A stretch of 64,000 nucleotides of DNA, taken from the NCBI RefSeq assembly GCF_000420165.1, contig NZ_ATUK01000012.1, positions 186,001-250,000 of the forward strand, given 5' to 3'. This DNA is from Thioalkalivibrio sp. AKL19 (lineage in GTDB: Bacteria; Pseudomonadota; Gammaproteobacteria; Ectothiorhodospirales; Ectothiorhodospiraceae). Under the pieces are notes generated by a model that saw only the letters and a program-made list of their open reading frames with translations, ran no database searches and was not told the DNA's origin. The first letter of the stretch is position 1; the number at the start of each line of letters is the position of its first letter. The translations under genes and the position numbers were made by a program. Of the stretch, positions 1 to 64,000 are shown piece by piece.

Positions 1-371
1 TTCCAGTGTAGTGCGGCCCCGCCGACCCACAACACTCCTTTCGGGGTAGCCCCGGAAACCGCCCGGAGCGCATTGGCACAGGTATTTCCATCCTCCGACG
101 CCCGCCCCCGCGGGCACCCGAGGCCCTTGCCCCTATACCCACGGGGATATACCCCCCTCCCCCCATACACCCCAACAGCAGGATGTCCAGTGCCTTTGCG
201 CCGGCCTAAAGTCTCCAGAAGAAGGACGGGGCCTGCGCCCACTGAAAGCGTCGGCATCCCGAAAAAAGACCTCGGACAGGGATCGGTGCTGGATCTGGTA
301 ACGGCCACTGGTGTGGATTGCGTTCCCGGCACGTGACCCCAACGCACGCGACACCCTGCTAGGAGATTGTC
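1..371. other. Upstream region of the dsr operon, no gene seen
   Basis: About 370 bases precede dsrA. Short open frames occur on both strands but none has a ribosome binding site or a recognisable product. The dsrA ribosome binding site AGGAGA lies at 361-366. The stretch around 135-165 is C-rich with a GGGGATATA-type near-palindrome, but I see no convincing sigma70 promoter. The operon promoter and any sulfur-responsive operator probably lie here. Confidence 0.5.
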
Positions 372-1649
372 ATGGCCAAGAATCATCACCCCACTCCCAT
401 GCTCGACGAACTCGAGAACGGCCCCTGGCCGAGCTTCATCTCGGGCATCAAGAGCCTGCGGGACAAGCACCCCGACGACCGCATCCAGGGCATCAGCAAT
501 GACCTGCTGGGCCAGCTCGAGCATTCCTACGAGACCCGCAAGGGCTACTGGAAGGGCGGCACGGTATCGGTATTCGGCTATGGCTCCGGGATCATCCCGC
601 GCTTCTCGGAAGTCGGCAACGCATTCCCGAATTCCAAGGAATTCCACACGGTGCGCGTCCAGCCGCCGGCCGGCAATTTCTACACCACCGACATGCTGCG
701 CAAGCTCGCGAACTCCTGGGAAAAGTACGGCTCCGGCCTGGTGACGTTCCACGGCCAGACCGGCAACGCGATGTTCATCGGGGTGAATACCGAGAACACC
801 CAGAAGTTCTTCGACGAGATCAATGAATACGGTTTCGATCTCGGCGGTGCCGGCCCCTGCGTGCGTACCGGTATGTCCTGCGTGGGCGCAGCGCGTTGCG
901 AACAGTCCTGCGCCAACGAGCAGCGCATTCACCGCACCCTGCTGAACCGGTTCACCGACGACGTCCACCGCCCGTCGCTGCCGTACAAGTTCAAGTTCAA
1001 GGTATCCGGCTGCCCGAACGACTGCGTGAACGCGATCGAGCGTTCCGACTTCGCGGTAATCGGCACCTGGCGCGACGCGATGAAGATCGACCAGGCCAAG
1101 GTGAAGGAATTCATCCAGGAGAAGGGACGCGCCGAGGTCATCGACAACGTCACCACGCGTTGCCCGACCCGCTGCATGACCCTGCATGACGACGACACCC
1201 TGGAAGTCGACGACAAGAACTGCGTGCGCTGCATGCACTGCCTGAACGTGATGCACACCGCCCTGTCGCCGGGTGACGACCGCGGCGTCAGCATCCTGCT
1301 GGGCGGCAAGCGCACCCTGAAGATTGGCGACCTGATGGGCACCGTAATCGTGCCGTTCATGAAGCTGGACACCGACGAGGATTACGCCCAGCTCACCGAG
1401 CTGGCCGAGAACATCATCGATTTCTGGGCCGAGAACGGTCTGGAGCACGAGCGTTGCGGCGAAATGATCGAACGCATCGGCTTGATGAATTTCCTGAAGG
1501 AACTGGGCATCGACGCCGATCCGAACATGATCAACCACCCGCGCCAGAGCTCCTACGTCCGTCTCGACGGCTTCGACGAGGCTGCGGAAGAGCACCTGCG
1601 TCGCAAGATGGAACAACGGCAGCAGGCGACGGCGACAGCCAGCCACTAG
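372..1649 (+). CDS. dsrA: Reverse dissimilatory sulfite reductase alpha subunit DsrA
   Basis: Catalytic alpha subunit of siroheme sulfite reductase, acting in the oxidative direction in the cytoplasm: DsrC-bound sulfane sulfur is oxidised to sulfite. At 425 aa it has the usual length. The siroheme/[4Fe-4S] cysteines are visible as C-x5-C (C170, C176) and C-x3-C (C214, C218). A ferredoxin-like insert follows with C264, C268, C284, C287 and C290. The start is set by AGGAGA six bases upstream. The reverse (oxidative) type is inferred because dsrEFH and dsrL accompany it and dsrD is absent. First gene of the dsr operon. Confidence 0.98.
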   Translation: MAKNHHPTPMLDELENGPWPSFISGIKSLRDKHPDDRIQGISNDLLGQLEHSYETRKGYWKGGTVSVFGYGSGIIPRFSEVGNAFPNSKEFHTVRVQPPAGNFYTTDMLRKLANSWEKYGSGLVTFHGQTGNAMFIGVNTENTQKFFDEINEYGFDLGGAGPCVRTGMSCVGAARCEQSCANEQRIHRTLLNRFTDDVHRPSLPYKFKFKVSGCPNDCVNAIERSDFAVIGTWRDAMKIDQAKVKEFIQEKGRAEVIDNVTTRCPTRCMTLHDDDTLEVDDKNCVRCMHCLNVMHTALSPGDDRGVSILLGGKRTLKIGDLMGTVIVPFMKLDTDEDYAQLTELAENIIDFWAENGLEHERCGEMIERIGLMNFLKELGIDADPNMINHPRQSSYVRLDGFDEAAEEHLRRKMEQRQQATATASH

Positions 1650-1705
1650 GCCGGCAGCGTCCCCCGACTCGTCTCCCGAAATCGCTAGCAAGGCTGGAGC
1701 AGAAC

Positions 1706-2785
1706 ATGGCACAGGCACAGGAAATGCGTTCCCCCATCGAGTCCGGGTGTCCGGACGGATTCCAGTACATGCATCCGGTGATGCGCCGGAACTTCGGCAT
1801 GTGGGATCACCATGCCCACCCCGCACCGGGTGTGCTGTATCACGAGTCCGAGTCGGGCGAAGGCATATGGACGGTCCGCGCCGGGACCCAGCGCATCCTC
1901 GACGTCTTCACCCTGCGCAAGCTGTGCGACATCGGTGACCAGTACGGCGACGGCTACGTGCGCTTCACCACCCGTTCCAACATCGAGTACATGGTGGATG
2001 CCGAGGCCAAGGTCGCGCCGCTGGTCAAGGCGCTGGAAGACGCCGGCTTCGTGGTCGGCGGCACCCAGAACTCGATCGCCATGATCTCGCACACCCAGGG
2101 CTGGCTGCATTGCGACATCCCGGGCACCGACGCCTCGGGCGTGGTCAAGGCGATGATGGACGAACTGATCGACGAGTTCCGCAATACCAACATGCCCAAC
2201 CGCGTGCACATGACCACCTCCTGCTGCCAGATCAACTGCGGCGGGCAGGGCGACATCGCGATCAACGTGCAGCACACCAAACCGCCGAAGATCAACCACG
2301 ACCTGGTCGCGAACGTCTGCGAGCGTCCCTCGGTCGTCGCGCGCTGCCCGGTCGCGGCGATCCGTCCGGCAGTGGTCAACGGCAAGCCGTCGCTGGAAGT
2401 CGACGAGCAGAAGTGCATGTGCTGCGGCGCTTGCTTCCCGCCCTGCCCGCCGATGCAGATCAACGATCCGGAACATACCAAGCTGTCGATCTGGGTCGGG
2501 GGCAATCACTCGAACGCGCGCGGCAAGCCAACCTTCCAGAAGCTGGTCGCGTCCGGCATCCCCAACAACCCGCCGCGCTGGCCCGAGGCCACCGCGATCG
2601 TCAAGCGCATCCTCAAGACCTACCAGGAAGACGGCAAGGACTGGGAGCGCATGAACGACTGGATCGAGCGCATCGGCTGGCCGGAGTTCTTCAGCAAGAC
2701 GGGACTGCCGTTCACCCGCTATCACGTGGACAACTGGCGCGGGGCACGCAACAGCCTGAACGCGTCGACTCACATCCGCCAGTAG
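1706..2785 (+). CDS. dsrB: Reverse dissimilatory sulfite reductase beta subunit DsrB
   Basis: Beta subunit (359 aa) that pairs with DsrA in the alpha2-beta2 enzyme and carries the catalytically active siroheme in this family. It begins MAQAQEMRSP. The same frame is open upstream to 1454 but overlaps dsrA, and GGAG at 1696-1699 supports the ATG at 1706. Cysteines for the siroheme cluster are seen at C136 and in TSCCQINCGG (about 172-180). A ferredoxin domain with C237, C239, C240, C243 and C247 follows. It starts 56 bases after dsrA and is followed by an intrinsic-terminator-like hairpin. Confidence 0.98.
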   Translation: MAQAQEMRSPIESGCPDGFQYMHPVMRRNFGMWDHHAHPAPGVLYHESESGEGIWTVRAGTQRILDVFTLRKLCDIGDQYGDGYVRFTTRSNIEYMVDAEAKVAPLVKALEDAGFVVGGTQNSIAMISHTQGWLHCDIPGTDASGVVKAMMDELIDEFRNTNMPNRVHMTTSCCQINCGGQGDIAINVQHTKPPKINHDLVANVCERPSVVARCPVAAIRPAVVNGKPSLEVDEQKCMCCGACFPPCPPMQINDPEHTKLSIWVGGNHSNARGKPTFQKLVASGIPNNPPRWPEATAIVKRILKTYQEDGKDWERMNDWIERIGWPEFFSKTGLPFTRYHVDNWRGARNSLNASTHIRQ

Positions 2786-2806
2786 CGGACGGCATGACCA
2801 CGACCG

Positions 2807-2828
2807 GGGCCCCGTGCGGGGCCCTTTT
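2807..2828 (+). terminator. Internal terminator/attenuator between dsrB and dsrE
   Basis: A perfect 8-bp GC stem (2807-2814 with 2817-2824) is followed directly by TTTT. It sits inside an otherwise co-directional operon, so partial termination is the likely role. That would give more dsrAB than downstream message. Confidence 0.65.
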
Positions 2829-2855
2829 CCCGCCGGACAACACAAAGGGCAACGC

Positions 2856-3248
2856 ATGAAATACGCGATCCTGGTCAACGAAGGTCCGTATCAGCACCAG
2901 GCGTCCGATACCGCCTACCAGTTCTGCAAGGCCGCGATCGAACGCGGACACGAAGTCTTTCGCGCCTTTTTCTATCACGACGGCGTGCATAACGGCTCGC
3001 GCTTTCCGATCCCGCCCCAGGATGATCGCAACATCGGGGTGCAGTGGTCCGAGCTTGCCGAGGCCCACAACATCGACCTGGTGGTGTGCATCGCCGCCGC
3101 GCAGCGCCGCGGCATCCTGGACGAGGGCGAGGCCAAACGCCAGGGCAAGGACGGCGACAACATTGCCCCCGGGTTCCGTATTTCCGGTCTCGGACAACTG
3201 ATCGAGGCCGGGATCCAGTGCGACCGGGTTCTGGTGTTTGGCGACTGA
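2856..3248 (+). CDS. dsrE: Sulfurtransferase subunit DsrE
   Basis: 130-aa DsrE/TusD-type subunit of the DsrE2F2H2 hexamer, which passes sulfane sulfur to DsrC in the cytoplasm. The active-site cysteine is C78, in the context VVCIAAAQRRG, at the position known for Allochromatium DsrE. A second cysteine is C122. The start MKYAILVNEG at 2856 is preferred to an upstream in-frame ATG that lies within the dsrB-dsrE hairpin. Followed by dsrF and dsrH, as in purple sulfur bacteria. Confidence 0.96.
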   Translation: MKYAILVNEGPYQHQASDTAYQFCKAAIERGHEVFRAFFYHDGVHNGSRFPIPPQDDRNIGVQWSELAEAHNIDLVVCIAAAQRRGILDEGEAKRQGKDGDNIAPGFRISGLGQLIEAGIQCDRVLVFGD

Positions 3249-3331
3249 TCGTCACCCCGGCCCCGGTGTGGCGCCTGCCCGGCACACGAGCCGAAGTGCC
3301 CAACCCAACCGACTGAAAAAGGTGCGTAACG

Positions 3332-3724
3332 ATGTCCGAGCCTTGGGAAGATGAAGGCCCTGGTGAAATCAAAAAGTTCTTGTACGTCAACCGGAAGTCG
3401 CCGTACGGAACCATTTATGCGCTCGAATCCCTGGAGGTGGTGCTGATCGCCGCCGCGTTCGAGCAGGACGTCAGCATGGTGTTCATGGATGACGGCGTGT
3501 ACCAGATCAAGAAGGGACAGGACACCCAGCAGATCGGCATGAAGAACTTCTCGCCGACCTATCGCGCGCTGGAGGGCTACGACGTGGAAAAGCTCTATGT
3601 CGAGGCCGAGTCGCTCGCCGAGCGCGGGCTGTCCGAGGACGACCTGCTGGTCCCGGTGGAGGTGATGTCGCGTGATGCGATCGCCCGCCTGATGGACGAG
3701 CAGGACGTGATCCTGAGCTTCTGA
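3332..3724 (+). CDS. dsrF: DsrF, structural subunit of the DsrEFH complex
   Basis: 130-aa TusC/DsrF-like protein, second subunit of the DsrEFH sulfurtransferase. It contains no cysteine at all, so it cannot itself carry persulfide, consistent with a structural role. AAGGTG seven bases upstream supports the start. The DsrE-fold pattern is visible as a mid-protein MDDGVYQI segment and a C-terminal ending in LSF. Confidence 0.95.
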   Translation: MSEPWEDEGPGEIKKFLYVNRKSPYGTIYALESLEVVLIAAAFEQDVSMVFMDDGVYQIKKGQDTQQIGMKNFSPTYRALEGYDVEKLYVEAESLAERGLSEDDLLVPVEVMSRDAIARLMDEQDVILSF

Positions 3725-3752
3725 ATCCTGAGCCTCTAGGAGACTCCCAAGC

Positions 3753-4055
3753 ATGCTGCATACCGTGAACAAGTCGCCCTTCGAGCGGAACACCCTCGCC
3801 TCCTGCCTGGGCCATGCCCTGCCGGACTCGGCCATCCTGCTGATCGAGGATGGCGTGCTGGCCGCGGTACAGGGGACCGCCCGCGAAGCCGAGATGCGCA
3901 AGGCCCTGGAGACTTATTCGGTGTCCGTTCTCGGCCCCGACCTGCTCGCCCGGGGATTAAGCCCGGATCAGGTCATTCCCGGCATCGACGTCGTCGACTA
4001 TGGCGGCTTCGTCGAACTCACCGAAAACCACGACAAGGTACAGGCCTGGCTCTGA
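3753..4055 (+). CDS. dsrH: DsrH subunit of the DsrEFH complex
   Basis: 100-aa TusB/DsrH family protein, the smallest subunit of DsrEFH. It has a single cysteine, C18, near the N-terminus in the family's usual cysteine region. Ribosome binding site AGGAG lies just upstream. The C-terminal V-D-Y-x-G-F-V-E-L pattern and final W-x-L are typical of TusB/DsrH proteins. Confidence 0.95.
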   Translation: MLHTVNKSPFERNTLASCLGHALPDSAILLIEDGVLAAVQGTAREAEMRKALETYSVSVLGPDLLARGLSPDQVIPGIDVVDYGGFVELTENHDKVQAWL

Positions 4056-4102
4056 CGCCCGGCCACCCGGCCCTGTCACCGCTCAACCACTGGAGGAATC
4101 CC

Positions 4103-4435
4103 ATGCCCATCGAAGTCAACGGCAAGAGCTACGAAACCGACGAGGAAGGCTACCTGGCCAACCTGAGCGACTGGAACGAGGACCTGGCCAATGCCATGGC
4201 CCAGGCCGACGGCGCGGAGCTGGACAGCAACCATTGGGAAGTCATCAATTTCCTGCGCGAATACTACGACGAGTACCAGATTGCCCCGGCGGTGCGCGTA
4301 CTGACCAAGGCGATCGGCAAGAAGCTCGGCCCGGACAAGGGCAACAGCAAGTACCTCTACGAGCTGTTCCCCTATGGCCCGGCCAAGCAGGCGTGCAAAT
4401 ACGCCGGCCTGCCGAAGCCGACCGGCTGCGTCTGA
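4103..4435 (+). CDS. dsrC: Sulfur carrier protein DsrC
   Basis: 110-aa DsrC/TusE family carrier. It takes sulfur from DsrEFH (and TusA), presents it as a persulfide or trisulfide to DsrAB, and is regenerated through the DsrMKJOP complex. The flexible C-terminal arm carries both strictly conserved cysteines, C98 and C109, spaced C-x10-C with C109 penultimate. This marks a genuine DsrC rather than a single-cysteine paralogue. GGAGG stands seven to eight bases ahead of the start. A stable stem-loop follows the stop codon. Confidence 0.98.
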   Translation: MPIEVNGKSYETDEEGYLANLSDWNEDLANAMAQADGAELDSNHWEVINFLREYYDEYQIAPAVRVLTKAIGKKLGPDKGNSKYLYELFPYGPAKQACKYAGLPKPTGCV

Positions 4436-4440
4436 AAGCC

Positions 4441-4474
4441 CGCCTTCGCGGGGGGTAGACACCCTGCGAAGGCG
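4441..4474 (+). other. Stem-loop after dsrC
   Basis: A nine-base perfect stem (4441-4449 with 4466-4474), extended inward by GGG/CCC pairing, begins five bases after the dsrC stop. No T-run follows, so it looks more like an mRNA-stabilising or processing structure than a terminator. High DsrC abundance relative to membrane components would fit. Confidence 0.55.
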
Positions 4475-4635
4475 GCAGGCCTCCGAGTGGCTCTCGTGGG
4501 GTCCTGATACCGGTTCCGTCCTGTTGGACGGGGCATTGCACCACGCCGCCCCCAGGCGCCCCGTCGGGCCATCCGGGGAGAATTCGTCGGGTGCCCGGAC
4601 GGTCGGGCCCCGGTTGCTGACTGGAGGATACGTCG

Positions 4636-5424
4636 TTGACCTTCGCATCCATCGTCTTTGCCGTGCTGTTCTACGGAGCGACCGCGGTCCTGCTGATTGG
4701 AGTGGGCCTGCGGGTTGCGCGTTATGCGCGCACCCCGGCCCCGCTGAAGATCCCGACCACACCAGCGCCGACGTCGCGCGGCGGGGTGATTGGCCGGATG
4801 GCTTCCGAAGTCGTGTTCTTCCACAGCCTGTTCAAAGCCAACAAGTGGATCTGGATCCTCGCCTGGGTCTTCCACGTCGCGCTGCTGCTGGTGCTACTGC
4901 GCCATCTGCGCTATTTCATCGATCCGGTCTGGGAATGGGTCGTCCTGATTCAGCCGTTCGGCGTGTACGCGGGATTCGCCATGCTGGCCGGTCTGATCGG
5001 CCTGTGGATCCGGCGCATCTTCGTGCAACGCATTCGCTACATCTCCGCGCCGTCCGATCACCTGATGCTGGGCCTGCTGATCGCGATCGCTGCCAGCGGG
5101 CTGGCGATGAAATACCTCTGGCACGTCGACGTAACCGCGGTGAAGGTGTTCTTTGTCGGATTGATGCGCTTCGAGATTCACCCGCTCCCGACCGAACCAC
5201 TGCTGCTGCTCCATCTGGCCCTGGTCGTGGCACTGATGATCGTGTTCCCGTTCAGCAAGCTGCTGCATGCCCCGGGGGTGTTCTTCAGCCCGACCCGCAA
5301 CCAGGCCGACAACCCACGCGAACAGCGCCACACGAGCTGGGCCGCGCGCGTGGAACACACCGGTGCCGCGGCCGCCCCCGCCAATCGTGGCGGCCCCGTA
5401 CCCAACGCCCGTTCCGAGGACTGA
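4636..5424 (+). CDS. dsrM: DsrM, cytochrome b-type membrane subunit
   Basis: 262-aa integral membrane protein of the DsrMKJOP complex, related to NarI/HdrE. It is expected to bind two b hemes and exchange electrons with the quinone pool. Several hydrophobic segments are visible (about residues 1-25, 70-90, 100-120, 140-160, 190-215). The start is a TTG at 4636, supported by GGAGG at 4623-4627 eight bases away. No ATG start fits. The C-terminal tail is hydrophilic. Confidence 0.93.
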   Translation: MTFASIVFAVLFYGATAVLLIGVGLRVARYARTPAPLKIPTTPAPTSRGGVIGRMASEVVFFHSLFKANKWIWILAWVFHVALLLVLLRHLRYFIDPVWEWVVLIQPFGVYAGFAMLAGLIGLWIRRIFVQRIRYISAPSDHLMLGLLIAIAASGLAMKYLWHVDVTAVKVFFVGLMRFEIHPLPTEPLLLLHLALVVALMIVFPFSKLLHAPGVFFSPTRNQADNPREQRHTSWAARVEHTGAAAAPANRGGPVPNARSED

Positions 5425-5428
5425 CGCG

Positions 5429-6928
5429 ATGGCCGACTTCGAGACTCCGGAGGTCAAGGAATACCTGGACATGCCCGAGCTGAAGCCCGGGGCGATGTCG
5501 CACAGCAAGCCGTTCGTATCGCGCGACGAGTTCCAGGGACCGCTGGGCTTCCCCGGCGAACTGGTCGACGACTGGCAGAACGTCGCGCTGGCCAAGCTGG
5601 CCGAACTGCTGAACACGAATCGCGGCCTGAAAGTGTTCATGGACTCCTGCGTCAAGTGCGGCGCCTGCACCGACAAGTGCCACTACTTCCTCGGCACCTC
5701 CGACCCCCGCAACATGCCAGTGGCGCGCCAGGATCTGTTGCGCAATGTCTATCGCCGGTATTTCACCTGGCCGGGCCGACTGTTCCCGAAACTGGTCGGC
5801 GCGCAGGACCTGACCGAGGACGTCCTCGACCAGTGGTACAGCTACTTCCACCAGTGCTCGGAATGCCGGCGCTGCTCGGTGTACTGCCCGTACGGCATCG
5901 ACACCGCCGAGATCACCATGGCCGCCCGCGAGGTCATGAACGCGGTCGGAAAGGGCCAGAAATACAGCAACGAGATCATCGGCAAGGTCTTCAAGATCGG
6001 CAACAACCTGGGCCTGCCACAACCCGCGTTGCTGGACACCCTCGAGGGCCTGGAGGAAGAGGTCAAGGAGGACACCGGGGTCGACGTGCGCTACCCGCTG
6101 GACGAGAAGGGTGCGGACGTACTGCTGGTCACCCCGTCGGCCGACTTCTTCGCCGAACCGCACGTGGACGGCCTGATCGGCTACGGCAAGGTCTTTCACC
6201 AGGCCGGTATCTCCTGGACGCTGTCCTCGCATGCCTCGGAGGCCGCCAATTTCGGCCTGTTTATCGGCTCCCAGGAAAACATGCGCAAGATCGCCATGCG
6301 GGTGCGCGAAGCCGCGGAGGAGCTCGGCGTGAAACGCATCGTGTTCGGTGAATGCGGGCATGCCTGGCGGGTTGCCTACAGCTTCCTGAACACCCTCGCC
6401 GGCCCGTTCGATTTCCTCGATCCGCGCTACCCGGTGCCCCAGCACATCTGCGAGGTGACCCACGAGCTGATCCAGCGCGGCGCGCTGACCCTGGACAAGA
6501 GCGCGAACGACCATCGCCGCGTCACCTTCCACGATTCCTGCAACGTGGCTCGCGCCTCGCGCATGGGCAACACCCCGGGCGGGCAGTTCACCATTCCGCG
6601 CGAGATCATCCAGGCGGTCTGCAACCACTACTACGACATGCCACCGGACACCATTGGCGAGGCCACTTTCTGTTGCGGAGGTGGCGGCGGACTGCTGACC
6701 GACGACCTGATGGAACTGCGCGTCAAGGGCGCGCTGCCGCGCATGCAGGCGCTGCGCCAGGTGGTCGAGCAGGAGGGCGTTACCCATCTGGCCGCGATCT
6801 GCGCGATCTGCAAGAGCCAGTTCGCCAAGGTCCTGCCCTACTACGGTTTCGAAATGGACCAGATCGTAAGCGTGCACCAACTCGTCAGCGACGCGATCGT
6901 CCTGGAGCCAGCCAGGCAAAACACTTAA
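5429..6928 (+). CDS. dsrK: DsrK, HdrD-like iron-sulfur subunit
   Basis: 499-aa cytoplasmic, membrane-attached subunit thought to oxidise or reduce the DsrC disulfide. Two [4Fe-4S] motifs are visible near residues 74-84 (CVKCGACTDKC) and 143-153 (CSECRRCSVYC). CCG-type cysteine motifs for the noncubane cluster lie in the C-terminal half (CGHAW, HDSCN, FCCGGGGG). The start at 5429 lies five bases after the dsrM stop. An open frame reaching back to 5267 lies inside dsrM and is not used. Confidence 0.96.
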   Translation: MADFETPEVKEYLDMPELKPGAMSHSKPFVSRDEFQGPLGFPGELVDDWQNVALAKLAELLNTNRGLKVFMDSCVKCGACTDKCHYFLGTSDPRNMPVARQDLLRNVYRRYFTWPGRLFPKLVGAQDLTEDVLDQWYSYFHQCSECRRCSVYCPYGIDTAEITMAAREVMNAVGKGQKYSNEIIGKVFKIGNNLGLPQPALLDTLEGLEEEVKEDTGVDVRYPLDEKGADVLLVTPSADFFAEPHVDGLIGYGKVFHQAGISWTLSSHASEAANFGLFIGSQENMRKIAMRVREAAEELGVKRIVFGECGHAWRVAYSFLNTLAGPFDFLDPRYPVPQHICEVTHELIQRGALTLDKSANDHRRVTFHDSCNVARASRMGNTPGGQFTIPREIIQAVCNHYYDMPPDTIGEATFCCGGGGGLLTDDLMELRVKGALPRMQALRQVVEQEGVTHLAAICAICKSQFAKVLPYYGFEMDQIVSVHQLVSDAIVLEPARQNT

Positions 6929-6968
6929 AGCGCCCGGCCTCGGCCCCGCGTTGACCAGGAGAACAGTA

Positions 6969-8915
6969 ATGGCCACCACCAGTGACGAAATGAAACTGAC
7001 CTTCCGCATGTTCAAGGATGGCGATAGCAAGCGGCGCCAATGGAAGGCTGCGATCTTCGAGGCCGACCACTCGCACAAGTGCCCGGTCTACGTGCACCGC
7101 ACCCCACCATGCCAGGGCTCCTGCCCGTCCGGCGAGGACATCCGCGGCTGGTTGCAGATCGTGCGCGGGATCGAAAAGCCGCCGCAGGACATGAGTTGGC
7201 AGGAATACGCGTTCCGCCGTTCCACCGATGCCAACCCGTTCCCGTCGGTGATGGGCCGGGTCTGCCCCGCACCCTGCGAATCCGGCTGCAACCGCAACGA
7301 AGTGGAAGAGTTCGTCGGCATCAACTCGGTGGAGCAGTACATCGGCGATACCGCTTTCCAGGAGAACTTCACCTTCGACCCCCCGCCGCCGCTGTCGGGC
7401 AAGCGCGTGGCAATCATCGGTGGAGGCCCCGGCGGACTGTCGGCCGCCTATCACCTGCGCCGTCGCGGGCATGCCTCAACCATCTTCGATGACCACGAGG
7501 AACTGGGCGGGATGATGATGTATGGCATCCCCGAATATCGCGTACCGCGCGACATGCTGCGCCACGAGATGAACCGCGTGCTCGCACTGGGCGACATCGA
7601 CGTACGCCTGAAGACGCGGGTCGGGCGTGACGTCAGCATGGAGGATGTGGAGAAGGAATTCGACGCCGTGGTCTGGGCGGTCGGCTGCCAGACCGGGCGT
7701 AAACTCCCGGTACCGGGCGGAGAAGCCCCCAACTGCATCACCGGCGTCGATTTCCTCGAGGCCTTCAACACCGGCCGCATCAAGGTCCTGACCACCGACC
7801 GCATCGTCTGCGTCGGCGGCGGTGACACCTCGATCGACGTGGTGTCGGTGGCGCGGCGTCTCGGCCGTATCGAGGCCGAGAACGTGACCGACCGACCCGA
7901 GGACATGATCCACGGTTATGTCGCGCACGACAGCGCGATCAGTGCAATGCGCACCGGCGCCGATGTGACCCTGACCTCGCTGTTCCCGAAGGAACAGATG
8001 ACCGCCGCCGAGCACGAAGTGCACGACGCCCTGCACGAGGGCGTGACCATCCTCGACGGGGTCCTGCCGGTCGAGGTCATCCTTGACGACACCGGCCGCG
8101 CGACCGGACTCAAGATGGCCAAGTGCGAGTTCGTGGACAACACACCCAAGCCGGTGGAAGGCACGGAATTTACGCTCCAGGCCGACCTGATCGTCTCCGC
8201 CATCGGCCAGGGAGGCGATCTCGAGGGGCTCGAGGCGCTGGACAACGGCCGCGGCTTCATCGACAACGACAAGTTCTACCAGGTGCCGGGCAAGGAAGGC
8301 CATTTCGTGATCGGCGACATCATCCGCCCGCACCTGCTCACCACCGCGATCGGGCACGGCGCGATTGCCGCGGACAGCATCGACCACTATCTGCAACACC
8401 AGGAGCCGATCAAACGCCCGCGCGTGGACGTGCATCACTTCAACTTGCTGAACAAGCTGCAGGAGTCCGGTCTGGAGCCGGAGCGCTATTCCGGCGAGCA
8501 GACCCGCGGCACCTCCGATGCCCGCTTCGCGGTGCACAACTACGAGGATCGCTCCAGCCACGAGATTATCTCCCACGACAAGCTGTTCAAGGGCCACTTC
8601 GCCTATACGCCGCGCATTCTGCGGCCAGAGCACGGACCGGGTGCGGAGGAGGTGATCGGGCATTTCGCCGAGCGCATGGACGGCCTGACCGAAGAGCAGG
8701 CACAGGCCGAGGCGGAACGCTGCATGAGCTGCGGCATGTGCTTCGAATGCGACAACTGCGTGATCTACTGCCCGCAGACGGCCGTCTACCGTGTGGCCAA
8801 GGGCGAAAAGGCGACCGGGCGCTATGTGGGCACCGATTATGCCAAGTGCATCGGCTGCCATATCTGCGCCGATGTCTGCCCGACCGGCTATATCGACATG
8901 GCCATGGGTGAGTAA
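6969..8915 (+). CDS. dsrL: DsrL, NAD(P)-linked FAD/iron-sulfur oxidoreductase
   Basis: 648-aa flavoprotein of the glutamate synthase small-subunit type that links DsrAB electrons to NAD(P) in sulfur oxidisers. Seen: an N-terminal Cys motif (PCQGSCPSGED), a GxGxxG FAD site in VAIIGGGPGGLSAAYHL (about residue 144 on), a second nucleotide site (VCVGGGDTS), and a C-terminal ferredoxin domain with CMSCGMCFECDNC and CIGCHICADVC. AGGAG is seven bases upstream of the ATG at 6969. Its presence supports the oxidative direction of the pathway. Confidence 0.96.
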   Translation: MATTSDEMKLTFRMFKDGDSKRRQWKAAIFEADHSHKCPVYVHRTPPCQGSCPSGEDIRGWLQIVRGIEKPPQDMSWQEYAFRRSTDANPFPSVMGRVCPAPCESGCNRNEVEEFVGINSVEQYIGDTAFQENFTFDPPPPLSGKRVAIIGGGPGGLSAAYHLRRRGHASTIFDDHEELGGMMMYGIPEYRVPRDMLRHEMNRVLALGDIDVRLKTRVGRDVSMEDVEKEFDAVVWAVGCQTGRKLPVPGGEAPNCITGVDFLEAFNTGRIKVLTTDRIVCVGGGDTSIDVVSVARRLGRIEAENVTDRPEDMIHGYVAHDSAISAMRTGADVTLTSLFPKEQMTAAEHEVHDALHEGVTILDGVLPVEVILDDTGRATGLKMAKCEFVDNTPKPVEGTEFTLQADLIVSAIGQGGDLEGLEALDNGRGFIDNDKFYQVPGKEGHFVIGDIIRPHLLTTAIGHGAIAADSIDHYLQHQEPIKRPRVDVHHFNLLNKLQESGLEPERYSGEQTRGTSDARFAVHNYEDRSSHEIISHDKLFKGHFAYTPRILRPEHGPGAEEVIGHFAERMDGLTEEQAQAEAERCMSCGMCFECDNCVIYCPQTAVYRVAKGEKATGRYVGTDYAKCIGCHICADVCPTGYIDMAMGE

Positions 8916-8917
8916 CC

Positions 8918-9418
8918 ATGCTTCGCGGCAACTTCTCCGGGCGCACCGCCTGGCGTTGGCTGATGCTCGGCGCCCTGCCCCTGCTGTTCCTGGCCGGCTG
9001 CGGCGGCAGCGTGGAACCGCCGCCGATGATGGAGGCGCGCGGCGACCAGTGCGTCGAACCCCTGGACGTGATCCGCAAGGATCACGGCAAGCTGCTGATG
9101 CACGAACGTGACGACGCGGTGATCCGTGCGGTGCGGAACCCTGACCACAGCTTTGTCGGCTGCATCGACTGCCACGTCGCCACCGAGGCACGCCATACCC
9201 AGCCGGAGACCCACTTCTGCGCCAGCTGCCACAGCTTCAACGCGGTGCGCATGGACTGCTTCGAGTGCCATCGGGACCGGCCGGAAGCCGAACACCTGCA
9301 CACGCTGAACCCGCATGCGCCGGGGGTGGACTTCGCCTGGGCCCCGAACCACCGGGGCTTGGCCGCGAGCCTCGCGGAGGTCGACCTGCTCCCGCCGCCG
9401 GAGGCCCCGAAACCATGA
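8918..9418 (+). CDS. dsrJ: DsrJ, triheme cytochrome c
   Basis: 166-aa periplasmic triheme cytochrome c of the DsrMKJOP complex. Three CxxCH heme sites are visible: CIDCH, CASCH and CFECH. The N-terminus has a positively charged start, a hydrophobic stretch and the sequence LAGC with C28, which reads as a lipobox. The protein may therefore be a lipoprotein rather than anchored by an uncleaved signal as described for Allochromatium. It begins two bases after dsrL and its stop overlaps the dsrO start. Confidence 0.95.
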   Translation: MLRGNFSGRTAWRWLMLGALPLLFLAGCGGSVEPPPMMEARGDQCVEPLDVIRKDHGKLLMHERDDAVIRAVRNPDHSFVGCIDCHVATEARHTQPETHFCASCHSFNAVRMDCFECHRDRPEAEHLHTLNPHAPGVDFAWAPNHRGLAASLAEVDLLPPPEAPKP

Positions 9419-10146
9419 GCCAGAAGACCAGCGCCCCCATCTCTCGCCGCCAGTTCATCACCGGCGCCGCCGCGGCGGTGGCCAGCGTCACCATCGCGCC
9501 GGGCGTGTTCCTGATGCGCCCGGCCGATGCCGGGACCGCCGAGGGCGTCCGCTGGGGCCTGCTGATCGACAGCAACCGTTGCGGCGACTGCAATGCCTGC
9601 GTCACCGCCTGTCACGAGGAGAACGGCGTACGCGGGATGGATCGGCCGCGCACCGACGCCCAGTGGATCCGCAAGGTCGAGCTGCGCGATCCCGACACCG
9701 GCCACAGCCATTCCCTGCCAGTCATGTGCCAGCACTGCGAACACCCGCCCTGCGAGGATGTCTGCCCGACCGGCGCCTCGTTCCGGCGCGCGGACGGCAT
9801 CGTGCTGGTCAACAAGCACACCTGTATCGGCTGTCGCTACTGCATGCTGGCCTGCCCCTACAAGGCCCGCTCGTTCATTCACGAAACCCTGACCGACCAG
9901 GCCGCGCACGCCCCGCGCGGCAAGGGCACGGTGGAGAGCTGCACGCTTTGCGTGCATCGCATCGACCGCGGTGAACGCACCACCGCCTGCGTCGAGGCCT
10001 GCCACGACAAGGGCAATGGCGCGATGCTCTTCGGGGATCTCAACGACCCCGACTCCGCGATCTCCCGCGAACTTGCAGAACACGGCGGCACCGCGATCCG
10101 GGCGGACCTGGGCCTGAACCCCGGCGTGCGCTACCAGGGCATCTGA
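9415..10146 (+). CDS. dsrO: DsrO, periplasmic ferredoxin-like subunit
   Basis: 243-aa iron-sulfur protein with a Tat signal (SRRQFITG, residues 10-17), so it is exported folded to the periplasm and partners DsrP and DsrJ. Multiple Cys clusters are visible: CGDCNACVTAC, CQHCEHPPCEDVC, CIGCRYCMLAC and CTLC. These indicate about four [4Fe-4S] clusters, as in other NrfC/DsrO proteins. The ATG at 9415 overlaps the dsrJ stop (ATGA), giving translational coupling. In-frame sequence upstream lies within dsrJ. Confidence 0.95.
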   Translation: MSQKTSAPISRRQFITGAAAAVASVTIAPGVFLMRPADAGTAEGVRWGLLIDSNRCGDCNACVTACHEENGVRGMDRPRTDAQWIRKVELRDPDTGHSHSLPVMCQHCEHPPCEDVCPTGASFRRADGIVLVNKHTCIGCRYCMLACPYKARSFIHETLTDQAAHAPRGKGTVESCTLCVHRIDRGERTTACVEACHDKGNGAMLFGDLNDPDSAISRELAEHGGTAIRADLGLNPGVRYQGI

Positions 10147-10165
10147 CATCCGAGGCATGAGCACT

Positions 10166-11410
10166 ATGACAGCGAAACCCCAGTTTCGGGCGCTCGACGG
10201 GCGCAGCGGCGGCTATTACGGACTGCTGGGCATCCTGGTCGTCGTGATCGGGCTCGGGCTGCTGGCGGCCGTGCTGAAATCCGCGCACGGACATTACATC
10301 ACCGGGATGGACAACCAGATCGTCTGGGGCCTGCCGCACGTGTTCGCGATCTTCCTGATCGTGGCGGCCTCCGGGGCGCTGAACGTGGCCTCGATTGCCT
10401 CGGTGTTCGGCCGCACCATCTACAAGCCGCTGGCTCCGCTGTCGGGGCTGCTCGCGGTGGCCCTGCTGGTGGGTGGTCTGGCGATCCTGGTGCTGGATCT
10501 GGGCCGGCCGGATCGGCTGGTGGTGGCGATGACCCACTACAACTTCAAGTCGATCTTTGCCTGGAACATCTTCCTGTACACCGGCTTCATCGCGATCGTG
10601 CTGGTGTACCTGTGGTTCCTGATGGAACGTCGCATGAACCGCTATGCCCCGACGACCGGGATGCTGGCGTTTGTCTGGCGCCTGATCCTGACCACCGGTA
10701 CCGGTGCGATCTTCGGCTTCCTGGTCGCCCGCGAGGCCTACGACGCCGCGATCCTCGCACCGCTGTTCATCGCCATGTCATTCGCCTTCGGCCTCGCGGT
10801 GTTCCTGCTCGTCACCCTGGCGGCCTACCAATGGAGCGAGCGCCCGCTGGGCGACCTGATCCTGCGCCGTCTGAAGAATCTCCTGGGGGTGTTTGTCGCC
10901 GTGGTGCTGTATTTCGTCGCGGTCTATCACCTGACCAACCTGTACGCGACCCGCCTGCATGGCGTGGAGACCTTCCTGCTTCTCGAAGGCGGGATCTACC
11001 CTGCGCTGTTCTGGGTCGGGCAGATCCTGCTGGGCAGCCTGCTGCCACTGGCACTGCTGTTCCATCCGGTATGGAGCCGCGCGCGCAAGGTGATCGCCAC
11101 TGCCAGTGCCCTCGTCATCCTGGGTGGCCTGGCCCAGCTCTACGTCATCATCATCGGCGGACAGGCCTACCCGTTGGACATGTTCCCGGGTTTCGAGGTC
11201 AGCAGCAGCTTCTACGATGGCGTGGTCGTACCCTACACCCCAACCCTGGTCGAGTTCCTGCTCGGCCTGGGCGGGGTCGGCCTGGCGCTGTTCCTGGTCG
11301 TGGTAGCGATCAAGTTCCTGCATTTCCTCCCGGTCAGCCTGGCCGATCACAAGGTCGACCCGCATCACGCCTCCCGCACCGACACCGTTACCGCGTCGGC
11401 CGAAACATGA
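10166..11410 (+). CDS. dsrP: DsrP, NrfD-family membrane subunit
   Basis: 414-aa polytopic protein of the NrfD/PsrC family that forms the quinone-interacting membrane partner of DsrO. Around ten hydrophobic segments are visible over the length. GAGG at 10152-10155 is ten bases before the ATG at 10166 but only one base before an alternative ATG at 10157. The later start is therefore preferred, although the other would add only three residues. Confidence 0.94.
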   Translation: MTAKPQFRALDGRSGGYYGLLGILVVVIGLGLLAAVLKSAHGHYITGMDNQIVWGLPHVFAIFLIVAASGALNVASIASVFGRTIYKPLAPLSGLLAVALLVGGLAILVLDLGRPDRLVVAMTHYNFKSIFAWNIFLYTGFIAIVLVYLWFLMERRMNRYAPTTGMLAFVWRLILTTGTGAIFGFLVAREAYDAAILAPLFIAMSFAFGLAVFLLVTLAAYQWSERPLGDLILRRLKNLLGVFVAVVLYFVAVYHLTNLYATRLHGVETFLLLEGGIYPALFWVGQILLGSLLPLALLFHPVWSRARKVIATASALVILGGLAQLYVIIIGGQAYPLDMFPGFEVSSSFYDGVVVPYTPTLVEFLLGLGGVGLALFLVVVAIKFLHFLPVSLADHKVDPHHASRTDTVTASAET

Positions 11411-11429
11411 CCCGGACGCGCGCCTGACC

Positions 11430-12842
11430 ATGGCACACCTGCTGCTCGCGGCCGCGCACAAATCCTCCGGCAAGACGACGCTCGCCACCGCGCTGTGCGC
11501 GGCCCTGACGGACCGCGGCCTGACGGTCCAGCCATTCAAGAAGGGGCCCGACTACATCGACCCGCTGTGGCTGGGCCGGGCGGCCGGCCGTGCCTGCGTG
11601 AACCTGGACTTTCACACCCAGGAGCCGGAGGAGATCCGCGCCCTGGCCGCACATTGCAGCCAGGGCGCCGACCTGTGTCTGACCGAGGCGAACAAGGGTT
11701 TGTTTGACGGCGTCGACCCCGAGGGCAGCGACTGCAATGCGGCGCTGGCGAGGCTGCTCGACCTGCCGGTGGTGCTGGTGATCGACTGCCGCGGCATGAC
11801 CCGCGGCATCGCGCCGCTGTTGCTGGGATACCAGGCATTCGACCCGGAAACCCGGATCGCCGGGATCATCCTCAACCGCATCGGTGGGGCTCGCCACGAG
11901 TCGAAATTGCGCATGGCCGTGGAGCGCTATACCGACCTCCCGGTGCTGGGTGCCGTGCACGAGAACCCGTCCCTGCGAATCTCCGAGCGTCACCTGGGGC
12001 TCATCCCCAGTAACGAGCTGAGCGGCGCCGACCAGCAGATCCGGCGGATGGCCTCGGCCATCGCCACTCAGGTGGATCTGGATGCGCTGATCCAGATTGC
12101 CTCCGGGGCAGGTCCGGTGCCGGTCACCTCCGCGCCCCGCCCGCAACCCGCCAGCACGCCGGTGCGCATCGCGGTCGCGCGCGACGCGGCGTTCGGCTTC
12201 TACTACTCCACCGATCTGGACGCTCTCGAAGCGGCCGGGGCCGAACTGCGGTTTTTCGATACCCTGCGCGATACCGCCCTCCCCGCGGCCGATGCCTTGT
12301 TGATCGGGGGTGGCTTCCCGGAGACCCAGCTCGAGGCCCTGTCCGCGAACGCGCCCATGCGCCAGGCCATCCACGCGGCGATCGAGGGCGGGATGCCGGC
12401 CTACGCCGAATGCGGGGGGCTGATGTACCTAAGCCGCTCGATCCGCTGGCACGGCCGGCAACACCCGATGGTCGCCGCGATCCCTGCTGACTGCGTGATG
12501 CACGAGCGCCCCCAGGGGAGGGGGTATGTCTATCTGTGCGAGACCGGGGCCGGCCTGTGGCCACGCCTGCCCGATACGCCGAGCGGACGCCCACTACCCG
12601 CCCACGAGTTCCATTACTCCGCCCTGGAGGCAATGGATCCCGATACGTTCTATGCCTACGAAATCCAGCGCGGTCGCGGGGTGGACGGGCGCCACGACGG
12701 GATTCTGTATCGCAACCTGCTGGCCACTTACAGCCACCAGCGGCACACTCGCTGCAACCCCTGGGCGAGCCGCTTCGTGGCCTTCATTCGCCAGCACCTG
12801 CACGAACGCACGCGCGAGACGGCCACTGCCAGCGCGCCCTGA
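11430..12842 (+). CDS. dsrN: DsrN, siroheme amidase (CobB/CbiA-like)
   Basis: 470-aa protein of the cobyrinic acid a,c-diamide synthase family. In dsr operons it is held to amidate siroheme for DsrAB. The N-terminal P-loop domain shows HKSSGKTTLA near residues 10-19 and GPDY downstream. The C-terminal class I glutaminase-like domain has the nucleophile in AECGGLMYL (about residue 329). It follows dsrP by 19 bases. No strong ribosome binding site is seen, so coupling to dsrP is likely. Confidence 0.93.
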   Translation: MAHLLLAAAHKSSGKTTLATALCAALTDRGLTVQPFKKGPDYIDPLWLGRAAGRACVNLDFHTQEPEEIRALAAHCSQGADLCLTEANKGLFDGVDPEGSDCNAALARLLDLPVVLVIDCRGMTRGIAPLLLGYQAFDPETRIAGIILNRIGGARHESKLRMAVERYTDLPVLGAVHENPSLRISERHLGLIPSNELSGADQQIRRMASAIATQVDLDALIQIASGAGPVPVTSAPRPQPASTPVRIAVARDAAFGFYYSTDLDALEAAGAELRFFDTLRDTALPAADALLIGGGFPETQLEALSANAPMRQAIHAAIEGGMPAYAECGGLMYLSRSIRWHGRQHPMVAAIPADCVMHERPQGRGYVYLCETGAGLWPRLPDTPSGRPLPAHEFHYSALEAMDPDTFYAYEIQRGRGVDGRHDGILYRNLLATYSHQRHTRCNPWASRFVAFIRQHLHERTRETATASAP

Positions 12843-12856
12843 ATCTGGAGTCGAAC

Positions 12857-13210
12857 ATGCTCAGCCTTACCCCGGACGCCGCCACACAGATCAAGCAGTC
12901 CGCCCGCGAGAGCCAAATGGAACACACCGCATTGCGGATCGCGGCTCAGCGCAAGTCGGACGGCGCGATCGAATACGGCATGGGCTTCGACGACACGGGG
13001 CGCGAAGACGACTTGACCTTCAAGAGCGAAGGCGTGTGGCTCGTCGTCGATCCCTTGTGCGTCGATCTCCTGAAGAACGCGGTGCTGGACTACGTCGAAT
13101 ATGAACCCGGGCAGTATCGCTTCATTTTCCTGAACCCGAACGACCCGCATTACAGCCCGCCGGCCGGCAACAGCGCAGCCCCGCCGGCCGCCCCCGGCCA
13201 ACAGCCGTAA
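12857..13210 (+). CDS. dsrR: DsrR, A-type carrier-like protein without cluster cysteines
   Basis: 117-aa protein of the IscA/HesB fold. Like Allochromatium DsrR it lacks the C-terminal C-x-C cluster ligands of true A-type carriers: the corresponding region reads IFLNPNDP. DsrR is known to affect dsr expression post-transcriptionally, so a scaffold function is unlikely. GGAG ahead of the ATG at 12857 supports this start. The last 20 residues are a Pro/Ala-rich tail. Last gene of the + strand dsr operon, ending 30 bases from a convergent gene. Confidence 0.9.
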   Translation: MLSLTPDAATQIKQSARESQMEHTALRIAAQRKSDGAIEYGMGFDDTGREDDLTFKSEGVWLVVDPLCVDLLKNAVLDYVEYEPGQYRFIFLNPNDPHYSPPAGNSAAPPAAPGQQP

Positions 13211-13240
13211 CACGGAAGGCGCCCGCGATTCAGCTCCGGG

Positions 13241-14320
13241 TCAGGTCAGCGCAGGGTGTAGCGCCGGGAGCTGGGCGTCGGCGGTTGGCCAGTGTTCCGG
13301 GGCCTCGGCGAGCAGGCGCCGGGCGGTCGCCAGCCAGTGCTCGCGGGCCGGCACGACCAGTCGCCTGATCGGCTCCGACGAGCCTTTGCGCACCGCGTCC
13401 TCGTAGGCCTCTCGCAATTGCGGAAACAGCGCCGCGCGCATGCCACCAAGGTTGGCAAAGTAGAAGTGCAACGGCCCGGTGGTCGGGCTGGACAACAGGG
13501 CCGGCAGGGTCACGAGCATATCCGCCAGGTGATCGCGCACCGCTCGCAGCACGCGTTCCGAACGGGTGCCCAGCACCTCGGCCATGCACTCCTGCCAGTC
13601 GGGACCGAGGAAATCCCCGGCCAGGACCTCCCCCACCTCGTGCCAGACCGCCGCCTCCAGTTCACCGTCGACCACGCGCTCGAACGCAGGATCCCGATCC
13701 GGGTCGTGACCATAGGCGCGCAGCGCGCGCCCCATGCCGTCCTCCGGCTGGCCACGGAACTGCCAGGCCTCGGCCGCCTCGAGCACCATCCGACGCACCG
13801 ATTCACGGCGCACGAAGATCCGCCCCTCGCGCGACATCGCCGGTGGGGCGACGAGATCGCGTGCCAGCTCGTCACCCACGACGTGGATACGGTAACCGTC
13901 AAAATCCTCGCACTGCTCCAGCTGCCCGAGGAAAAATACCGGCCGGCCACCGCGTCCGTAACCGGCCCCGTAGGCCAACCCATGAGCCGCCAGTCGCTGG
14001 TTGATCGCGTCCTCGTCGAACGGGTCGTACGCGACGTCGTCCAGCATCAGGGGTTCCAGCTCCACGTCCTCGAGTTCCTGCCAGCGCTGCTCGCGCGCGA
14101 CCACCCAATCTCCGACCGCCTGACGATCAAGCGCGGCGTTCGGGGCCAGACCCTGCTCCCACCGGTAGAACTCACGCATCTCCAGCAGGTAGATGCACAA
14201 CGTGGCATTGCCGGCGTACTGCGCATCGGCGATATCGCAGTTGCGCTGTACGCCGGCCGCCAACTGGCGGAGCTCGGGGGTAAGCGAGGAACAGGATTGC
14301 GCGTGCTGGACATCGGCCAT
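13241..14320 (-). CDS. Conserved protein of unknown function, DsrS-like or Sfum_1244-like
   Basis: 359-aa soluble protein, about 40 kDa, with no signal peptide or membrane segment. GGAGA eight bases upstream sets the start at 14320, reading MADVQHAQSC. The N-terminal region has CDIADAQYAG and a CIYLLEMREFYRWEQGL stretch that I associate with the Sfum_1244 family. The remainder is acidic and shows no catalytic motif. Size and position next to dsrR make it a candidate DsrS, the 40-kDa soluble protein ending the Allochromatium dsr cluster, but here it is convergent with dsrR. No function can be given. Confidence 0.7.
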   Translation of the reverse strand: MADVQHAQSCSSLTPELRQLAAGVQRNCDIADAQYAGNATLCIYLLEMREFYRWEQGLAPNAALDRQAVGDWVVAREQRWQELEDVELEPLMLDDVAYDPFDEDAINQRLAAHGLAYGAGYGRGGRPVFFLGQLEQCEDFDGYRIHVVGDELARDLVAPPAMSREGRIFVRRESVRRMVLEAAEAWQFRGQPEDGMGRALRAYGHDPDRDPAFERVVDGELEAAVWHEVGEVLAGDFLGPDWQECMAEVLGTRSERVLRAVRDHLADMLVTLPALLSSPTTGPLHFYFANLGGMRAALFPQLREAYEDAVRKGSSEPIRRLVVPAREHWLATARRLLAEAPEHWPTADAQLPALHPALT

Positions 14321-14350
14321 CGGGATCTCGTCTCCACTTGGGAAGCACTG

Positions 14351-14370
14351 AAAAAGCCGGCCAGGCTTTC
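14351..14370 (-). terminator. Candidate attenuator before the DsrS-like gene
   Basis: On the minus strand, AAAGCC pairs with GGCTTT around a short loop and runs into TTTTT. It sits in the leader, about 30 bases before the start codon. The stem is short, so this is tentative. Confidence 0.35.
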
Positions 14371-14412
14371 CGGTACAAGCGGCGGCGCAAATACAGTTGC
14401 GCGGCTTGGTTG

Positions 14413-14440
14413 GGAACCACCACCTCTGGTGGTCGGTTCC
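14413..14440. repeat. Inverted repeat in the leader
   Basis: GGAACC ACCACC, then TCT, then GGTGGT C GGTTCC: two six-base half-stems that pair fully with a single bulged base. It may be an RNA hairpin in the minus-strand leader. Confidence 0.6.
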
Positions 14441-14627
14441 GGAGGTACGCCCCGACCTTCCGGGGGCACTCGCTCGATCATCGACTTCCTTGCATGGGGA
14501 CCCCGTCCAGTCCTTGCGCAGGGAGCCTTGGCGTGGCGAAACCACCCGTAACTGCGATTCCGCCTCCCTGTCTGGAGAATAGTCGACGCACCCCCGGGTA
14601 ACCATCCAACCCCACAGCCCATGCAAC

Positions 14628-14653
14628 AAAAAAGACCCTGCCAAGGCAGGGTC
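14628..14653 (-). terminator. Terminator of the opuA operon
   Basis: Nine-base perfect stem (14634-14642 with 14645-14653) followed on the minus strand by six T, 75 bases after the stop of the substrate-binding protein gene. Confidence 0.88.
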
Positions 14654-14727
14654 CTGATGACGGAAACATCGATTGAAGGCGCTTCCCGGGAACACGTCCG
14701 TGTGCCCCGTCGCCCGGGCCAGTGGCC

Positions 14728-15597
14728 TCAGTCAATCACGCCGCTTACCCAGTAGTTCACGTATTGCGGGTGATCGTTGATGAAGCGCTCCACGGCGTCG
14801 TCATAGGAGTTCTCCTGAGCAAAGAACATCGCGTCCTCCAGGGTTTCGAGGTCGATATGCATGCGCGAGATCATCATCGCCACGTCGTGATAGTCCTCCG
14901 CGAAACCCTCGCGCGCCAGGGCATGGATGCGCTCGAAACTCCCCAGGGCCCCTTCCGGGTCTTCCAGGTAGCGCAGGTCGTAGGCGCCGAATTTCCAGTG
15001 CGGGCTCCAGCCGGTCACCACGATCCACTCGTCGCGACGGATCGCACGCTCCAGCGCGGAGGTCATGCCGGCACCGGAGGAGATCTGCAGGTCATAGCCA
15101 TCCAGGCCGTAGGTCTCGATGGCCTCTTCGGAGAGCCGGGTCAGGCCTGCGCCGGGGTCGATCCCGGTAATGCGGCCATCCAGCCGATCGCGGACCGAGT
15201 CCTTCTTCAGATCCTCGATGGAACCGAGCTCGTCCTCGGGGATATAGTCCGGTACAACCCAGCCGAGACGGGCATTGCCGTACAGCGGGCCCAGATTCAC
15301 CACGTCCTGCCCCACGCGATCCATATAGTCGGCGTGGGTACCCGGCAGCCAGGCCATCAGCATCATGTCGATGTCACCGGAGGCCAGGCCCTGATACTGC
15401 GGGGCGATGTCGGTCTGGATCAGTTCGACCGAATAGCCCATCTCGTCCTCGATGACGCGTTCGGCCAGCTTGGTCACGAACTCGGCGTCGGACCACGCGG
15501 TCCAGCCAATCTGGATGTCGGCGGCCTGGGCCGTGGAGAGGCCCATGGAGGCGGCCAGCACACCGCCCAGCAGGGTTGAAGTCAGTGTCTTGTTCAT
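14728..15597 (-). CDS. opuAC: Glycine betaine ABC transporter substrate-binding protein
   Basis: 289-aa periplasmic binding protein of the ProX/OpuAC type for uptake of glycine betaine or proline betaine. A signal peptide of about 24 residues ends in AQAA. Aromatic residues suited to a quaternary-amine cage appear early (GWTAWSDAEF) and later (GWSPHWKF). AAGGAG is eight bases upstream of the ATG at 15597. It is the last gene of an ATPase-permease-binding-protein operon and fits a halophilic, compatible-solute-using host. Substrate is inferred from family. Confidence 0.9.
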   Translation of the reverse strand: MNKTLTSTLLGGVLAASMGLSTAQAADIQIGWTAWSDAEFVTKLAERVIEDEMGYSVELIQTDIAPQYQGLASGDIDMMLMAWLPGTHADYMDRVGQDVVNLGPLYGNARLGWVVPDYIPEDELGSIEDLKKDSVRDRLDGRITGIDPGAGLTRLSEEAIETYGLDGYDLQISSGAGMTSALERAIRRDEWIVVTGWSPHWKFGAYDLRYLEDPEGALGSFERIHALAREGFAEDYHDVAMMISRMHIDLETLEDAMFFAQENSYDDAVERFINDHPQYVNYWVSGVID

Positions 15598-15647
15598 CGT
15601 GCTACTCCTTCCTTCGAGTGAAACGGATAGCGCGACACGAGGGCCGG

Positions 15648-16490
15648 TCAACGGCTCGCCTTGCGCCGCAGTCCTACGCTCTGGGTGATCCGGTCGAGCA
15701 GGATGGCGAGGATCACGACCCCCAGGCCGCCCTCGAACCCCAGCCCGACATCGAGCCGCTGGATACCGGTGAGCACGGTGTTGCCAAGCCCGCCAGCACC
15801 GATCATCGACGCGATCACCACCATGGAGAGTGCCAGCATGATGGTCTGGTTAATGCCCGCCATGATCGACGGCATCGCCAGAGGTAACTGAATCTTGGTC
15901 AGAAGCTGGCGCCGATTGCAACCGAAGGCCAGCCCGGCCTCGATCTGCTCGCGATTCACCTGGCGGATGCCGAGGTTGGTCAGGCGCACGACCGGCGGCA
16001 TGCAGAAGACCACCGTGGCGATCGCACCCGGCACCGTACCCAGGCCGAAGAAGATCGCCGCCGGGATCAGGTAGACAAACGGCGGCATGGTCTGCATCAG
16101 GTCCAGCACCGGACGGACCGAGGCCTCGACCCAGTCACTGCGCGCCATCGCGACCCCCACCGGCATGCCGACCGCCAGCGCCACGGCGGTGGCCGCCAGC
16201 ACCAGCGACAGGGTCTTGATCGTGGGCTCCCACAGATCCATCCCGAGGATCAGGCCCAGCGCGACGATGGCGAAGATGCCGAAGCGCCAGCTGACCCGCC
16301 ACCAGCTGAGTCCCACCAGGGCCAGCACCAGCAGCCAGGCCGGGATCGCCAGCAGCGCGCCCTCGAAGGAGTTGGTCAAGAGCCCGAGGAACCAGGCGAT
16401 GCCGTCCAGGGCCGGTTCCAGGTTGTCGAGGATCCAGTCAACTGCAGCCTCGATCCAGTCGCCGACGGGGATGTTGATGCGCCCTTCCAT
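15648..16490 (-). CDS. opuAB: Glycine betaine ABC transporter permease
   Basis: 280-aa ProW/OpuAB-type permease with an N-terminal segment containing WLLVLALVGL and five or more further membrane segments. It has the binding-protein-dependent transport signature around the ATPase-contact loop (ALAFGCNRRQLLTKIQLPLA). It starts one base from the stop of the ATPase gene, so the two are translationally coupled. Works with the flanking ATPase and binding protein. Confidence 0.92.
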   Translation of the reverse strand: MEGRINIPVGDWIEAAVDWILDNLEPALDGIAWFLGLLTNSFEGALLAIPAWLLVLALVGLSWWRVSWRFGIFAIVALGLILGMDLWEPTIKTLSLVLAATAVALAVGMPVGVAMARSDWVEASVRPVLDLMQTMPPFVYLIPAAIFFGLGTVPGAIATVVFCMPPVVRLTNLGIRQVNREQIEAGLAFGCNRRQLLTKIQLPLAMPSIMAGINQTIMLALSMVVIASMIGAGGLGNTVLTGIQRLDVGLGFEGGLGVVILAILLDRITQSVGLRRKASR

Positions 16491-16491
16491 G

Positions 16492-17697
16492 TCAGTGATC
16501 TCCGTTCGAGACAGCCGCCGTCCGGCTGCGGTCCAGGGCCTCGACCAGGCGCGGAAGGGTCACCAGGCCGCGGAATCGTCCATCCGCATCGACCACGGGG
16601 ATGGGCACCGGGCTCTTCGCGGCCCGCCCCGGCAGGTCCGCCAGCGCCATATCTTCGGCGACCGGCTCCACCTCGACGGCGACCTCGCTCGCGGGTCGGT
16701 CCACGGTCAACTCGCCCAGGCGCTTGGCCTGGACGACGGAGCGGAATCGACCGCCGGCATCGACGATCACTGCCTCGTTACCCGGGACGTGGGCAATGCG
16801 GTTGCGCGCCTCGCCGGCCGTGGTGTCGGCATCCAGCACCGGAATGTTCTCGCTGTCCATGATGTCACAGGCCTGGAACACCTGGGTGATGTCCACCCCG
16901 TGGAAAAACGAGCGCACGTACTCGTTGGCCGGGTCTACGATGATCTCTTTGGGCGTCCCGACCTGCACCACCTCGCCCCCCTGCATGATGGCGATGCGAT
17001 CGCCGATACGGATCGCCTCGTCCAGGTCGTGGGAGATGAAGACGACGGTACGTCGGTGTTCGCGTTGCAGGTCCAGGAGCCGGTCCTGCATCTCGGTGCG
17101 GATCAGCGGGTCCAGTGCCGAGAACGCCTCGTCCATCAGCATGATCGAGGGGTCGGTAGCCAGCGCCCGCGCCAGACCCACGCGCTGCTGCATCCCGCCG
17201 GAGAGCTCGTCGGGATAGCTGCGTGCATGGGCCTTGAGACCGACCTGATCGAGCGCCTCCAGCGCCCGCTGGCGGCGGCGGGCGCGGCCGACGCCGGCGA
17301 TCTCCAGGCCCAGTGCGGCATTGTCGATCACGGTCTTGTGCGGCATCAGGGCGAAGGACTGGAACACCATGGCCATGTCCTCGCTACGCAGCCGGATCAG
17401 CTCGCGCTGGCTCATCTGCGTGACATTGCGTCCGCGGACCTCCACGGTGCCGGCGGTCGGCTCGATCAGCCGGTTGAGCAGGCGCACCAGGGTCGACTTG
17501 CCGGACCCGGAAAGGCCCATCACCACGAAGATCTCGCCCTCGGCGATGTCCAGGTTGCAGTCCTTCACGCCCACGGTATTGCCGGTGCGCTCGAAGATGG
17601 TGTCCTTGTCCAGTCCGTCCTCGATGAGCCGCAGGCCCTCCTGCGGATTCGGGCCGAAGACCTTGTACAGCTCGCGCACCCGGATAATGGGTTCCAT
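16492..17697 (-). CDS. opuAA: Glycine betaine ABC transporter ATP-binding protein with CBS domains
   Basis: 401-aa ProV/OpuAA ATPase. Walker A GLSGSGKST is near residue 61, the signature LSGGMQQRVGLARAL near 165 and Walker B IMLMDEAFSALD near 187. The C-terminal ~120 residues form two CBS modules, which in OpuA sense ionic strength and gate transport. First gene of the opuA operon. A gene for a small receiver-like protein ends 52 bases upstream of its start, in the same direction. Confidence 0.93.
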   Translation of the reverse strand: MEPIIRVRELYKVFGPNPQEGLRLIEDGLDKDTIFERTGNTVGVKDCNLDIAEGEIFVVMGLSGSGKSTLVRLLNRLIEPTAGTVEVRGRNVTQMSQRELIRLRSEDMAMVFQSFALMPHKTVIDNAALGLEIAGVGRARRRQRALEALDQVGLKAHARSYPDELSGGMQQRVGLARALATDPSIMLMDEAFSALDPLIRTEMQDRLLDLQREHRRTVVFISHDLDEAIRIGDRIAIMQGGEVVQVGTPKEIIVDPANEYVRSFFHGVDITQVFQACDIMDSENIPVLDADTTAGEARNRIAHVPGNEAVIVDAGGRFRSVVQAKRLGELTVDRPASEVAVEVEPVAEDMALADLPGRAAKSPVPIPVVDADGRFRGLVTLPRLVEALDRSRTAAVSNGDH

Positions 17698-17749
17698 GCC
17701 TCGATCTCCCTGCAGCGCTACGTCCGGCCCTCGGGCCGGACCGGACCCG

Positions 17750-18133
17750 TTACCAGTCGTACTGGCGGATGAACTCGGGCAGCTTGTCGATCATGTCGTC
17801 ACGCCCGAAGAAGCGGTCGGCGCGCGCCAGGCGCATCTCGTCCTGGATGTCCTGATCACCGCCGAAACAGAATACCGGAAGGTTGATCTGGTATTCCATG
17901 CGCAGCATCCGTATCACGTCCAGGGGATCGAAGGCCTCGATCTCGTCCAGATCCAGCAGCAGGAAACGGTACAGCAGCACTTCGTTCCACGGCCCGAGTT
18001 CATCCAGGTCGGTTACCCGGTGCAACTGCCAGTCCTCCGGCAACTGGGCCTGCAGGCGCTCGGTCAGCGCGGCATCCTGAGTCATCAGGATCAGGCGCTT
18101 CTCGAGGCGGCGTTCGATCGTCGGTTCGGACAT
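17750..18133 (-). CDS. Small receiver-like (pseudo-receiver) protein, unknown function
   Basis: 127-aa soluble protein with a CheY-like pattern. An N-terminal strand KRLILMTQDAAL is followed by a helix, a strand ending in a potential acceptor Asp (FLLLDLDE, D61-D63), a strand PVFCFGG where the usual Ser/Thr is absent, and no obvious switch Lys near ADRFFGRDD. It is probably a degenerate receiver that does not follow the normal phosphorylation cycle. GGAG precedes the start. It follows a lipoate-ligase-like gene by 45 bases in the same direction. Role unknown. Confidence 0.7.
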   Translation of the reverse strand: MSEPTIERRLEKRLILMTQDAALTERLQAQLPEDWQLHRVTDLDELGPWNEVLLYRFLLLDLDEIEAFDPLDVIRMLRMEYQINLPVFCFGGDQDIQDEMRLARADRFFGRDDMIDKLPEFIRQYDW

Positions 18134-18178
18134 GCGACTTCTCCGGCGTTCGCGGTCGTGGGGCGCGGAACGAGCGGC

Positions 18179-19222
18179 TCAGGCCGCCGAGATCCCGCGA
18201 TAAAGCCCGTCAATACGGGCACTGATCTCGTCCACCATGCGGGCCTCGAGCTGGCCGTTCAAGCGCGAACGCACGCGCAGGCGTTCCGGGGACTCACCGA
18301 TCAGGCGCGCCTCGAGGATCGCGGTCGTCGCGGGGTCCTCGCACCAGATGCGCGCGATGTGCGAGCCCTGCACATGGAGCCGCAGGCGACCACAGGCGCC
18401 GCGGGTTTCGAACACGTGGTTGTCGCGATTCACGCGGATGCCGTCGCGCACGGACGGCGAACCCTGCCCGTCGGCCAGGTCCTCCAGCTCCTCGCGTCCG
18501 GCAGCCAGCCACTGGTCAAGCGTGCCTGGATCCGGCTCGACCGTCCGCACCGGAACGCCGAAGCGGCGTTCCAGCACCGCCCGCAGCGCCGACTCCACCT
18601 GCGCGGATCCCGGGGGTTGCGGGCACTGGCGGGCGCAGTCGGTCATGCCGGTCTCCAGGGCCGGGCGCAGCCAGTCACGGTAGCCCTCGCTGGGAGCGTG
18701 CACGCAGGCCAGGAAGCGCTCGACCGGGAAATACCGCAGAAAGCTCGCTCCGAAGACGCAGCCCTCGTCGAGCGTCGCCGCGCCGGTGCCCATGATCTTG
18801 CGCCCCTGCACCCAGACATCCTGCCCGCGAGCCTCCACCCCCTCGAGCCCGAGCTCGCGCAGGACATCCATCGCGATCCCGAGGCCCATAGCGAACAGGT
18901 GGCGATGGCCACGCGCGAGGACATGGCGCGGCTGGATCAGGAAGAAGCAGGCCTGGTCGGCATCCACCCAGACAGAGCCGCCTCCCAGAGGGCGGCGGAC
19001 CACCGGGACACCCTGCTCGACGCAGGCCGCCAGATCCAGATCGGTCGCCGCATCCTGACTGGCCCCGACCGAGATGTGCGGCTCTCGCGCATGCGTCCAC
19101 AGGACACGCGGCGGTGCATCGGGCGTGGTGGATGCCGCCAGGCCGGTATACAGCGCATGGAGTTCTTCGGCGGACCGGGCCCCGGCGTCGATCCACTCCG
19201 GGGTTACCGTCGATGCGACCAA
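18179..19222 (-). CDS. Lipoate-protein ligase-like protein (LplA/BPL fold)
   Basis: 347-aa member of the BPL/LplA/LipB superfamily, distinct from the sLpl gene at 24862-25956. The lipoyl-AMP site motif is present as VRRPLGGGSVWVD (R76, R77, GGG 80-82), and the catalytic lysine as GRKIMGTGA (K142). A C-terminal accessory domain follows. The start is a TTG at 19222 with GAGG eight bases upstream; its reading frame begins three bases after the upstream stop. It probably attaches lipoate or octanoate to a carrier, but the target (LbpA, GcvH or a dehydrogenase E2) is not evident. Confidence 0.82.
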   Translation of the reverse strand: MVASTVTPEWIDAGARSAEELHALYTGLAASTTPDAPPRVLWTHAREPHISVGASQDAATDLDLAACVEQGVPVVRRPLGGGSVWVDADQACFFLIQPRHVLARGHRHLFAMGLGIAMDVLRELGLEGVEARGQDVWVQGRKIMGTGAATLDEGCVFGASFLRYFPVERFLACVHAPSEGYRDWLRPALETGMTDCARQCPQPPGSAQVESALRAVLERRFGVPVRTVEPDPGTLDQWLAAGREELEDLADGQGSPSVRDGIRVNRDNHVFETRGACGRLRLHVQGSHIARIWCEDPATTAILEARLIGESPERLRVRSRLNGQLEARMVDEISARIDGLYRGISAA

Positions 19223-19225
19223 ATG

Positions 19226-19654
19226 TCAGCCCTCGGTCTTGCCCTGTCCGGCACCGGAGTCGTCTGGCTTCTCCTCCTGGCCGGGCTGATAGAAGTAGCG
19301 AAAATAGAAGTCACTGCGCGAGAGGTCCTCGTACAGCTTGGCGCGCTCCTCGACCCCGCTGCGCATAATCTCGACCATGGCCATGGCCTGCTCGCCATCG
19401 ATGATGTGGATACCACCGGTCAACTCCTGGTCGGTGTCGAGGAAGTGCGCGGCCAGTTCCTCCGGCTCCTGGATGTAGACCAGGAACGACTTGCACTCGG
19501 GGTCCTCCAGATCCAGGGGCTGCATCACGATCTTGCCCAGCCAGGCCAGACGCGCCACCTGGTTGAACTGGTGGATATCGAGCTTCTTGCCTTTCTTGTA
19601 CTTGTTGAGTTCGTTGCGGATCTCGCCAATATTGGCGATCTTCATCGATTTCAT
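19226..19654 (-). CDS. Unknown 142-aa protein upstream of the lipoate ligase-like gene
   Basis: Basic N-terminus (EIRNELNKYKKGKKLDI) followed by an acidic, helix-rich body and a C-terminal DFYFRYFYQPG segment and charged tail. No signal peptide, membrane segment or cysteine-based motif beyond one Cys. AGGA is nine bases before the ATG at 19654. A further ATG nine bases on is possible. It is tightly coupled to the ligase-like gene (three bases). I do not recognise the family. Co-occurrence suggests a partner or substrate of the ligase, but that is inference. Confidence 0.7.
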   Translation of the reverse strand: MKSMKIANIGEIRNELNKYKKGKKLDIHQFNQVARLAWLGKIVMQPLDLEDPECKSFLVYIQEPEELAAHFLDTDQELTGGIHIIDGEQAMAMVEIMRSGVEERAKLYEDLSRSDFYFRYFYQPGQEEKPDDSGAGQGKTEG

Positions 19655-19711
19655 GGATGTGCATCCTGCCGCGAGTGTTGCGGGAGCATAAAACAACTGC
19701 GTGCCCGGGCC

Positions 19712-19738
19712 GTAAAAAAACCCCGGCAGACCGGGGTT
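19712..19738 (-). terminator. Terminator after the exported-protein gene
   Basis: Eight-base perfect stem (19719-19726 with 19731-19738) followed on the minus strand by seven T. It separates the exported-protein gene from the 142-aa/ligase/receiver triad. Confidence 0.88.
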
Positions 19739-19808
19739 CTTGAGTGGGGCACGCGGGAATTCCGCCGCCCCTCGCGCCGTTCCATGGCGCGTACGGATTA
19801 TAGCGGGG

Positions 19809-20765
19809 TTACCACTCGAACCCGCTGTCTTCCGGTTCTTCAAAGCCGGCGACTTCTTTCAGGGTCTCCTCCAGGGCGCCGGGCGAGCTGCGCAGGCGCA
19901 TGAAGCTGTTGTCCCCCAGCATCCGCAGATCCGGGAAGTGCAGCGCCTTGCGGAAACGCATGTGCAGCGCCTCCACTTCGCCCCCGCGGACCAGGATCTC
20001 GATCGGCACCGTCGCGGTATGGCGGAACTCGCCCACGTCCACGATGCCGAGCTGGTGCAGGTCGGCGGAGTCCTGGTCGGCCCCGTCCGCCTCGCGCACG
20101 GCCACGCCGATCACGGTGACGTCCTGCCCCGGGATGTCCACCCGGTAGACCTCGCTGACCCCGGAGACGCGGGATGCGAGATTGCCATCCAGCTCGCTCA
20201 GCGCCGCCCGCCTGGAGCCATGACTGGCCAGCTCGTACGGCGCATCAAAGCGCTCCATGCCGAAGGTATAGCGGTAGCGATTCAGGTCGCGTTCGCTCAT
20301 CCCGTCCTCGGAACCGAACTCGCGCTCGGCACCCAGGGTACTGGCCAGACGGCTGGCGACGCCCGTTACCGGACGGTCCAGACGATAGGCGTGACGGAAA
20401 TACTCCAGGTTGTTGTAGCTCACCTGCAGCTCGCCATCGACCGCCGTCACGGCCACCCGGATCGGGGCGATATACCCGCCGCGCTCCTCGGATCCGGCGA
20501 CGGACAGCAGGTCATCGTGGGTGACCACGACCACATGACGGTCATTACTGACGGGGTATTCACCCAGGAACCGAAAGTCGGCTCCCTCCAGGCGTTCCCG
20601 CACACTGGCGGCCTCGGCGGAGACATCCGTCCCCGAGTCGGTGTAGGCCAGCACGAACGGACGGTAATTGTCCGCCGCCACGGTCTGGCTCGCCGCGAAC
20701 AGCGCAATGGCCGCGACCATGCCGACGGCGCGGACACTCCCGCGCAAGGCGTGGATTGCTCGCAT
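19809..20765 (-). CDS. Exported protein of unknown function next to FadL
   Basis: 318 aa with a clear N-terminal signal peptide ending SQTVAADN at about residue 31, so periplasmic or outer-membrane-associated. The segment VSNDRHVVVVTHDDLL and a following YIAPIRVAVT...YNNLEYFRHAY pattern recalls DUF302-like proteins, but I am not sure of the family. It has no cysteine or cofactor motif. AGGAGG is directly upstream of the ATG. It lies downstream of a FadL-type porin gene in the same direction and has its own terminator. The two may act together. Confidence 0.7.
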   Translation of the reverse strand: MRAIHALRGSVRAVGMVAAIALFAASQTVAADNYRPFVLAYTDSGTDVSAEAASVRERLEGADFRFLGEYPVSNDRHVVVVTHDDLLSVAGSEERGGYIAPIRVAVTAVDGELQVSYNNLEYFRHAYRLDRPVTGVASRLASTLGAEREFGSEDGMSERDLNRYRYTFGMERFDAPYELASHGSRRAALSELDGNLASRVSGVSEVYRVDIPGQDVTVIGVAVREADGADQDSADLHQLGIVDVGEFRHTATVPIEILVRGGEVEALHMRFRKALHFPDLRMLGDNSFMRLRSSPGALEETLKEVAGFEEPEDSGFEW

Positions 20766-20933
20766 GGCATCCTCCTTTGAATTCTCTAATAAGTTCGAGC
20801 GGAACGCTCGGCAGGAAAAAGGGCCCGGAACGCACCCCCCGGTGCGTCACGAACTTCAGAATCACCCGCCTTCCCTGGCGGATCCGGCCTTCCCCTCAAG
20901 GCCGGTGCACCCTCCCGGGCACACGACACCGAA

Positions 20934-20963
20934 GCCCGCGGCGGTCAGGCGACCGCCCCGGGC
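20934..20963 (-). terminator. Hairpin after the FadL-family gene
   Basis: Thirteen-base stem with one mismatch (20934-20946 with 20951-20963), eight bases after the stop codon. No T-run follows, so it is a weak terminator or a stabilising structure. Confidence 0.5.
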
Positions 20964-20970
20964 CTCCCGA

Positions 20971-22245
20971 TCAGAACCGGTACGCGTACCCGATCTCGAG
21001 CTCGTACTGCTTCATCTCGATCGTGCCCAGTGTCCCCTGCTGGTCAATGGGCCCGGTCACATCGTTGCTCGGGGCATACATGGCCGCAAAGCTCAGCTCG
21101 GAGTTGGCACCAATCCCCTTGGTGAACCCCATGGTCAGATGGTCCTTCATGACAGCCGGCGCCAGGATGTTCAGACCAACGTCACGGGAGCCAATTGGGT
21201 TCTGACCACGGTTGTAACCAACGCGCCAGGTCCAGTCATTACCCGCCTCGAACTGGGCACCAATCTTGAAGATATTGATATCACTCCAGCCAAATCCAGG
21301 TCCGTTGTCAGAACCAAAGGGTGCCTGATTCGTACTGGGGTTCGAAACGGCCGCTACGTCCGTATAGTTGATGCGCTGGTAATCGGCCATCACCGTAATG
21401 CTGGGCGTGACGTCCACAGAAACCCCCAGACCATAGGTTGACGGAATATCGAAACTACCACCCTCGGCGAAAAGCCCTGAATAGTCGTCGAAATCACCGT
21501 TCCGGATCTTGGAGCGGTAGCTTGCGCCGAGTCGAACGCCCTCGGCCACTTCGGCCTGCATGCCGATTTGAGCACCGTAACCCCACGTGGTGTCGGTCGC
21601 CCCGCCCGTGAAGAAGCTATCGGCATTGGTCGTGCCGCGCTGATCGAAAAGCACGCCTTTGGCGCTAAAGCGCTGATAGCTGATGATCGGACTGAATCCG
21701 ACGCTCACGCGCCCATCAGCAAATTTCTGGGCGTAGGTCGGGATGATCGCCAACTGCTCCAGGTCCACCCCCGCCGAACCGTTACAGAAGAGACCATCAC
21801 CGCTCGCATCTTCAGGAAGCTGATTCGGATCACACGTGGGGTTCGGGAAAGCGGGGTAGTTGGTATTCATCCCTCCGTTACCCAGCAGGGCAATACCCCA
21901 GGATCGGTCCTCGTCGATCTGCTGGACATAACCAACGGACGGAATGAAGAAGTTTTCGCTATCGGAATCGACCGTCCCCATACCCTCGATGGTTACGGAA
22001 CGTTCGGGACGGAAGTAGGCGAGGGAGCCGTCGATGCGGGTTTCCATGCCGGCGATGCCGGCGGGGTTGATGCCCGGGGCGTAGGAATCCTGGGAGATCG
22101 CCATGCCGACGCCCCCCATGCCCTTGGCCTTGGTGCCGTAACCGTGGGCGAAGTAGCCGTTGGTGGCGTGGGCGACGCCGGCGGAGCCCATGGTCAGGCC
22201 GACCGCGATCGTCACCAGGCTGCGGCGAATGATGCGTGCTTCCAT
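20971..22245 (-). CDS. FadL/OmpP1/TodX-family outer membrane channel
   Basis: 424-aa outer membrane protein with a signal peptide ending in AHA near residue 28. The mature N-terminus TNGYFAHGYGTKAKGMGG is typical of the FadL plug ('hatch') domain. The C-terminus is YAYRF with the terminal Phe expected of a beta barrel. Family members pass hydrophobic molecules across the outer membrane; here the cargo is unknown. It sits between the lipoate-assembly genes and an exported protein inside the sulfur island. The ATG at 22245 is preceded by AGGAG. Confidence 0.9.
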   Translation of the reverse strand: MEARIIRRSLVTIAVGLTMGSAGVAHATNGYFAHGYGTKAKGMGGVGMAISQDSYAPGINPAGIAGMETRIDGSLAYFRPERSVTIEGMGTVDSDSENFFIPSVGYVQQIDEDRSWGIALLGNGGMNTNYPAFPNPTCDPNQLPEDASGDGLFCNGSAGVDLEQLAIIPTYAQKFADGRVSVGFSPIISYQRFSAKGVLFDQRGTTNADSFFTGGATDTTWGYGAQIGMQAEVAEGVRLGASYRSKIRNGDFDDYSGLFAEGGSFDIPSTYGLGVSVDVTPSITVMADYQRINYTDVAAVSNPSTNQAPFGSDNGPGFGWSDINIFKIGAQFEAGNDWTWRVGYNRGQNPIGSRDVGLNILAPAVMKDHLTMGFTKGIGANSELSFAAMYAPSNDVTGPIDQQGTLGTIEMKQYELEIGYAYRF

Positions 22246-22477
22246 TTTGTATCTCCTTTGGTGGTCTTCTTGTTGTCTTGTACGAACACCCCGGTTACGC
22301 GCGGCCCCCTTGTAATGCCGCCGGTCCGGTCTTGATGGTGTTCCCACGGCCCGCGCCACGGTGACCGACCGTGTTGCGGGTTTTCCGGCAGGTGTGTTCA
22401 AGGGCACTCGGGCGAATGGCCTTGATAACCCTGCTCGAAACCTGAATATTCAAAAAAACTTATTGATCCCCTGACGT
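22246..22477. other. Intergenic region upstream of the FadL-family gene
   Basis: Gene-free. On the minus strand an AT-rich tract (AAGTTTTTTTGAATATTC, around 22444-22461) precedes GC-rich leader sequence and probably holds the promoter of the FadL-family gene. No clean -35/-10 pair is seen. Confidence 0.4.
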
Positions 22478-22508
22478 GCGAAAGCCCCGGGGGTGCCGGG
22501 GCTTTCGC
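22478..22508 (-). terminator. Terminator after the LipS gene
   Basis: Thirteen-base perfect stem (22478-22490 with 22496-22508) starting 21 bases after the minus-strand stop at 22530. It ends the lipoate-assembly transcription unit. The 3' arm contains TTT but is not followed by a long T-run. Confidence 0.75.
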
Positions 22509-22529
22509 TGGATACTACCACTATCGTTT

Positions 22530-23702
22530 TCAGGCTGTCTTCTCGTCTTCTGTCTCGTCGGCGTCGAAGTCGAAGGTGCCGACATCCTCCCCGGCCATTT
22601 GCCGCTGGACGAACCCGACATCGGTCGAGTTGAGAGCAAACGGGAAGGACAGGATGTCCGTCGGGCTGGAATCGCCATACGGGCGGTTGCAGGCCGAGAC
22701 CTCCTCGTCCGACTTGCCGGGGCAGCCGGAGGTCTGGAACGGCTTGCCGGAGGCGATCAGTTCCTCGACCTCGGACTGCGGCAGACCGAAGTCCACCACC
22801 TGGCCATCATTGTTGAACTTCATGTCGTCGATACGGCCACCGGCGTAGTCGATCACGAAGCGGCCCAGCTGCACGCGGCGCCACTGGTCGCGCGGGACCG
22901 GGTTCCAGTCTTCCATCAGCGAGCCCTCTTCCGGGAAGAAGGCGAACATGTGGTTGTGGCCGCCCAGGTCGCGGATACGCTGGCAGACCTGCAGGATCTC
23001 TTCCTCGGTCTCGCCCATGCCGCAGATCAGGTGCGCGCCGAACTTTTCCGGCCCGAAGATCTCGGCGGCCCACTCGATGGACTGCCAGTACTTGTCCCAG
23101 GTGTGCGGGCTCTCCACCGACTTGCCGCGGGTGCGCTCGAAGATCTCCGGGGTCACCGCGTCCAGCGCGACGGTGAAGATGTCCGCGCCCTTGTCGCGCA
23201 GGAGCTGGAGGTCTTCATAGCTCATGGTGGTCGGATTGGACAGGATCGACACCGGGATATGGTTGACCTCGGCGACCCAGCGCTCCAGCAGCTCGACGGT
23301 GTCGGCGTCGGAGTTCGGGTGGGTGATCATGGAGATGCACATGCGCTCGAACTGGCCGGCATCGGCATGGTTCTTCACGCGCTCGATCACCTCGTCGTAC
23401 TTGGCGGTGGGCCAGTCGACGCGGATGAAGTTGCGGTCGGCGTAGTCGCGCGATTCCTCGCGGTGGCGGGCCAGGCCGCAGTAGGAACAGTTGGCGCGGC
23501 AGCCTTCCGGGTAGGTCACCAGGAGGTTCAGGCAGTGCGTGCAGGACGTGCGATGCATGGTGCCCGGCACCAGGCCCAGCGTGATCGCGGCCGCGGTGGA
23601 CATCTGCACGTACTCCGGCGAACGCATGTCCGGGGTCTTGATGTGATAGTCGGGCCGGTAAAAGTTGATCGGCGCGACCATCTCCTCTGCACTTGCACTC
23701 AT
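22530..23702 (-). CDS. Radical SAM lipoyl synthase component LipS1/LipS2 type (a)
   Basis: 390-aa radical SAM enzyme with the cluster motif CRANCSYC (CxxxCxxC) near residues 68-75 and a further Cys pair CTHC at about 54-57. In sHdr-type bacteria, LipS1 and LipS2 together insert the two sulfurs that turn octanoyl-LbpA into lipoyl-LbpA, replacing LipA. Which of the two this is cannot be fixed from sequence alone. GGAGG stands six bases ahead of the ATG. Last gene of the lipS-slpl-lipT-lipS unit, followed by a strong hairpin. Confidence 0.88.
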   Translation of the reverse strand: MSASAEEMVAPINFYRPDYHIKTPDMRSPEYVQMSTAAAITLGLVPGTMHRTSCTHCLNLLVTYPEGCRANCSYCGLARHREESRDYADRNFIRVDWPTAKYDEVIERVKNHADAGQFERMCISMITHPNSDADTVELLERWVAEVNHIPVSILSNPTTMSYEDLQLLRDKGADIFTVALDAVTPEIFERTRGKSVESPHTWDKYWQSIEWAAEIFGPEKFGAHLICGMGETEEEILQVCQRIRDLGGHNHMFAFFPEEGSLMEDWNPVPRDQWRRVQLGRFVIDYAGGRIDDMKFNNDGQVVDFGLPQSEVEELIASGKPFQTSGCPGKSDEEVSACNRPYGDSSPTDILSFPFALNSTDVGFVQRQMAGEDVGTFDFDADETEDEKTA

Positions 23703-23756
23703 GGAATTCCTCCAGCGTTGTCTCGGGGATGCCAGGCATCCGTCGACCGGGTCCGA

Positions 23757-24839
23757 TTACGCGGCCCGGTCACCATCGTTGAAATACTCGGAAAATGCAA
23801 TCCATCCGCGGCGCTGGGTGGCATCTTCCTGCGCCCGCGGGGTCCGCCAGTGTTCGTTGAGAAAGGCGCGTCGCTCGCAGGCCCGGCCCAGCGCCGGTCC
23901 GTACTGGTCGCGCATCTCCTCGTCGTAGTCGGCGAAGGCCTCGTCGTCGCCTTCGAGGTGGCCGATCGCGGCCTCTCCCGCGGCCTCACCCGACACCACC
24001 GCGGCGGCGATGCCCGCCCCGGTAATCGGGTGTGTCAGGCCGGCGGCATCGCCGACGAACAGCACGTCCCCCGCTACCAGGGAGTCGCGCAGCCCACCGA
24101 CCGGGATCGCCCCGCCGGTGCGGTAGCGGATCTCTTCGCCTAGCAGGCCCTGCTCTACGAGCTGGGCATGCAGCGACTCCAGCGGGGCCTTCAGATCACC
24201 GGCGATCCGCTTGTCGGCACCCAGGCCGAGGTTGGCCCACTCGCCCTTGGGGAAGAGCCAGGCATAGCCGCCGGGGTAATCGTCGGAGAGCCAGACGTCG
24301 GTGGCGGTATAGGCCTTTTTCAGCGGCACGGTGTACTGGCGCGTCTGCACCGTGGGCAGAGACTCCAGGCCGAGCGATTCGGCAACCGGAGAATGCGGAC
24401 CGTCGGCGGCAATCAGCACGCGATAGCCGACCTCCTGCTCCGCCCCCTGATGCTTCACCCGGGCGACGTGACGCTCGGCATCCACCGCCATCAGCGGCGT
24501 GGAGGTGACCAGCTGCGCCCCGTTCGCCTCGGCCGCGCGGATGATGGCGCGGTCGAACTCGCCGCGATCCACCATCAACCCGGGGAAGTCGGAATGCTCC
24601 ACGGCCCCGGAGGGCAGGAAGCTCTGCATGGAATCGATGCGCTGCAGCAGAACGCCCTCCGGCTTCGCATAGGCGCCCATCGGGTTGGGGATAAACTCGG
24701 CGCACTGCACTGGCTCGCCAAACGCCTTGTTGCGCTCAACCGCCAGCACCGACAGCCCGGCAGCGGCACACACACGCGCGGCGGAGGCCCCGCCGGGCCC
24801 CAGCCCCACCACCAGGACATCGACCCTGGACGGCAGCAT
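23757..24839 (-). CDS. lipT: LipT, FAD-dependent oxidoreductase of the lipoate-assembly cluster
   Basis: 360-aa flavoprotein of the geranylgeranyl reductase/PHBH-like group. The FAD dinucleotide motif GLGPGGASAARVC is at the N-terminus, with DGPHS in the middle and the second FAD motif GDAAGLTHPITGAGI in the C-terminal half. In sHdr clusters LipT sits with LipS1/S2 and sLpl and is thought to supply electrons to the radical SAM enzymes. The ATG at 24839 follows the ligase stop by 22 bases. In-frame sequence upstream overlaps the ligase gene and was not used. Confidence 0.85.
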   Translation of the reverse strand: MLPSRVDVLVVGLGPGGASAARVCAAAGLSVLAVERNKAFGEPVQCAEFIPNPMGAYAKPEGVLLQRIDSMQSFLPSGAVEHSDFPGLMVDRGEFDRAIIRAAEANGAQLVTSTPLMAVDAERHVARVKHQGAEQEVGYRVLIAADGPHSPVAESLGLESLPTVQTRQYTVPLKKAYTATDVWLSDDYPGGYAWLFPKGEWANLGLGADKRIAGDLKAPLESLHAQLVEQGLLGEEIRYRTGGAIPVGGLRDSLVAGDVLFVGDAAGLTHPITGAGIAAAVVSGEAAGEAAIGHLEGDDEAFADYDEEMRDQYGPALGRACERRAFLNEHWRTPRAQEDATQRRGWIAFSEYFNDGDRAA

Positions 24840-24861
24840 CAGCGAAGACCCCCGGCGCGGC

Positions 24862-25956
24862 TCACTGCGCGGCCGCCGGGTCGACCTCGGCCTGTGCCAG
24901 GGCCGACTGGATGGCGGCGATGAAGTCATCCACCGTCAGCTGTAGCATCTCGACATCCCGCTCGGCGAAAAAGGCGCGGACGCGATCCTCCATCTCGGCC
25001 TGCGGGGTATCGCGCAGGGCGGCTTCCAGATCCGCGATGGTACGCGCCGGCTTGACGAAGATATCCCCGGTAATCCAGAGCTGCTTGAGGCGCTTGCGCT
25101 CGGGATCCAGCGCCGCGCCCACGCGCATCAGGCCACCGTCGGACTTGAAGATGCTCTCGAACATCGGCGCATCGGTCGCCGGGCGGTTGCGCTGGTACAC
25201 CCACTCCTCGGTATCGATCTCGGCCAGGGCCTCGTCGAAGGCGCGACGCTCTTCCGGCAGCAGATCGGCGGCCTCGGTGCGCACGCCGAACTCCTCGGCG
25301 AAGGCACGTGCGATGGCATCCTTCACCACGTCCAGGGCGGGCATGTCGTCCAGCAGCGTGGCCAGGTTCACCACGCGGTCGCGGGCGGATTCGATCGCCT
25401 TGTTGGAGAGCTTCTCGGCCGGGATGCGCAGGATGCGCAGCATGTCCTCGACATCGAACTCGATCAGCAGCGTGCCCTGGTACATGACCGACTCGCCATC
25501 GAAAGCGCCGCCGGTACCGGAGATCTTCCGGCCATCCACCTCGATATCGTTCCGGGGACGGAACTGCGCGTCCACACCGAGCGAGCGCATGCCGGCCGCC
25601 GCGGCATTGCAGATGCGCGCGGCGATCTTTCCCATGTCCGCCGTGCCGAGGAAGCGCTTGTCCAGGTACAGCTCCCAGCCCAGCTGCGTGGCATCGAAAT
25701 AGATCGCGCCACCGCCGGTAATCCGGCGCTGGATCGCGATCCCGTTCGCCTTGCAGTACTCGGTATTGATTTCCTGGTCGACGTTCTGGTGGAAGCCCAC
25801 CAGCGCGCAGGGCTCGAACTGCAGGAACCGCAGGGTGTGTGGAGAAACGCCTTCCTGGTGGCATTCCAGCAGCGAGCGGTTGAAGGCCATGTTCTCCGCA
25901 GCCGGGCGCAGCCCGGTATCGAGGATGCGCAGAAGCCCTTGATCGCGTTCAGGCAT
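24862..25956 (-). CDS. slpl: Lipoate:protein ligase sLpl(AB) of the sHdr system
   Basis: 364-aa two-domain lipoate-protein ligase. The catalytic domain has RRITGGGAIYFD (77-88) and lysine K144 in GRKISGTGG, and a C-terminal LplB-like accessory domain runs from about residue 270. In sHdr sulfur oxidisers this dedicated ligase loads octanoate or lipoate onto LbpA. Its ATG at 25956 overlaps the end of the upstream lipS gene by eight bases, implying coupled translation. The companion genes lipS, lipT and lbpA all lie within 3 kb. Confidence 0.88.
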   Translation of the reverse strand: MPERDQGLLRILDTGLRPAAENMAFNRSLLECHQEGVSPHTLRFLQFEPCALVGFHQNVDQEINTEYCKANGIAIQRRITGGGAIYFDATQLGWELYLDKRFLGTADMGKIAARICNAAAAGMRSLGVDAQFRPRNDIEVDGRKISGTGGAFDGESVMYQGTLLIEFDVEDMLRILRIPAEKLSNKAIESARDRVVNLATLLDDMPALDVVKDAIARAFAEEFGVRTEAADLLPEERRAFDEALAEIDTEEWVYQRNRPATDAPMFESIFKSDGGLMRVGAALDPERKRLKQLWITGDIFVKPARTIADLEAALRDTPQAEMEDRVRAFFAERDVEMLQLTVDDFIAAIQSALAQAEVDPAAAQ

Positions 25957-27130
25957 GGCAGCCACCCCCGGCCGCAATCTCGCCGCCTTCGGTCACGATG
26001 CGGATCCCGCCAAGGCCCTGGCGCGCCTTGCGCTCCTGCTCGCGGCGACGAGCCTCCTCGGCCACGATAGTGTCGAGGTCCAGCTCCACGCCGCTGCCCG
26101 CACCGGCATCCTCGGCCATCACCTCGTCGCCCACCGCGATGGAGCAGCAGGCGGGCGTGACCCGGACCTTCTTGCCCAGGCGCGCAGCGAGTTCCACCAC
26201 ACCCTCGGCCGGGTGTGCGATACCGGACAGGCCGGCCATCACGGCGTAGCTGTCGATCTGGCTCTTGGCCTCTCCCGGCGGACGGGCGCAGCCCAGCAAC
26301 AGCGAGGTGTCGCCCAGACGTTCGCGGGCATCGTGGAAGAAGCGACCGACCGCGTGCACGTCGGGGGTTTCGAACGGCCGGCTGGCCGGGGCGTAGAACG
26401 GCATCACCACCACCAGCACCACTGCATCCGGCAGATGCCGCGCCAGCATCTCCAGCGCGTTCCACTCACCCAGGAGCTTGCCGTAATGCAGGCCGATCAC
26501 GATATGCGGGACGACCTTCATGTTGGTGTTCACCAGGCTCTCGAGGGTGCGCTCGAAGTCGTCGACACTGCGGCGGAGGTGATAGACCTGCGTGATCGTG
26601 TCCTGGGCACCGATCACGTCCATCATGGCGGCGTCGATCCCCGCCTGTTCCATGGACAACGCGATATCGTCGTCGACCAGCGCGGTGTGCATCGCGATGC
26701 GAAACTCGGGGAATTCGTCCTTGATGCGGCGGATGGTCGAGTAGTACGGGTCGTACTCGACCTCGTTGCGATGGTTGGAGCCACCGGTCAGGAGCATGCC
26801 CTGAGCGCCGGACTCGATCACGCCATTCACCTGGCGCCAGAGATCCTCCGGGGTGCGGACGGGGATCATCGGTTCCAGGATCTTGGCCTTGCAGTGATCG
26901 CAGGCCAGCTTGCAGTCGCCGCCGGTGATCGACATCGCCGGCCAGGCACTCTTGCCACAATCGGCAATTTCGCTGGACTGGTAGGACTTGAACGTCGGGG
27001 TGTAGAAATGTACCGAACCCGGGTCCTCTGCGTGTCGCAGGCTATGCTGGAGGTCATTAACCAGCGACGGATCGACAGGGACATCCTCGAGGGGCTCTAC
27101 CCGCTGGATGACATCGTTCCAGCTCGTCAT
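25949..27130 (-). CDS. Radical SAM lipoyl synthase component LipS1/LipS2 type (b)
   Basis: 393-aa radical SAM protein with CKLACDHC (CxxxCxxC) near residues 75-82, followed by a TIM-barrel-like body with a CARPPGE motif and a Gly-rich C-terminus (GGGCHA). Together with the gene at 22530-23702 it should form the LipS1/LipS2 pair that lipoylates LbpA. GGAG is seven bases from the ATG at 27130. An ATG six bases further upstream is too close to that site. First gene of the lipoate-assembly unit, downstream of the lbpA terminator. Confidence 0.87.
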   Translation of the reverse strand: MTSWNDVIQRVEPLEDVPVDPSLVNDLQHSLRHAEDPGSVHFYTPTFKSYQSSEIADCGKSAWPAMSITGGDCKLACDHCKAKILEPMIPVRTPEDLWRQVNGVIESGAQGMLLTGGSNHRNEVEYDPYYSTIRRIKDEFPEFRIAMHTALVDDDIALSMEQAGIDAAMMDVIGAQDTITQVYHLRRSVDDFERTLESLVNTNMKVVPHIVIGLHYGKLLGEWNALEMLARHLPDAVVLVVVMPFYAPASRPFETPDVHAVGRFFHDARERLGDTSLLLGCARPPGEAKSQIDSYAVMAGLSGIAHPAEGVVELAARLGKKVRVTPACCSIAVGDEVMAEDAGAGSGVELDLDTIVAEEARRREQERKARQGLGGIRIVTEGGEIAAGGGCHA

Positions 27131-27182
27131 GGGCATTCTCCGGGTCGGCGAATTTCTTGAAGGTTTTACTCGGGTATTACCG

Positions 27183-27220
27183 AAAAAAAGGGGCCGCCGA
27201 CCTCGAGGGAACGGCGGCCC
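27183..27220 (-). terminator. Terminator after lbpA
   Basis: Nine-base perfect GC stem (27191-27199 with 27212-27220) followed on the minus strand by a run of seven T. It separates abundant lbpA message from the lipoate-assembly genes. Confidence 0.9.
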
Positions 27221-27235
27221 GGACCGGAAACGGGA

Positions 27236-27673
27236 TCAGCAGCCGCCGAAACCGTCCGCTTCCATCTTGGCCTCGAAGGCCGACAGGGCGTCGGAGCCGG
27301 TCTTCAGATCACCGATTTCGCCATCCCAGTCTTCCGGCTTGAGCTTGATCAGCCAGCCTTCGCCGTAGGGATCTTCGTTGATCAGGCCCGGGTTCGCCGC
27401 AACCTTGTCGTTGGTCTCGGTGACTTCACCGGTGACCGGGGTCTTCGCCGGGCCCACCCACTTGCCGGATTCAACGGTGGTGCAGGACTTGTCCTTCTTG
27501 ACCGTCTTGCCGACCTTCTTCGGGGTGTAGGACACGATCGTGCCCGCCAGCGAACAGGCGTAGGAAGTCAGGCCGACCGTCGCGGTACCGTCGCTTTCCT
27601 TGCGCACCCAAACGTTGTTTTCAACGTTGTACATCAGATCTTCCGGAATATCACAACCCCGAACTGCACCCAT
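27236..27673 (-). CDS. lbpA: Lipoate-binding protein LbpA (first copy)
   Basis: 145-aa GcvH-like protein that carries the sulfur substrate of the sHdr complex on a lipoyl arm. The lipoylation lysine is K71 in VESGKWVGP, within the GcvH-type fold. It differs from glycine-cleavage GcvH in its N-terminus (MGAVRGCDIPEDL) and ends in a terminal cysteine (GFGGC). GGAGG is seven bases upstream. A T-run terminator follows 15 bases after the stop. Upstream in the same direction are the DsrE3-type gene and a second lbpA. Confidence 0.92.
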   Translation of the reverse strand: MGAVRGCDIPEDLMYNVENNVWVRKESDGTATVGLTSYACSLAGTIVSYTPKKVGKTVKKDKSCTTVESGKWVGPAKTPVTGEVTETNDKVAANPGLINEDPYGEGWLIKLKPEDWDGEIGDLKTGSDALSAFEAKMEADGFGGC

Positions 27674-27709
27674 GTCTTCCTCCAGGAATATTCAAATAAA
27701 GCGGGAAAA

Positions 27710-28117
27710 TTAAAACGTTATCGTTTTATCACTACGTAGTATCAGGTCGGCTAGTTCGCTCGCCCGATTCACTTCATCGACGGCGTCGATGAGATCCAAA
27801 GACGCGTCGATTCTATACCCCGGCAGCGCGGGCTGGCAAACGTGCAGGCGCACTCCGGCGCGTTTTGCGTCCTGGATAAAATCCTTGATCAGCTTGCCGT
27901 CTTCCATGGCCCGCAAGTCGTCCGCGACACCCTTCTCCATCAGCCGCACACCTTCCATCGTAAAGAAGATGTACACGTCCACATCCATGGACGCCATGAC
28001 GGAACCGAGATAGAACGGCGTGGCACAGCGCCCCGGCGTCGACGGGCCCGAGGTCATGATGATCACGACCAGCTGCTCGTCGTTGTCCAGGTAATAGTCG
28101 TCGTCGAGATCCGCCAT
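27710..28117 (-). CDS. DsrE3-type sulfurtransferase between two lbpA genes
   Basis: 135-aa DsrE/DsrF-fold protein of the DsrE3 group that accompanies TusA and sHdr clusters. Candidate persulfide cysteines are C31 (PGRCATPF) and the one in LHVCQPALPG, the latter at the usual active-site loop. Two starts are possible: ATG at 28117 (GGTGAG seven bases upstream, preferred) or GTG at 28147 overlapping the upstream stop. It lies between the two LbpA genes, so it may transfer sulfur to or from them. Subtype (DsrE3A, B or C) was not decided. Confidence 0.82.
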   Translation of the reverse strand: MADLDDDYYLDNDEQLVVIIMTSGPSTPGRCATPFYLGSVMASMDVDVYIFFTMEGVRLMEKGVADDLRAMEDGKLIKDFIQDAKRAGVRLHVCQPALPGYRIDASLDLIDAVDEVNRASELADLILRSDKTITF

Positions 28118-28125
28118 GGTATCGC

Positions 28126-28572
28126 TCACCGAAGTTTGCGCTGGCACTGGATGTCGTCATCCTTGGCCCGCTTGCAGTAGCCTTCCTCGGCCTTGTCGCC
28201 GGTCAGGAATTCTTCCAGCGCGGCCTCCACGCCGTTGGTCGGCTCCACACGGGCAATCCAGGCGTTGTAAGGGTCGGAGTTCAACAGCACTGGGTTCTCC
28301 AGAACCTCGTCGTTCCCCTCGACAATCTTGCAATCGATAAAGTTGGGAATAGGTCCCGCCCACTTCCCGCTTTCGATCGTTGCGACTGGCTTGCCCGGCG
28401 GCCGGCGCGTACCCGGACGGCGAACCCGCACGTGGATAATCTTGCCCGCAATGGTCTGCGACAGGTCCGTCATGCCCACCGTGAGCGTGTCGTCGTCCTC
28501 ACGGCGCAGCCAGATCTGGAACTCGTCGTCGTAGAACAGTTCAGGGTGAAACTCGCAGCCGTTGCAATCCAT
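28126..28572 (-). CDS. Lipoate-binding protein LbpA (second copy)
   Basis: 148-aa GcvH-like protein homologous to the neighbouring LbpA but clearly diverged. The lipoylation lysine is K70 in IESGKWAGP. The N-terminus has two cysteines (MDCNGCEF) and the C-terminal tail two more (GYCKRA, IQCQRK), none shared with the other copy except the position of the first. The ATG at 28572 follows AGGCG. It begins the lbpA2-dsrE3-lbpA block just after the shdr terminator. Specialisation between the copies is unknown. Confidence 0.88.
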   Translation of the reverse strand: MDCNGCEFHPELFYDDEFQIWLRREDDDTLTVGMTDLSQTIAGKIIHVRVRRPGTRRPPGKPVATIESGKWAGPIPNFIDCKIVEGNDEVLENPVLLNSDPYNAWIARVEPTNGVEAALEEFLTGDKAEEGYCKRAKDDDIQCQRKLR

Positions 28573-28612
28573 GTTTCGCCTCGTTCCCGGGACCGAGCGG
28601 GCCCGTGCCTCC

Positions 28613-28638
28613 ACAAAAAACGGGCGCCTGGCGCCCGT
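28613..28638 (-). terminator. Terminator after shdrB2
   Basis: Nine-base perfect stem (28620-28628 with 28630-28638), probably with the central bases unpaired as loop, followed on the minus strand by six T. It ends the sHdr subunit genes before the lbpA block. Confidence 0.85.
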
Positions 28639-28682
28639 CTTCTGAACTCATCGATGGGCCATGCTGGGCATGGATCCGGGGG

Positions 28683-29594
28683 TCAGATGACCCCCTTCTC
28701 CTTCAGCAGGCCAATCGAGTCACTCACGTTCTCGTGAATGCCCAGCTTGCGTGGGGACAGCCCCATGGCCAGACCCAGCAGCTGAGTGAAGTACAGCACC
28801 TTCACGTCGGTCTTGATGCCGAACTCGGTCTCGGCACGCACCTGGTGCATCTCCAGACCGGAGTGGCAGGTCGGGCATTCGGTGGCGATCACTTCTGCCC
28901 CGGAATCTTCCGCCGACTGCAGGAGATTCAGCACCAGCTGGGTCGAGGTGTCCGAATCCGACAGGGTATGCGCGCCGCCACAGCAGGAGGTCTTCAGCGG
29001 GTAGTCCACATTCACCGCGCCCGCGGCACCCAGAAGGTCGTCCATGAAATGCGGCTGGTAGCTGGAGTCCGAGCCCGGACCGTTGTCCTTCTCGGGGAAG
29101 ATCTGCCGCGGCCGCGTGTACATGCAGCCGTAGTAGTTCGCGATCTTGATCCCGTTGAGGCTCTTGGTCATCTTCTGCTTGATGCCTTCCGGCCCCAGCT
29201 CTTCCATCAGCCACTCGAGCAGATGAAGAGTCCGCACGTCACCGCTGTAGACCGGATCATCGGACTTGCGCGCCAGATCCTGGACGGTGTTCATCGCGTC
29301 CTCGGAGGTGGCGGTCTCGTATTCGGCCTTCTTCAGGTTGTGGTAGCAACCATTGCAGGGGGCCATCACGGTGTCCATGCCCATCTGCTCGGAGGCGATC
29401 GCCATGTTCCGTGCGGAGAGGTAGGTTTGCAGCATGGGGTGAACGTTCTTCACCTCCATCGCGCCGCAGCAGTTCCAGTCGCGCAGGTTCTCCATCTCGA
29501 GCCCCAGCGCCTTGACCAGCACGCGGGTGGAGCGGTCGTACGGGCCACCGGACCCCTCAAGCGCGCAACCCGGATAGTAAGCAACCTTAGCCAT
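28683..29594 (-). CDS. hdrB2: sHdrB2, CCG-domain subunit of sulfur-oxidising Hdr-like complex
   Basis: 303-aa HdrB-type protein with two CCG domains (CxnCCGxnCxxC) for noncubane [4Fe-4S] clusters: YPGC/NCCGA/CNGC in the N-terminal half and YYGC/SCCGGA/CPTC in the C-terminal half. It is expected to carry disulfide/thiol chemistry on lipoyl-LbpA or sulfur substrates. Start overlaps the hdrC2 stop by eight bases. Part of the type I order C1-B1-A-hyp-C2-B2. Confidence 0.93.
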   Translation of the reverse strand: MAKVAYYPGCALEGSGGPYDRSTRVLVKALGLEMENLRDWNCCGAMEVKNVHPMLQTYLSARNMAIASEQMGMDTVMAPCNGCYHNLKKAEYETATSEDAMNTVQDLARKSDDPVYSGDVRTLHLLEWLMEELGPEGIKQKMTKSLNGIKIANYYGCMYTRPRQIFPEKDNGPGSDSSYQPHFMDDLLGAAGAVNVDYPLKTSCCGGAHTLSDSDTSTQLVLNLLQSAEDSGAEVIATECPTCHSGLEMHQVRAETEFGIKTDVKVLYFTQLLGLAMGLSPRKLGIHENVSDSIGLLKEKGVI

Positions 29595-30303
29595 GAGCGG
29601 CCTCCTTCTGTTCGCGCACGTAGTTCTTCAGCACGTCCCCGGTCTTGCCCCAGGACTTGGTGCGCGGCGTGTGAATCGTGTTGAAGCCCATCGTCATAAG
29701 GTGCTTCACCGGCAGGTGCTTCATCATCCGGAACACGAACACCTTCAGCCACTCCTGAAGAAGGGGCTGACCGGTCTTCTTGAAGAAGTTCTGCATGACC
29801 TTGCCGTCTTCGATGCGGCCGGTCTTGTAGATCTGATCGGCGAACTCTTCGTCAAAGTGCGTGGACGGGGCCTTCTCGGTGATCCCTTCGTCTTCCATCC
29901 AGTGCGCCAGCGCCTTCATCACGCCTTCCGGCTTCACGTCCTTCGGGCAGATGTTGGTGCACTTGTTGCAGGACACGCACTGCCAGATGATGTCCTTGTC
30001 CTTGACCAGCTCTTCCTTCATGCCGAGGCGGGTCAGGTAGATCCAGTAACGCGGATTGAACTGCACGTTCTGCGCATACATCGTGCAGGAGTTGGTGCAG
30101 GACCCGCACTGCCAGCAGCGGTGAACGTTCTCCGCACCCGTGTAGGTCTGGATCTTCGCCTCGAAATCGTCGTCGTAATCGCGGACCGTGCGCGGGGCGA
30201 TCATGGTGTTCCAGTGCCCGGACACATCCACCCCGTCGACCACCAGCTCGTCGTGCTGCTGGAGTCGTTCGTCCTCGATTAGTGCCTTTTCATGTATTGC
30301 CAT
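29587..30303 (-). CDS. hdrC2: sHdrC2, iron-sulfur electron-transfer subunit
   Basis: 238-aa HdrC-type protein with two full [4Fe-4S] motifs, CWQCGSCTNSC near 63-73 and CVSCNKCTNIC near 109-119. An N-terminal region of about 55 residues precedes the clusters. It relays electrons between HdrB2 and HdrA in the cytoplasmic sHdr complex. ATG at 30303. Its last codons overlap hdrB2. Confidence 0.93.
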   Translation of the reverse strand: MAIHEKALIEDERLQQHDELVVDGVDVSGHWNTMIAPRTVRDYDDDFEAKIQTYTGAENVHRCWQCGSCTNSCTMYAQNVQFNPRYWIYLTRLGMKEELVKDKDIIWQCVSCNKCTNICPKDVKPEGVMKALAHWMEDEGITEKAPSTHFDEEFADQIYKTGRIEDGKVMQNFFKKTGQPLLQEWLKVFVFRMMKHLPVKHLMTMGFNTIHTPRTKSWGKTGDVLKNYVREQKEAAHG

Positions 30304-30352
30304 GACGTCTCTCCGAAAACCTGGGTTGCCAGGCTCAAGTTCGTTCCGTTAT

Positions 30353-31189
30353 TCAATGCAGCGACGCATCGGTTCCTTTCAGGCGACCTTCCGGGGAATC
30401 GATCCCCAGCATCTTCACGGCCAGTTCCAGTGGGTCCTGCTTGGCGCCGAACTGGTTGTCGATCATCCCCAGACTCATCGAGAGGGCCCGGGCGTAATCC
30501 GAGTAGGCCTGCACCCAGACCAGATCCGTCACGAACGGCAGGTCGCGGTAGAAGCCTTCCTCGGCGAGTGCATCGTAGAACCAGCGCCTGGCTCCCTCGA
30601 TGGCCCCGACCGACTCCCCTATGGGGATGGAGCGGAGCGTGTCATTCCCGCGGATGAACTCCCGCAACGCGCCCGTGGTGGTTGACGTATCCCAGACCCA
30701 GCGACAGACCAGCGGAACCGCTTCCGGATCCGCGAAATGCAGGATCTCGGCACCGAAGTCCCAGATCGCCCTGCGCAGTTTCTTGTCATCCGCGGCCAGA
30801 TCCGCAAAGACCGCCAGACGTTCGTTGACATCCACATCCGGCCGAACAAGGCCGCGCATGCCGTCGACCAGCGCCCCCTGGCGTTCCGCCATCAGCGAGC
30901 CAAGCTTGCGTCGAACCGAAAAGACCAGCCCGCCGAGCGCGCGAACATCTTCGGCATCAATCTCGTCGCCCTTGGCCACAATCGCCGCGAACACCTCGTG
31001 CTTGGACCGCAACGCCTCGATGAATGTCTCCAGACCGTCGACCCCGCCTGCCTCGGCGATGGCCTCTCTCAGACTCGAGAGCTTGGACCCGAGGATCTCC
31101 TTGTCAAAGGTGACCTCAAGCGGCTCCGGGGCGAGCCCCGAAGCCGCTTCGTCGCTTACAACCTCAGCCGGCTTTCTGAACCAGCGCAT
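30353..31189 (-). CDS. sHdr-associated conserved protein (Hyp)
   Basis: 278-aa soluble protein that always sits between hdrA and hdrC2 in type I shdr clusters and is usually just called hyp. It is mainly helical by composition, with no cysteine motif (one would not expect a cluster) and no signal peptide. Residues RRWFYDALAEEGFYRDLPFVTD are part of the most distinctive C-terminal segment. Its start overlaps the end of hdrA by 26 bases, so production is coupled. It is probably a structural subunit, but its function is unproven. Confidence 0.85.
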   Translation of the reverse strand: MRWFRKPAEVVSDEAASGLAPEPLEVTFDKEILGSKLSSLREAIAEAGGVDGLETFIEALRSKHEVFAAIVAKGDEIDAEDVRALGGLVFSVRRKLGSLMAERQGALVDGMRGLVRPDVDVNERLAVFADLAADDKKLRRAIWDFGAEILHFADPEAVPLVCRWVWDTSTTTGALREFIRGNDTLRSIPIGESVGAIEGARRWFYDALAEEGFYRDLPFVTDLVWVQAYSDYARALSMSLGMIDNQFGAKQDPLELAVKMLGIDSPEGRLKGTDASLH

Positions 31190-32216
31190 GCAGATCCGCT
31201 ACCGCGCGGCCACCCGCGGCGGCACCCTGGGCGATCGAATCGTCGATCGTCTCGGGACCGTAGGCCGCACCGCAGGAGTAAACCCCCTTGCGGGTGGTGC
31301 CACAGGTGTTGGTGTACTGCTCGGCCTTTTCGATAAAGCCGTGCTTTTCGAGGCCCACACCGAAGACTTGGGAGATCTCGGGATTGTCGGCGTTCGGATC
31401 CATACCAATAGCGTGCACGACGATGTCGAACGGGATGATGATCGGACGCTTGACCAGGGTGTCTTCACCCTTGACCAGCAAACGACCGTCTCCCGAGGCG
31501 GTCACTTCCGCGATACGCGCCTTGACGAACTTGGTTTTGAACTCTTCCTGGGACTTCCAGTAGAACTTGTCTTCGTACAGGCCGAAGGTGCGGATGTCCA
31601 TGTAGTAGATGAACACGTCGGTCTCGGGCGAGATCTCCTTGATCTCCATCGCCAGGTTGGCGGAGACGGTGCAGCAGATCTTCGAGCACCACTCGCGGCC
31701 GATCTGACGGTCACGGGAACCGACGCACAGCAGGATGCACACCCGCTCCGGCACACGGCCGTCGGACGGGCAGGCGATCTTGCCGCTGGCCACCATCTGT
31801 TCCATCTGGGTGGTGGTCAGGACGTCTTCGTAGGTCCCGAAGCCCCACTCCGGCTTGTTGATGGAGTCGAAATGGGTGAAGCCGGTTGCCAGGACCACGG
31901 CGCCCGCCTGGACGGATTCGCCGTTGGTCAGCGTGGCGGTGAAGTTACCCGCCTCCCCTTCCAGCTTCTCGACTTTGGCACTCTTGTGCACGGTCGAGTT
32001 GGCGTCGTCTTCCACGCGCTTGACCATGCGGCCAATCGCGTCCTTGGCCCACTCGCCGGAGGGCACCAGCTTGGCGTAGCCCGACAGAATCGGCGCGCCC
32101 CCCAGGACGTCTTCCTTCTCGACGACCACGGCCTTGTAGCCGGCCGAGTTGACATTCGCGGCGGCGGCCAGCCCGGCCGGCCCGCCACCCACTACTAGAA
32201 CGGTATCTTGCTGCAT
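31164..32216 (-). CDS. hdrA: sHdrA, FAD-containing subunit
   Basis: 350-aa HdrA-like flavoprotein with the FAD motif GGGPAGLAAAA at residues 10-20 and GxG-type C-terminal Rossmann return (SCGAAYGPETIDDSIAQG). The Cys-rich stretch CILLCVGSRD...CSKICC in the centre matches the [4Fe-4S] site of HdrA. Compared with methanogen HdrA it is short and lacks extra ferredoxin domains, as is usual for sHdrA. The start shares one base with the hdrB1 stop (TGATG). Confidence 0.94.
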   Translation of the reverse strand: MQQDTVLVVGGGPAGLAAAANVNSAGYKAVVVEKEDVLGGAPILSGYAKLVPSGEWAKDAIGRMVKRVEDDANSTVHKSAKVEKLEGEAGNFTATLTNGESVQAGAVVLATGFTHFDSINKPEWGFGTYEDVLTTTQMEQMVASGKIACPSDGRVPERVCILLCVGSRDRQIGREWCSKICCTVSANLAMEIKEISPETDVFIYYMDIRTFGLYEDKFYWKSQEEFKTKFVKARIAEVTASGDGRLLVKGEDTLVKRPIIIPFDIVVHAIGMDPNADNPEISQVFGVGLEKHGFIEKAEQYTNTCGTTRKGVYSCGAAYGPETIDDSIAQGAAAGGRAVADLHALVQKAG

Positions 32217-33622
32217 CAGACCTTGCCCCCGTAAGCGAGTTCAGGATTGTAGAGGTATTCGATATTCCCGGCTTCGACTTCCTTCAGGTACTCCTGGAAG
32301 GTCTTCTTGGCCTCGGACCAGGACATGCCCATCTTCTCGACCAGATCCTCGCAGGGCGACGCGTGCCACTGCAGCTGGACGATCTTGAACGGGTCCGCGC
32401 CGCAGGCCAGGGCCGCGAACTGGACTTCCGCCATGATCGGAATCTGGAAGTTCTGGTTGTGGGCCTTGCCGATCCACTGGTTCTTGTCCATCGTCGTGAC
32501 ACAGCCGGTATCGTTGGCCAGCATCACGTCGGCGTTGGCTTCCTCGCGGGCCACACGGATCTTGCGATCCATCGTGAACGAGCGAGTGAATTCACGCTCG
32601 GAGATGATGTGACGGAAGCCGAAGCCGCAGCAGTCGTACCACGTGGAGTAGTCGATCACCTGCGCACCCAGGGCCTGGGCGGTCGAGGTGATGATCGCGG
32701 TACGGTTGCCGCCCAGCACGGACGGATCGTACACCGCGTCTTCGTGGACCATCTTGTAGTAATGGCAGGCCACGTGGGCGGTGGTACGGATGTTGGAGAC
32801 GTCGATGGTCTGCAGCTCGGAGGCGATGCGGTTGCGCATCACGTGCACCCACTCGGAGTAGTGGATGATCTCTTCCGGGATGACCAGCTTGCCGTCGACC
32901 AGGCGCCCCAGCTTGCCGAGGATCTTGGTGACCTTCTCGCGCAGCTCGGCGGACTCGACCAGATACTTGCGGATCTCCTTGTAGTTGCCGAAGGAGGTGC
33001 CGCAATGCACCAGCGGGAAGAAATGACCCAGCTCGTGGCCGTGCTGCTTGCCGGAGACGTACGCCTGGTGGAAGTTGCGCAGGAATACGGCGGCGAGCGA
33101 CTCGACGTTCCCGATACCGGAGCCGTGGTAGTTCCAGGCGGTGCAGGAGGTCTGGTCGGTCTCGTCCAGGTAGTCCTTGCCCGGCTCGAAGCCGAACTTG
33201 TTCATGAACCACAGCAGCGAGGTCGGGTAGCCCGGGATGTTGCCGCACTGGCCACAGGACTTGTGATGCCACAGCTGCTTGGTCGGGACCTTCTTTTCCC
33301 AGCCGAACAGGGTGTTCACCGTGGCTGGCTCGTGCTCATCCCCGATGCGATGGATGATGATCTGACCGTCCTTTTCGAGCTCGTACATGTGCTCGCGGAC
33401 GTCGTCCATGCGGTCGCCGAGGTCGATGGTGCGGCGGTCGACGTGCTTGCGCACCCAGTCGGTGGCCTTGACCGCGTCTTCCTTCGACAGGTCGGTCGAC
33501 TGGAAGAACGAGCCGTGACCGGCAATGCCCTGGCCGTCGGTGTTGTGGTAGCCGGGCTTCATGGTGCCGGCACCGGCACCTTCACCATTCTGGTTGTGGT
33601 TGCCTGGGGTCTGTTCACTCAT
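32216..33622 (-). CDS. hdrB1: sHdrB1, CCG-type subunit
   Basis: 468-aa HdrB1. A flexible Gly/Asn-rich N-terminus of about 40 residues precedes the conserved part. Cysteine motifs seen: SCGQCGNIPGYP, QTSCTAWNYHG, a CHYYKMVHED site, DCCGFGFRH, DTGC and a C-terminal SPCED. This pattern is the diverged CCG arrangement of sHdrB1. It acts with HdrC1 and HdrA. Start ATG at 33622, 43 bases after hdrC1. Confidence 0.93.
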   Translation of the reverse strand: MSEQTPGNHNQNGEGAGAGTMKPGYHNTDGQGIAGHGSFFQSTDLSKEDAVKATDWVRKHVDRRTIDLGDRMDDVREHMYELEKDGQIIIHRIGDEHEPATVNTLFGWEKKVPTKQLWHHKSCGQCGNIPGYPTSLLWFMNKFGFEPGKDYLDETDQTSCTAWNYHGSGIGNVESLAAVFLRNFHQAYVSGKQHGHELGHFFPLVHCGTSFGNYKEIRKYLVESAELREKVTKILGKLGRLVDGKLVIPEEIIHYSEWVHVMRNRIASELQTIDVSNIRTTAHVACHYYKMVHEDAVYDPSVLGGNRTAIITSTAQALGAQVIDYSTWYDCCGFGFRHIISEREFTRSFTMDRKIRVAREEANADVMLANDTGCVTTMDKNQWIGKAHNQNFQIPIMAEVQFAALACGADPFKIVQLQWHASPCEDLVEKMGMSWSEAKKTFQEYLKEVEAGNIEYLYNPELAYGGKV

Positions 33623-33665
33623 AACGCTTCTCCTGATGTCTTGGATGCGGGAACGGGCCGACGGG

Positions 33666-34358
33666 TTATTCGTCGTCTTCCTCTTCCTGCTCCTCGAGCC
33701 AGTCTTCGTAGTCCTCGCGCTTCTCGTCGATGAAGTCCTCGATCACGTCGAAGAGGTTCTCGTCCATCAGCTCGAGGGACTTCAGAACCCCGGTCATTTC
33801 CCAGATGGTGTACATCTCGACCGAGGTCTTCAGCGACACTTCCCAGGCGGTCTCGACCGTCTGCAGCGTCTTCACCGGAATCGCCTTGCGCAGGATGCGC
33901 AGGTCGCCTTCCACCTTCTGGATGTTGGGACCCCAGTCGGGGAAGTGATCGGGCTGGATCATGTCGGGCGACAACTGGTTGCCCGTGGTGATCAGCTTGA
34001 GCATGACGCGGCCGAACGGACGGAGGACGTCCTTGGCGGACTGCATCTCGTGCTTGATAGCCACTTCGCGCATGATCGCGACCAGGCCACCGGGGGAGTT
34101 CTTGAACGGGCAGCGCGCCGCACAGGTCATGCACTGGGCGCAGGCCCAGATCTTTTCCTGCATCGCGTCGTAGATCTGCTCGACGTTTTCGGTCCAGAGC
34201 AGCTGGACGATCTCGCGCGGCGAGTAATCGTAGAACTGGGCGGACGGGCACGTGGCCGTGCAGATCCCGCAGTTCAGGCAGCCGTTGAGCTCGTGGTCGT
34301 AGCGAAAATCTCCGCGAATGTCGTCGAAGATTTGCTGCATCTCAGCGTATGTCGCCAT
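33666..34358 (-). CDS. hdrC1: sHdrC1, iron-sulfur electron-transfer subunit
   Basis: 230-aa HdrC-type protein with two [4Fe-4S] motifs: C27, C30, C33, C37 and C73, C76, C79, C83. The C-terminus is strongly acidic (EEQEEEDDE). First sHdr subunit gene, transcribed after tusA. A 13-bp hairpin lies between tusA and this gene. Works as electron relay within sHdr. Confidence 0.93.
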   Translation of the reverse strand: MATYAEMQQIFDDIRGDFRYDHELNGCLNCGICTATCPSAQFYDYSPREIVQLLWTENVEQIYDAMQEKIWACAQCMTCAARCPFKNSPGGLVAIMREVAIKHEMQSAKDVLRPFGRVMLKLITTGNQLSPDMIQPDHFPDWGPNIQKVEGDLRILRKAIPVKTLQTVETAWEVSLKTSVEMYTIWEMTGVLKSLELMDENLFDVIEDFIDEKREDYEDWLEEQEEEDDE

Positions 34359-34471
34359 ATCTCACACCTCTTCGCTTTAGGCGATGCAGGTTTCTTGTGA
34401 ACCTTGCGCAGCCAGCCTAGACCTCGTCCAGGCACCAATCCAGTTACCGCATGGCAACCATCGTTATTCAG

Positions 34472-34512
34472 GATTCGGGGCGGCCAACCCTTGCGGATTG
34501 CCGCCCCGAATC
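34472..34512 (-). other. Strong stem-loop between tusA and hdrC1
   Basis: A 13-base perfect stem (34472-34484 with 34500-34512), 16 bases after the tusA stop on the minus strand. No T-run follows, so it may be an mRNA processing or stabilising structure or a partial terminator that raises tusA over shdr message. Confidence 0.65.
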
Positions 34513-34528
34513 AAGCGTTTGAAACGCT

Positions 34529-34759
34529 TCAGGCTTTCTTCACGAGGAAGTAGAACTTGCCGCCTTCTTCCTTGTGTTCCATCAGCTCATTGCCGGTCTG
34601 CTTGGCGAACGCCTGGAAGTCCTTCACGGCGCCCGGGTCGGTGGCGATGATGTGCAGAACCTGACCGGCATCCATCGCGGCGAGCGCCTTCTTGGCGCGC
34701 AGGATGGGCAGCGGGCAGTTCAGGCCGGAAGCATCGAGTTCTTGGTCAAAGTTGGCCAT
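34529..34759 (-). CDS. tusA: TusA-family sulfurtransferase
   Basis: 76-aa TusA/SirA-like sulfur carrier. The CPxP signature carries the active cysteine C15 (GLNCPLP). TusA is a central donor in both rDsr and sHdr oxidation and usually pairs with rhodanese and DsrE proteins, as here. AGGAG precedes the start. Probable first gene of the shdr transcription unit. Confidence 0.95.
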   Translation of the reverse strand: MANFDQELDASGLNCPLPILRAKKALAAMDAGQVLHIIATDPGAVKDFQAFAKQTGNELMEHKEEGGKFYFLVKKA

Positions 34760-34860
34760 CGTTTCTCTCCTTTGAGTGCGTTTTATCAGTCGGGTACTGC
34801 AGTCCGAATCGGGCCCTGAACGCGACAGCCACGACCGAACGGTTACCTGCCGAATTCCCC

Positions 34861-34889
34861 CTTATAGGCGAAACGGCATCGGAATACAA
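34861..34889 (-). promoter_or_regulatory. Candidate sigma70 promoter for tusA-shdr
   Basis: On the minus strand TTGTAT (34884-34889) and TATAAG (34861-34866) are spaced by 17 bases, about 100 bases before the tusA start. The pair overlaps the 3' vicinity of the rhodanese gene. Location and spacing fit a promoter for the whole shdr unit. Confidence 0.55.
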
Positions 34890-34896
34890 CCGAATT

Positions 34897-35226
34897 CTAA
34901 TCCGGGCTTACCACCGGTTTGCCCGTCTGCGCCCAGCCCACGATGCCGCCGCGCAGGTTGTTTGCAGTCTCCACACCCTGCTGGGCAAGGAAGGCACAGG
35001 CCTGGGCGGACCGTGCCCCGCTCTGGCAGTAAATCACCAGGGGCGTATCGTCGCCGGTGAACTCGTCCTTGCGCATCGGCAAGGTCGCCAGCGGGATTAA
35101 CTCGGCGCCCGGAATGACACCGCGACCGGTCTCGCCCGGCGAACGCACGTCGAGCAGGCGGAATGTCTTGCCCTCGTTCCGCCACTGTTCCAGCTCGTCC
35201 GGGGTGATCTCGGCAAATCCGTACAC
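34897..35226 (-). CDS. Rhodanese-like sulfurtransferase
   Basis: 109-aa single-domain rhodanese. The active-site loop CQSGARS contains the catalytic cysteine, and LLDVRSPGE is the typical N-terminal motif. A GTG at 35226 with GGAG six bases upstream gives a complete domain. The frame remains open further upstream but reads as non-coding sequence. Rhodanese-TusA-DsrE sets deliver sulfane sulfur in many sulfur oxidisers, which matches the neighbours. Confidence 0.9.
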   Translation of the reverse strand: MYGFAEITPDELEQWRNEGKTFRLLDVRSPGETGRGVIPGAELIPLATLPMRKDEFTGDDTPLVIYCQSGARSAQACAFLAQQGVETANNLRGGIVGWAQTGKPVVSPD

Positions 35227-35388
35227 GCTGCGCTCCGGGTCATCTCGTGAAAACCGAACTCTCGCGGCAACCACCGCCCTTGGCAGGGGCTGACTCGGTA
35301 GAGTGGGCGCGGAGCATAGCGAAACCCGCCACAAATGCAAACAAGACCGACCCACGGGAGGTGGATGGTCGCCCGCGGGGAAAACTTT

Positions 35389-35397
35389 TGCTATCGT
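35389..35397 (+). promoter_or_regulatory. Candidate extended -10 promoter
   Basis: TGCTATCGT (extended -10, hexamer TATCGT at 35392-35397) lies 23 bases before the start of the 117-aa gene. No good -35 box is visible, as is allowed for extended -10 promoters. Confidence 0.4.
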
Positions 35398-35420
35398 CGC
35401 CCCCGCTTAAGGAAACGCTG

Positions 35421-35774
35421 ATGCATAATGATCAGCTTCACTGCTTCGCGGAGGATATCCCGGTGGACAAGAGCGAATTCCAGGTGGACGGCCACTACGC
35501 CGTCACGCTGAAAGACGAGAACGGCAAGCTGCGCCCCGCCAACATCTATGTGCACGACATGCAGGACGACTACATGATCGCGCGCCGGACCTCCGGTGGC
35601 GACGTCGGACTGCTGTTCAAGATGAGCTATGACGACGTGGTCAAGATCGTTCGCACCCACAAGGTGCTGGACCGCAAGAAGTTCATGGTGCCCGAGGCGA
35701 TGCTGAAGCCGAAGCTGTGGGAAACCCGTGACAGCATGCGCACCTATTCGTCGGCTCCGGGGCTTGGCAAGTAA
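35421..35774 (+). CDS. Small conserved-looking protein of unknown function
   Basis: 117-aa soluble acidic/basic mixed protein. AAGGAA six bases upstream supports the ATG. Notable stretches are HYAVTLKDENGKLRPANIYV and a C-terminal region ending SAPGLGK. One Cys (C8) is near the N-terminus. No known motif is recognised. It is divergent from the rhodanese gene and lies between the shdr cluster and the protease/soxB pair. A role in sulfur metabolism is only suggested by place. Confidence 0.7.
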   Translation: MHNDQLHCFAEDIPVDKSEFQVDGHYAVTLKDENGKLRPANIYVHDMQDDYMIARRTSGGDVGLLFKMSYDDVVKIVRTHKVLDRKKFMVPEAMLKPKLWETRDSMRTYSSAPGLGK

Positions 35775-35796
35775 CCACGCCCCCCGGCATGACCGC

Positions 35797-37272
35797 ATGA
35801 GGGGGCCGGCGCCCGTCGGCCCCCGCGGCATGCATTCCGTTTTCCATTTCCTGCTCGCGGCCCTTCTGGCACTCGCGAGCCTGGCGGCGACGCCGACCCA
35901 TGCAAGCGGTGTATCCCTGCCCGATCTCGGCGAGGCTTCCGGGGGCGTACTGACGCCGGCGGAGGAGCGCGAACTCGGGCGCTCGCTGTTGCGCGAGGTT
36001 CGCCGTACAGCGCCCCTGGTCACGGACCCCGAAGTCGTCTTCTACGTCGATTCCCTGGGACGCCAGCTACTGGCCAACGCACCCAGCGCGGACGGACCGT
36101 TCTACTTCCTGACCATCGACAACGACCAGGTCAACGCCTTCGCGATGCCCGGCGGCATCATCGGCATCCATGCCGGACTGATGCTCGAGGTCCGTGACGA
36201 GGCGGAGCTCGCGGCCGTCATGGCACACGAGATCGCCCACGTGACCCAACGCCACCTCGCACGCATGTTCGCGCGTGGGCGCGACATCAACTTCACCACC
36301 GGTCTGGCGATCCTGGCCGGCATCCTTGCCTCGGCGGTGGACCCCACCCTGGGCTCGGCCGTCATCACCGGCGGCGTGGCCGGCGGTATCCAGCAACAGA
36401 TCAACTTCACCCGCGCCAACGAGGCCGAGGCCGACCGCGCCGGGATGCAGATCCTGCAGGGCACCGGATTCGACCCGCACGCGATGGCGGATTTCTTCGA
36501 ACGCCTGCAGGAGCTCTCGCGCGGCGTCGGCGACCAGGTGCCGGAATACCTGCGCACCCACCCCGTGACCCTCGACCGCATCACCGACGCCCGCAACCGG
36601 GCCAGCCAGATGGCCGCCACCGACACCCGTGACCGCGGCCCCGAATTCGAATGGATGCAGGCGCGAATGCAGGCGCTGAAGGACCCGCGGCGCACCCTGG
36701 AACGCATCCGTGCGACCGACTCCCCCTCTCCTCCACGGCGCTATGGCGCGGCCGTCGCCCATCTTGAACGGGGCGAGCCCGGGCGCGCGCGCGAACAGCT
36801 CGAGCGCATCGACGCCGCGGACGCACCCGGCCTTACCCTCGAACTCGCGTTCACCGCACTGCTGCGCGAGGAAGGCGACCACGAAGAGGCGCTCGACCGG
36901 CTACAGGATCTGGATGCGGTGTACCCCGGCCACCCGGTGATCCGTGAGCGGCTGGCCCGCGTCCACCGCGACATCGGGCAGCCCGACCGCGCCATTCGCA
37001 TCCTGTCCGACATGATCCGCCAGGAAACCGCGCCCAACCCGGAGCTCCTGCGCCTGCAGGCCGACATCGCCGACGCCGCCGGGTATATTGCAATCAGTCG
37101 GGAAGCCATGGCCGAATACTTCTTTCACCGCGCCCAGTACGAAGAGGCGGTCCGGCAATTCGAGGCTGCCATGGATGCCTCGGACGCCAGCGAACGCGAC
37201 CGCCAGCGTATCGAGGACAAACGCGATTCGGCCCGCGAGACCGCACGCGAGGCCCGCGAGGGGCGCCGATAG
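35797..37272 (+). CDS. bepA: Periplasmic M48 metalloprotease with TPR domain, BepA-like
   Basis: 491-aa (or 480-aa from ATG 35830) zinc peptidase that handles outer membrane protein assembly in other bacteria. The N-terminal hydrophobic signal ends near THASG. The zinc site HEIAH is in VMAHEIAHVTQRH, and the conserved NAFAMPGGIIG segment precedes it. The C-terminal 180 residues form TPR-like helices. Start choice is uncertain: neither ATG has a clear ribosome binding site, and the upstream one gives a positively charged signal. E. coli BepA is 487 aa. Confidence 0.88.
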   Translation: MRGPAPVGPRGMHSVFHFLLAALLALASLAATPTHASGVSLPDLGEASGGVLTPAEERELGRSLLREVRRTAPLVTDPEVVFYVDSLGRQLLANAPSADGPFYFLTIDNDQVNAFAMPGGIIGIHAGLMLEVRDEAELAAVMAHEIAHVTQRHLARMFARGRDINFTTGLAILAGILASAVDPTLGSAVITGGVAGGIQQQINFTRANEAEADRAGMQILQGTGFDPHAMADFFERLQELSRGVGDQVPEYLRTHPVTLDRITDARNRASQMAATDTRDRGPEFEWMQARMQALKDPRRTLERIRATDSPSPPRRYGAAVAHLERGEPGRAREQLERIDAADAPGLTLELAFTALLREEGDHEEALDRLQDLDAVYPGHPVIRERLARVHRDIGQPDRAIRILSDMIRQETAPNPELLRLQADIADAAGYIAISREAMAEYFFHRAQYEEAVRQFEAAMDASDASERDRQRIEDKRDSARETAREAREGRR

Positions 37273-37383
37273 CCGAACACCCGATGGGAATGTTCCCGCC
37301 GGGCGGCTCGTCTATCCAGCGGCATATCACCACCGCTATCCATTCATCAACGACCAACCCGGAATAGAGAGGTAGGATTCCTC

Positions 37384-39192
37384 ATGCACATCTCACGCCG
37401 AGAATTCATGCAGTTGCTGGCCGCCGCCAGCGCCGCCGGTTTCCCCCTGGGCACCGCCGCCTGCAGCAACAACAAGGGCGGCACCGCGGGTGATCCATAC
37501 GACACCCTGGATCGCTTCGGCAACGTGCACCTGCTGCACTACACCGACTGCCACGCCCAGCTGAAACCGGTCTACTTCCGCGAACCGAACATGAACCTCG
37601 GCGTGGCCAATATGCGCAACCGGCCACCGCACATCGTGGGCGAGCACTTCCTGAAGCACTACGACATCGATCGCAACAGCATTTACGCGCACGCCTACAC
37701 CAACCTGAACTTCATGGAAGCGGCCGAACAGTACGGTCGTGTCGGTGGCTTTGCGCATCTGAAGACCCTGGTCAACAAGCTGCGCGACTCCCGTCCGAAC
37801 GCGCTGCTTCTGGACGGCGGCGACACCTGGGGCGGCGGCTCCGGCTCCGCGCTGTGGACCAACGCACAGGACATGGTCGACGCCCAGAAGCTGCTGGGCA
37901 TCGACATCATGACCGGCCACTGGGAATTCACCTACGGCGCCGACCGCGTGGAAGAGGTCGTGAACGGCGACTTCGCCGATGCCGGCATCGACTTTGTCGC
38001 CCAGAACGTGCGCGACGTCGACTGGGGTGACCGCATCTTCAAGCCCTACGTGATCCGCGAGATGAACGGCGTGAACGTCGCGGTGGTGGGCCAGGCCTTC
38101 CCCTACACCCCGATCGCCAACCCGCGCTGGATGGTCGAGCAATGGTCCTTCGGCATCCGTCCGGACGACATGCAGGAGACCGTCAACGACGCGCGCGCCG
38201 AGGGTGCCGAGATCGTCGTCGCCCTGTCGCACAACGGCATGGACGTCGACATCAAGATGGCCGGCATGGTCGAAGGCCTGGACGCCATCATGGGCGGCCA
38301 TACGCACGACGCCGTCCCGCAGCCCCTGCCAGTGGAGCGCCCCGATGGCGGGACCTGCCTGGTCACCAATGCCGGCTCGAATGCCAAGTTCGTCGGTGTG
38401 CTGGACTTCGACTTCCGCGACGGCGCAATCAAGGACTGGGAGTACCGCCTGGTCCCGGTGTTCTCCGAGATGCTGCGAGAAGACCCAGGCATGGCGACCT
38501 TCATCCACAACATGCGCAACAGCGAGGTTACCTGGAAGGGCGAGACCTTCAACATGGAGGACAAGCTGTCCGAGGAACTGGCCGTCACCGACGACCTGCT
38601 CTACCGCCGGGGCAACTTCAACGGCACCTTCGACCAGCTAATCTGCGATGGCCTGATCGAATACAACGATGCCCAGATCTCCTTCTCCCCGGGTTTCCGC
38701 TGGGGCACCACGGTGCTGCCGGGCATGCCGATCACCTTCGAGCACGTGATGGACCAGACGGGCCTGACCTACCCGGAGATGACCCGCAACACCTTCACCG
38801 GGGCCCAGATCAAGGACATCCTGGAAGACGTGGCGGACAACCTCTACAACGCCGACCCGTTCTATCAACAGGGTGGCGACATGGTCCGCGTCGGCGGCCT
38901 GAAGTACGCCATCGATCCGACCGCCGAGATCGGCAACCGCATCTCCGAAATGGAGCTGGACGGCCGGAAGCTGGACGCCGACAAGGAATACGTCGTTGCC
39001 GGCTGGGCCAGCGTCCAGCAGAGCGTGCCCGGTGGCGTCGGGGTCGACATCTGGGAAGGCGTCGCCGACTACCTGCGCAGCCAGGATGGAAACGTGCGCA
39101 TCAGCGACCTCAACGAACCGAAGATCAAGGGCATCGGCGAGGACAACCTCGGCTATGTCCCGACCACCGAGGACATGTACCGCAGGTCCTGA
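37384..39192 (+). CDS. soxB: SoxB, thiosulfate-oxidising hydrolase
   Basis: 602-aa periplasmic enzyme with a dinuclear manganese site that releases sulfate from the SoxYZ-bound thiosulfate adduct. A Tat signal (SRREFMQLLAAAS) starts at residue 4. Metallophosphatase-type ligands are visible in HYTDCHAQL, DGGDTWGGG, GHWEFTYG, LSHNGMDVD and GGHTHD. AGGA is six bases upstream of the ATG. No soxAX, soxYZ or soxCD lies in this window, so the partners must be elsewhere. A strong terminator follows. Confidence 0.97.
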   Translation: MHISRREFMQLLAAASAAGFPLGTAACSNNKGGTAGDPYDTLDRFGNVHLLHYTDCHAQLKPVYFREPNMNLGVANMRNRPPHIVGEHFLKHYDIDRNSIYAHAYTNLNFMEAAEQYGRVGGFAHLKTLVNKLRDSRPNALLLDGGDTWGGGSGSALWTNAQDMVDAQKLLGIDIMTGHWEFTYGADRVEEVVNGDFADAGIDFVAQNVRDVDWGDRIFKPYVIREMNGVNVAVVGQAFPYTPIANPRWMVEQWSFGIRPDDMQETVNDARAEGAEIVVALSHNGMDVDIKMAGMVEGLDAIMGGHTHDAVPQPLPVERPDGGTCLVTNAGSNAKFVGVLDFDFRDGAIKDWEYRLVPVFSEMLREDPGMATFIHNMRNSEVTWKGETFNMEDKLSEELAVTDDLLYRRGNFNGTFDQLICDGLIEYNDAQISFSPGFRWGTTVLPGMPITFEHVMDQTGLTYPEMTRNTFTGAQIKDILEDVADNLYNADPFYQQGGDMVRVGGLKYAIDPTAEIGNRISEMELDGRKLDADKEYVVAGWASVQQSVPGGVGVDIWEGVADYLRSQDGNVRISDLNEPKIKGIGEDNLGYVPTTEDMYRRS

Positions 39193-39233
39193 TCGGTTCG
39201 CACCCCCCCTTCCGGGGGCAACCCCGGAACGAG

Positions 39234-39260
39234 AAAGCCCCGCTCATGCGGGGCTTTTTT
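39234..39260 (+). terminator. Terminator of soxB
   Basis: Ten-base perfect stem (39234-39243 with 39248-39257), loop TCAT, running into six T. It lies 42 bases after the stop. Confidence 0.93.
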
Positions 39261-39320
39261 GTGGCCGTCTTCCGGGTGACCCGCCTCCGGACAGGCCGCC
39301 CGGTGCCCCAGGGGTTCTAT

Positions 39321-39776
39321 CTAAACATCCACCCAGCGCCCGCTGGCATCACGGCAGGCAGTGCCGTTAATCGTTTCGGGGTAGCCGTCCATGGTGGCCT
39401 GCACCTGGTACTCGCGGCAGTCCTGCCCCGACGAACGATAGGTCCGGGTCGGCGTGGCCTGGTACTGATGCCCGGTATTCGGGTTGCGCCAGGTCGAACT
39501 CTGGCGATCCGGGACCGTCTCCAGCGTACGCGACACGCGCATCCGGTCCACGTCATCCATGCTCCGCCCCACCGAACCGCCAACCGCCGCACCCGCCAGG
39601 GTCCCGGCAATAATCGCCGCAGTACGCCCGCGCCCGCCCCCGATCTGACTACCGATAACACCGCCGGCCGCACCGCCGATCAGGGCCCCGGTCTGCTGCT
39701 TGCTCACCGTCTGGCACCCCGCCAGCAGGGTCACGGAAACCACCAGAAACAGTATCGTCAGAATCCTGCGTGTCAC
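39321..39776 (-). CDS. Small lipoprotein with glycine-zipper segment
   Basis: 151-aa envelope lipoprotein. A GTG start at 39776 has GAGG eight bases upstream. The signal ends in LLAGC with the lipidated cysteine at residue 21. A Gly/Ala-rich double zipper (ALIGGAAGGVIGSQIGGG, AGTLAGAAVGGSVG) follows, and the C-terminal domain has CREYQVQATMDG and TACRD as in the RT0821/Lpp0805 surface-antigen family. Function is probably outer-membrane structural. Convergent with soxB. Confidence 0.83.
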   Translation of the reverse strand: MTRRILTILFLVVSVTLLAGCQTVSKQQTGALIGGAAGGVIGSQIGGGRGRTAAIIAGTLAGAAVGGSVGRSMDDVDRMRVSRTLETVPDRQSSTWRNPNTGHQYQATPTRTYRSSGQDCREYQVQATMDGYPETINGTACRDASGRWVDV

Positions 39777-39964
39777 CTTTCTAGCCTCCCGACGGCACGA
39801 ACCGCCCTGATCCTCAACACGCAGACAGACTACGCCCACGCATCTGAATGGAAGGTGAAAGCATCGACCACATCACGGCGCACGTTCGCGCCAGACACAG
39901 CAATAGGGGCCCGCCCGCGCCAGCAGCGCTTTGCGAGAAACAAGAGAAAGAGAAGCAAAAGAAA

Positions 39965-40040
39965 TGGTGGGCCGTGTAGGAATCGAACCTACAACCAATG
40001 GATTAAGAGTCCACTGCTCTACCAATTGAGCTAACGGCCC
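39965..40040 (-). tRNA. tRNA-Lys (CTT)
   Basis: 76-nt cloverleaf with 7-bp acceptor GGGCCGT/ACGGCCC, anticodon loop CTCTTAA (anticodon CTT), T-loop TTCGATT and encoded CCA. Last tRNA of the four-gene operon. Confidence 0.97.
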
Positions 40041-40058
40041 CCTGAACAAAAAAGGGGG

Positions 40059-40135
40059 TGGGGTGACCGATGGGACTCGAACCCACGACAACCGGAGTCA
40101 CAATCCGGGACTCTACCAACTGAGCTACGGTCACC
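40059..40135 (-). tRNA. tRNA-His (GTG)
   Basis: 77 nt including the extra G at -1 that pairs with the discriminator C73. Anticodon loop TTGTGAC gives GTG. CCA is encoded. Confidence 0.97.
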
Positions 40136-40174
40136 ACCGTGTCACTGTACAGCTACTTGCGCGAAGGGCGGCCC

Positions 40175-40251
40175 TGGCGCGCCCGGCAGGACTCGAACCT
40201 GCAACCGTCGGCTTAGAAGGCCGATGCTCTATCCGGTTGAGCTACGAGCGC
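40175..40251 (-). tRNA. tRNA-Arg (TCT)
   Basis: 77-nt cloverleaf with acceptor GCGCTCG/CGGGCGC (one G-T pair), anticodon loop CTTCTAA (anticodon TCT) and encoded CCA. Confidence 0.97.
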
Positions 40252-40318
40252 GTTACCGCCGAGCATTGAGGCCATGGCGCCTGATCCGAGCCTGCCGGAA
40301 AACCGTGCCCGGGAGCCA

Positions 40319-40395
40319 TGGTCGGGGTAGAGGGATTCGAACCCCCGACATCCTGCTCCCAAAGCAGGCGCGCTACCAGACTGCGCTATACCCCG
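40319..40395 (-). tRNA. tRNA-Pro (TGG)
   Basis: 77-nt cloverleaf with acceptor CGGGGTA/TACCCCG, anticodon loop TTTGGGA (anticodon TGG) and encoded CCA. First tRNA of the minus-strand operon. Confidence 0.97.
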
Positions 40396-40436
40396 TCGAG
40401 CCGTCCCCGCTAAAGGGCCTACACAGCGAGCGCAGG

Positions 40437-40466
40437 ATGGTAGCCCTCGCCGGGGCTACAGGTCAA
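40437..40466 (-). promoter_or_regulatory. Promoter of the tRNA operon
   Basis: On the minus strand TTGACC (40461-40466) and TACCAT (40437-40442) are separated by 18 bases, about 40 bases before tRNA-Pro. The sequence after the -10 box is GC-rich, as in stringently controlled promoters. Confidence 0.6.
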
Positions 40467-40567
40467 GATGGACCACGAAATTTCGACCGCGATCCGTCCC
40501 CTCGAACCGCGTCTCGTGATACCGTCGGCATGGAACGTTCGCAAGGTAGCGACGCAAGGGGGGACGG

Positions 40568-41443
40568 ATGCTCAACTGGGTAGCCAGTACGGCCATCGTG
40601 CTGGGGGCGGCTGGCCTCCTCTACGCCCAGTGGAAGCTCGCCCAGCTGCTGCGCGAGCTCCCGGAGAGCCGCGTCCGCACCGGCTGGAAGCTGATGACCT
40701 TCCTGGTTCCGTTGTTCACCCTGGGCTATTTCGGCTACATCCCGCTGAACTGGGGGCTTTACCAGGGTCTTCCAGACCTGCTGGTCCCCGTCATCTTCCT
40801 GCTGGGCGGGTGTTTCGTCTGTACCGTGGTCAGCCTGACCCACAGTTCCGTGGAAAAGATCCGGCGGATCACGCGACTGGAGCACGAATCCATCACCGAT
40901 CCGCTGACCGGTCTGTTCAACCGCCGACATATGGACCGCAGGCTGGATGAAGAGGTCTCCCGCGCGCGGCGCTATGGCCAGCCGCTGTCCCTCGTGATGC
41001 TGGACATCGACGAATTCAAGCCGATCAACGATCGCCTGGGCCACCTGATTGGCGACTACATCCTGACCACCCTCGCCGAGCGCATGCATCTGGTACTTCG
41101 GCGTTCCGACCTGGCCGCTCGCTTCGGTGGAGAGGAGTTCGTGGTCATTGCCCCTCACACCGACCTGGAAGCCGCGATGGCCCTGGGCGACAAGCTTCGG
41201 AACGCCATCGCCGGCACCCCGATCACCCTCACCGGACACCAGGCGGCCCCACCCTGCGCGCCGGACACCCTGACGGTGACCGTAAGTGTCGGCATCGCCA
41301 GCCTCTCCAGTGACCCGCAGTCCAGCGAGACCGCCGAGACCCTGATCGCGCGCGCCGACGATGCGCTCTATCGTGCCAAGCAGGACGGACGCAACCGCTG
41401 CGAGGCCAGCCCCGCTGCCACCGGCCTGTCAGCCGCCCTGTAG
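40568..41443 (+). CDS. Membrane diguanylate cyclase (GGDEF)
   Basis: 291-aa protein with three N-terminal membrane segments (about 3-21, 42-62, 71-92) and a C-terminal GGDEF domain from about residue 108. The active-site signature is GGEEF at 187-191, intact for c-di-GMP synthesis. An inhibitory I-site RxxD (RRSD, 178-181) stands five residues ahead, so product inhibition is expected. There is no sensory domain beyond the membrane part. Divergent from the tRNA operon. The last 50 residues include a tail after ARADDALYRAK. Confidence 0.93.
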   Translation: MLNWVASTAIVLGAAGLLYAQWKLAQLLRELPESRVRTGWKLMTFLVPLFTLGYFGYIPLNWGLYQGLPDLLVPVIFLLGGCFVCTVVSLTHSSVEKIRRITRLEHESITDPLTGLFNRRHMDRRLDEEVSRARRYGQPLSLVMLDIDEFKPINDRLGHLIGDYILTTLAERMHLVLRRSDLAARFGGEEFVVIAPHTDLEAAMALGDKLRNAIAGTPITLTGHQAAPPCAPDTLTVTVSVGIASLSSDPQSSETAETLIARADDALYRAKQDGRNRCEASPAATGLSAAL

Positions 41444-41549
41444 GCGCCCCTCCGGCGTCCGCGGGCAGACCGGGTTCTCGGCCGGTGCGGCTTGAGCGCC
41501 CGCCCCCGCCGTGGGAAGATCGCGGGCATTCCCCCCAAGGCGAGATCCC

Positions 41550-42413
41550 ATGACGGCCCAGCTCATCGACGGACGCGCGATCGGACAAAGCCACCGCGCA
41601 CGGATCGCGACCGAGATCGAATCCATGACCTCGCGCGACCTGCGTCCGCCGGGTCTCGCCGTGGTGCTGGTCGGGACCAACCCGGCCTCCGAGGTCTACG
41701 TGCGCAACAAGCGCAAGGCCTGCGAACAGGTGGGCGTGGTCTCGCACTCCTACGACCTGCCGGCGGGCACGCCGCAGACCGATCTGCTGGCGCTGATCGA
41801 CCAGCTCAATGCCGACCGCACTATCGACGGCATCCTGGTCCAGCTGCCGCTGCCGGATCACATTGACCCCGAGACGGTGATCGAGCGCATCTCCCCGGCC
41901 AAGGACGTGGACGGCTTCCACCCGTACAACGTCGGCCGCCTGGTGGCGCGCGTGCCGCGCCTGCGCCCGTGCACCCCCTGGGGTGTCATCCAGCTGCTGC
42001 GGCATATCGAGGAACCGTTCAAGGGCCGCACGGCCTGCGTGATCGGCGCCTCCAATATCGTCGGCCGACCCATGGCACTGGAACTGCTGCTGGCCGGTGC
42101 GACCCCGACCATCTGCCATCGCTTCACCCCGGATACCGCTGCCATTGCACGGCACTCCGACATCGTGGTCGCCGCGGTCGGCAAGCCCGGCCTGGTCAAG
42201 GGCGACTGGATCAAGCCCGGCGCCACGGTGATCGACATCGGCATCAACCGCCGCGACGACGGCACCCTGACCGGCGACGTGGAGTTCGACGCCGCCGCCG
42301 AGAAGGCCGCCTGGATCACGCCCGTGCCGGGCGGGGTCGGCCCGATGACCGTGGCGATGCTGCTGGACAACACCTTGCGTGCCCGCGCCTTCGGGACCCA
42401 CGAAGCGGCCTGA
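41550..42413 (+). CDS. folD: FolD, methylenetetrahydrofolate dehydrogenase/cyclohydrolase
   Basis: 287-aa bifunctional folate enzyme. Catalytic lysine lies in the conserved VRNKRKAC segment. The characteristic [12 protein letters not shown] and [10 protein letters not shown] motifs are present, and the NADP site follows GASNIVGRP. The ATG at 41550 gives the normal family length. In-frame sequence upstream to 41511 is not used. Confidence 0.96.
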
Positions 42414-42425
42414 ACGATGGCGTCC

Positions 42426-42452
42426 AGCGCCCGCCTGCGGGCGGGCGCTTGC
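42426..42452. terminator. Hairpin between convergent folD and gltX
   Basis: Ten-base perfect stem (42426-42435 with 42440-42449), loop TGCG, thirteen bases after folD. It may serve both converging genes. The T-run is poor. Confidence 0.7.
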
Positions 42453-42463
42453 TTCTCGCGGGT

Positions 42464-43894
<1,431 letters not shown>

Positions 43895-44011
43895 GGTAGC
43901 GGAGCGCCGGCGGGCTCACCAGCGCCACGCCCCCACATCCAGCCGGCGTGCTGGCAGGCCCTGCCGGTGGCGGGTACCATGGCCGACCTTCATCCTCCCG
44001 AGGTCAGTCCA

Positions 44012-44602
44012 ATGCAGCGCATCCGTACCCGGCTCGGCATCGTGCTGGCCACCCTGCTGATCACCCTCTCTACATCAGGAGCCCTCATGGCCGATACCAA
44101 CCCGCAGGTCGCGATCGAAACCAATCATGGCCGCATCGTGCTGGAACTCAACGCCGAGGCCGCACCGGAGACGGTCGCCAACTTCCTGTCCTACGTGGAT
44201 GACGGCTTCTACGACGGCACGATCTTTCACCGCGTGATCCCGGGCTTCATGGTCCAGGGCGGTGGCTTCGACAAGGGCATGAACCAGAAGTCCGCTGGCG
44301 AGCCGATCCGCAACGAAGGGGACAATGGCCTGAAGAACGAGGTCGGTGCGATCTCCATGGCGCGTACCCAGGACCCGCATTCCGCCACCGCCCAGTTCTT
44401 CATCAACGTAAACGACAACGACTTCCTCAACCACACCGCGCCGAACGCGCAGGGCTGGGGCTATGCCGTGTTCGGCAAGGTCACCGAGGGCATGGACGTC
44501 GTGCGCCAGATCGAGGGCGTGCCCACCGGACGCTCCGGCATGCACCAGGACGTGCCGCAGGAACCGGTCGTGATGGAAAGCGTCAAACGCGTCGAGGACT
44601 AG
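44012..44602 (+). CDS. Cyclophilin-type peptidyl-prolyl isomerase
   Basis: 196-aa cyclophilin. The active-site region is [13 protein letters not shown], with the usual [11 protein letters not shown] and GYAVFGKV segments. From the ATG at 44012 (GAGG eight bases upstream) it has an export signal ending near GALMA, which would make it periplasmic PpiA. An internal ATG at 44090, with its own GGAG, would give a 170-aa cytoplasmic PpiB-like form. Both may be made. It overlaps no neighbour and precedes lpxH by seven bases, as in many Gammaproteobacteria. Confidence 0.92.
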
Positions 44603-44609
44603 GCCGGCC

Positions 44610-45365
44610 GTGAGTGCCCGCGCGCCGGCCCTGGTCATCTCCGACCTGCACCTGGATCGCGAACCCGACCCCCTGCTGGAGGCCGTGCTCGCGTTTCTGG
44701 AAGGGCCAGCGCGCACGGCCTCCGCTCTCTACATCCTCGGCGACCTGTTCGAGTACTGGGTCGGCGACGATGCCGGCTTTCCCGCTGCCGAACGGCTCGC
44801 CGCAGGCCTGACGACACTGGACATCCCGGTTGCCTTTATCCATGGCAATCGGGATTTTCTCGTGGGCGAGGCATACGCGGCGCGCGCGGGGATGCAGCTC
44901 GCTCCCGACCCCCTGCATGCGGCACTGCCCTGCGGACCCGCCGTGCTCCTGCACGGTGACTCCCTGTGCACCGACGACACCGAGCACATGGCGTTTCGTC
45001 AGCAAGTACGCAGTGGCGAATGGCAACGGGCGTTTCTCGCCCATCCGCTGGAAGAACGCATCCGCCAGGCCGAAGCCATGCGCGCCGCCAGCCGCGACAA
45101 GGGTCAGATGAAGGCCGCCGCGATCATGGACGTCAATGCGGAGACAGTCGCCGACACCTTCCGTGACGCGGACGTCCCGCTGATGATCCATGGCCACACC
45201 CACCGCCCGGCGATCCATGAGCTGACCGTCGACGGTCAGCCACGCCAACGCTGCGTCCTCCCCGCCTGGGACGAACACCCGGGGTACCTGGAGATCAACG
45301 CAACGGGCCCCATCCTGCGCGAACTCGACGGCTCGCCCTACCCCGAGCACCTCCTCTGCACCTAA
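44610..45365 (+). CDS. lpxH: LpxH, UDP-2,3-diacylglucosamine diphosphatase
   Basis: 251-aa calcineurin-like phosphoesterase of lipid A synthesis at the inner membrane surface. Metal ligand motifs are SDLHLD (residues 10-15), GDLFEYWVGDD, HGNRDF, LLHGDSLC and GHTHRP. The start is GTG at 44610, seven bases after the cyclophilin stop. Length and motifs are as in Gammaproteobacterial LpxH. Confidence 0.95.
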   Translation: MSARAPALVISDLHLDREPDPLLEAVLAFLEGPARTASALYILGDLFEYWVGDDAGFPAAERLAAGLTTLDIPVAFIHGNRDFLVGEAYAARAGMQLAPDPLHAALPCGPAVLLHGDSLCTDDTEHMAFRQQVRSGEWQRAFLAHPLEERIRQAEAMRAASRDKGQMKAAAIMDVNAETVADTFRDADVPLMIHGHTHRPAIHELTVDGQPRQRCVLPAWDEHPGYLEINATGPILRELDGSPYPEHLLCT

Positions 45366-45388
45366 TCGAATCCGCCACCGCGCGCGTT

Positions 45389-45411
45389 GTGGGAGCGGGC
45401 TTGCCCGCGAA
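45389..45411. repeat. REP-like palindromic element
   Basis: GTGGGAGCGGGCTTGCCCGCGAA with the perfect GCGGGC-TT-GCCCGC stem. The sequence matches the REP elements common in Pseudomonas genomes. It lies 24 bases after lpxH. No REP transposase (TnpA-REP) is seen nearby. Confidence 0.75.
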
Positions 45412-45500
45412 CGCCCCCGCCTAGCCCTGACAGAAAGCCCGCAGGGTCCCGATGAGCACAATGAATCGGATCGACGCATAGAAAGCCCCGCATGTAGAGG

Positions 45501-45715
45501 CTGATCCTGGTTCATCGTCCAGTGTTTACGGTGCCTTCGTCCGGCCGCCTGCCACGCGCTCTCTCGCGAGCGCACCGCGAGGTACTTTCTTGCTTGCCCA
45601 AGAAAGTACCCAAAGAAGGGCACCCGGATTCCGCCCGGGAACCTCGCTCCGGACGCGCTGGGCCGGCGGCGCTGAACTCGCTACGCTGCGCTTCGCTCAG
45701 ACATCCAGCGCCTTC
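45501..45715 (+). repeat. Dispersed repeat, left arm of an inverted pair
   Basis: Homologous to the reverse complement of 45989-46223. Shared blocks include a ~45-base identical stretch (45548-45586 region) and the block ending in the GACATCCAGCGCC motif at 45701-45713. A 12-bp perfect hairpin is at 45581-45610. The middle of the arm is less conserved. Confidence 0.8.
45581..45610. repeat. Hairpin in the left repeat arm
   Basis: Stem GGTACTTTCTTG with loop CTTGCC, perfect over 12 pairs. Two pairs differ from the matching hairpin at 46115-46144 and are compensated. Confidence 0.85.
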
Positions 45716-45988
45716 TCCCGGCCCATCACGCCCTCCGCGAGGGGCTCCATACGGGAAGCGAAAGTCAAAACAAGCGGCACTCCAACATTCCTGCCCAACA
45801 ACAAGCACTGCGGCCTGAACGCCCCCGGCGCCCGCTACGCGGGCGCGGCACGCCATGGCCGAAGGCCGAGCGTGCCTAGGATGTCCGAAGACCTAGCCTT
45901 CATCCATGAGCACAGCGTCGGGACAGCCGTTGTTTGGACCTTCGCCCCGTTGTCGTCGCGCCGAGTGGAGAGGCTTTTCGCGGGATTC

Positions 45989-46223
45989 AAGGCGCTGGAT
46001 GTCTGAGCGAAGCGCAGCGTAGCGAGTTCAGCGCCGCCCGCGAAAAGCCTCGGAGCGAGGGAAACCCCGGCCCGCGCAGCGGGCCGGGGTCGCGGCAGTC
46101 GGGCGTGTTTCTTGGGTACTTCTTTGCACGAGCAAAGAAGTACCTCGCGGTGCGCTCGCGAGAGAGCGCGTGGCAGGCGGCGGACCGAAGCCACCGTAAA
46201 CTCGAACCACGAACCAAGACCAG
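45989..46223 (-). repeat. Dispersed repeat, right arm of an inverted pair
   Basis: Reverse-orientation copy of 45501-45715, with insertion of a GC-rich 46069-46089 hairpin (CCCCGGCCCGC/GCGGGCCGGGG). Identity with the left arm is high at both ends and lower in the middle. Confidence 0.8.
46115..46144. repeat. Hairpin in the right repeat arm
   Basis: Stem GGTACTTCTTTG with loop CACGAG, perfect over 12 pairs, corresponding to the left-arm hairpin with two compensated changes. Confidence 0.85.
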
Positions 46224-46280
46224 CCTTAGTGCGCAAGAGAACGCTCGGTATTGATGCGATTCGCTGCGCTCATCGGCATC

Positions 46281-47114
46281 CTACAGCGAGGTCGGGGCGG
46301 CCTGGGCCTCCAGTTGGGCCATCTCGGATTCGGTGAAGCCGGCGGCGCGGCGTGCCGCGTGCGCGAATGGTGGGCGCACGCGGCCGGGCATGTATTCGGC
46401 CAGCAGGTCGAGGAACAGCGGCTCGGGATCGAGACCGCGTGCCCGGGCCAGCTCGCGGAACCAGTGCGTACCGATCGCCACGTGCGCGACCTCCTCGCGC
46501 TGGATGATCTCCAAAAGACCTACGGTCGCGTGATCGCCCGCCGCGGTCAGGCGCTCGATCATCCCGGGCGTCACGTCCAGCCCGCGCGCCTCCAGCACCC
46601 GCGGCACCAACGCCATGCGCACCATCACGTCGTGGCCGGTCGCCAGCGCCGCCTCCCACAAGCCGTTGTGGGCGGGCAGATCGCCATAGTCGGCACCCAG
46701 CTCGAGGAGACGCTCCCGCAGCAACCGGAAGTGCCGCGCCTCCTCTGCCGCGACCTGCAGCCAGTCGCTGACGAACGGCGCCGGCATGTCGCGGAAGCGG
46801 TACACGGCATCCAGCGCCAGGTTGATCGCATTGAACTCGATATGCGCCACCGCATGCACCAGCGCGACCCGCCCGGCGGTGGTGTGCAGCCCACGCCGCG
46901 GCAGCTCCTTCGGATGCACCAGCACCGGCCGCTCCGGCCGCCCCGGCACCTCCATGCGTTGCGGCGCGGGGGCATTCGCGCCCTCCAGCTCATCCGCCCA
47001 CCAGGCGCGCGCCAGCTCCAGCACACGCTCGCACTTGCGCTCCGGGTCGCGCTCTCGCAGCGCGACCTCGGCCTCACGGTAGACGGCCGGGTGCGGCCGC
47101 GGCTTTTCGGTCAT
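46281..47114 (-). CDS. DUF455-family ferritin-like protein
   Basis: 277-aa protein with di-iron ferritin-like helices. ExxH-type motifs are visible in HAVAHIEFNAIN, AAEEARHF and REEVAHVAIGTHW, the pattern of the DUF455 family. The enzymatic reaction is unknown for the family. The start at 47114 gives MTEKPRPHP. It lies between the repeat region and the copper block without a clear link to either. Confidence 0.87.
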   Translation of the reverse strand: MTEKPRPHPAVYREAEVALRERDPERKCERVLELARAWWADELEGANAPAPQRMEVPGRPERPVLVHPKELPRRGLHTTAGRVALVHAVAHIEFNAINLALDAVYRFRDMPAPFVSDWLQVAAEEARHFRLLRERLLELGADYGDLPAHNGLWEAALATGHDVMVRMALVPRVLEARGLDVTPGMIERLTAAGDHATVGLLEIIQREEVAHVAIGTHWFRELARARGLDPEPLFLDLLAEYMPGRVRPPFAHAARRAAGFTESEMAQLEAQAAPTSL

Positions 47115-47143
47115 GCCGTTCCTTCCCTTGTCATCGCGGCCCG

Positions 47144-48727
47144 TCAGGCCCGGACGCGCACGTTCACCATCATGTCGTTGTCCTCGTGCTCCAGATTATG
47201 ACAGTGGAACACGTAGAGCTGATCACCAGCGTAGTGATGGGTGAAGTCGATCGCGATGCGCACGGTCTCGCCCGGCCACAGCAGGACCGTGTCCTTCCAG
47301 CCCAGGTCCGCGACGGTCAGCCCTTCATCGTTCACGGCCTGTTCGCGTACGAAATCCGGGCCCCCGGAGCGTGACAGCACCTGGAACGAAAAGCCATGGA
47401 TATGCATCGGATGCGGCATGCTGCGGTCCGCATTGCGGATCGTCCAGACCTCCCGCGTATTGGCATCCACCTCGATCGGCACCCGGTCAGGAGCGTACGT
47501 CTCTCCGTTGATGCGCCACTGCATCGGCGCCATGTCCAGACGGATATCCCGCTGGCCGGCATCCGTCACGTCGATGGGCTCGATCCGCGACAAACGCTCG
47601 GGCACCTCGGCGGTGACCGCCTCGCCCTCGCGGACCACGAATTCGAGCAATGCGAGCGGATCGCCATCGTGCATGCCGCCACCCATCATGCGACCCATGC
47701 CGCCGCCCATGCCACGCCCCATCATTCCGCCGCCCATGCCGCCACCGGCCATCGGGTCGAATTCCATGCTGTGCAGCTCGACCCGGTCGCCTCCGGCAAA
47801 CGCGGCGAAGTCAACCAGGACCTCCAGGCGTTCGCCCGGCGACAGGAAGGCCTCGTGGGCCTCCCGGGGTGATTCCAGCAGACCCGCGTCCGTGCCGATC
47901 ACCTGGAACGGAACCGCCTCGCCGTCCGCCCGCAGTGCCAGGCGATAGATCCGGGCGGTGGAGCCGTTCAGCAGGCGCAGGCGATGCAGGCGCCGCGCCA
48001 CTTCATGGGTCGCCGACGGTGTCATGTTCACCAGCACCTCGTCGCCGAGATAGCCCATCATCCGCTGCATCGGGTTCGGCTGGTACACCAGATGGCCGAG
48101 CCGGTCGAAGCGCTTGTCCTGCAGTACCAGCGGCAGGTCGGTCGTGCCGAGTTCCAGCCCCAGCGCCTCGTTCAGCGCGTCGTTGTCGTCATCGCTCACC
48201 AGCAGGAAGCTCGCCAGCCCCTGGTGGGCCTGGCGCGCGGTCCGGTGATGGGCATGGGTGTGATACCAGTAGGTACCGCCACGGTTGGTCACCTTAAAGC
48301 GGTATTCGTACTGCTCACCGGGGTCGACCGTCTGCATCGGATGCCCGTCCACCCGGCCCGGAACATGCATGCCATGCCAGTGGATGATCGTGCCCTCGTC
48401 GAGCTGGTTGTCCAGGGTCACGTCCAGTTCATCGCCGGTGCGCAACAAGAGGATCGGATTCTGGTATTCATGGCCGTTCATCTGCGTCCGGTACCAGAGG
48501 AACGGGGTCTCCTCGCGCCCCGGCACCGGCAGCCACCCCTGCTCCGCGACCAGGGTGAACGGCTCGTTGGGTGCGAGCACCGCAAACGGGCCGTCCGCGC
48601 CGGGCAGAAACAGGGCATTGTCGAACCGGGGGGCAGACACCGCGTGGTTGAACAGGCTCCAGCCGCCGAATGTGGTGATCACGGGAAGTGCCACGGCCAG
48701 CCCCAGAAACTGACGTCGTTTCATCAT
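47144..48727 (-). CDS. Periplasmic multicopper oxidase (CueO/CopA type)
   Basis: 527-aa laccase-like enzyme, likely cuprous oxidase for copper detoxification. Tat signal KRRQFLGLA starts at residue 3. Copper ligand motifs are HWHGMH (116-121), HTHAHH (156-161), HPMHIHG and HCHNLEHED. A Met/Gly-rich loop at about 321-352 resembles the CueO substrate-copper site. Start ATGATG at 48727/48724 overlaps the stop of the ATPase gene by one base with GGAG upstream, so the two are co-translated. Confidence 0.92.
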   Translation of the reverse strand: MMKRRQFLGLAVALPVITTFGGWSLFNHAVSAPRFDNALFLPGADGPFAVLAPNEPFTLVAEQGWLPVPGREETPFLWYRTQMNGHEYQNPILLLRTGDELDVTLDNQLDEGTIIHWHGMHVPGRVDGHPMQTVDPGEQYEYRFKVTNRGGTYWYHTHAHHRTARQAHQGLASFLLVSDDDNDALNEALGLELGTTDLPLVLQDKRFDRLGHLVYQPNPMQRMMGYLGDEVLVNMTPSATHEVARRLHRLRLLNGSTARIYRLALRADGEAVPFQVIGTDAGLLESPREAHEAFLSPGERLEVLVDFAAFAGGDRVELHSMEFDPMAGGGMGGGMMGRGMGGGMGRMMGGGMHDGDPLALLEFVVREGEAVTAEVPERLSRIEPIDVTDAGQRDIRLDMAPMQWRINGETYAPDRVPIEVDANTREVWTIRNADRSMPHPMHIHGFSFQVLSRSGGPDFVREQAVNDEGLTVADLGWKDTVLLWPGETVRIAIDFTHHYAGDQLYVFHCHNLEHEDNDMMVNVRVRA

Positions 48728-51243
48728 TACTTTTCTCCAGTACGGGATGCCGGCATGCTCCGGCGCAGCAGAATGGAATTGCCGATCACCGACAGCGAGC
48801 TGGCGGTCATCGCGACCACACCGATCATCGGATGCAACAGACCGGCCGCGGCGATCGGGATCGCGGCGGAGTTGTAGCCCCAGGCCCAGAACAGGTTCTG
48901 CACGATCTTGCGGAAGGTCAGCCGCGACAGCTGGACGGCCTCGACGACCTTGGTCAGCTCCCCGCGCACCAGCGTCACGTCCGCGGCCTCGATCGCGACG
49001 TCGGCGCCGGCCCCGATCGCGATGCCGACGTTCGCCTGCTGCAGGGCCGGGGCGTCATTGATGCCGTCGCCGACCATTGCCACGTGCTCGCCGTACTCCT
49101 TTTGCAACTCGCGGATGGCCTCGACCTTGCCCTCCGGCAGCACCCCGGCGCGCACCTCGTCGATCCCTACCTGGGCGGCCACGGCATTCGCGGTGCGCTC
49201 GTTGTCGCCGGTGACCATCACGCAGCGGATGCCGAGATCATGCAGTTGTTCGATCGCGGCCTGCGACTCTTCCTTGAGCGTGTCGGCCACCGCGACAATG
49301 CCGGCCGCCTGGTCGCCGATGGCCACCAGCATCGCGGTCTTGCCGGCATCCTCCAGTTCCCGCAACGAACCCAGTAGAGACGACGGGTCCAGCCCCTGCT
49401 CCTCCAGTAGCCGCTGGCTGCCCACCAGCACCCGCTCGCCGTCCAGGTGGGCCTCCACTCCACGTGCGGTATGCGACTGGAACTGCTCGACCTCGGCGAC
49501 CTCCAGCTCCCTGTCGCGCGCCCCTTGCACGATGGCATCGGCCAGCGGGTGTGCGGAACCGGCCTCGACGGCCGCCGCCGCCCGCAGCACACGGGACTCG
49601 TCAAAGCCCTCGGCCGGGATGACATCGGTCAGCGCCGGCTTCCCCCGCGTGATAGTGCCGGTCTTGTCGAGCACGATCACCGCAATGTCCTTGAGCGTCT
49701 GGATCGCGGAGCCCGAGCGGATCAGCACGCCGCGCTCGGCCCCCATGCCGGACCCGACCATCAGCGCGGTGGGCGTGGCCAGCCCCAGCGCACAGGGGCA
49801 GGCAATGACCAGAACGGCGATCGCCGCCAGGATCGCCAGCACCAGCGGCGGGCGTTCGGAATCGACCCAGGGCAGGAAGCCCTCGCCCCAGATCAGGATC
49901 GGCTGCAGCGCCCCGGAGAACGCCAGCCAGGCCGCGAACGCGGCCAGCGCGATCACCAGCACCGCCGGCACGAAGCGTGCGGTGATGCGGTCCGCCAGTT
50001 CCTGCACCGGCACGCGCGAGCCCTGCGCCTCGTTCACCAGGCGAATCACCTGCGACAGGAAGGTATCGGCCCCGACGCGGGTCGCACGCACCTTCAGCCG
50101 CCCCTGCTGGTTCAGGGTCGCGCCGAGCACGGTGTCGCCCTCGCCCTTGTCCACCGGGACCGACTCGCCGGTGGCAATGGACTCGTCCACGGTGCTTTCG
50201 CCGGCCACCACCTCGCCATCGGTCGGCACCTTCTCGCCCGGGCGCACGATCATCACGTCGCCCACCTGGAGCGACTTGACCGACACCTCGACCTCCTCGC
50301 CATCACGCTCGACCCGGGCGGTCTTCGCACCCAGGTCCAGCAACTTGCGGATCGCCGAGGAGGCCTCGCCCTTCGCGCGATACTCCAGATAGCGCCCGAG
50401 CATATGGAAGGCCATGATGGTCGCGGCCATCTCGATGAACGAGGTCATCGGATAGACGAAACCGACCAGCCCGATCAGGTAGGGTGGCAGCGAGCCCATG
50501 GAGATCAGCACGTCCATGTTCAGATTGCCGCTCTTCAGCGAACGCCAGGCGGAACGATGCGTGGCCGCGCCTCCCGCGAGGAACACCACCGGGAAGGCCA
50601 GCAACGCAATGATCAGCAGATAGCCGGGGATCGGCTGCCAGAACATGTGCGGCATCATCAGGACCATGATCGCGATGGTCGGCACCATCGCGAACCACAG
50701 ACGGTTCCAGGCCTGCTTCACGTAGGCGGCGTCGATCGCCGCGTCGTCCGCCTCGCTGGCGGCATCGTCGGTCTCCACCGCCGCCACGTCATAGCCGGCC
50801 CCCTCCACTGCCGCTCGCAGGACCTCGCCATCGGGCCCGTCCGCCGCCACCTCCACTGTGACCCGATGGTCGGAGATGTTGGTGCGTATGGATTCGATCC
50901 CGTCGAGCTTCTCGATCGCCGCGCGCACGATGCCGGCGCAGTGATCCGAGCCCATGCCCGGCACCACCAGCCGCACCGAACCGGAACCCCCGGCCTCGCC
51001 CTCGACCTGCGCGACGTCGTAGCCGGCGCCCTCCACCGCGGCGCGCAGGCCCTGCGGGTCGACCTGGTCGGGGTCATACCCCACCGTCACCCGGTGCCGG
51101 GCGATATTGGTCCCCACCGAGGTCACCCCCGGGGTCTTTTCCAGCGCCGCGCGCACGATGCCCCCGCAGTGGTCCGATCCCATTCCGGGGACGATGACCA
51201 CCGCCTCGCGTGCGGTCGCCGGCTTCGTTTCTGACGTCGTCAT
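48727..51243 (-). CDS. copA: Copper-exporting P1B-type ATPase with two unusual HMA domains
   Basis: 838-aa inner-membrane Cu(+) pump. The core is canonical: membrane CPC motif (ACPCALG), phosphorylation DKTGT, a TGD motif in VMVTGDN and GDGINDAP. Two N-terminal heavy-metal domains both read GMGSDHC (residues 20-26 and 96-102), where the usual GMxCxxC has lost its first cysteine to serine. Metal binding by these domains is therefore changed. Co-transcribed with the multicopper oxidase downstream and a small membrane protein further downstream in origin of reading (upstream gene at 51255). Confidence 0.94.
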
Positions 51244-51254
51244 CGCGTGACTCC

Positions 51255-51386
51255 TTACCGGCCACCGAACAGATACTTGATCAGCGCGGCGATCGCGAGG
51301 ATCAGCAGTACCAGGACCAGAAGCCCGATCAGGCCTCCGCCCAGACCCATACCGCCCATCCAGCCAAAACCTTGTTCATTCATCAT
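51255..51386 (-). CDS. Tiny Gly/Met-rich membrane protein in the copper block
   Basis: 43-aa protein: a Met/Gly-rich start ([14 protein letters not shown]), one hydrophobic segment (about 20-38) and a short basic end YLFGGR. GGGAGG stands eight bases before the ATG. It lies directly ahead of copA (11 bases) in the same direction. Met-rich small membrane proteins often accompany copper genes, so copper association is likely but unproven. Confidence 0.75.
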
Positions 51387-51495
51387 GGTGTAGTCCTCCC
51401 GGGGACGTAGATACAACGGCGATGCGCACATCGGCGCACCGAAGGGGCGACTGGCGCGTCGCCCGGAGCCGGGCGGCTGCCCGGCCGGGGAGGAT

Positions 51496-51840
51496 TCAGA
51501 GAGGGGGGCGCAGGTCCGGACCCGCGCGGGCATCGGGGGCCATGGCCACGACACCCGGAACGGGACTGGAGGGTTCGGCGGTGACCGGCAGGGCCCCGCT
51601 GGAGGGCAGGGCCGAAACCGCGCAGATGCCACAAACCGCGCACGGCATCTCGCAGGTCGAGGCTTCGACCTGGATCGCGGGAGCGTCCGAATGCGGGCCA
51701 GCGCCCTGCTCCGGACAGTGGCCCTGCGCGGCCATTTCCGGTCCGGGGTGCCCGTGCAACATCCCCGCACTGGCCACCGGCGCCGCGAGCAGCGCGGCGG
51801 CGATCAGCAGGGTCAGCAGGTGGTGCAGGGTTCGCGACAC
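51496..51840 (-). CDS. Small exported Cys/His/Met-containing protein, possibly CopL-like
   Basis: 114-aa protein with a signal peptide ending PVASAG near residue 26. Mature part has MLHGHPGPEM, GHCPEQ, STCEMPCAVCGIC motifs, suggesting metal (copper) binding, similar in layout to CopL/DUF2946-type proteins. GTG start at 51840 has GAGG seven bases upstream. The frame is open to an ATG at 51900, which would add 20 residues ahead of the signal. Family assignment is tentative. Confidence 0.65.
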   Translation of the reverse strand: MSRTLHHLLTLLIAAALLAAPVASAGMLHGHPGPEMAAQGHCPEQGAGPHSDAPAIQVEASTCEMPCAVCGICAVSALPSSGALPVTAEPSSPVPGVVAMAPDARAGPDLRPPL

Positions 51841-51936
51841 GGACAGGCCTCGAAAACGTATTCCGGGTACAAGTCTAGCACTGACGTTCGCTGGCCACAT
51901 GACACCGATAAAGTCACGTGGTTACCGCCCGGAACG

Positions 51937-53409
51937 TTACAACACCGGCGCCAGCAGATAGGCGGCACGCGCGGCCACCCGGCGCCAGAGTGGCAGGTCG
52001 TCCACGTCCTGCCGGATCATCTCGCGGGAACGGGCAAAGTCCGCCTCGAACATGCGCGCCGTCTCGCGCGCGAAGGCCGGGTCCAGCACCAGTGCCGTGA
52101 CCTCGAAATTGAGCCGGAACGAGCGGTTGTCCAGGTTCACCGTACCCACGGCCGCGCCCATGTCGTCCACCACGAACGCCTTGCCGTGCAGGAAGCCCTC
52201 CTGGTAGCGGTAGACGCGCACACCGGCATCCAGGAGCGGCCCGAGGAAAGCATAGGCCGCATGCGTGGTCAGCGGGTTGTCGGTGACCTCGGGGATCAGC
52301 ACGCGCACGTCGACGCCGCTCAAGGCGGCCAGCTTGAGCATGCCCTGCACGCCCTCGTCGGGCACAAAATACGGGCTGGCGATCCAGATGCGCCGCTCGG
52401 CGGAATGGATTGCCTGCTGCATCATCAGGCTGGCGGTCTCGAATTCGTCGGCCGGACCGGAGGGCAGGATCAGCACCGGGACCCCGTCCTCCGCCATGGT
52501 CGCCGGCTTCCATTCCAGCTCCGGGACCGCCTCGGTGGCCCAGTGCCAGTCCTCCAGGAACACCGACTGCAACGCGAGGGCGGACGGCCCCGCAATACGC
52601 AGGTGGGTGTCGCGCCAGGCACCGATTGCCGGATCGCGGCCCAGGTACTCGTCGCCCACGTTCAGCCCGCCGACCCAGGCCTGCTCGCCATCGGCGACCA
52701 CGATCTTGCGATGGTTGCGGAAATTCAGCTGGAAGCGATTGCCGCGTCCGCGGGTGGAGTGAAAGTGCTGCACGTGCACACCGGCCTCGCGCAGGGTATC
52801 CAGATAGGATCCGGGCAGGCGGTAGCTCCCGATCTCGTCATACAGGAAATAGACGTCGACACCGGCCTCGGCACGTTCCACCAGCCGCCGCTGGAGTTCG
52901 CGCCCGATCGCGTCGTCGCGCACGATATAGAACTGCACCAACAGGTAGCGCTCGGCCTGCTCGATGCCGCGAAAGAGGCTGTCGAAGGTCGCCTCGCCGT
53001 CCACCAGCAGCTCGACCTCGTTGCCGTGGAGAAACGGCCAGCGGGCGAGTTGCTGTACGCCATCCAGATGCTTGCTCGGTTCCTGCGCGACGTACTGGTG
53101 CGACCACAGCTCCTCGGTCTTCGGCTGCAGCGCGCGGGCCAGGCTGGAATCCTCGTCGCGGCGTGCCACGACGTAGCCGCGAAACTCGCTGGCGCCGAAC
53201 ACCCAATAGGCCGGGACAGCCACATACGGCACGGTGTTGAGTGAAACGATCCAGGCCACCGCGCCCTGCGGCGTGCGGGTGGACATCAGCGCGTCCAGCG
53301 AGGACAGGAAGCCCAGCAGGTGGAACCCGATAACAACCGTCAGGAGGACACGCCAGCGCGGCCGGCGACGCCGGGACTGGCCGGGCTGGGTGTTCGAGGC
53401 TCGCGACAT
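51937..53409 (-). CDS. Cardiolipin synthase (PLD superfamily)
   Basis: 490-aa membrane enzyme joining two phosphatidylglycerols. Two N-terminal membrane segments (about 20-40 and 52-70) precede two HKD motifs: HRKIVVAD near residue 245 and HGKAFVVD near 423. This is the ClsA-like architecture. Reads away from the copper block. Cardiolipin is often raised in halophiles, which would suit the host. Confidence 0.93.
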   Translation of the reverse strand: MSRASNTQPGQSRRRRPRWRVLLTVVIGFHLLGFLSSLDALMSTRTPQGAVAWIVSLNTVPYVAVPAYWVFGASEFRGYVVARRDEDSSLARALQPKTEELWSHQYVAQEPSKHLDGVQQLARWPFLHGNEVELLVDGEATFDSLFRGIEQAERYLLVQFYIVRDDAIGRELQRRLVERAEAGVDVYFLYDEIGSYRLPGSYLDTLREAGVHVQHFHSTRGRGNRFQLNFRNHRKIVVADGEQAWVGGLNVGDEYLGRDPAIGAWRDTHLRIAGPSALALQSVFLEDWHWATEAVPELEWKPATMAEDGVPVLILPSGPADEFETASLMMQQAIHSAERRIWIASPYFVPDEGVQGMLKLAALSGVDVRVLIPEVTDNPLTTHAAYAFLGPLLDAGVRVYRYQEGFLHGKAFVVDDMGAAVGTVNLDNRSFRLNFEVTALVLDPAFARETARMFEADFARSREMIRQDVDDLPLWRRVAARAAYLLAPVL

Positions 53410-53433
53410 GCCCGTCGGTCTCGGGTCGTCGGC

Positions 53434-54624
53434 TCAGAGGGCGTCGAGGCCGCGCGCCAGGTCGCGCTGGATGTCGGCGACGGCCTCGAGCCCGACCGCG
53501 ACCCGCACCAGGGCCTCGGTAATGCCCTGGGCCTCGCGCTTGTCCGGGTCCACGCGCCCATGGGTGGTGGTCGCCGGATGGGTGATTGTGGTCTTGGCAT
53601 CGCCGAGATTGGCGGTGATCGACAGGAACCGGGTGGCGTCGATCACCGACCAGGCCGCCTCGCGCCCGCCAGCGACCTCGAAGCTCAGTACCCCACCAAA
53701 GCCGCTTTGCTGCTGCTTCGCGATCGCGTGCTGCGGGTGATCCTCGAGGCCCGGGTAATGCACCGCCGTGACCTTCGGGTGAGCCTGCAGCCACCGCGCC
53801 AGGGCCAACGCGTTGTCGCTGTGCGCCCGCATACGCAGGGCGAGGGTCTCCAGCCCCTTCAGGAACACCCAGGCGTTGAACGGCGAGAGCGTCGGGCCCG
53901 CGGTGCGCAGGAAGCCGTAGACGTCCTTGCCAACGTGCTCGGCATCCCCCACCACCGCGCCACCCAGGCAACGTCCCTGACCGTCGAGGAACTTGGTCGC
54001 CGAGTGGATAATGATGTCGGCCCCCAGATCCAGCGGGCGCTGCAAGGCCGGCGTGCAGAAGCAGTTGTCCACGGCCAGCAGCACATCGTGGCGGTGCGCG
54101 ATCTCCGCCAGCGCGGCGATGTCCACCACCTCGCCCAGCGGGTTGGACGGCGTCTCGCAGAAGTACAGCCGGGTATTGGGCTGTGTGGCGGCCTCCCAGG
54201 CCTCCAGATTCGACAGCTCGACGTAGGTCACCTCCACGCCGAAGCGCCCGAGGTAGTTGTTGAACAGCACGGTAGTGGTGCCGAACACCGAACGCGAGCA
54301 GACCACGTGATCGCCGGCCTTCAGCAAGCCCATCATGGTCGCGAGGATCGCCGACATGCCGGAGGCGGTGGCGACACAGGCCTCGCCCCCTTCCAGCGCG
54401 GCCAGGCGGTCCTGGAAGGTGCGCACGGTAGGGTTGGTAAAGCGCGAGTAGATGTTGCCCGGGCTCTCGCCGCCAAAGCGCGCCGCGGCCTCCGCGGCCG
54501 AGCCGAACACGAAGCTCGAGGTCGGGAAGATCGCCTCGGAGTGCTCGCCCTCGGGCGTGCGCTGGTAGCCATGGCGGATGGCGACGGTCTGCGGGTCGTA
54601 ATCAGTGGGGTCGAAGTCGGTCAT
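53434..54624 (-). CDS. metZ: O-succinylhomoserine sulfhydrylase MetZ
   Basis: 396-aa PLP-dependent enzyme of the Cys/Met family, forming homocysteine from O-succinylhomoserine and sulfide. The PLP lysine lies in HSATKFLDGQG and the aspartate in LLAVDNCFCTP. YSRFTNPT near the N-terminus is the family pattern. Next to alr and in the same direction, 34 bases apart. Confidence 0.92.
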   Translation of the reverse strand: MTDFDPTDYDPQTVAIRHGYQRTPEGEHSEAIFPTSSFVFGSAAEAAARFGGESPGNIYSRFTNPTVRTFQDRLAALEGGEACVATASGMSAILATMMGLLKAGDHVVCSRSVFGTTTVLFNNYLGRFGVEVTYVELSNLEAWEAATQPNTRLYFCETPSNPLGEVVDIAALAEIAHRHDVLLAVDNCFCTPALQRPLDLGADIIIHSATKFLDGQGRCLGGAVVGDAEHVGKDVYGFLRTAGPTLSPFNAWVFLKGLETLALRMRAHSDNALALARWLQAHPKVTAVHYPGLEDHPQHAIAKQQQSGFGGVLSFEVAGGREAAWSVIDATRFLSITANLGDAKTTITHPATTTHGRVDPDKREAQGITEALVRVAVGLEAVADIQRDLARGLDAL

Positions 54625-54658
54625 CGCGGCATCCTTGAATGCGGGATGCGACAGTGTA

Positions 54659-55768
54659 TCAGCGTGCCGGCTGCAGACGGTCCGCCACGCGGGTCAGAAG
54701 CTCGTAGCTGATCGTTCCCGCCGCGCGCGCGACGCGTTCCACCGGCAACCCCTCGCCCCACAGCGTCGCCAGGTCCCCGACCTGCACATCGGGCACCCCG
54801 CTCAGGTCCACCGCCAGCATGTCCATGGAGACGCGCCCGATCAGCGGGCAGATCCGGTCCTGCACACGGACCGGGGTACCCGACGGGGCGTGACGCGGAT
54901 AACCGTCGGCATAGCCCATCGCGACGATCCCGGCCCGGCCGGGTCCGCGGGCCGTCCAGGTCGCGCCATAACCGACCGACTCGCCGGGCTCCAGGGACTG
55001 GGTCGCGATGATCGGGGCGCGAACGGTCATCGCCGGGCGCAGGTCCCCCTCGGGCCCCTCGGGCGGGCGCGCTTCCGGGACCGAGGCCGGGTGCGCGCCG
55101 TAGAGCATGATGCCGGGACGTGCCCAGTACTTACCGGCTGGGGCCGCGTCGCCGCCGCGGCCCCAGCCCGCGAACAGGGAAGCCGAATTTGCCACGCTGC
55201 GGTATCCCGGGAACGCCGCCACCGTGTCGGCAAAGCAGGCCAGCTGCCGGGCATTCTGCGCGTGGTCGGGCGCATCGGCGCAGGCAAGGTGGGTCATCCA
55301 GTGCAGCCCCGCGTGCCCGTGCCCGGCGGCCTGCAGACGGGCGGCGACCTCACCCGCTCGACGCGGTTCGAAGCCCAGGCGGTTCATGCCGGTGTTGACC
55401 TTGACCCAGACCTCGGGGAGCGTAACACCGGCGACATCGAGAAGCTCGAGTTGCGCGGGGTCGTGCACAACGGGCTGCAGGGCGAATTCGAGACAGGCAT
55501 GCGCCTCGGTGACGTCCCGCGGCCCCTGCAGGACCAGCAGTGGCCCGTCGAAGCCGGCAGCGCGCAGCGCTCGCGCCTCGCCGACCTGCGAAACCGCCAG
55601 GCCGTCGCTGTCCGCCCCCAGCACTTCGGCGGCCCACAGCAGACCGTGGCCATAACCCTCGGCCTTGATCACCGACCACATGGGGACACCAGGGGCCAGG
55701 CGACGCGCCACGACCAGGTTGTGCCGCAGGGCCTCGGGGTGGAGCTGGAGGGTGGCCGCGCGTTTCAC
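54659..55768 (-). CDS. alr: Alanine racemase
   Basis: 369-aa PLP enzyme making D-alanine for the cell wall. The PLP lysine motif VIKAEGYGHG is near residue 34 and the catalytic tyrosine in SVGYGATW. The start is a GTG at 55768, nine bases after dnaB. The order rpsF-rpsR-rplI-dnaB-alr is usual in Gammaproteobacteria. Confidence 0.95.
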   Translation of the reverse strand: MKRAATLQLHPEALRHNLVVARRLAPGVPMWSVIKAEGYGHGLLWAAEVLGADSDGLAVSQVGEARALRAAGFDGPLLVLQGPRDVTEAHACLEFALQPVVHDPAQLELLDVAGVTLPEVWVKVNTGMNRLGFEPRRAGEVAARLQAAGHGHAGLHWMTHLACADAPDHAQNARQLACFADTVAAFPGYRSVANSASLFAGWGRGGDAAPAGKYWARPGIMLYGAHPASVPEARPPEGPEGDLRPAMTVRAPIIATQSLEPGESVGYGATWTARGPGRAGIVAMGYADGYPRHAPSGTPVRVQDRICPLIGRVSMDMLAVDLSGVPDVQVGDLATLWGEGLPVERVARAAGTISYELLTRVADRLQPAR

Positions 55769-55776
55769 GCCGCTGG

Positions 55777-57153
55777 TCAGGCCTGGTGGCCCATCTCGCC
55801 GTAGACGTCGGGGGCATAGTTCTCAAAGCGCGTGAACTGCCCGCGGAAGGTCAGGCGCACGGTGCCGATGGGGCCGTTACGCTGCTTGGCGATGATGATC
55901 TCCGCCGTGCCCTTGTCCGGAGATTCCTCGTTGTAGACCTCGTCGCGATAGACAAAGGCGATGATATCGGCGTCCTGCTCGATAGCGCCGGATTCGCGCA
56001 GGTCGGACATCACCGGGCGCTTGTTCGGCCGCTGTTCCAGCGAACGGTTGAGCTGCGACAGCGCGATCATCGGCACGCTCAGCTCCTTGGCCAGGGCCTT
56101 CAGGCCGCGCGAGATCTCCGAGATCTCGTGGGCGCGGCTCTCGCCGGCCCCGGGAAACTGCATCAGCTGCAGGTAGTCGACCACGATCAGCTTGAGCCCC
56201 TTGTGCTCGCGCATCAGGCGGCGCGTGCGGGCGCGCAGCTCGGTGGGCGACAGCGCCGGGGTGTCGTCGATGTACAGCGGCGCCTCGGAGAGCATCTGCA
56301 CCGCGCTGGTCAGGCGCGGCCAGTCGCCATCTTCCAGGCGACCGGAGCGCAGCTTCTGCTGGTTGATCCGGCCCATCGAGGACAACAGGCGCATCGCCAG
56401 CTGCTCTCCGGGCATCTCCATGGAGAAGATCGCGACCGGTTCGGCGTTCTTCATCGCCACGTACTCGGCGATATTCATCGCAAACGAGGTCTTGCCCATG
56501 GACGGGCGTCCGGCCACGATCACCAGATCGCCCGGATTCAGCCCGGAGGTCAGGGCGTCCAGGTCCTCATAGCCCGTGGCGATCCCCGTGATGGGGTTTT
56601 TGGTCTCGTAGAGCTCTTCGATCTGGTTTACCGCCGCCGTCAGCAGCGGTTTCATCCCGCGAAACCCCTGGGCACCCCGAGCGCCCTGCTCGGCGATACG
56701 GAACACCTTCTGCTCCGCCACGTCCAGCAGTTCCTTGGAGTCACGGCCGTCGGGGGTATAGGCGGAATCGGCGATCTCGGTGCCGACCGAGATCAGCGAA
56801 CGCAGGATGGAGCGCTCGCGGACGATATCGGCATAGGCCACGATGTTTGCGGCACTGGGGGTCTCGGCGGCCAGACGCCCGAGGTACGCCATGCCACCGG
56901 CCGATTCCAGCTCGGCCGTGCGGTCGAGCTGTTCCGACACGGTCACCATGTCGAACGGGGCATTGCGATCGGCAAGCGTGGACACCGCCCGGAAGATCAG
57001 GCGGTGGTCGTGACGATAGAAGTCTTCTGCGGTGATGCGGTCCGCCACCCGGTCCCAGGCGGCGTTGTCCAGCATCAGCCCCCCCAGGACGGCCTGTTCG
57101 GCCTCCTCGGAGTGCGGGGGGACCCGCGGATTCGGGGCCATGGGCGAGTTCAT
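55777..57153 (-). CDS. dnaB: Replicative DNA helicase DnaB
   Basis: 458-aa hexameric helicase. Walker A GRPSMGKTSFAMN lies near residue 210 and the Walker B region LIVVDYLQLM near 318. The C-terminus has LRESGAIEQDAD and the R-finger region GPIGTVRLTF. No intein is present, as length is normal. Confidence 0.97.
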   Translation of the reverse strand: MNSPMAPNPRVPPHSEEAEQAVLGGLMLDNAAWDRVADRITAEDFYRHDHRLIFRAVSTLADRNAPFDMVTVSEQLDRTAELESAGGMAYLGRLAAETPSAANIVAYADIVRERSILRSLISVGTEIADSAYTPDGRDSKELLDVAEQKVFRIAEQGARGAQGFRGMKPLLTAAVNQIEELYETKNPITGIATGYEDLDALTSGLNPGDLVIVAGRPSMGKTSFAMNIAEYVAMKNAEPVAIFSMEMPGEQLAMRLLSSMGRINQQKLRSGRLEDGDWPRLTSAVQMLSEAPLYIDDTPALSPTELRARTRRLMREHKGLKLIVVDYLQLMQFPGAGESRAHEISEISRGLKALAKELSVPMIALSQLNRSLEQRPNKRPVMSDLRESGAIEQDADIIAFVYRDEVYNEESPDKGTAEIIIAKQRNGPIGTVRLTFRGQFTRFENYAPDVYGEMGHQA

Positions 57154-57220
57154 GCGGCGAACCCGCCCATCTGCCGGGTATCAGCGACCCGGTGGGGCCA
57201 CCCTCCCGACATCCGGCGAA

Positions 57221-57670
57221 TCACTCTTCGCCGATCACGACGACGCGGATGTCGACGTCCACGTCCGAGTGCAGGTGCAGGCCGATCTCGAATTCGCCGG
57301 TCGTGCGCAGCGGGCCTTCCGGCATGCGCACTTCGCGCTTCTCGACTTCGGTGCCCTTCGCACTCAGGGCATCGGCGACGTCGGCCGGGCCAATGGAGCC
57401 GAACAACTTGCCTTCGCCACCGGATTTCGCGGTGATCTCGAGCACGGTACCGTCCAGCTTTTCCTTGCGCGCCTCGGCCTCGGCCAGGGCCTCGGCGGCC
57501 GCCTTCTCCAGTTCGGCGCGGCGCGCCTCGAACTCGGCGATGTTCTCGGCGGTGGCGAACGTGGCCTTGCCCTGCGGCAGGAGATAGTTGCGCGCAAAAC
57601 CCGGACGCACATTGACGCGGTCACCCAGGGTGCCCAGATTGTCGATCTTTTCCAGCAGAATGACTTCCAT
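57221..57670 (-). CDS. rplI: 50S ribosomal protein bL9
   Basis: 149-aa bL9. The N-terminal domain [16 protein letters not shown], the signature [13 protein letters not shown] and an Ala/Glu-rich connecting helix are typical. 67 bases upstream of dnaB. Confidence 0.97.
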
Positions 57671-57738
57671 CTTTGGTATTCCTGTAACGTTTGATCAGCC
57701 CCCGAAGGAGCGCATTCTACACCGGTCGTGGACCGGTC

Positions 57739-58674
57739 TCACGGATTGTTGTCACCGTCCTGCCCGCCCGGTGCGGAACCGGGGCCCAGCCGCGAGCGGA
57801 TATCCGCCCAGGCGTCGATGACCCCGATGGTCGCCAGCAGCAGAAACATCTGCGGCAGCGCCAGGGCCAGCAGGACATACATCCCCACCAGCCAGAAACT
57901 GCTCATCCCCTGGCGTAGGGTCAGCGCGTGCATCAGCGCGATCCCCTGCAGGAAGAACAGCACCGCCAGGATGAACGCCAGCTCGGTGGCCAGCGGGACC
58001 GGGCCCAGATGCCCGACCCCTGCCAGCAGCAGCGTGGCCGCGCTCATCGCGCGTCCGAACTGCAGCGCCCGGAACTCTTTGCCGAACGCCCCCGGGTTGT
58101 ACAGCAGGGCCTGCCAGTAGCGGCCCAGCAGCACCGCCAGCGTCAGGCTCAGCAGCAGGATCCCGGCAAACAGCCCGGTCAGATACGGGGCGGCGCGACG
58201 CAGCCCCGCCTCCAGTTCCTGCGGGCCGGTTTCGCTGCCCTCGACCAGCGGCCCCAGCAGCGCCATGCCGGTCTCGGCCCAGGTGGACTCGAGATCCGGG
58301 ACCAGCATGTGGACCGCCAGCACCCCGAGACCCGCGACCCCGGCCGCGGCCTGCAGCGTCATGCGCCACGAGACCGTGCGCCGCAGCAGCTCGGCGAGCA
58401 GCGCCACCGGTGCCCACTGCACGATTCCGGCGATCACACCCGCGAACAGCGGGGCCTCGGGCATCAGGGCAAACATCGCCACCCCGAGCACCACCGCGGA
58501 AAGCGCCATGACCAGCAGCGCCTGCCCGAGACCGATGCGCAACCCGACCAGGGCGATCAGCGCACTGCTGAGGAGCGCGACCGGCGGCAGGAACAGTCCC
58601 GCCACGCCAAAGCCGGCGACCGCGCCCACGGCGCGGCCCCGGCTCTTCATCGCGAATTCGGCCAGTACGCGCAT
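57739..58674 (-). CDS. DUF2232/YybS-like membrane protein
   Basis: 311-aa hydrophobic protein with about eight membrane segments and no other motif. A protein of this type commonly lies between rpsR and rplI in Proteobacteria. Function unknown. ATG at 58674, with an alternative at 58650 (MKSRG). Confidence 0.8.
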   Translation of the reverse strand: MRVLAEFAMKSRGRAVGAVAGFGVAGLFLPPVALLSSALIALVGLRIGLGQALLVMALSAVVLGVAMFALMPEAPLFAGVIAGIVQWAPVALLAELLRRTVSWRMTLQAAAGVAGLGVLAVHMLVPDLESTWAETGMALLGPLVEGSETGPQELEAGLRRAAPYLTGLFAGILLLSLTLAVLLGRYWQALLYNPGAFGKEFRALQFGRAMSAATLLLAGVGHLGPVPLATELAFILAVLFFLQGIALMHALTLRQGMSSFWLVGMYVLLALALPQMFLLLATIGVIDAWADIRSRLGPGSAPGGQDGDNNP

Positions 58675-58705
58675 GGCGACGGCCCCCGGCGAACCGGTAC
58701 GTGAC

Positions 58706-58930
58706 TTAGTGGTTGTCGCTGTACGGCAGCAGGGCGAGGAAGCGCGCGCGCTTCACGGCGGTGGCCAGCTGACGCTGGTACTTCGCGCTGGTGCCGGTCA
58801 CGCGACTGGGCACGATCTTGCCGGTTTCGGTGATGAAACCCTTGAGCAGGTTCAGGTCCTTGTAATCGATGTAATCGATGCCTTCGGCGGTGAACTTGCA
58901 GTACTTGCGGCGACGCGGAAAACGGGCCAT
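58706..58930 (-). CDS. rpsR: 30S ribosomal protein bS18
   Basis: 74-aa bS18 with [11 protein letters not shown] and the [12 protein letters not shown]-terminal motif. Confidence 0.98.
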
Positions 58931-58972
58931 GTCAGATCTCCTTCAATCAATCGGTCAGCGAACGGGCGGGGC

Positions 58973-59377
58973 TTACTCGGCGGCGGCCGAGTCGTCGGAG
59001 GCGGCTTCACCACCCTCGTCGTCGCGCTCGCGGCGACGGCCCTTGGCACCTTCCTCTTCCTGGCCCTTGGCCAGCGGGGAGGTCTCGGTCACGGCCTCTT
59101 CCATGCGCATCGCCAGGTGGCGCAGCACGGCATCGTTGAACCGGAAGGCACTGGCCAGCTCTTCCATCGCCTCTTCCGAGGCCTCGATGTTCATGAGCAC
59201 GTAGTGGGCCTTCACCAGCTTCTGGATCGGGTACGCCAGCTGACGGCGACCCCAGTCTTCCAGACGATGGATCTTGCCTTCATGGCCTTCGACCAGGCCC
59301 TTGTAGCGCTCGATCATCGCCGGGACCTGCTCGCTCTGGTCCGGGTGGACCAGGAATACAACTTCGTAGTGACGCAT
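58973..59377 (-). CDS. rpsF: 30S ribosomal protein bS6
   Basis: 134-aa bS6 beginning [14 protein letters not shown], with the [14 protein letters not shown] core and an acidic C-terminal tail after residue 100 ([21 protein letters not shown]) that is modified by RimK in other Gammaproteobacteria. First gene of the ribosomal cluster. Confidence 0.97.
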
Positions 59378-59558
59378 CGGGAACTCCTTGCGGGTATCAG
59401 CCTCCCGTCCACGCGGTGAGGCAAGGGTTCGACCCCGCGGGCACACCCGCGGGGCAGAAAGGCGCGATACGATAACCGAAGCGCGCGGCAACAACAAGCC
59501 AGAGCCGGGGAAACGGACGCGGACGCCACACCGGAAGACCCGAAGGCGGAAACCTTCC

Positions 59559-60335
59559 TCAGGCCAAACCCGGCACCGGTGTGGCCTGGCGCTGACGCAC
59601 CGCCTCGAAAAGGGTGACGCCCGTGGCAACGGAGACGTTGAGACTCTCCACCGTTCCCCGCATCGGCAACGCGACCAGATGATCGCAGGCCTCCCGGGTC
59701 AGGCGGCGCAGCCCCTCGCCCTCGGCCCCCATCACGATCGCGCTCGGCAGGCGCAGGTCCACCCGGTAGAGGCTTTCCGTCGCCTCGCCTGCCAGGCCCA
59801 CGGTCCACATGCCGGCGTCTTTGAGCGAGGCCAGCGTGCGCGCGAGATTGCCGACGGTCACCACCGGAACGGTCTCGGCCGCGCCGGAGGCCACCTTGAT
59901 CGCCGCCGGGGTCAATGCCGCACTATGGTGGCGTGGCATGATGACCGCACCGGCTCCGGCCGCATCGGCGGTACGCAGGCAGGCGCCGAGATTGTGCGGA
60001 TCGGTCACCCCGTCAAGCACCAGCAGCAGGTCGAGGCCATCGTGAACACGCCGGACCAGGGCCCGTTCATCCACCACCGGGCGCGGTGTGCAGTGCACGA
60101 TCACGCCCTGGTTCTGGAAGCCGGGGTGCTGCTGGTCCAGCCGCTCGCGCCCGACCCGCTCGACCGACAGGCCGCATGCCCGGGCGCGCTGCAGCAGGCG
60201 CTCCAGGGCGGGTTCCACCGGATCGGTGGCCAGCTGCAGACGCTTCACCCTTTCCGGGGCGTGCTCCAGCACGGCCGCCACCGCATGGATCCCGCCAAAG
60301 GTCTCCGCGCGGCTGCCCTTGCCACCCTTGCTCAT
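59559..60335 (-). CDS. rlmB: 23S rRNA 2'-O-methyltransferase RlmB
   Basis: 258-aa SPOUT methyltransferase acting on G2251. Motifs: [19 protein letters not shown] and the C-terminal knot [11 protein letters not shown] and [23 protein letters not shown] is upstream of the ATG at 60335. The frame continues upstream into the rnr tail region but is not coding there. Downstream of rnr, as usual. Confidence 0.95.
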
Positions 60336-60450
60336 GGCGTCCCTTCCGCCGGCGCGGCCAGAGGCCACTCCCATACCGGGCCCACTGCGACGACAACCCG
60401 CGGGGATGCCGCGCCTGGCCGCGCGAACGCATCGGGGCGCATCCGGCGCC

Positions 60451-63084
60451 TCAGGACGAGGACGGACGCCGACGGCGACTGCGGCGACGCGCGGAACCCG
60501 CAGGCTTCTTGTCCGCGGGCTTGGCCTCCGGCTCGGCGATGGTATTGCCGTCCTTGTCCGCCTCGGGTCGCGGCGGCGGAACCGCCTCGTTGCCGGGTTC
60601 CGGGGCATCCGGGGTGTCGTCGTGCGGCTCGCTCGGCGGGCCCGCTTCGTTCCCTGGCTCGGGCCCGTTGTCCGGACCGGACTCGCTGGCCGGATTCGAC
60701 TCACCGGCCGCGGCGCCACGGCGGCGCCCGCCGCGACGGCGGCGCTTTTTCTTCGGCGCCGGGGCCTCGTCGTCGCCAGCGGGCGCCTCCGGTTCGGGCG
60801 TTGCCGGCTCGGCAGCGGCCTCCACCGGGGCGGCGTCCGCATCCTTGCGGCGCTTGCTGCGGCGGCTGCGCTTCTTGGGAGGCGCATCCGTGGGCTTCGG
60901 CTTGCCCGGCTCCTCGGCCAGGGCCAGGTCGATCTTGCGATCATCAAGGCTGACCCGCGCGACCTGGACCTTGAGCTCGTCGCCAATGCGGAACACCCGG
61001 CCACCGCGCTCGCCGGTCAGGCTGTGACGTGCCGGATCGAAGTGATAGAAGTCGTTGTCCAGGCTGGTCACATGCACCAGGCCCTCGATGTAGACGTCCT
61101 TGATCTCCACGAACAGGCCAAAGCCGGTGACGCCGGACACCACGCCGAGGAAGGTCTCGCCGACCTTGTCCTGCATGTACTCGGCCTTCAGCCAGGCCAC
61201 CGCGTCGCGGGTCGCGTCGTCGGCCCGGCGTTCGGCCATCGAGCAGTGCTCGCCCAGCTGTTCCATGTCACCGTGCGAGTACGGGAAGGCCTTGGCGCTG
61301 CCCTTGCGCAGGACATGGCGGATGCCACGGTGCACCAGCAGGTCCGGGTAGCGCCGGATCGGCGAGGTGAAATGGGCGTAGTCATCCAGTGCCAGGCCGA
61401 AGTGGCCATCCAGTTCCGGTGCGTACACCGCCTGGCTCAACGAACGCAGCAGCACCGTCTGGATCAACTGCTGGTCCGTGCGCTGGCGCGCGGCCTTCAG
61501 GACCGCGGTGTAGTCGGCCGGGGTGGGTTCCGCCCCGCCCCCGAGACTCAGGCCCGCGCCGTTCAGGAATTCGCGCAGCTCCTCGACCTTGTCCGCCGGT
61601 GGCTGGTCATGGATGCGGTACAGCGCCGGCACCTTGTGCTTCTTGAGGAAGCGCGCCGCGGCGACGTTCGCCATGATCATGCACTCCTCGACCAGGCGAT
61701 GGGCATCGTTGCGCTCGGTCGGGACGATCTTCTCGATCTTGCGGTCCTCGCCGAAGACGATCTTCGTCTCGGTGGTATCGAAGTCGATCGCGCCGCGGCG
61801 ATTGCGCGCCGCGTGCAGTGACTTGAAGACCTTGTGCAGGGTCTCGAGGTGGGGCATCACATGCGCGTTCTTCTCGCGCAGGGCCGCATCGCCATCGAGC
61901 ATCGCGGCGACGTCTTCATAGATCAGGCGTGCATGCGAACGGATCAGGCCCTCGTGGAAGCGAAAGCTCTTGAGGGCCCCGCGCGCGCCGATCTCCATCT
62001 CGCAGATCATGCTCAGGCGGTCCACGTCCGGGTTCAGCGAACACAGGCCGTTGGACAGCGCCTCGGGAAGCATGGGAATGACATTGTTCGGGAAATACAC
62101 CGATGTGCCACGGATACGCGCCTCGCGATCCAGCGCGGCGTCGCGCTCGACATAGTGCGACACGTCGGCGATCGCGACCCACAGCCGCCAGCCTTTACCT
62201 TCCGGCTCGCAGTACAGCGCATCGTCGAAGTCGCGGGCGTCATCACCGTCGATGGTGACGAATGGCTTCTCGCGCAGGTCCAGGCGGCCCTTCTTGTCCG
62301 CCTCGGCCACCTCGGCACCGAGCTCGTCGGCGGCGGCCGTGACCTCGTCCGGCCACTCGTGGGGCAGACCATGGGCACGGATCGCGATGTCGATCTCCAT
62401 GCCCGGCGCCATGTGCTCGCCGAGGACCTCCTGCACGTCGCCGCGCAGACGCGCGGTGCGCGAGGCCGACTCGCGGATGCGCACGACCACGATCTGGTCA
62501 TCCTCCGCCTCGCCCAGACCATCTGGCGGCACCAGGATGTCGTGGGTGATGCGCTTGTTGTCCGGCGTCAGGATGCCGACGCCGTCCTCGATCTTCAGGC
62601 GCCCCACGACCTGCGTGGTGTTGCGCTCCAGGACCTCGACGATCCCGCCTTCGCGGCGGCCCCGGCGGTCCACGCCCATGACCCGGGCCAGGACCCGGTC
62701 GCCATGGAACACACCACGCATCTGCTTGGGCGACAGGAACAGATCGTCGTCCTGCTCGTCCGGCACCAGAAAGCCGAAGCCATCCGGATGACCGATCACG
62801 CGGCCGCGGATCAGGTCTTCCTGATTGACGGGCAGGTAGGCGCCCCGGCGGTTGCAAAGGGCCTGGCCGTCGCGTTCCATCGCCTTCAGGCGACGGCGAA
62901 GGGCCTCGAGACGATCGTCATCGTCGATCTGCAGCCGCTCCGCAATCTCGTCATAGGACAGCGGATTGTCCGCTTCCTGCAGGAGCCCGAGGATGAACTC
63001 GCGGCTGGGGATGGGGTTGTCGTACTTCTGCGCCTCGCGCTCGAAGTTGGGGTCGGCGGGGGTCTTGCGACGTTGTCTTGGCAT
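60451..63084 (-). CDS. rnr: Ribonuclease R with long low-complexity tail
   Basis: 877-aa 3'-5' exoribonuclease with N-terminal helix-turn-helix and cold-shock domains, the RNB catalytic domain (DFDDALYCEP holds the Asp cluster) and an S1 domain ending near residue 730. The final ~145 residues are a K/R- and P/E/A-rich tail with a partly repeated PEPGNEA unit (two copies). The tail is longer than in E. coli RNase R (813 aa in total). Start ATG at 63084. Confidence 0.95.
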   Translation of the reverse strand: MPRQRRKTPADPNFEREAQKYDNPIPSREFILGLLQEADNPLSYDEIAERLQIDDDDRLEALRRRLKAMERDGQALCNRRGAYLPVNQEDLIRGRVIGHPDGFGFLVPDEQDDDLFLSPKQMRGVFHGDRVLARVMGVDRRGRREGGIVEVLERNTTQVVGRLKIEDGVGILTPDNKRITHDILVPPDGLGEAEDDQIVVVRIRESASRTARLRGDVQEVLGEHMAPGMEIDIAIRAHGLPHEWPDEVTAAADELGAEVAEADKKGRLDLREKPFVTIDGDDARDFDDALYCEPEGKGWRLWVAIADVSHYVERDAALDREARIRGTSVYFPNNVIPMLPEALSNGLCSLNPDVDRLSMICEMEIGARGALKSFRFHEGLIRSHARLIYEDVAAMLDGDAALREKNAHVMPHLETLHKVFKSLHAARNRRGAIDFDTTETKIVFGEDRKIEKIVPTERNDAHRLVEECMIMANVAAARFLKKHKVPALYRIHDQPPADKVEELREFLNGAGLSLGGGAEPTPADYTAVLKAARQRTDQQLIQTVLLRSLSQAVYAPELDGHFGLALDDYAHFTSPIRRYPDLLVHRGIRHVLRKGSAKAFPYSHGDMEQLGEHCSMAERRADDATRDAVAWLKAEYMQDKVGETFLGVVSGVTGFGLFVEIKDVYIEGLVHVTSLDNDFYHFDPARHSLTGERGGRVFRIGDELKVQVARVSLDDRKIDLALAEEPGKPKPTDAPPKKRSRRSKRRKDADAAPVEAAAEPATPEPEAPAGDDEAPAPKKKRRRRGGRRRGAAAGESNPASESGPDNGPEPGNEAGPPSEPHDDTPDAPEPGNEAVPPPRPEADKDGNTIAEPEAKPADKKPAGSARRRSRRRRPSSS

Positions 63085-63554
63085 TCAGTGAACTCTGTGG
63101 ATGTTGCAATGGGCAGCCCGTCGCCGGGGATCCGGCCGGGCGCGCAAGGGAAACGCTGATTCTTGTACACGCTCGCGACATTGGTCGCGGCTGCGCGCCA
63201 ACAAGGCGCGCCGAGCGAGGTATGGGCAGGCCACACCCGCAAAGCAACACCGCGAGCAGGCCCGTTCCCGTCCATGACGGGCGGCCGAGCCGCCCCTTGC
63301 CCTCACTTGCCGGGCGGGTGGCCCCGTTCCCCGAGCCAGCGCCCCACCCCGCATCAATCAAGAGCGGGCGGGCAGAACCACTGCCGCGACAGCGGCGTCT
63401 GGCCCCGAAAACGGGGGAGCGCCAACGCGAGCGTGTACATGTATCAGCGTTCCCCAAGGCGCCCATTATGAGGCATGCGGAATTTTGTTGCGCGGGCGGC
63501 CCGCTCGTGCCGCCTGGCGCACACCAGAAGCGGCGATTTTCACCCCCCGGGACG
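63085..63554. other. Intergenic region upstream of rnr and tRNA-Leu
   Basis: About 470 bases with no credible gene. Contains GC-rich sequence and presumably the minus-strand rnr promoter, which I could not place. Nothing else recognised. Confidence 0.6.
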
Positions 63555-63583
63555 TTGACAGCCTCACGACCGCGCACTATATT
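63555..63583 (+). promoter_or_regulatory. sigma70 promoter of tRNA-Leu
   Basis: TTGACA (63555-63560) and TATATT (63578-63583) with exactly 17 bases between, then a GCGCGC discriminator. It lies 52 bases before the mature tRNA. Confidence 0.85.
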
Positions 63584-63635
63584 GCGCGCTCCTGAAGCGC
63601 AGGACACACGGTTTTCCCTGTGTGTCGTCCCTCGT

Positions 63636-63722
63636 GCCGAGGTGGCGGAATTGGTAGACGCGCTAGCTTCAGGTGCTAGTGGGGGTAACCCCGTGGAGGT
63701 TCAAGTCCTCTCCTCGGCACCA
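63636..63722 (+). tRNA. tRNA-Leu (CAG)
   Basis: 87-nt class II tRNA with acceptor GCCGAGG/CCTCGGC, anticodon loop TTCAGGT (anticodon CAG), long variable arm GTGGGGGTAACCCCGT and encoded CCA. Confidence 0.98.
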
Positions 63723-63882
63723 TTTCTATGCTTCAACCCAATCCCGATCGAACTTGTCGACGCGGCATCCACATGGATGGCGCGATGTTTCTGCGTGGGC
63801 GTCTTGCCGCAGCCGGGCTTTGTCCCGCCCGGGGCGCACCCGGGGCCAGCCCGGTGTGCGCCCTGCGCGTTCGCGGGCGCGA

Positions 63883-64000
63883 TCAGGTATCGAACGGATC
63901 ACGCAGGACCAGGGTTTCGTCCCGGTCCGGGCCGGTGGAGACCATGTCGACCGGAACCCCGACCACCTCGCTCAGGCGCTCCAGATAGGCACGCGCATTC
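63883..64000 (-). CDS. purA: Adenylosuccinate synthetase, C-terminal part (runs off window)
   Basis: The last 38 codons of purA read from the window edge. The visible end includes [16 protein letters not shown] and the family's terminal RDPFDT. TGA stop at 63883-63885. The rest lies beyond 64000. Between it and tRNA-Leu are 160 bases without a gene. Confidence 0.93.

Follow-up and report, generated by a model that had tools for sequence, protein, structure and literature searches.

The copA gene of the window (the 64,000-nucleotide stretch of Thioalkalivibrio sp. AKL19 DNA analyzed here) lies on the minus strand at 48727 to 51243, and its open reading frame, NCBIfam scores and sequence signatures identify its product as an 838-residue P1B-1 ATPase of the Cu+ type. 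Both N-terminal heavy-metal (HMA) domains of this protein carry Ser in place of the first Cys of the canonical GMxCxxC motif, and we call such domains and pumps S-type. The reading that we favor, with modest confidence, is that this CopA exports Cu+ as a P1B-1 ATPase and that its HMA domains are mixed Cys/His regulatory copper sites, with ligands, metal and regulatory role proposed from sequence. As claimed in the original prediction, each domain reads GMGSDHC, at residues 20 to 26 of HMA1 (51166 to 51186, minus strand, as for all features below) and 96 to 102 of HMA2 (50938 to 50958), and the membrane CPC site (residues 482 to 484) is intact, within a CPCx6P metal site in TM6 (residues 482 to 491; 49771 to 49800). 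HMA1 spans residues 15 to 76 according to Pfam (51016 to 51201), and HMA2 about residues 90 to 154 (50782 to 50976), of which TIGR00003 covers 91 to 154. In the beta2-beta3 hairpin each contains a His (His50 and His126), a new observation that is tied to the Ser variant. The ligand sets proposed at the outset, Ser/His/Cys or Met/His/Cys, had missed this invariant residue; Met is also part of the canonical motif and was demanded by the search patterns.

Pfam HMA (PF00403) recognized both N-terminal domains (88.8 bits for the protein, in two stretches; cut-off, 24.8). The protein scored above the cut-offs of TIGR01525 (624.5 bits; cut-off, 346.25) and TIGR01511 (551.5; 397) and, at a lower score, also above that of the Cd subfamily model TIGR01512 (401.5; 313.5). 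It stayed below those of the equivalogs for E. coli-type CopA (PRK10671, 572.1 versus 1316) and ZntA-type Zn/Cd ATPases (NF033775, 397.6 versus 1240; PRK11033, 441.8 versus 1005). The HMA domains sit inside the 838-residue ATPase and do not form a CopZ chaperone (NF033795, 83.4 versus 91 for the whole protein), nor do they have a two-Cys CxxC site, as both read SDHC and Cys26 and Cys102 are the only Cys residues of the N-terminal region. The ATPase motifs and transmembrane Cu+ signatures are complete, with Nx6YNx4P at residue 783 and Px6MxxSS at residue 805, both given as P1B-1 signatures in the excerpt consulted of PMC5924815; the second was scored here with the ending x3-5 N, where that excerpt writes x5 S. 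Among 96 S-type proteins, CPCx6P and Nx6YNx4P were found in all and Px6MxxSS in 95. In its ATPase core, CPC, YN and MxxSS elements the protein resembles canonical P1B-1 CopA (TIGR01511/TIGR01525; 3j09), from which it differs by having GMGSDHC and a hairpin His in both HMA domains instead of GMxCxxC. Archaeoglobus CopA 3j09 was its best PDB sequence match (E = 9.5e-167). Both HMA domains were predicted to adopt a ferredoxin-like fold (mean pLDDT, 82), and the solved chains nearest to that predicted fold were copper HMA domains (best Z, 14.2). In the 2.88-Mb genome, CopA is the only ATPase above the TIGR01525 cut-off besides one FixI-like ATPase, and back-translated GMGSDHC occurs at two places, both in copA (reversed-pattern control, 0).

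The variant is conserved among related pumps. We searched the order (47 genomes) with the ATPase core devoid of HMA domains as a query (E <= 1e-140). All 20 pumps with at least 71% identity had GMGSDHC twice, and all 27 pumps with 47 to 50% identity had GMxCxxC. The family of genome G442 (151 genomes) yielded 33 pumps with 67 to 73% identity in 28 genomes, and [GS]MGS[DEN]HC was present in 40 of 40 domains from the 30 pumps that were read. Candidates were scored per genome, two in one search and at most seven in the G442 family, so that further pumps may be missed. The dN/dS ratio of the HMA region was 0.11 to 0.39 (seven pairs). These results bear out the earlier claim of conserved function rather than decay. 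They also dispose of a sequencing error, which had been named as a possible refutation, because the double motif of the 20 close pumps was found without HMA domains in the query. In 186 DNA copies the motif Ser is encoded by TCN (113) or AGY (73), and the use of both codon types fits selection for Ser itself; these copies were chosen by a loop motif with a Ser codon demanded and inform on the codon mix only. Another 80 loci came from the peptide patterns [IA]VPGMGSD and VPGMGSDH, which fix Pro, Gly, Met, Ser, Asp and partly His by construction, and the conservation claim is built on the core-selected sets and a domain-similarity search instead.

The search for GMxSxHC that had been suggested as a check gave matches in 241 of 369 genomes of the class. 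Among the matches listed, the true pair occurred only in G000, G223 and G019. As a census the pattern is too broad, in part because its degenerate codon also lets in Cys and Thr codons. The odd Ser matches inspected (GMESDHC, GMRSDHC, GMGSAHC, GMMSGHC, GMPSSHC, GMRSRHC and GMFSTHC) all fell outside HMA domains. Within the scope of PLSDB, a plasmid origin was rejected, as the 24 records matching the tandem HMA region at E 1e-10 were at best 38% identical to it. S-type pumps occur in Gammaproteobacteria and Alphaproteobacteria, and also in a few MAGs whose names point to two other phyla; judging by record titles only, many carriers are named after alkaline or saline habitats. The literature searched contained no paper with GMGSDHC and none on SXXC with copper ATPases, and SXHC-type strings, among the matches listed, concerned other subjects throughout.

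The hairpin residue is His in 146 of 147 S-type domains versus 1 of 90 canonical domains, in which this position is mostly Glu (59%) or Gly (28%). The domain pattern behind these counts required Met, and of the two Cys positions it allowed Ser or Cys in the first and only Cys in the second, leaving the hairpin free; the canonical set consisted of CopA pumps only. In the core-selected sets alone (39 of the order's 40 domains and 40 of the 41 expected in the G442 family), the counts were 79 of 79 and 1 of 42. A His adjoins the remaining Cys in all 147 S-type domains and in none of the 90 canonical CopA domains. Free-standing domains of the GMTCxHC type were nevertheless common among the GMxSxHC matches listed, and a His preceding the second Cys is therefore nothing special among HMA proteins at large; what is distinctive in S-type HMA domains is the lost Cys together with the hairpin His only. 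Eight genuine GMTCxHC domains were read, four by script (K, K, S and G in the hairpin column) and four by eye, and none has His in that column. One of those read by eye has a His one place before it.

These residues bear on whether the domain binds metal at all. It might instead be a structural or protein-docking module in which the conserved Ser, Asp, His and Cys keep in place either the loop or a contact surface facing the ATPase core. CxxC has lost its first Cys, HMA folds that bind proteins are known (rice effector-binding HMA chains are among the structural neighbors), and Pro, Gly and Asp near the motif are almost as constant as Cys and His, in part because the search patterns demanded them. 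We nevertheless consider such a module unlikely, given that the hairpin His, demanded by no pattern, is universal in the core-selected S-type domains, and that of 97 S-type N-termini (two- and three-domain pumps only), 96 have a single Cys in each domain, and the 97 average at least two His per domain. The clade shares further residues, namely Pro before GM, Gly, Asp, and Glu at column 73. Their co-occurrence with Ser and His is not proof that the His residues are ligands, because a single origin links them by descent.

That origin was apparent in phylogenies. The core tree unites the S-type pumps in one clade (SH-aLRT, 100). It was built from 157 pumps reduced to 140 rows by removing identical or short cores and to 138 by dropping two near-copies, and it carries a long-branch warning among the canonical rows. 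Haloarchaeal CopA and G054 are the rows nearest to the clade (support of that join, 87). The S-type core is 47 to 50% identical to canonical pumps of the same order, and likewise to haloarchaeal CopA from Natronorubrum and Natrarchaeobaculum plasmids, whose motifs, GMSCATC and GMSCTTC, are unlike GMGSDHC. Masking the seven motif columns, but neither the hairpin column nor the flanking Pro, left HMA1 and HMA2 of S-type pumps together in one clade (100/100). Both derive from one S-type domain, and the second copy inherited the change. The argument that the same change in both copies indicates function thus falls, as there was one event.

With two tandem domains of one Cys each, the lone Cys could pair with a counterpart in the other HMA domain, in a chaperone or in another pump, Cu+ being held between two thiolates with help from His. 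Canonical Atx1 and HMA domains do form metal-bridged dimers through their CxxC sites (PMC3763678, excerpt). Such bridging appears improbable, since by frame length (769 to 813 residues) 19 of the 33 S-type pumps of the G442 family have a single HMA domain (among the 30 loci read, 19 one-domain and 11 two-domain pumps), with the same motif in those read. Neither was a free-standing S-type chaperone seen in 198 genomes (the order and the G442 family). The idea that CopZ-like chaperones might share the motif found no support there or in the window genome, which has no such protein with GMGSDHC.

The neighborhood of copA points to copper. Directly downstream, overlapping the copA end by a single base, is a gene for a CueO-like multicopper oxidase with a Met/Gly-rich insert (47144 to 48727; Pfam Cu-oxidase_2 and _3), which scored 301 bits with the CueO model PRK10965, below its cut-off of 525. 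A 43-residue Met/Gly-rich peptide with one hydrophobic stretch and no Pfam match (51255 to 51386) ends 11 bases upstream of the start of copA. The operon may begin with a 134-residue ORF (51496 to 51900) that has a signal-like N terminus and Cys, His and Met residues and matched no Pfam or NCBIfam model. Around S-type pumps generally, with one representative per cluster scanned, we found multicopper oxidase, Metal_resist/LTXXQ, DUF411, a MerR regulator, and CusB-like and OEP proteins. Together with the Cu+-type membrane signatures, these copper genes speak against a mixed N/S site that senses another ion (Zn2+ or Cu2+), pH or redox and thereby gates the copper pump. Zn2+ is commonly bound by Cys/His sites, and His would be deprotonated in the alkaline or saline habitats for which many carriers are named; even so, we give this explanation only a slim chance. 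A loss of the Cys in a single lineage, neutral or under relaxed selection, or a sequencing error, with no function left, would agree with the single origin but is hardly credible in view of the motif kept in all 20 pumps of the order and all 40 domains read in the G442 family, and of the dN/dS values.

The S-type motif is thus probably a working alternative copper site, not damage. The closest parallel to our favored reading, a regulatory Cys/His copper site, is LpCopA, whose N-terminal domain binds Ag+ through the second Cys of its CXXC only and two Met residues, and has been proposed to sense copper and thereby relieve autoinhibition (PMC11970713, excerpt). One motif Cys would likewise bind in S-type domains, which differ from that of LpCopA by an HMA fold with His, versus another fold with two Met ligands (same excerpt). 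CopZ/Atx1 chaperones resemble S-type domains in fold (6ff2, 2qif and 2xmv; Z, 13.2, 13.0 and 11.2), and GMTCxHC chaperones also have His before the second Cys; in contrast, they are free-standing, with CxxC and without the hairpin His in those read, whereas S-type domains lie within the pump and have SxHC. Synechocystis Atx1 has a His, His61, in what we take to be loop 5, i.e., another loop than that of the S-type hairpin His. At the interface of the metal-bridged dimer, this His61 is part of a network of hydrogen bonds (PMC3763678, excerpt).

In a regulatory role, the S-type site would act as a sensor, rising cytosolic Cu+ releasing autoinhibition of the pump, and would not be an acceptor that hands Cu+ on through two thiolates. 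Cu+ exported by the pump would reach the periplasm, and the multicopper oxidase encoded alongside could oxidize it there. Of the order's 20 S-type genomes, 6 have a canonical CopA as well, which suggests that the S-type pump may have a narrower job. Counting against a regulatory site, mutation or deletion of the AfCopA domains was reported to be without effect on activity (cited in PMC11970713, excerpt), and the S-type site might similarly be dispensable. More tentatively, S-type HMA domains could constitute a separate copper-regulatory class with a Cys/His/His center (loop Cys, neighboring His and hairpin His), in which CxxC was replaced once and which spread with the pump through haloalkaliphilic and marine bacteria, a lone-thiolate sensor gating Cu+ export without matching dithiol hand-over.

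It is still debated whether copper pumps use their N-terminal domains for delivery or for regulation (PMC11970713, excerpt). A natural clade with one thiolate and two imidazoles for the dithiol would be a ready-made test between the two: to S-type pumps, a CxxC chaperone should be less able to hand copper over through two thiolates, while sensing can persist. CxxC-based searches would miss such a class of HMA domains.

The 838-residue heavy-metal P-type ATPase CopA, encoded by the ORF at 48727-51243 on the minus strand, carries GMGSDHC in both N-terminal heavy-metal (HMA) domains, at residues 20 to 26 (HMA1) and 96 to 102 (HMA2), and its membrane CPC motif is intact at residues 482 to 484, as the original prediction had stated. 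Its only Cys residues are at positions 26, 102, 482, 484, and 674, and the only His within residues 1 to 165 are at positions 25, 50, 101, and 126. The back-translated motif occurs at two places only in the 2.88-Mb genome (18 contigs, 99.9% complete), both in CopA, and the reversed pattern nowhere. Two ATPases of this genome passed the TIGR01525 cutoff, this pump, here called S-type, and a FixI-like ATPase with the motif GITCAAC; the S-type pump is therefore the sole CopA-type exporter that we found. Further HMA-like stretches are present in a small protein with IKCGGC, a candidate chaperone, and in a 99-residue protein without motif (L007 1501-1680; G000:C10:344425-344604), whose HMA part has no Cys.

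To keep the HMA domains from biasing the result, 47 genomes of the order Ectothiorhodospirales were searched with the ATPase core (CopA residues 161 onward), and all candidates except one were scored. At E ≤ 1e-140, 20 pumps were 71 to 100% identical and 27 were 47 to 50% identical, with none between. All 20 close pumps have GMGSDHC twice; all 27 distant ones have the canonical GMxCxxC and no GMGSDHC. The two kinds co-occur in six genomes. The 40 S-type domains of the order all lie inside frames of 838 to 893 residues.

The family around another genome, G442, is taken to be Halomonadaceae, judged by its named Halomonas, Billgrantia, and Vreelandella relatives. It contains 33 pumps at 67 to 73% core identity, in 28 of 151 genomes; judged by frame length, 19 have a single HMA domain (769 to 813 residues) and 14 have two (849 to 923 residues). 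Searching the same genomes with HMA1 returned 47 domains at E values of 9e-21 to 1.7e-16, then a gap to 1.3e-7. As 19 + 28 = 47, the pumps account for every strong match, and none is free-standing. Among 30 loci read from this search, 28 are S-type, all with [GS]MGS[DEN]HC, and the other two, both from below the gap, are canonical. The check proposed with the original prediction, whether CopZ-like chaperones share the motif, was negative: no free-standing S-type chaperone was seen in the 47 and 151 genomes, which makes a like-for-like partner unlikely in those groups.

We aligned 147 different S-type domains with 90 canonical CopA domains; the pattern used to collect them already required the Met, the Ser/Cys, and the last Cys. 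A His directly precedes the remaining Cys in 147/147 S-type versus 0/90 canonical domains. A second His, in the β2-β3 hairpin (TNIAxHxV; His50 and His126 of the window protein), is present in 146/147 versus 1/90; Glu (59%) or Gly (28%) prevails at this column in the canonical domains. With core-selected sets, the figures for the hairpin His were 79/79 and 1/42, and its codon is CAC or CAT in all 186 DNA copies, which were selected on the loop motif with the hairpin codon unselected. Free-standing GMTCxHC-type domains also commonly have a His before the second Cys but lack the hairpin-column His (0 of 8 genuine domains, half of them placed by eye; one has a His a place earlier). This control argues that the S-type is distinguished by its hairpin His and by the loss of a Cys, and not by the neighboring His. 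Among 97 S-type N termini, two domains with two Cys are the rule (95); one N terminus has three of each, and another has an extra Cys. The pump of Halomonas sp. Y3 (L083, frame from about 5836) carries three S-type HMA domains.

In the predicted model of the domain, strands 29-35 and 40-45 flank the hairpin, with the His at model residue 39, and copper HMA domains and CopZ proteins come closest to it in structure (3dxs, Z 14.2; 6ff2, Z 13.2). The β1-α1 loop, the β2-β3 hairpin, and the α2-β4 loop share one end of the ferredoxin-like fold. Because this fold brings hairpin and β1-α1 loop together, the hairpin His is predicted to lie at the metal-site end.

Scanning 84,980 species genomes with peptide patterns built on the motif gave 256 matching stretches; a relative is encoded in 211 of them. 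The best 80 of the 211 include 12 named Thioalkalivibrio, Aquisalimonas, many Halomonas-like species, Alcanivorax, Marinobacter, Rheinheimera, Methylophaga lonarensis, alphaproteobacteria (e.g., Roseinatronobacter and Natronohydrobacter), and one MAG each named Trueperaceae, Desulfobacteraceae, Desulfonatronospira, and Desulfonatronovibrio; going by record titles, many of these 80 are soda-lake or halophilic organisms. In an even phylum sample of 398 genomes, with two candidates scored per genome, the core exceeded 700 bits only in the window's genome (1445) and in G442 (1009); the next-best hit, at 686 bits, has GMHCASC. By this sample, the S-type pump looks rare outside such groups. Two S-type frames (L124 and L128) end early inside their contigs, at 497 and 192 residues; these copies probably carry a frameshift or are broken.

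A tree of 138 cores (78 S-type, 60 canonical), from a quick LG+G4 search with long-branch warnings, placed every S-type pump on one side of a single branch (SH-aLRT 100), with one state change. Among the named rows, the window pump lies closest to Thioalkalivibrio versutus AL 2 and the neighbors of that row. Nearest outside the clade are genome G054 (GMHCASC) and two haloarchaeal plasmid pumps, with GMSCATC and GMSCTTC in place of GMGSDHC. The G054 row (L136) is a short CopA relative of 693 residues with a single GMHCASC, almost immediately followed by the membrane part; this is hardly a complete HMA domain. In a second tree, built from 108 single domains on only 62 columns and with the seven motif columns masked, S-type HMA1, HMA2, and single HMAs cluster (100/100) to the exclusion of canonical HMA1 and HMA2. 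This clustering under masking indicates either that a domain already carrying the change was duplicated to give the tandem or that the tandem was homogenized. The same change in both copies, initially read as a sign of conserved function, thus counts once, as the S-type domains form one clade.

The CPCx6P, Nx6YNx4P, and Px6MxxSS signatures, assigned to P1B-1 pumps in an excerpt of PMC5924815, are all present in the window CopA; among 96 S-type pumps, they occur in 96, 96, and 95, respectively. Downstream of copA and sharing one base with it is a gene for a CueO-like multicopper oxidase (47144-48727, minus strand), which has a long Met/Gly repeat and scores well under the CueO cutoff. A Met/Gly-rich one-helix peptide of 43 residues without Pfam match (51255-51386, minus strand) ends 11 bases before the copA start, and a probably secreted 134-residue protein with Cys/His/Met clusters and no Pfam or NCBIfam match is encoded upstream on the same strand (51496-51900, minus strand). 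Near the pump at 82 loci, clusters identified through one representative each include multicopper oxidase (21 loci), Metal_resist/LTXXQ (17), DUF411 (14), DUF2933 (14), MerR-type regulator (8), and the efflux parts CusB-like (6) and OEP-like (5); these counts are rough because contig ends truncate many loci and several further clusters are antisense artifacts that mechanical ORF calling produced. The S-type pump sits in a copper gene setting. Elsewhere in the window (45.4-46.3 kb), inverted repeats nested about one center (45443-45472 with 46253-46282, 30 nt, 80%; 45524-45613 with 46112-46201, 90 nt, 88%; 45662-45714 with 45989-46041, 53 nt, 98%) may represent a small noncoding or MITE-like element.

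The literature searched, with most subscription journals outside its reach, yielded no paper containing GMGSDHC, nothing on an SXXC motif in a copper ATPase, and, among 15 of 34 papers matching SXHC-type motifs, nothing on the subject, and no S-type-specific family was found among the Pfam matches or in 25 of 38 NCBIfam matches. Judged by sequence, the S-type pump is complete, with a conserved lone Cys and two conserved His. Cu+ would be held by this Cys plus one or both His. In LpCopA, according to an excerpt of PMC11970713, Ag+ is bound by two Met and by just one Cys of the CXXC motif, the second. The same paper reports that AfCopA is unaffected when its domains are lost, which counts against a sensing role; it also reports that the AXXA and SXXS forms of LpCopA are ~70% less active and proposes that the LpCopA domain relieves autoinhibition. 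With this LpCopA precedent as support, the S-type HMA site may serve in copper sensing.
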